Position numbers and translations under genes: made by a program
In this document: positions 1-15,603 of the stretch, piece by piece
Layout of the letters: every line of letters begins with the position of its first letter
Position numbering within the stretch: the first letter of the stretch is position 1
Notes under the pieces: generated by a model
Databases searched by the model: none
Told to the model about the DNA's origin: nothing
The model's input: only the letters and a program-made list of their open reading frames with translations
Source of the DNA: Candidatus Magasanikbacteria bacterium CG_4_10_14_0_8_um_filter_42_12
GTDB taxonomy: Bacteria; Patescibacteriota; Patescibacteriia; Magasanikbacterales; UBA922
DNA: 15,603 nt
Assembly: GCA_002784795.1 (NCBI GenBank)
Contig: PFLZ01000155.1
Location: 1 to 15,603 of the forward strand
Direction of reading: 5' to 3'

Positions 1-11
1 TATACTTACTC

Positions 12-68
12 ATGGATCTATTGTATCACGCCCCAGAGGGGCGGGGAATTAGACCCAGGAGAGATTAA
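12..68 (+). other. Short open frame MDLLYHAPEGRGIRPRRD at left edge
   Basis: An open frame runs in from the left edge and could start at the ATG at 12, ending at the TAA at 66-68. It converges tail to tail with the DUF3048 gene, whose stop is at 65. Inside lies the hairpin cgcccc-aga-ggggcg (29-43) followed by a G-rich tail (ggggaatt). This resembles the hairpin-plus-G-rich-tail design of the REP-like elements elsewhere in the window. It is more likely the end of a repeat or of a gene outside the window than an 18-residue gene. I do not recognise the peptide. Confidence 0.25.
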
Positions 69-1159
69 AACGAAACGTCCCCAGTCTGATTCATAACAAC
101 AATCCATATTTTTCCAGCTTTCAATTCAATCTCATGTCCTTCTTCATCAAAATCATAAAACAGCGTCCTGTCAGTTCGTGACTCCTTGCGCCACTCCCCT
201 TCGACTTTGAACCCATTGCGGAATACAAGTACGTCGCCAGATCCAATCGTATCCATGCCAAGCCGACCAACACCATCGAGGACCCCTGTATCTACATACT
301 GCACGACGAGTGTATCGACTACAATATGTTCCTTTGTCTGAGGATCAATCACAACATCATCAAATTCATATCGCTCGTATTGCTGTGTCGATGTGTTGTA
401 CTGCCATGTCGCTTCGTATGTTTTTCCTGCGTATGTTGTCGTGATTTCATGCACACATTGTTCTTCGCACGCATCCCATGCTCGGAATTTCCATGCACGA
501 GAAACATGCGTATCTACAGGATCTCCCGTACCACCATAATCTTTCAATGCCGCACTCCACAATTTTTGTGATGTGTATGCATTGTGTGGCGCATAACGAG
601 CACTATCTCTCCAAAAATACCACCCACGATAAAATTCATTCATGTCGAACAATCCATACTGAGAAATTTTATCGAGAGCGTCTGGTGAACCACCGACATG
701 CATATACATCGTACCAGGATATTCACTCAGCCAATCCAGATAATACGGACGTGCACTGCGAACAGGACCAACTTTTTGGATATCTGTATCAACTGGAAAA
801 AGTGCAAAAAACCGATTGTAATTTCCTTCCACCGGCGCTTCGTACACAACCGATGCACGTGAAAGTCCTGACACAGGTCGTGCATCATAATGATTTTCAA
901 TCATAACACCGATAAGAGGAGGATCTTGGTCAATCATGGCGTCCACACACACCCCGTCAAGATGTCGCTCATATGTACACGCTGTCATTCCTGAGACATC
1001 GGTAGACATCTCTTCTAGAGGAGCATCAGATCTGTCGTCAGTAGGATGTGAGCCAAAGAGTGAGAACAACACCAAGAGGAGAATACCAAGAAATACACAG
1101 ATCCCTGCAATGATATACAGCAGATTTGCTTTTTGAAAAAGATTTTTGAAATAGGTCAT
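65..1159 (-). CDS. DUF3048 (YerB-like) membrane-anchored extracytoplasmic protein
   Basis: This 364-residue protein has a short basic N-terminus and one hydrophobic segment at about residues 13-35, so most of it should sit outside the membrane. The body matches the DUF3048 (YerB) family: ARPVSGLS (93-100), VVYEAPVEG (104-112) and KVGPVRSARPYYLDW (129-143), with VGGSPDA at 155-161. A DUF3048_C part probably covers about residues 230-355. The molecular function of the family is unknown; a cell-envelope role is only suggested by topology. A Cys pair (C61, C71) in CTYERHLDGVCV could form a disulfide. The start is the ATG at 1157-1159. No Shine-Dalgarno sequence precedes it. It lies downstream of rplY but is separated by a terminator, so it probably has its own promoter. 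Confidence 0.88.
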   Translation of the reverse strand: MTYFKNLFQKANLLYIIAGICVFLGILLLVLFSLFGSHPTDDRSDAPLEEMSTDVSGMTACTYERHLDGVCVDAMIDQDPPLIGVMIENHYDARPVSGLSRASVVYEAPVEGNYNRFFALFPVDTDIQKVGPVRSARPYYLDWLSEYPGTMYMHVGGSPDALDKISQYGLFDMNEFYRGWYFWRDSARYAPHNAYTSQKLWSAALKDYGGTGDPVDTHVSRAWKFRAWDACEEQCVHEITTTYAGKTYEATWQYNTSTQQYERYEFDDVVIDPQTKEHIVVDTLVVQYVDTGVLDGVGRLGMDTIGSGDVLVFRNGFKVEGEWRKESRTDRTLFYDFDEEGHEIELKAGKIWIVVMNQTGDVSF

Positions 1160-1168
1160 AGTAGGATC

Positions 1169-1174
1169 ATCATA
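1169..1174 (-). promoter_or_regulatory. Candidate extended -10 for the DUF3048 gene
   Basis: Read on the minus strand, TGA-TATGAT forms an extended -10 element. Transcription would begin only a few bases before the ATG at 1159, giving an almost leaderless mRNA. The position 17 bases upstream is only the T-run of the preceding terminator, so there is no convincing -35. This is an inference from motif shape alone. Confidence 0.3.
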
Positions 1175-1191
1175 TCAGATTTTTTTGGAAG

Positions 1192-1222
1192 AAAAAAGAC
1201 CCACATTCATGGGTCCTTTTTT
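1192..1222 (-). terminator. Rho-independent terminator after rplY
   Basis: The arms gaccca (198-203 past 1000) and tgggtc (1210-1215) form a 6-bp stem around the loop cattca. It is flanked by an A-run on one side and a T-run on the other, so on the minus strand the hairpin is followed by a run of T. It lies 21 bases past the rplY stop and separates rplY from the DUF3048 gene. The symmetric A/T flanks could also make it work on the plus strand. Confidence 0.75.
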
Positions 1223-1242
1223 GATATTGTGTTGTATCAGGC

Positions 1243-1908
1243 TTATTTCTTTTCTGCTTCTTTTTCAGCAGCTGCCGCTTCTTCTTTCTTCTTTTCATCT
1301 ACTTCAACGGTTGCAACATCACCTACTTGGCTGGTTTCCATTGCATTGAGTTGATCTTCAGAAAGAGGTGCAGATACTTTTGCAACAAGTTCATCAGCAT
1401 CTTCGTCGATAGTGATTCCAGCAGGCACTGCCAAATCTTTGATATGAATTGCATCATCAAATGTCGCAAGGACACTAATGTCTACATCGATATGATTGAC
1501 CAAATCTTTTGGAAGACAGGTCACGTCCACGGTGTCTCGCTGTTCGATCAGTGTTCCACCAAGTGCTTTTACGGCAGCAGATGCACCCACAAAATGAAGT
1601 TCGATGGTTGCTTGCATCTCAACATTCATGTTGATCTGTCGAAAATCAATATGGATAAATCGATCCTTGATCGAATCATATTGCACATCTTGCACCAATA
1701 CTTTTGTTGGGGAACCTCCATCGATAGTAAAATCGATAAGACTTGATTCTCCTGCATCTGCATAGAGTTTATCAAAGACATGTGCGTCTACACTGACTGG
1801 TACAGGTTCCATCCCAGCACCATAGACAATCGCAGGAATACGGCCTGCGTCTCGAACGTCTTCTGCATGTCCTGCATCACGTTTTTGTACTGTAAGTTGA
1901 AATGTCAT
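1243..1908 (-). CDS. rplY: 50S ribosomal protein bL25, CTC form
   Basis: This protein binds 5S rRNA in the large ribosomal subunit. At 221 residues it is the long CTC-type form rather than the roughly 95-residue E. coli form. The N-terminal 5S-binding domain (about 1-92) carries GRIPAIVYG (22-30) and KVLVQDVQYDSIKDRFIHID (69-88), both typical of the family. A C-terminal beta domain covers about 95-185. The last 30 or so residues are a Lys/Glu/Ala-rich tail, probably disordered. The ATG at 1906-1908 follows the stop of the upstream zinc-ribbon gene by six bases, so the two are almost certainly cotranscribed. No clear Shine-Dalgarno sequence is present. A terminator follows at 1192-1222. Confidence 0.95.
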   Translation of the reverse strand: MTFQLTVQKRDAGHAEDVRDAGRIPAIVYGAGMEPVPVSVDAHVFDKLYADAGESSLIDFTIDGGSPTKVLVQDVQYDSIKDRFIHIDFRQINMNVEMQATIELHFVGASAAVKALGGTLIEQRDTVDVTCLPKDLVNHIDVDISVLATFDDAIHIKDLAVPAGITIDEDADELVAKVSAPLSEDQLNAMETSQVGDVATVEVDEKKKEEAAAAEKEAEKK

Positions 1909-1914
1909 ACGTAC

Positions 1915-2289
1915 TCACTCTTGAATTACAAATAAATGTTCTATTGGTTTATTGTGGTGTGTTTGTTTTGAAAGGAGAGCATGAAATGAGAGGACCTCAT
2001 CTTCATGAATTGGCTCTGTATCGAGCACACGCTCAGCATCAAATGCTGAAAGATCCGTAGCCATACCAACAGAACTCATGCCCATTTGCGATACCGCAAA
2101 AATGGATAAGAGTGCATGTGCGCATTCACTGCATGTGAGATGCAAAAGATGCACCTTGTCATACGTATCTACGATACGAATGTCTGTCGTTTGGAAGGCA
2201 GTTTGACACACTGGGCAGTCTTTCAAAAGCTTCAGCCCTTTGTACTGTGTGTCCCGCTGTTCGTCGTGTGGTTGTGATTTTCTACCCAT
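1915..2289 (-). CDS. Small zinc-ribbon protein, function unknown
   Basis: This is a 124-residue protein with two Cys pairs, CPVC (25-28) and CSEC (53-56), spaced as in a treble-clef or zinc-ribbon fold. The N-terminus is short and basic. The segment after the second pair (about 58-76) is fairly hydrophobic but too short and mixed for a confident membrane helix. I do not recognise a named family. Its immediate position upstream of rplY, with only six bases between stop and start, suggests a link to ribosomes or translation, but that is inference from context. The ATG at 2287-2289 is supported by a strong promoter only about 20 bases upstream, which leaves a leader of roughly 9 bases. Confidence 0.8.
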   Translation of the reverse strand: MGRKSQPHDEQRDTQYKGLKLLKDCPVCQTAFQTTDIRIVDTYDKVHLLHLTCSECAHALLSIFAVSQMGMSSVGMATDLSAFDAERVLDTEPIHEDEVLSFHALLSKQTHHNKPIEHLFVIQE

Positions 2290-2304
2290 ATACGAAGCGA
2301 AAAG

Positions 2305-2333
2305 AATATAGCATAAGTATAGCTCACCGTCAA
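2305..2333 (-). promoter_or_regulatory. Sigma-70 promoter of the zinc-ribbon/rplY operon
   Basis: On the minus strand TTGACG (plus positions 328-333 past 2000) is followed by exactly 17 bases and then TATATT (2305-2310), preceded by TGC as an extended -10. The expected start site near 2298 lies only about 9 bases before the ATG at 2289, so the mRNA would be almost leaderless. Confidence 0.75.
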
Positions 2334-2376
2334 GAGGATGTACAGGGGAAAGGAATACGTAATAGATATTCCATTA

Positions 2377-3471
2377 CTACGCATGTGACCTCGCGATCGA
2401 GAGGGCAATTCCTATAAAAAAGAAATTTATCACCAAAGACGACCCTCCGTAGCTCAAAAATGGCAAGGTCACCCCAGTCACCGGCAACACTCCCGTAGCC
2501 GCCCCAATATTGACCACAACCTGGGTAAAAAAGAGAATGGCGATACCCAGAAGGACAAACACCGAAAAATCATCTCGACATCGCTTTGTCAGCAAAATGA
2601 TCCGCCAAATCAGCAAACTGTACAACACAAACACGCCAATAACAGCAATGAAACCAAGCTCTTCGGCAATCACGGCAAAAATAAAATCAGTCTGTGCTTC
2701 TGGCAAAAAATGCAATTGACTTTGCGATCCAAATCCAAGACCACGACCAAAGATATTCCCTGCTCCGATGGCTATCACCGACTGAGATACATTATATCCT
2801 GCACCGAGAGGGTCAGACGCAGGATCAAGAAATGTCATAAGACGTGCTTTTTGATATGGCGCAAACAGAAAAAACCAGCCCAATAAAAATGCCCCAACCC
2901 CCAGACTGAGCAACAGCGCAATATATGTTTTTTTTGTATTGCTAAAGAGAAGCAACCCAAACCAAATAGAAAGCAAAATTAATGCTGACCCAAGATCAGG
3001 TTGGAGCAAAATAAGTCCGACATACGCGCCAACGATCAATATCGTAGAAAATACAAATTGCCACTTGTAATACTGCCTCCCATGCCGATAAAAAATCCAC
3101 GACAAAAATAAAATAAGAGACACTTTTGCGAGTTCTGCAGGTTGGAGTGAAAAACCAAATAAACGAAACCACCCTGTCGTTCCTCGAATTGTCGCCCCAA
3201 AAAAGAGTACCGCAATCAACAGGACAAGCACACCACTATATGCAATTCGCGAAAATGATTGGTAAAACACACTGTGCACACTCGCAGCAAGTACGAGTAC
3301 AAAAAGACCAAGGACAAGTGCGATTGTCTGGACAGGAAAATAAATCAGTGTATCCCCTTTTGATAAATCAACACTATATATACCTGCAAGTCCAATCGCT
3401 GACAACAGCAAGATGACAATGACAAGCGTCCAGTCATATCCACGCACCAGTCGAAGTATTTTTTCTAACAT
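2377..3471 (-). CDS. rodA: RodA/FtsW-family (SEDS) peptidoglycan glycosyltransferase, probably RodA
   Basis: SEDS proteins polymerise lipid II into glycan strands together with a class B penicillin-binding protein. This 364-residue, roughly ten-helix membrane protein has the family marks: QPAELAK (110-116), QPDLGSAL (157-164) with the conserved Asp at 159, SQSVIAIGAGNIFGRGLGFG (229-248), FLPEAQTDFIFAV (255-267), and the signature NIGAATGVLPVTGVTLPFLS (321-340) followed by YGGSSL. The length and short N-terminus fit RodA (elongation) better than FtsW, but no mreC or mrdA neighbour confirms it. The ATG at 3469-3471 has no Shine-Dalgarno. It lies 59 bases downstream of the unrecognised membrane-protein gene on the same strand and may share its transcript. 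Confidence 0.9.
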   Translation of the reverse strand: MLEKILRLVRGYDWTLVIVILLLSAIGLAGIYSVDLSKGDTLIYFPVQTIALVLGLFVLVLAASVHSVFYQSFSRIAYSGVLVLLIAVLFFGATIRGTTGWFRLFGFSLQPAELAKVSLILFLSWIFYRHGRQYYKWQFVFSTILIVGAYVGLILLQPDLGSALILLSIWFGLLLFSNTKKTYIALLLSLGVGAFLLGWFFLFAPYQKARLMTFLDPASDPLGAGYNVSQSVIAIGAGNIFGRGLGFGSQSQLHFLPEAQTDFIFAVIAEELGFIAVIGVFVLYSLLIWRIILLTKRCRDDFSVFVLLGIAILFFTQVVVNIGAATGVLPVTGVTLPFLSYGGSSLVINFFFIGIALSIARSHA

Positions 3472-3530
3472 AATACCACTACACTATCAAAGAGAAGCGG
3501 CGAATACAATAATAACAGAACACAGCGACA

Positions 3531-4424
3531 TTACTCCATGAAGACATCTTGATCGAAGAAATTGATCGTTGGATAGAGTGTCACATCTGTGACAAAAAGG
3601 TTTGGTCCAAACAGTCGAATATCAACAGGACGGACAGACTGCTTCAATAATTGATCTATCGTAACCTGTGCTATGCCTTGGCGTTTTTGTCCGTCTTTGA
3701 GTTCTACAAAAAATTGGGGATCCCAATAGCTAAACACACTGGTATTTGCAAGCGTAAAGGTAACGCGATCCCCACCGATGTCTGCATCACCTGCACGAGT
3801 AAAAGAAACATCGCTCACGGCAAACTGATTTCTTTTTTCGAGATAGTCCTGTATATCAAAGACGACATGTGGATCAATACTCCGCCATTCGATAGACAAC
3901 GGTTGAAAGCGCACCGCAGATGGACGTGTCACCTCGTGTACCCCAAATACCACGATGGGCTGATGCACTCCAGGCATGAGAATAGCTTCTCTTTCTTCGG
4001 TCACCCCACCATTGTAGGTAAACTGATATCGCACTCGTGCCACCCACCGTTCATTGGGGTTATCAACGTCGATAACAAAATCATATACATCGTCAGCACT
4101 TTGAAATACTTCTGGCAACGCAAATGTGAGATCACTTGCTTCGTATCGCGTTTGCTGGACAGCATAATTTTGAAATCCTGCAACACTCCGCGCTTCATTT
4201 TGTTTGTCTTGTGTATACCCAACAATCATATACGATCCCCATCCCCACAGTGCATACCCAAGAAATCCAACATCAAAAAGAATAAAAGATATCATGAATA
4301 TTTTTTTCAACAATTCACGATGCTCCACATACCAAATACCACGTTTCAAATCCGTACTCGAAAAACCGCTTAACGGATCTTCATAGCGATCAAGTGCTGT
4401 GGGTTCTTTCTTTTTTCCAAACAT
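3531..4424 (-). CDS. Unrecognised single-pass membrane protein
   Basis: I do not recognise this family. With the ATG at 4422-4424 the protein has 297 residues and starts MFGKKKEPTALDRYEDPLSG. A hydrophobic segment at about residues 42-69 (FMISFILFDVGFLGYALWGW) would anchor a short cytoplasmic N-terminus. The remaining 220 residues, rich in beta-type patterns such as FVIDVDNPNERWVARVRYQF, would lie outside. An upstream in-frame TTG at 4448 is possible but has no better ribosome binding site. An extended -10 promoter is placed well for the ATG. Its position before rodA suggests an envelope role, by context only. No cysteines or catalytic motifs stand out. Confidence 0.72.
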   Translation of the reverse strand: MFGKKKEPTALDRYEDPLSGFSSTDLKRGIWYVEHRELLKKIFMISFILFDVGFLGYALWGWGSYMIVGYTQDKQNEARSVAGFQNYAVQQTRYEASDLTFALPEVFQSADDVYDFVIDVDNPNERWVARVRYQFTYNGGVTEEREAILMPGVHQPIVVFGVHEVTRPSAVRFQPLSIEWRSIDPHVVFDIQDYLEKRNQFAVSDVSFTRAGDADIGGDRVTFTLANTSVFSYWDPQFFVELKDGQKRQGIAQVTIDQLLKQSVRPVDIRLFGPNLFVTDVTLYPTINFFDQDVFME

Positions 4425-4479
4425 AGACTGGTAAACCGTAATGAGCAATCAGTACAAAGTACATAATTGCAATGCACAT

Positions 4480-4485
4480 AGTATA
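4480..4485 (-). promoter_or_regulatory. Extended -10 promoter for the membrane-protein/rodA genes
   Basis: Read on the minus strand, TGC-TATACT is a near-perfect extended -10. The -35 region 17 bases upstream (ttttca) matches poorly, which is usual for extended -10 promoters. The expected start near 4473 gives a leader of about 49 bases to the ATG at 4424. Confidence 0.55.
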
Positions 4486-4613
4486 GCAATTTTTTTGCTT
4501 CTTGAAAAAGAATAGGAATATTGCGAAGCAACCTTCCTCTTTGCGTTTCAAGGAAAATACAAAAAATCAACTCTACTCTGTGAAGAATTTTTGAATAAAC
4601 GTCTATTTTTAGT

Positions 4614-4740
4614 CAAAGGGTTTTAAGGGGAAAGCTGTCTGAGCCTAAATGCTTGTCAATGAGTACTTTCTTAGAGGCAACACAGGCGAGTTCTTTCCCC
4701 TAACACTTTTTGTTCCTTTTTGGTGACAAAAAGGAAGGGA
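4614..4740. repeat. Composite palindromic intergenic element
   Basis: Two inverted features lie side by side in the 4449-4956 spacer. The first is the pair aggggaaag (4626-4634) and ctttcccct (4693-4701), a perfect 9-bp inverted repeat about 58 bases apart. The second is a perfect 10-bp hairpin, ttcctttttg (4713-4722) and caaaaaggaa (4727-4736), closed by the tetraloop gtga. No coding frame here looks real. The layout is that of a dispersed intergenic repeat, and the hairpin could also end transcription coming from either side. The rest of the 508-base spacer holds only the two divergent promoters and AT-rich sequence. Confidence 0.6.
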
Positions 4741-4880
4741 GAATACTCTGCAAAACTATTTGTATAAAACCAGCGAAAAGAACAAAAGGTCTAGCCATAT
4801 GTTTTTCCCAAATACAAAAAGCCGTTTGATCGGTGTTCCTATCTGAAGACACGCCGCAGAAAAACCATTGACAATGCCCC

Positions 4881-4909
4881 TTGCTTTCTACACCTTCAAA
4901 TGCTAAAAT
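4881..4909 (+). promoter_or_regulatory. gyrB promoter
   Basis: TTGCTT (4881-4886) is followed by 17 bases and then TAAAAT (4904-4909), with TGC in front as an extended -10. The start site would be near 4916, giving a leader of about 41 bases that is rich in attct and ctaca words (4921-4950) and has no Shine-Dalgarno. A TTGACA at 4868-4873 is too far (30 bases) from this -10 to be its partner. Confidence 0.6.
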
Positions 4910-4932
4910 AGTTCCACAATTCTTCATTCTGA

Positions 4933-7047
<2,115 letters not shown>

Positions 7048-7056
7048 GTTGTGACT

Positions 7057-7090
7057 CTCCCCCTTCGAAAGGGGGAGTTGGAGGGGGTTG
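7057..7090 (+). repeat. REP-like hairpin with G-rich tail, copy 1
   Basis: A 9-bp perfect stem, ctccccctt (7057-7065) and aagggggag (7069-7077), closes a three-base loop and is followed by the tail ttggagggggttg. The same stem, again with a three-base loop and a G-rich tail, recurs at 8829-8862 inside the MutS gene, and looser relatives occur at 15381-15474. It sits ten bases after the gyrB stop and directly before the DUF559 gene. It has no T-run and so is not a typical terminator. Confidence 0.8.
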
Positions 7091-7118
7091 ATTGCAGCAA
7101 GAAAAATTTTGGAGGGGT

Positions 7119-7655
7119 ATGAAACCACGCATTCAGAACAAAAAAGAATACCTACATATTCGAAAGCAACTGCGCAATGATCCTACCACAGCAGAACGTG
7201 TGTTATGGAAATATTTGAGAAATGTACAAATGGGTAGATACAAATTCCGACGTCAACATGGAATCGGCAACTACGTTGTCGATTTTTATTGTCCAAAACT
7301 CAAACTGATCATTGAACTTGATGGATGGATACATGGTGAAGAAGAACAAAAGAAAAAAGATGTTGTACGACAAGCGTATTTAGAAACACAAGGTTTTTTG
7401 GTTATCAGATATACAAATGCACAGATTCGAGCTGGTCATCACCCTCGATACAGACACCATGCAACTGGATGCATTGAAACAATATCTCGACCTCGATGGT
7501 ACACATGTACAACAACATACAAAACGACTGAATCTCGACTATCAGAATGCTCTCTTTTCTACTATCTACAGCATCAAGTCATTCCTCTCCCCTGTCGAAT
7601 TTCTCGATCTCGAACGAAAACGGTTTGCCTCCGAAGCCATGGCAAGCTTGATTGA
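7119..7655 (+). CDS. DUF559 (Vsr-like PD-(D/E)XK) nuclease-fold protein with foreign C-terminus
   Basis: DUF559 proteins share the fold of the very-short-patch-repair endonuclease; their biological role is not settled. With the ATG at 7119, preceded by GGAGGGG, the family part runs from MKPRIQNKKEYLHIRKQLRN through AERVLWKYLRN and FRRQHGIGNYVVDFYC to LIIELDG and GFLVIRYTNAQI. The candidate catalytic residues are the Asp of VVDFYC and the Glu and Asp of IELDG. The match stops at about 7430. The family normally continues for another dozen or so residues, but here the frame enters the MutS gene out of register and adds about 75 unrelated residues before the TGA at 7653. An upstream TTG at 7092 in the repeat is possible but less likely. 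It overlaps mutS by 239 bases. Confidence 0.8.
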   Translation: MKPRIQNKKEYLHIRKQLRNDPTTAERVLWKYLRNVQMGRYKFRRQHGIGNYVVDFYCPKLKLIIELDGWIHGEEEQKKKDVVRQAYLETQGFLVIRYTNAQIRAGHHPRYRHHATGCIETISRPRWYTCTTTYKTTESRLSECSLFYYLQHQVIPLPCRISRSRTKTVCLRSHGKLD

Positions 7656-9792
7656 GTTTGTTATTTCTCATGACAACGATGTCATCAAAGCATTGAAAAA
7701 ACCGACAGTCTTGGAAAACGAAACATTTGTCTATCTCGGCAACAATCCCCTCGAACAACTCGACATCACGTCCCGCGATCCACACAAAGAAACAGTCTTT
7801 TCTATCATGGACAAAACCGTCACCTCTATCGGTCGACGACTCTTATTTGAACGCGTGATGAACCCGATCCTACACAAAACCACGCTCGAAGCAAGATATG
7901 ATCTGTCAGATGCCGTCGCACCAGTTTATGCAAAAATAGAAATACATCTTCGCAGTGTCTACGACCTCGAGCGTATTGTCCGCCGTATCCACACAGGACG
8001 ATTGCACCCACTCGAGATCAATTTTCTATACGATTCACTCGTATCGGCAAGAGAAATAGACAAGACGCTTTCTTTTGAACAAACAAATTTGCATGACGAG
8101 CAAGAATCAATCGACGCACTCATTTCTTCTATAGAAAAAACCATCAACCTCGACATCTCTACGACCTGCATGCAACAAGAAATAAAAGAAAGTTTCTTTT
8201 TGCCAGGCGTCGATGCAGAGCTCGATGATTTGCAAGAAAAAATTGCAACAGAAACAGCAAAGCTTGATGCTATCCGTATCGTCATTTGTGATCTCATGAC
8301 AGAAAAACTTGGCAATGATGCAAGTGACTATGTCGATATAAAAAAACTGGATAAAGAAGGACACTATCTGCACCTCACAAAAAATAGATACGTCATGATC
8401 GCAGACGTACTCAAAAAACAATTTGTTTCGATCGATGGCAAGGTCCATGCATTCACAGATTTCTCGTACAAACTGCAAACAACCAATGTCAAAATTACTG
8501 GACCAGTCATCGATACTATTTCAGAAGCTATTACAGTATTAGAATCACGCCTCGTCGCGCGAGTAAAAGAACGCTTTGCAGATATGATCATGTTCCTCGA
8601 CCGTGAATATGCAGATCATATTGGAACTATAAGTAATACACTCGCAACAATAGACGTCGCACTCTCCAATGTAAAATGCACCCGTGCATATAAACTTGTC
8701 CGTCCGGAAATAATCGAACAAGACGAACCATTGCTCGAAATCACAACCCTCCGCCATCCGCTCATAGAACTGCGCGAACAGCACGGCATCTATGTCCCAA
8801 ATGATATTTTTTTCGGCTCAGCACGTCTCTCCCCCTTACCAAGGGGGAGGTCAGGTGGGGGTATCGAAGCCGAGAGCAATGAATCACACGTAAACTCTGT
8901 ATGGGAAAAAGAAACCCGCGGTATTCTCCTCTACGGTATCAATTCAAGTGGCAAATCGTCACTCATGAAAAGCATCGGCATCGCTGTCGTCCTCGCACAA
9001 AGTGGCTGCTACGTTCCAGCCACACACATGCGCTTTACACTGGTAAAAGAATTGTTTACTCGCATTGTCTCGCGAGATAATATCGCACAAGGTCTATCTT
9101 CCTTTGCCGTCGAAATGATGGAGCTAAAAAATATTTTCAACCGAGCAACCACCCACAGCCTCGTCCTCGGAGATGAAATCAGCCATGGCACCGAGACGCT
9201 TTCTGCAATTGCGATCATTGCCGCAGCACTCGGGCAGCTCCACGATATCGGTGCATTATTTTTCTTCACCACGCACTTGCATCAATTGCAGTCGCTTGCA
9301 CAAGTTGTCGAAATGGATCATATCCAGAGCCTCCATCTTGCCGTGCATTATGATGAAGCAAATGACGTGCTTATGTTTGACCGCACACTCCAGCAAGGCA
9401 GCGGCAGTAGCATTTATGGACTTGAGTTTGCACAGTCGCTCCACATGAATGCGACCTTCCTCACCAATGCTATGAATATCCGTCGTGAACTTGCCGGCGA
9501 ACTCAATGACACAGAATTAGTCTTGAAAAAACAAACAAGCAAATACAACGACACGCTGTATCTCACTCGCTGTGCCGTCTGCAACGCAAATGTTGAAGAT
9601 ACACATCATATCCGTGAGCAACACACGGCAGATGACACGAACCACATCGATCACTTTCACAAAGATCACAAATACAACCTCATCCCTCTGTGCAAAGAAT
9701 GTCATATAAAAGTGCACCAAGGGAAACTGAAAATCAACGGTTTTGTAAAAACAAGTAAGGGGTTTGCGCTGGATGTGGAGGAAGAGAAATAA
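7417..9792 (+). CDS. mutS: MutS homologue with C-terminal HNH nuclease (MutS7-like), 5' truncated
   Basis: This 791-residue protein has the MutS core and ATPase domains. The segment ETFVYLGNNPLEQLDI and SIMDKTVTSIGRRLLFERVM (about 102-148) starts the lever region. Walker A is GINSSGKS (507-514), Walker B is LVLGDE with Asp586-Glu587, followed by SHGTETLSAIAI and FFTTHLHQL. The C-terminus is an HNH/zinc nuclease domain: CAVC (719-722), the His pair at 730-731, Asn754, CKEC (759-762), His763 and His767. MutS with a C-terminal HNH domain is the mark of the MutS7 subfamily known from epsilonproteobacteria, octocoral mitochondria and giant viruses. The mismatch-recognition domain is missing. The frame is closed by a stop at 7381, so ATG 7417 (or 7459) is the first start, and the first few residues come from DUF559 sequence. 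A REP-like hairpin lies in frame at 8829-8862. Whether the product works is unclear. Confidence 0.88.
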   Translation: MHRFELVITLDTDTMQLDALKQYLDLDGTHVQQHTKRLNLDYQNALFSTIYSIKSFLSPVEFLDLERKRFASEAMASLIEFVISHDNDVIKALKKPTVLENETFVYLGNNPLEQLDITSRDPHKETVFSIMDKTVTSIGRRLLFERVMNPILHKTTLEARYDLSDAVAPVYAKIEIHLRSVYDLERIVRRIHTGRLHPLEINFLYDSLVSAREIDKTLSFEQTNLHDEQESIDALISSIEKTINLDISTTCMQQEIKESFFLPGVDAELDDLQEKIATETAKLDAIRIVICDLMTEKLGNDASDYVDIKKLDKEGHYLHLTKNRYVMIADVLKKQFVSIDGKVHAFTDFSYKLQTTNVKITGPVIDTISEAITVLESRLVARVKERFADMIMFLDREYADHIGTISNTLATIDVALSNVKCTRAYKLVRPEIIEQDEPLLEITTLRHPLIELREQHGIYVPNDIFFGSARLSPLPRGRSGGGIEAESNESHVNSVWEKETRGILLYGINSSGKSSLMKSIGIAVVLAQSGCYVPATHMRFTLVKELFTRIVSRDNIAQGLSSFAVEMMELKNIFNRATTHSLVLGDEISHGTETLSAIAIIAAALGQLHDIGALFFFTTHLHQLQSLAQVVEMDHIQSLHLAVHYDEANDVLMFDRTLQQGSGSSIYGLEFAQSLHMNATFLTNAMNIRRELAGELNDTELVLKKQTSKYNDTLYLTRCAVCNANVEDTHHIREQHTADDTNHIDHFHKDHKYNLIPLCKECHIKVHQGKLKINGFVKTSKGFALDVEEEK
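8829..8862 (+). repeat. REP-like hairpin copy 2, in frame inside mutS
   Basis: The stem ctccccctt (8829-8837) and aagggggag (8841-8849) is identical to copy 1 and closes the three-base loop acc. It is followed by the tail gtcaggtgggggt, in the same orientation as copy 1. It adds the peptide LSPLPRGRSGGG at about residues 471-482 of the MutS protein, between YVPNDIFFG and GILLYGINSSGKS, without breaking the frame. MutS proteins usually have a variable loop at this point. Confidence 0.8.
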
Positions 9793-9806
9793 AAAAATCT
9801 ACAAAC

Positions 9807-9838
9807 AAAAACAGCGCATGTTTATGCGCTGTTTTTTC
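9807..9838 (+). terminator. Rho-independent terminator after mutS
   Basis: The arms acagcgcat (9811-9819) and atgcgctgt (9824-9832) form a perfect 9-bp stem with the loop gttt. It is lengthened to about 13 bp by flanking A and T runs and followed by a T-run. This closes the gyrB-DUF559-mutS block. Confidence 0.93.
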
Positions 9839-9878
9839 TTCTCAATATATTTTTCACTCGAACAATATATAGTTGAAG

Positions 9879-9912
9879 GCCGGGACACACACACGTAGTG
9901 ATGTGCCCCGGC
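9879..9912 (-). terminator. GC-rich hairpin after the cysteine-repeat gene
   Basis: The arms gccggg (9879-9884) and cccggc (9907-9912) pair perfectly. After one mismatch, caca (9886-9889) pairs with tgtg (9902-9905). It lies 28 bases past the stop of the minus-strand cysteine-repeat gene and has the GC-rich character of that gene rather than of its surroundings. The T-run after it is weak (cttcaact). It probably came in with the gene and may have been its terminator. Confidence 0.5.
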
Positions 9913-9939
9913 AGTTTCTCCATCGGTTCCTACCGCGTC

Positions 9940-11595
9940 TTACTCGACGCAGCCCTCGATGGAGGTGTAGCTACACGCACCGGTCTCCCATTCGCAGGAG
10001 TCGGTGGTGCAGGGATCGTCGTCGTCGCACTTTGGCTGACCGATGCAGCCCAATCCCTCCACGCACGAACGCGTAGTACAGGAGTTATCGGTGCAGACAT
10101 TGGTCTGGTACTCGCAGGCGCCCCATGGCCGACAATTGCCTGTGTACTGAACCTGCTTCTTTTCCCCATCACACGTCAACGTGCTAGGGCAATCAGAAAC
10201 TTCAGCCTCGGGGTCGCAGGTGATGCACACGTCGTCAACGATATGCCCACATTCTCCGGACTCCCGACAGAAGTCATCGGTGCAGAAATTCCCATCATCA
10301 CACTGCCAGTCATACTGGCAAATGTCACTGACATCGTCACAGATGCCTGTGCTCGGGTTGCACTGCTGATTGGTGCCGCAGATGATCGGATCGTGGGTAC
10401 ACGCGCTGTTCGGCCAGTCACAGTTGTCAACCGTGCACGCATCACCGTCGTTGCACTGCGTGTAGTTGACGCACTCGACGCACCCGACCTCCTGCTTGCA
10501 GTGGAGCCCCTCGGAACAGAGCTCATCGCTCGGGTCGTTGAAGAACTGTGCGTACGTGCCATTCGCCTTGCAGCTATCCAGCGTGCAGGCGATGCCGTCG
10601 TCAGGCTGGAGGGGCATGTGTGTGCATCGGTTCAACGGCGTGCAGATATCTGTCGTGCACGCGTCACCGTCGTTGCACTGGTCGCTGGTCATGCAACAGT
10701 CGTCGATAAGCTCGTTCCGGCATCCGACGCCCTCCTGACAGCTGTCCGCCGTACAGAAGTTGTCGTCGTCGCACTCGAGCCACGTCTGCACGCAACCGTA
10801 CTTGACGTCGCAACCCGTGGCTGTGCACGTCAGGTTGTCGGCTGGACAGTTTCCGGCGTTCGGAATGTGCTGGCACTGTCCGTTGCTGTCGCACTGGTCC
10901 GCGGTGCACGCGATGCCATCATCACAGTCCTTCGGCGTCTCCTGGCACTTGCCCGAGACGCACGACGAAACCATGCACGGGTTGCTCGGTGCGCAATCGC
11001 CGTAGCTGGTGCCACCACACTCCACGACCTGATGCGTACACCCAATCTCAGGGACGCACATGTCGACAGTGTTCAGATCACCATCCTCACACAAAACAGG
11101 TACGAGCTGGCAGCCCTGACCCGGCACGCAGATCGCACCGTGGCAAGGGTCCATCGCCGCGGCGCACGCGTCGTTGTTGAGTTGGCTGTTGTCGCAGCCG
11201 ACTCCGGGGATGCAGACGTCCTTCGTGCAAATGTCGTTGTCGCCACACCCACGCGGCTTGTTCGAGCATCCACCGTTAGTCAGCTGATCCGGGTCGCACG
11301 AGTCGTACGTACACGGATCGCCATCGTCGCACGGGATGTTGTTCGGTGTGTGCACGCACGAACCACCGTAGCAGCGGTCAAGGGTGCAAGCGACACCGTC
11401 ATCGCAGTCTTCCTCGGCAGTGAATGCCGTGCACTCAGCCTCCGGCTCCGTCGTCTGGACGGTGTCAGTGGAGGAAGTCGTGTCGGTCTGCATGACCGTG
11501 TCCTGCGTGACGTCCGGTTCTTTGACCGGCGCGGTCGTGTCGGCTTCGCAGCCAACAACGAAAGTGAACAGGGCGATAGCCCAGAAACAGCGCAT
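9940..11595 (-). CDS. Secreted lipoprotein with Cys-rich CDDGxxCTxDxC repeats, GC-rich and probably transferred
   Basis: This 551-residue protein starts MRCFWAIALFTFVVGCEADT, a lipoprotein signal peptide with lipobox VVGC, so Cys16 should be lipidated and the protein displayed outside the membrane. A Thr/Asp/Glu-rich linker (about 17-50) follows. The rest is about a dozen and a half diverged Cys-rich units of 25-35 residues. The best have the core CDDGxxCTxDxC, as in CDDGVACTLDRC, CDDGDPCTYDSC and CNDGDACTVDNC. This resembles the Cys-rich (Dicty_CTDC-like) repeats common in myxobacterial and other deltaproteobacterial surface proteins. The repeats should be disulfide-bonded, and adhesion or a structural surface role is likely. 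Two hand-counted 60-base lines give 62% GC against 35-38% in gyrB and nusG. The ATG is preceded by AGGAGG five bases away, unlike neighbouring genes. Both facts point to a foreign origin. Confidence 0.85.
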   Translation of the reverse strand: MRCFWAIALFTFVVGCEADTTAPVKEPDVTQDTVMQTDTTSSTDTVQTTEPEAECTAFTAEEDCDDGVACTLDRCYGGSCVHTPNNIPCDDGDPCTYDSCDPDQLTNGGCSNKPRGCGDNDICTKDVCIPGVGCDNSQLNNDACAAAMDPCHGAICVPGQGCQLVPVLCEDGDLNTVDMCVPEIGCTHQVVECGGTSYGDCAPSNPCMVSSCVSGKCQETPKDCDDGIACTADQCDSNGQCQHIPNAGNCPADNLTCTATGCDVKYGCVQTWLECDDDNFCTADSCQEGVGCRNELIDDCCMTSDQCNDGDACTTDICTPLNRCTHMPLQPDDGIACTLDSCKANGTYAQFFNDPSDELCSEGLHCKQEVGCVECVNYTQCNDGDACTVDNCDWPNSACTHDPIICGTNQQCNPSTGICDDVSDICQYDWQCDDGNFCTDDFCRESGECGHIVDDVCITCDPEAEVSDCPSTLTCDGEKKQVQYTGNCRPWGACEYQTNVCTDNSCTTRSCVEGLGCIGQPKCDDDDPCTTDSCEWETGACSYTSIEGCVE

Positions 11596-11603
11596 TGTTC
11601 CTC

Positions 11604-11609
11604 CTGATG
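11604..11609 (-). promoter_or_regulatory. Strong Shine-Dalgarno of the cysteine-repeat gene
   Basis: Read on the minus strand the sequence before the ATG is caggaggaaca, giving a near-perfect anti-Shine-Dalgarno match at normal spacing. Apart from the DUF559 gene, no other start in the window has one, which makes this site informative about origin. Confidence 0.75.
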
Positions 11610-11617
11610 TTGCTCAG

Positions 11618-11671
11618 CCCATTTTTGCATAAAATGGGTACAAAATACTCCGATACGAATTACTTTGTACC
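11618..11671. promoter_or_regulatory. Hairpin and operator-like palindrome upstream of the cysteine-repeat gene
   Basis: Two inverted repeats lie just upstream of the ribosome binding site. The first is cccatttt (11618-11625) with aaaatggg (11631-11638), loop tgcat. The second is ggtacaaa (11637-11644) with tttgtacc (11664-11671), 19 bases apart. The second could be an operator for a dimeric regulator or a remnant of a mobile-element end. A possible minus-strand promoter, TTGACA (11713-11718) with TAGGTT (11690-11695) at 17-base spacing, would put both in the 5' untranslated region. Confidence 0.4.
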
Positions 11672-11785
11672 TACTTTATAGAACCGCTCAACCTAGCAGA
11701 TATATAGAATTTTGTCAAGCTTAGATATATAAACCATTTTTAAATACTAACTTGTTCCATGCCTTGTGTTATCCACCCGCTTCCC

Positions 11786-11814
11786 TTGACAAAACCCCTA
11801 TTTTCATATATAGT
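11786..11814 (+). promoter_or_regulatory. Sigma-70 promoter of the secE-nusG-rplK operon
   Basis: TTGACA (11786-11791) and TATAGT (11809-11814) are separated by exactly 17 bases. This is the strongest promoter in the window, and it faces the secE operon. The start near 11821 gives a leader of about 119 bases. The rest of the 344-base spacer (11596-11939) is AT-rich and holds the upstream signals of the divergent cysteine-repeat gene. Confidence 0.85.
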
Positions 11815-11826
11815 CATCTCAGATTT

Positions 11827-11908
11827 GGCCACAGGCCTTTTTTAAATACCTAAAAAAAGCTCAGAAGGCCAAGAATGCTTGGGATGCCTAGAAGGCAACT
11901 ATCCAAGC
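11827..11908 (+). promoter_or_regulatory. Possible attenuator in the secE leader
   Basis: Right after the expected start site, ggcc-aca-ggcc (11827-11837) is followed by TTTTTT (11838-11843), a short terminator-like hairpin. Further on gcttgg (11877-11882) can pair with ccaagc (11903-11908), and gaaggc (11891-11896) can pair with any of the gccttc copies in the tandem repeats downstream. Alternative foldings are therefore possible. The 4-bp first stem is weak, so regulation is speculative. Confidence 0.3.
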
Positions 11909-11938
11909 CTTCCAAGCCTTCCAAGCCTTCCAAGCTTC
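11903..11938 (+). repeat. Tandem 9-base repeats ending at the secE start codon
   Basis: Three perfect copies of ccaagcctt (11903-11911, 11912-11920, 11921-11929) are followed by a degenerate fourth (ccaagcttc, 11930-11938). The secE ATG begins two bases later at 11940. The repeats fill the place where a ribosome binding site would lie and contain no purine-rich Shine-Dalgarno. The unit length of 9 also keeps any reading frame open. Confidence 0.85.
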
Positions 11939-11939
11939 T

Positions 11940-12122
11940 ATGATTAAAAAACTCACAGCGTATTTCCGCGAGGCCTTCTACGAACTTCGTAAAGTTACCT
12001 GGCCAACAAAAAAACAAACGATCAACTATTCTATCGTAGTTATTGTGATTGCGATCAGCATGGCGATATTTTTCGCTGTGCTCGACGACGTCTTCACCTG
12101 GCTCCTCAGTATCGTTGTATAA
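11940..12122 (+). CDS. secE: Preprotein translocase subunit SecE
   Basis: SecE is the small essential subunit that clamps SecY in the protein-export channel. The 60-residue length is that of the minimal single-helix form. The amphipathic N-terminal part has ELRKVTWPTKKQT (16-28), the family hallmark, followed by one membrane helix at about 30-58. The ATG at 11940 directly follows the tandem repeats. Placement immediately before nusG is the classic bacterial order. nusG starts 40 bases after the stop, so the two should be cotranscribed from the promoter at 11786-11814. Confidence 0.95.
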   Translation: MIKKLTAYFREAFYELRKVTWPTKKQTINYSIVVIVIAISMAIFFAVLDDVFTWLLSIVV

Positions 12123-12162
12123 ACACTTTTTTTCATAGCTTATTGTTCCTTCTTTTTAACGT

Positions 12163-12708
12163 ATGGCAAAACAAACCCTCGACCTCGGACGACGTTGGTA
12201 CGTCCTCCACACCTACAGTGGATACGAAGAAAATGTAAAACGAAATCTCGAACAACGTCTCGATACATTTGACATGGCAGACAAAATTTTTGGTGTCATT
12301 GTCCCAAAAGAAAAAAAGATCAAAATCAAAAATGGAAAACGTACGACTGTTGAAGAAAAAATCTTTCCAGGATACGTCCTCGTAGAAATGATCGTCACCG
12401 ATGACTCATGGTATGTTGTCCGCAACACCCCAAACGTCACAGGATTTGTCGGATCAGGAACCACACCAACTCCAATCGATCAAAAAGAAGTGGATTCCCT
12501 CATGAAACGAACCCAAGCACTCGAAGCGTCACACAAGATCGACGTGAGTGCAAACGATCCAGTTCGTATCACCGATGGTCCGTTCAAGAATTTTGAAGGA
12601 AAAGTAGAAAGTGTCGACGAACACCGCGGCAAAGTCAAAGTCCTCGTCAGTATGTTTGGACGAGAGACACCGGTAGAACTCGATGCGTTACAAGTAAAAA
12701 AACTCTAA
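12163..12708 (+). CDS. nusG: Transcription antitermination/elongation factor NusG
   Basis: NusG binds the RNA polymerase clamp and couples transcription to translation or Rho. The 181-residue protein has an NGN domain from RRWYVLHTYSGYEENVKRNL (10-29) through KIFPGYVLVEM and a C-terminal KOW domain beginning about PVRITDGPFKNFEGKVESVD, ending VELDALQVKKL. No extra domain is inserted. The ATG at 12163 is preceded by pyrimidine-rich sequence without a Shine-Dalgarno. It lies between secE and rplK in the standard order. A 108-base structured spacer follows before rplK. Confidence 0.97.
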   Translation: MAKQTLDLGRRWYVLHTYSGYEENVKRNLEQRLDTFDMADKIFGVIVPKEKKIKIKNGKRTTVEEKIFPGYVLVEMIVTDDSWYVVRNTPNVTGFVGSGTTPTPIDQKEVDSLMKRTQALEASHKIDVSANDPVRITDGPFKNFEGKVESVDEHRGKVKVLVSMFGRETPVELDALQVKKL

Positions 12709-12712
12709 GCAC

Positions 12713-12777
12713 TAGGCCTGGAAAGGCCTATAATGCAGAGAAGGCTTGGAAAGAATACTTTCCTGCTTCTAGCCTTC
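12713..12777 (+). promoter_or_regulatory. Structured leader between nusG and rplK
   Basis: Two hairpins fill most of the spacer. The first is taggcct (12713-12719) with aggccta (12724-12730), a perfect 7-bp stem with the GNRA loop ggaa. The second has an outer stem gaaggct (12740-12746) with agccttc (12771-12777) and an inner stem ggaaag (12748-12753) with ctttcc (12758-12763), loop aata. Neither is followed by a T-run, so they are not ordinary terminators. Autoregulatory protein-binding leaders are common in ribosomal operons. Which protein might bind here is unknown. Confidence 0.55.
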
Positions 12778-12816
12778 ATCGCATTACCAGCCTTTCAAGC
12801 ATTATTAGCATTCCAT

Positions 12817-13242
12817 ATGGCAAAAAAATTAATGACCCAAATCAAACTCCAAGTTATCGGCGGTGGCGCAAATCCAGCTCCTCCAATCGGTCCAGCACTT
12901 GGACAACACGGACTCAACATTCAAGATTTTTGTACGCAGTTCAACAATGCAACTGCTGACAAAAAAGGAGAAGTAGTTCCTGTCATCATCAACGTGTATG
13001 AAGATCGAACATTCGACTTCATCATGAAGGTGGCTCCTGCGAGCTCACTTATCAAAAAAGCACTCGGACTCAAATCAGGATCTGGCAATCCACTCAAGGA
13101 TAAAGTCGGCAAACTGACACGAGCGCAAGTAAAAGAAATTGCTGAAACAAAAATGCCCGACCTCAATGCACACGACATCGACGCAGCAATGAAAATCATC
13201 GAAGGAACCGCCCGCCAAATGGGTGTCACCATCGAAGGATAA
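12817..13242 (+). CDS. rplK: 50S ribosomal protein uL11
   Basis: uL11 binds the GTPase-associated centre of 23S rRNA at the base of the L7/L12 stalk. From the ATG at 12817 the protein has 141 residues, exactly the usual length, and begins [20 protein letters not shown]. It carries [15 protein letters not shown], the N-terminal family signature, and a C-terminal RNA-binding domain with the Gly-rich [13 protein letters not shown] stretch and [16 protein letters not shown] at the end. An in-frame extension upstream to a TTG at 12733 runs through the structured leader and has no homology, so it is rejected. A terminator follows the stop, and rplA (uL1) is not next in line. Confidence 0.96.
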
Positions 13243-13259
13243 ACATTTCAAAAGAAAAG

Positions 13260-13286
13260 CCACCGGTAACAAGCCGGTGGTTTTTT
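13260..13286 (+). terminator. Rho-independent terminator after rplK
   Basis: The arms ccaccgg (13260-13266) and ccggtgg (13274-13280) form a perfect 7-bp GC-rich stem with a 7-base loop, followed at once by six T residues (13281-13286). It ends the secE-nusG-rplK operon. Confidence 0.92.
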
Positions 13287-13313
13287 ATTAGCTAGGTATG
13301 CATGCGACACTGC

Positions 13314-13495
13314 ACGGAAGATTGCGCTGTGCTAAGATTACTTTTGCCTTACGGCAAAAAAGATTGAAGATTATGCGCAAATCAACGGGCATCTTGCTTT
13401 GAAGATGGGCCATTATTTTACGTATAATCTTTACTCTTAATTTTGCGAAACCAAAATGTAATCTTAACGAAGCAAAGCGAAGTGCAATCTTCCGT
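13314..13495. repeat. 182-base nested inverted-repeat element (MITE-like)
   Basis: The ends acggaagattgc (13314-13325) and gcaatcttccgt (13484-13495) are a perfect 12-bp inverted repeat. Inside them taagattac (13333-13341) and gtaatctta (13458-13466) form a perfect 9-bp pair, aagattat (13367-13374) and ataatctt (13424-13431) an 8-bp pair, and catctt (13390-13395) and aagatg (13402-13407) the central hairpin. The hairpin ttttgcc-ttac-ggcaaaa (13342-13359) sits on the left side. The trinucleotide TGC flanks both ends. No coding frame looks real. It fills most of the 357-base spacer between rplK and the lactate dehydrogenase gene. Confidence 0.8.
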
Positions 13496-13571
13496 TGCCC
13501 ATACATCGACCTGATCCCAAAAACCAAACTTTCTCTTTGCAAGAAAATATTCGCCAAAAAACAAACTTTTC

Positions 13572-13580
13572 TGTTATACT
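13572..13580 (+). promoter_or_regulatory. Extended -10 promoter of the lactate dehydrogenase gene
   Basis: TGT-TATACT is an extended -10 with no clear -35 at the proper distance. The start would fall near 13587, about 13 bases before the ATG at 13600, so the leader is very short. Confidence 0.5.
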
Positions 13581-13599
13581 GTCAACAATAACATTCTTT

Positions 13600-14535
13600 A
13601 TGAAAACATCCCTTTCCCCCACACGCGTCGCCATCATTGGCGCAGGTGCCGTCGGCGCAGCAGCTGCCTACGCAATCACACTACGCAATGTCGTCGCAGA
13701 AGTCATCCTGATAGATATCAATGAAGAAAAAGAAGCCGGTGAAATCATGGATATCTCCGATGGACTTTCTCTCGTAGAAACAGGACGTGTAGTGCGCGGG
13801 GATTATCCAGATGCTCGCGACGCTGACATTATCATCATCACAGCAGGCGCAGCACAAAAACCTGGAGACACGCGACTGGTGCTGTTGGAAAAAAATGCAG
13901 GCATTCTCAAAAGTATTTTTAAAGGAATAGGAAAAATTCAGTCTACATCAATTGTGCTTGTTATTTCAAATCCAGTTGACGTCCTCACCTACCTCGCACA
14001 AGAAATCACAGGACTCCCAAAAAACCAAGTCTTTGGCAGCGGCACAACACTCGATAGTGCACGCCTTCGCTCTGCCCTCGGCAAAAAATATGGTGTCCAT
14101 GCCAGCAATATCAATGGCTATGTTATGGGTGAACATGGTGACAGCGAATTTGTCGCGTGGAGCAGTGTGTCTATTGGTGGTACACAGGCAAAAAAACTCC
14201 CTCGCATGACAAAAAAATCCATGGACTCGATTGAACATACGGTCCGAAAAGAAGCATATAATATTATCAAAAAAAAAGGAGCAACGTATTTTGGTATTGG
14301 TCTCGTCGCAGCAGATATTGTCGAAGCAATCGTGTATGATCAACACACGATCCTTCCTGTCACTGCGCGTTTGTCAAAATGGAATGGCATCTCTGATGTG
14401 TGTCTTGGCGCACCAGCAGTAATCGGACGAAGTGGTGTCATCGAACACTGGCCATTGAAACTCGAACTGGGAGAACGAAAAAAACTTGCGACATCGGCAA
14501 AACTCATCCGCTCGTACGTGAAAAAAGTAATATGA
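13600..14535 (+). CDS. ldh: L-lactate dehydrogenase (LDH/MDH family)
   Basis: This enzyme reduces pyruvate to lactate with NADH, which recycles NAD+ in a fermentative cell. From the ATG at 13600 it has 311 residues. The NAD fold shows VAIIGAGAVGAAAA (10-23) and LIDI (37-40), where the Asp binds the ribose. The active-site loop reads QKPGDTR with Gln86, the position that favours lactate over malate dehydrogenase activity (Arg there in MDH), and Arg92. Other active-site residues are Asn124 in NPVD, Asp152 and Arg155 in TLDSARLR, and the catalytic His179 in GEHGDSE. The start at the upstream TTG (13495) would add 35 unrelated residues taken from the repeat and is rejected. No Shine-Dalgarno is visible. 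Its stop overlaps the next start as ATGA. Confidence 0.93.
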   Translation: MKTSLSPTRVAIIGAGAVGAAAAYAITLRNVVAEVILIDINEEKEAGEIMDISDGLSLVETGRVVRGDYPDARDADIIIITAGAAQKPGDTRLVLLEKNAGILKSIFKGIGKIQSTSIVLVISNPVDVLTYLAQEITGLPKNQVFGSGTTLDSARLRSALGKKYGVHASNINGYVMGEHGDSEFVAWSSVSIGGTQAKKLPRMTKKSMDSIEHTVRKEAYNIIKKKGATYFGIGLVAADIVEAIVYDQHTILPVTARLSKWNGISDVCLGAPAVIGRSGVIEHWPLKLELGERKKLATSAKLIRSYVKKVI

Positions 14536-15368
14536 AAAAATTGCTGATCCTCAGCACAATGCTCGTTATTCTTGGCGTCGGCTGTGGCAACGCTACTTCT
14601 GATACAACAACGTCAACCGACACGTCCTCCACAACACACGACGTCATAAAAAAACCAGGAGGGGTCGAGCCACTTGATTATGCCATAGAAGCATGCCAAA
14701 ACAATGGATATGAAATTATATTGAGATACAACGCTGATACAAAAAACACAGAGACCTTCTGCCAATTTACCGGTGGCTACGCATGTGAAGCCATTTCCTA
14801 TATCACCGGCACATGTACGACAACATCAACAAATCGTGCCTACCTCGTCACAACGGACGGTATGCAACAAAATATTCGTACTTGTGGAAGTGAAGAAGTC
14901 CCTGTCTGCGGAGTGGATAGTATCACGTATGTGAATAGCTGTATCGCAGGACTCCAGCGAGTACAGGTAAAACATACCGGCGTTTGTACAAAAGAAGAAC
15001 AAGAAGCTGCGGCAGGCACAACCAATGCAGGAGGGACGACATCTGCGGGGTCATCAGGATCGAGTGCATCTCAGGGATCATCTGGAACTGGCACTGCAAC
15101 TGCCCCAACAAATGTGAATACAGCATGGCTTGGCCATCTCTCTGCTATCGCAGCTGGGAAAAATAGCGGATCGAAAGGTCCGGTAAAAGAAGAATGTGTG
15201 TATGACACCACCCGTGTCTACTATATGGTAGAAAGCTGCCCAAACTGCTTTAGCACTCTCTACAATACCAATGGCGACGTCATCTGCCACCCACACAATG
15301 ACATTGCAAACGAATGCCCGAGCTACTTTAACAAAGATAGTAGGTCTGGAAACTGTAAACGTATTTAA
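14532..15368 (+). CDS. Lipoprotein with DUF333 and Kazal-type domains
   Basis: This 278-residue protein begins MKKLLILSTMLVILGVGCGN, a lipoprotein signal peptide with lipobox GVGC (Cys18). After a Thr/Ser-rich linker, residues about 46-95 (PLDYAIEACQNNG to ITGTC) look like a DUF333 domain. Residues about 118-152 (CGSEEVPVCGVDSITYVNSC to HTGVC) match a Kazal-type serine protease inhibitor or follistatin-like domain. A Ser/Gly/Thr linker (160-195) leads to a C-terminal domain with six Cys (222, 236, 239, 252, 262, 275) that I do not recognise. It should be displayed on the outer face of the membrane, perhaps protecting against proteases of a host or neighbour, which is inference. The ATG at 14532 overlaps the ldh stop, so translation is coupled. 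Confidence 0.85.
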   Translation: MKKLLILSTMLVILGVGCGNATSDTTTSTDTSSTTHDVIKKPGGVEPLDYAIEACQNNGYEIILRYNADTKNTETFCQFTGGYACEAISYITGTCTTTSTNRAYLVTTDGMQQNIRTCGSEEVPVCGVDSITYVNSCIAGLQRVQVKHTGVCTKEEQEAAAGTTNAGGTTSAGSSGSSASQGSSGTGTATAPTNVNTAWLGHLSAIAAGKNSGSKGPVKEECVYDTTRVYYMVESCPNCFSTLYNTNGDVICHPHNDIANECPSYFNKDSRSGNCKRI

Positions 15369-15380
15369 CAATACAAACAA

Positions 15381-15474
15381 CGCAACCTATCCCCAACCCC
15401 TTCCCTTACAAAAGGAAGGGGCTTTTTAGCAATTTCCCTCCCATTTTTAAGGGGAGGGCTAGGGTGGGGTTGCG
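15381..15474. repeat. Inverted pair of REP-like hairpins
   Basis: Two hairpin-plus-G-rich-tail units face away from each other. Unit one, read on the minus strand, has ccccttcc and ggaagggg arms (15397-15404 and 15414-15421) and the tail ttggggataggttgcg. Unit two, on the plus strand, has ccctccc (15436-15442) and gggaggg (15452-15458) and the tail ctagggtggggttgcg. The outer ends cgcaacc (15381-15387) and ggttgcg (15468-15474) are perfectly complementary, so the whole can fold as one large cruciform. The tails resemble those of the copies at 7057 and 8829. Confidence 0.7.
15397..15427 (+). terminator. Terminator-like hairpin after the lipoprotein gene
   Basis: The 8-bp stem ccccttcc/ggaagggg is followed by ctttttag on the plus strand, giving a plausible Rho-independent terminator 28 bases after the stop of the lipoprotein gene. 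It is also one half of the inverted REP-like pair, so a repeat may have been co-opted as terminator. Confidence 0.6.
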
Positions 15475-15530
15475 TGGTAGAATGTACAAAAATGGCTCTA
15501 CAAAGCTATTTTTTGTTATTTTATAAAAGT

Positions 15531-15603
15531 TCAAGTTAAGGTGGAACCATTTTTGAGGATAACTTCGTTAGGTGTTTGGTAGTTGAGAGACTTACGAGGA
15601 CGG
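15531..15603 (-). CDS. IS30-like transposase, C-terminal end only (runs off right edge)
   Basis: Reading the minus strand from the right edge gives RPRKSLNYQTPNEVILKNGS and then TLT and a TGA stop (15531-15533). The motif RPRK-LNYQTPNEV is the classic C-terminal end of IS30-family integrase-type (rve) transposases, where NNRPRKxLGYKTPxEV is typical; IS481 and IS3 relatives have similar ends. Only 23 residues are inside the window, so completeness cannot be judged. The insertion sequence end should lie between about 15475 and 15530, but I could not fix its inverted repeat. Confidence 0.7.
   Translation of the reverse strand, partial: RPRKSLNYQTPNEVILKNGSTLT

Follow-up and report, generated by a model that had tools for sequence, protein, structure and literature searches.

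A truncated mutS gene joined to a DUF559 nuclease gene, and palindrome-ended DUF559 elements that look like mobile DNA

The window analyzed here is the whole contig PFLZ01000155.1 of Candidatus Magasanikbacteria bacterium CG_4_10_14_0_8_um_filter_42_12, 15,603 nucleotides in length. It carries an intact gyrB open reading frame (4957..7047, + strand) that stands in the same gene order in two congeners, G001 and G002, with DNA identities of 82% and 86% respectively, the latter over part of the gene only. Nine bp 3' of the gyrB stop codon begins a palindrome (7057..7077; stem 9, loop 3; -9.6 kcal/mol, z -2.56), and G001 and G002 also have a palindrome at this site. It is followed in the window by a G-tract, GGAGGGGGTT (7080..7089, + strand), and by the surviving part of a DUF559 nuclease gene (7119..7427, + strand), which starts with an ATG at 7119 and has GGAGGGG just 5' of it. 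The Pfam profile PF04480 (DUF559) scores this gene at 108 bits, for a cut-off of 20.6, and in a search of the whole genome the match spans 7158-7433. Since the match covers profile positions 7-95 of 109, about 14 profile positions and the C-terminal tail are absent: the residues invariant in 12 family members have been retained, and the last helix is gone.

The first-pass annotation had described DUF559 sequence that breaks off near NAQI, at about 7430, and gives way to mutS sequence in a different frame, devoid of a mismatch-recognition domain. Our analysis bears this out. The profile match ends at that place, and the NAQI codon (7425-7427) is the last point before DUF559 relatives diverge; 3' of 7428, both G001 and G002 match mutS at about 81% DNA identity, in a frame that differs from that of DUF559. 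The deletion junction therefore lies at 7425..7430, with only a few bases common to both visible sequences at the join, and what the open reading frame list gives as the tail of DUF559 (7428..7655, + strand) is mutS sequence read out of frame.

The truncated mutS reading frame (7417..9792, + strand) is native from about 7428 and encodes a protein of 791 aa that is 86% identical to P0002 (969 aa) over 99% of the query. Aligned with full-length homologues, as had been proposed, it begins to match at residue E205 of P0002, so that 204 N-terminal residues are lost, with MHRF in their place; the three nearest relatives are 969-972 aa long, and this difference in length speaks for a truncation. The loss takes in domain I and the greater part of the connector; in Taq MutS, residues 22-177 are the counterpart of P0002 residues 23-201. 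Accordingly, Pfam finds no MutS_I in the 791-aa protein, one of two exceptions among the 120 homologues listed (of 653), the other being P0098 (781 aa). These listed homologues include, at about 45% identity, proteins of Sulfurimonas and Sulfurospirillum. Nor has the domain moved elsewhere in the genome, for its sole weak hit (20.4 bits) sits in an open reading frame that reads as a Mur ligase. Domain III (7750..8667, + strand; PF05192, 88.9 bits) and the domain V ATPase (8926..9492, + strand; PF00488, 144.9 bits) remain, as does a C-terminal HNH-like region with a CxxC...HH...CxxxH pattern (9571..9720, + strand). The latter's match to PF01844 is weak (E 0.27, under the Pfam cut-off), and its Cys/His columns are nearly invariant among the alignment rows that reach there. 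The protein thus resembles MutS7-type MutS-HNH proteins in domains III and V and in its conserved C-terminal Cys/His region, which, together with the Sulfurimonas and Sulfurospirillum homologues, makes the MutS7 label plausible, and differs from them in the deleted N-terminal part. Because the domain that recognizes mismatches is gone, this function has probably been lost; the ATPase and HNH-like parts are kept.

The same mutS gene holds another palindrome. An in-frame stretch of about 93 bp (8806..8898, + strand; bounded in the alignment by 8804/8805 and 8899) replaces about 30 bp of other sequence in G001 and G002, and contains one element end, with a palindrome at 8829..8849 (-9.5 kcal/mol, z -2.52); the peptide that it encodes, LSPLPRGRSGGG, is absent from P0002-P0004. 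Rfam gave no match at the palindromic ends, its six sub-threshold hits all falling within 9741-9873. Searches of the window copy with PADLOC yielded partial matches only (DpdF, 28.5 bits; methyl-directed REase, 20.7 bits), and so did PHROGs (best 29.6 bits, unknown function).

Comparison with other loci shows that DUF559 is here part of a repeated, palindrome-ended element, something that the first-pass annotation had not recognized. Such an element measures ~480 bp and ends in C/G palindromes; the window retains its left ~370 bp (7057 to about 7427), with the left end at 7057-7089, and has lost its right end. The same arrangement of palindrome and G-tract recurs in many of the 34 DUF559 loci of family genomes (out of 54) that have palindromes on both sides; 18 more have one on one side and two have none, so that at least one side is occupied in 52/54. 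These figures exclude 11 of 65 family matches, dropped before the flank test as fragments or distant (<=58 bits), and include two loci whose flanks, like those of a few control loci, were shortened by contig ends. Control windows in the same loci contained a palindrome in 3 of 412 cases, and the opposite, G-first type occurred in 0/108 flanks. A general habit of small genes is ruled out by two other families submitted to the same test, each represented by 30 loci, the best of their genomes, taken from far more matches: neither GIY-YIG genes (0/30 both-sided, 2/60 sides) nor four-helix-bundle genes (0/30, 0/60 sides) are flanked in this manner. The palindromes are linked specifically to DUF559.

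The two ends of a single element match each other, that is, they are terminal inverted repeats. In the 34 family elements the end-to-end match is 20.18 versus 16.09 for permuted pairs (sd 0.32, reached in 0/5000), and an element's own ends match better than they do those of other elements in the same genome in 18 of 21 cases. The pattern extends to other genomes (19.80 versus 15.38 permuted, n=38, 0/5000), and the association reaches several other phyla. This second set comes from a scan in which, out of 537 confirmed relatives, the best 80 were kept; L073, L086 and L101 duplicate L049, L042 and L055, respectively, and were removed from the sets of 38 and 77 loci, but are counted twice in the phylum survey, the co-variation test and the mutS-locus search. 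Of the 77, 25 have a palindrome on one side and 14 on neither. End polarity is mixed among the 38 both-ended loci (17 with a G-tract inside the left palindrome, nine with a C-tract outside; L276 is a clear case of differing polarity). Size, on the other hand, is uniform: the median length of the 73 both-ended elements is 475 bp, with quartiles of 447 and 500, and the DUF559 domain, usually in a protein of ~115-140 aa, takes up ~100 codons of this. In addition, 11 open reading frames of at least 379 aa with DUF559 were found in other genomes, ten of which were scanned with Pfam (L114 excluded). DUF559 appears in 38 of 72,556 plasmid records, and plasmid pAQ6 of the laboratory cyanobacterium Picosynechococcus PCC 7002 carries one such element, with an intact DUF559 gene (SYNPCC7002_RS14775). 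Protein similarity and end similarity correlate weakly (r 0.124, 0/2000 permutations, in a set holding three loci twice), and without the close pairs the correlation is no longer clear (r 0.055, reached by 104/1000 permutations); we set co-evolution of protein and ends aside as weak, and the weakness of the correlation argues against tight, specific recognition.

That these elements move is well supported by filled, empty and decayed sites, found at three sites among four congeners and additionally at tsaD. One site in G003 is cleanly empty and permits the reading of a 4-bp target duplication, but the sites compared among congeners reveal no consistent duplication pattern. In G002, the first codons of a decayed DUF559 element are still in place, and autonomous copies may have died out in this genome. 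Mini-elements devoid of the gene and solitary ends are scattered as well, including in G002 and G003, where DUF559 finds no match at E <= 0.001. Some lie in frame within genes: this mutS and open reading frames that read as tsaD, truB, mutY, valS and others. They do not amount to a high-copy repeat. In the window's own genome a 19-base pattern matches exactly at three places, of which the window contains two, and with two mismatches at another four, as compared to one place when read backwards; and a 20-base palindrome pattern was found in 6 of 46 family genomes, although this pattern fixes a loop of four and misses the loop-of-three form of the window. On the whole, DUF559 elements look like mobile DNA that recurs in many bacteria.

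How did the locus come about? The first-pass annotation had left the choice between an insertion-deletion and a fixed arrangement, and the congeners favor the former, since in G001 and G002 mutS is intact after gyrB, behind a spacer free of DUF559, and the element in the window lacks its right end. We consider it quite likely that a mobile element of ~480 bp, consisting of two inverted palindromic ends around a single gene for a DUF559 nuclease, settled behind gyrB, and that one deletion then removed its right end together with the 5' part of mutS. The insertion would have taken place 3' of gyrB, at a site where two congeners, too, have element remains. The deletion would have run from within the last DUF559 helix to mutS codon 204/205, taking with it the right end, the spacer and mutS codons 1-204. 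The presence of DUF559 beside the truncated mutS thus looks like a one-off deletion scar.

As for the mechanism, a profile search against the PDB retrieved 3hrl (E 2.7e-33) and 3r3p, a 'Mobile intron protein' (E 1.4e-5) that we take to be I-Bth0305I, so that the catalytic domain of DUF559 shows homology to EDxHD/Vsr-like nucleases. We infer that DUF559 is the mobilizing enzyme: it would cut at or near the palindromic ends, perhaps when these fold into hairpins in single-stranded DNA, and the element, like its mini copies that lack the gene, would spread as the break is repaired. At our locus the deletion would be a by-product of such breakage, or of ordinary decay. More broadly, DUF559 may be the sole enzyme of minimal mobile elements found across bacteria that spread by cutting and repair and dispense with a classical transposase, a proposal we put forward tentatively, as one that could nearly as well hold as fail. 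The Pfam scan of the window copy detected neither a transposase nor a Y1 domain. REP sequences are scattered palindromes associated with one small gene, that of RAYT, an HUH tyrosine transposase that moves them. The dispersed palindromes studied here are likewise linked to one small gene, but, unlike in REP/RAYT and IS200/IS605, that gene is DUF559, and ~475 bp leaves little further room.

A different reading, which we find rather unlikely but take seriously, is that DUF559 is cargo caught between two copies of a palindrome that is moved by an enzyme encoded elsewhere. This would account for mini-elements in genomes where DUF559 has no match, for the weak co-variation of protein and ends, and for the nested and adjacent palindromes that surround some genes. 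Nevertheless, the two other small gene families have not been captured, the elements are uniform in size, and the same gene is tied to palindromes in unrelated phyla; moreover, the decayed element of G002 offers its own explanation for mini-elements there, through autonomous copies that may have died out. It is improbable that the junction is an assembly chimera and that the cell has an intact mutS. Indeed, the genome is a draft in 169 contigs, yet gyrB, palindrome and mutS follow each other identically in G001 and G002, the visible sequences have only a few bases in common at the join, and the entry for the same protein gives 9,003 bp as the longest contig, versus 15,603 here, which hints at a second assembly. 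Even less probable is that the palindromes serve an immobile DUF559 gene as transcription terminators or regulatory hairpins: a small gene is indeed flanked by stable hairpins, but they sit 5' as well as 3' of it, no T-run follows those at 7057-7077 and 8829-8849, they also occur in frame within other genes, and the elements come and go between congeners. Finally, the coupled nuclease-MutS-HNH arrangement raised in the first-pass annotation, a conserved unit of a Vsr-like nuclease and a recognition-less MutS-HNH protein, is hardly credible, for although a DUF559 protein of Caulobacter is called Vsr-like with a predicted role in mismatch repair (in the part of PMC12907096 available to us) and the truncated mutS shows no excess of amino-acid change (35 unique residues versus 37 in G002 and 52 in G001; dN/dS 0.066 and 0.083), the stretches searched in the 11 other genomes with this mutS contain no DUF559 at the locus, and the nuclease gene here is out of frame with mutS and has lost its last helix.

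Returning to the preferred reading of DUF559 as the enzyme of a mobile element, several known systems resemble it in part. Caulobacter VsrA contains the same DUF559 domain that the window gene has by Pfam score; as far as the accessible text goes, it figures as a repair enzyme of the host and palindromic ends go unmentioned (PMC12907096), whereas the window gene lies in a palindrome-ended element. EDxHD homing endonucleases such as I-Bth0305I are also encoded by nuclease genes that are possibly selfish. Genes for homing endonucleases frequently sit inside introns or inteins (PMC3943268), and the structure of I-Bth0305I is extended and comprises several domains; DUF559, in contrast, is a small protein encoded between palindromic ends, with gene-less mini derivatives. 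With the MITEs of insertion sequences (PMC10969869, excerpts) our elements share two inverted ends, gene-bearing and mini copies, and in-frame fusions, but they have a long palindrome at each end and, in the window copy, no known transposase. Rickettsia palindromic elements (RPE) are inserted in frame in unrelated genes, as some palindromes are here, in another host; for RPE the same excerpts name no mobilizing gene (PMC10969869), and here DUF559 is a candidate.

In Pfam, DUF559 is still a family without assigned function. Judging from titles and the beginnings of abstracts, with subscription papers mostly outside this scope, none of the papers that name DUF559 seems to concern repeats: no item combines it with 'inverted repeats', and papers joining it with 'palindromic' are unrelated. 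Palindrome-ended DUF559 elements may therefore not have been described before. Short C/G palindromes are scattered in many genomes and, to our knowledge, no mobilizer of them is known; the specific, mostly two-sided link to DUF559 provides a concrete candidate. If our model is true, the C/G palindromes dispersed in many phyla are footprints of DUF559 elements, including in-frame insertions in essential genes and entire DUF559 domains within restriction enzymes and methionine synthase, and it would explain how peptides such as the one in this mutS enter essential proteins. In the organism itself, the event coincides with the loss of the only MutS_I domain of the genome, and this reduced Patescibacterium could mutate at a higher rate as a result.

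The gyrB gene of the window (4957-7047) is followed by a DUF559 gene (mechanical ORF 7092-7655, start ATG 7119 behind GGAGGGG) and, in a different frame, by a mutS ORF of 791 aa (7417-9792). The first-pass annotation had proposed that DUF559 stops where mutS resumes in another frame without its recognition domain, and this reading holds: the Pfam match to DUF559 covers profile positions 7-95 of 109, and the 791-aa protein matches MutS_III and MutS_V, with MutS_I absent. Alignment with full-length homologues, also called for there, agrees. The three nearest homologues among the matches listed (83-86% identity to the window protein, two of them named Candidatus Magasanikbacteria) have 969-972 aa, and homology in the protein alignment starts at residue E205 of the homologue P0002. 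Because residues 23-201 of P0002 align with Taq MutS 22-177, the window protein lacks domain I and most of the connector. MutS_I is present in 118 of the 120 homologues listed (of 653 returned by the protein search), in all but the window's own protein and P0098, and a search for a second MutS_I across the own genome found none. P0098 (781 aa, 45% identical) begins at nearly the same mutS position, and could be one half of a split gene or a second case of truncation. Long ORFs overlap on opposite strands at 9898-11607 (+) and 9940-11595 (-); the minus-strand ORF encodes a repeat protein rich in Cys and Asp (DGDPCTYDSC-like), and its plus-strand counterpart is probably spurious.

In two genomes of the same genus, G001 and G002, mutS is intact and comes after gyrB, at a distance of ~0.6 kb and ~2.0 kb respectively, and DNA identity between the window's mutS and theirs begins abruptly at 7428 in both. 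The DNA immediately 3' of the gyrB stop holds a palindrome and a G-tract in the window (7057-7089), one palindrome and a G-tract in G001, and in G002 a pair of inverted palindromes that enclose no DUF559. It had also been suggested, as one of two alternatives, that DUF559 and mutS form a fixed arrangement. The DUF559 profile from alignment A3 was searched at the mutS locus of the window and 11 other mutS-bearing genomes, over 1.5 kb each side of the matched part where the contig allowed (~0.9 kb ahead of the mutS start) and over the entire gyrB-mutS spacer of G001 and G002. In these stretches DUF559 is found in the window alone and in 0/11 of the other genomes, so that the pair is not a fixed arrangement in the family. 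In a further congener, G003 (96% complete), this mutS is unmatched, and its loss may thus recur in the genus.

The remaining mutS bears no sign of decay, although synonymous change is near saturation. Over 765 comparable codons its dN/dS is 0.066 against G002 and 0.083 against G001, compared with 0.045 and 0.082 for the gyrB part; unique residues number 35 in the window, 37 in G002 and 52 in G001, and the corresponding synonymous counts are 87, 104 and 103. The truncation may be recent, or what remains of the gene may still be in use. Its expression looks doubtful from the sequence, since no clear ribosome-binding site was seen by eye before ATG 7417.

Five DUF559 genes were found in the own genome: simple palindromes flank L001 on either side, L004 and L005 have both if a nested repeat is permitted in the loop, L003 has a clean one downstream and an imperfect one upstream, and the window copy has the left one alone. 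The repeats nested in the loops at L004 and L005, and lying beside the palindrome at L186, are of CTGCCGGCAGG or CTGCAGGCAGG type and constitute a second repeat family. In the family, DUF559 occurs in 27/46 genomes (0 to 7 matches each). With 54 of the 65 matches used (11 weak ones dropped) and palindromes defined as C-first, with a stem of at least 7 and a loop of at most 8, within 160-170 bp, 34 loci have them on both sides, 10 upstream only, 8 downstream only and 2 on neither. Control windows elsewhere in these 54 loci gave 3/412, and 0/206 for both of a pair; G-first palindromes were found in 0/108 DUF559 flanks. Under the same test, 30 GIY-YIG loci gave 2/60 sides and none both-sided, and 30 four-helix-bundle loci 0/60 sides.

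The two ends of one element, compared outside-in, resemble each other (mean score 20.18 versus 16.09 for shuffled pairs, n=34; 0/5000 shuffles as high); in the pairs displayed, loop and orientation often agree as well. The similarity in score recurs in a further set of 38 both-ended loci, drawn from other genomes (19.80 versus 15.38, 0/5000). Genome base composition is not the cause, because the own partner scores higher than other elements of the same genome in 18/21 cases (20.4 versus 15.9, Wilcoxon p 0.0002). Size is uniform across 73 both-ended elements, with a median of 475 bp and quartiles at 447 and 500 bp. A second end polarity is seen at L276, on an Azospirillum lipoferum plasmid, with a C-tract outside the left palindrome and no inner G-tract; outside C-tracts occur in 9 of the 38 loci from other genomes.

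Filled, empty and decayed sites coexist in the genus. At the L042 site the element is present in G000 and G001, G003 is cleanly empty, and G002 retains the left end and first DUF559 codons, after which a deletion reaches as far as the next gene; this decay resembles that of the window's DUF559. The L001 site holds a DUF559 element in G000, nothing in G003, other palindromes in G002 and, in G001, a different small gene, of the four-helix-bundle (23S_rRNA_IVP) family (L162, G001:C77). That family is also patchy and multi-copy (35/46 genomes). The L005 site is empty in G001 and G003 and has a remnant in G002. L042 in G003 is compatible with a 4-bp target duplication, with no consistent pattern across the sites compared.

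The association extends beyond the family. Taking the best 80 of 537 confirmed relatives in public genomes (77 without duplicates), 38 loci have palindromes on both sides, 8 upstream, 17 downstream and 14 on neither; the figures for the 58 loci assigned by record title to groups outside Patescibacteria are 25, 6, 14 and 13. Control windows gave 7/290, and G-first palindromes appeared once. Both-sided loci occur in Bacteroidota, Chloroflexota, Nitrospirota, Cyanobacteria and Proteobacteria, among others. Of four named plasmid copies read under a looser test (stem at least 6), three are flanked by palindromes at both ends (Pseudanabaena, PCC 7002 pAQ6 and Azospirillum), and that of Synechocystis B12 has one downstream only. 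All 10 long ORFs scanned with Pfam place DUF559 beside or between other domains: three HsdR (L107, L115, L138; all both-sided), three HsdM (L109, L127 both-sided; L131 upstream only), three type ISP (L139 both-sided, L108 downstream only, L122 none) and one methionine synthase, MetH (L100, none). The in-frame DUF559 sits at similar places among the three HsdM, likewise among the three HsdR. In 8/76 both-ended elements the DUF559 frame is open through both ends.

Element ends also occur without the gene. Among 21 places inspected (20 chosen for element-end matches, plus L184), 19 have an element-type C-rich palindrome, L197 none and L204 another kind; nine (L185, L188, L189, L192-L196, L199) have two such palindromes ~75-120 bp apart, too short for a DUF559 gene. 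These palindrome places include some in G002 and G003, in which the profile search of family genomes found no DUF559 match. Some palindromes lie in frame within long ORFs, which we read as valS, tsaD, truB, mutY, threonine-synthase-like and O-antigen-ligase-like. In tsaD, G002 carries a two-ended insertion that G000 and G001 lack, and the corresponding loop of G003 holds a different repeat. With two unrelated repeats in two congeners and a short loop in G000 and G001, the TsaD loop is a possible hotspot for in-frame repeats. The window's mutS itself contains one element end (8829-8849, encoding LSPLPRGRSGGG), where G001 and G002 have ~30 bp of other sequence; P0005 and P0006 have peptides similar to LSPLPRGRSGGG in the same loop.

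Against the PDB, the DUF559 profile matches 3hrl (endonuclease-like, E 2.7e-33) and 3r3p ('Mobile intron protein', E 1.4e-5); its match to PvuRts1I is weak (0.015). These nuclease matches, together with the precedent of homing endonucleases, which make their own reading frames mobile (PMC3943268), lead us to favour a cutting mechanism. Most likely, DUF559 would cut at or near the palindromes that bound its own element, or at others like them elsewhere, and repair would then copy the element. Weak co-variation between protein and ends, and mini-elements surviving without the gene, speak against a tight match of enzyme and ends. The window's join, where little homology is visible, probably came about when a deletion ran from DUF559's last helix into mutS. 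No paper linking DUF559 and palindromes was found in the literature searched, to which most subscription journals did not belong. A kind of mobile element with inverted ends and mini copies is already known. Within it, an element whose only gene is a Vsr/homing-like nuclease would be new, and if the nuclease alone moves the element, this would be a new kind.
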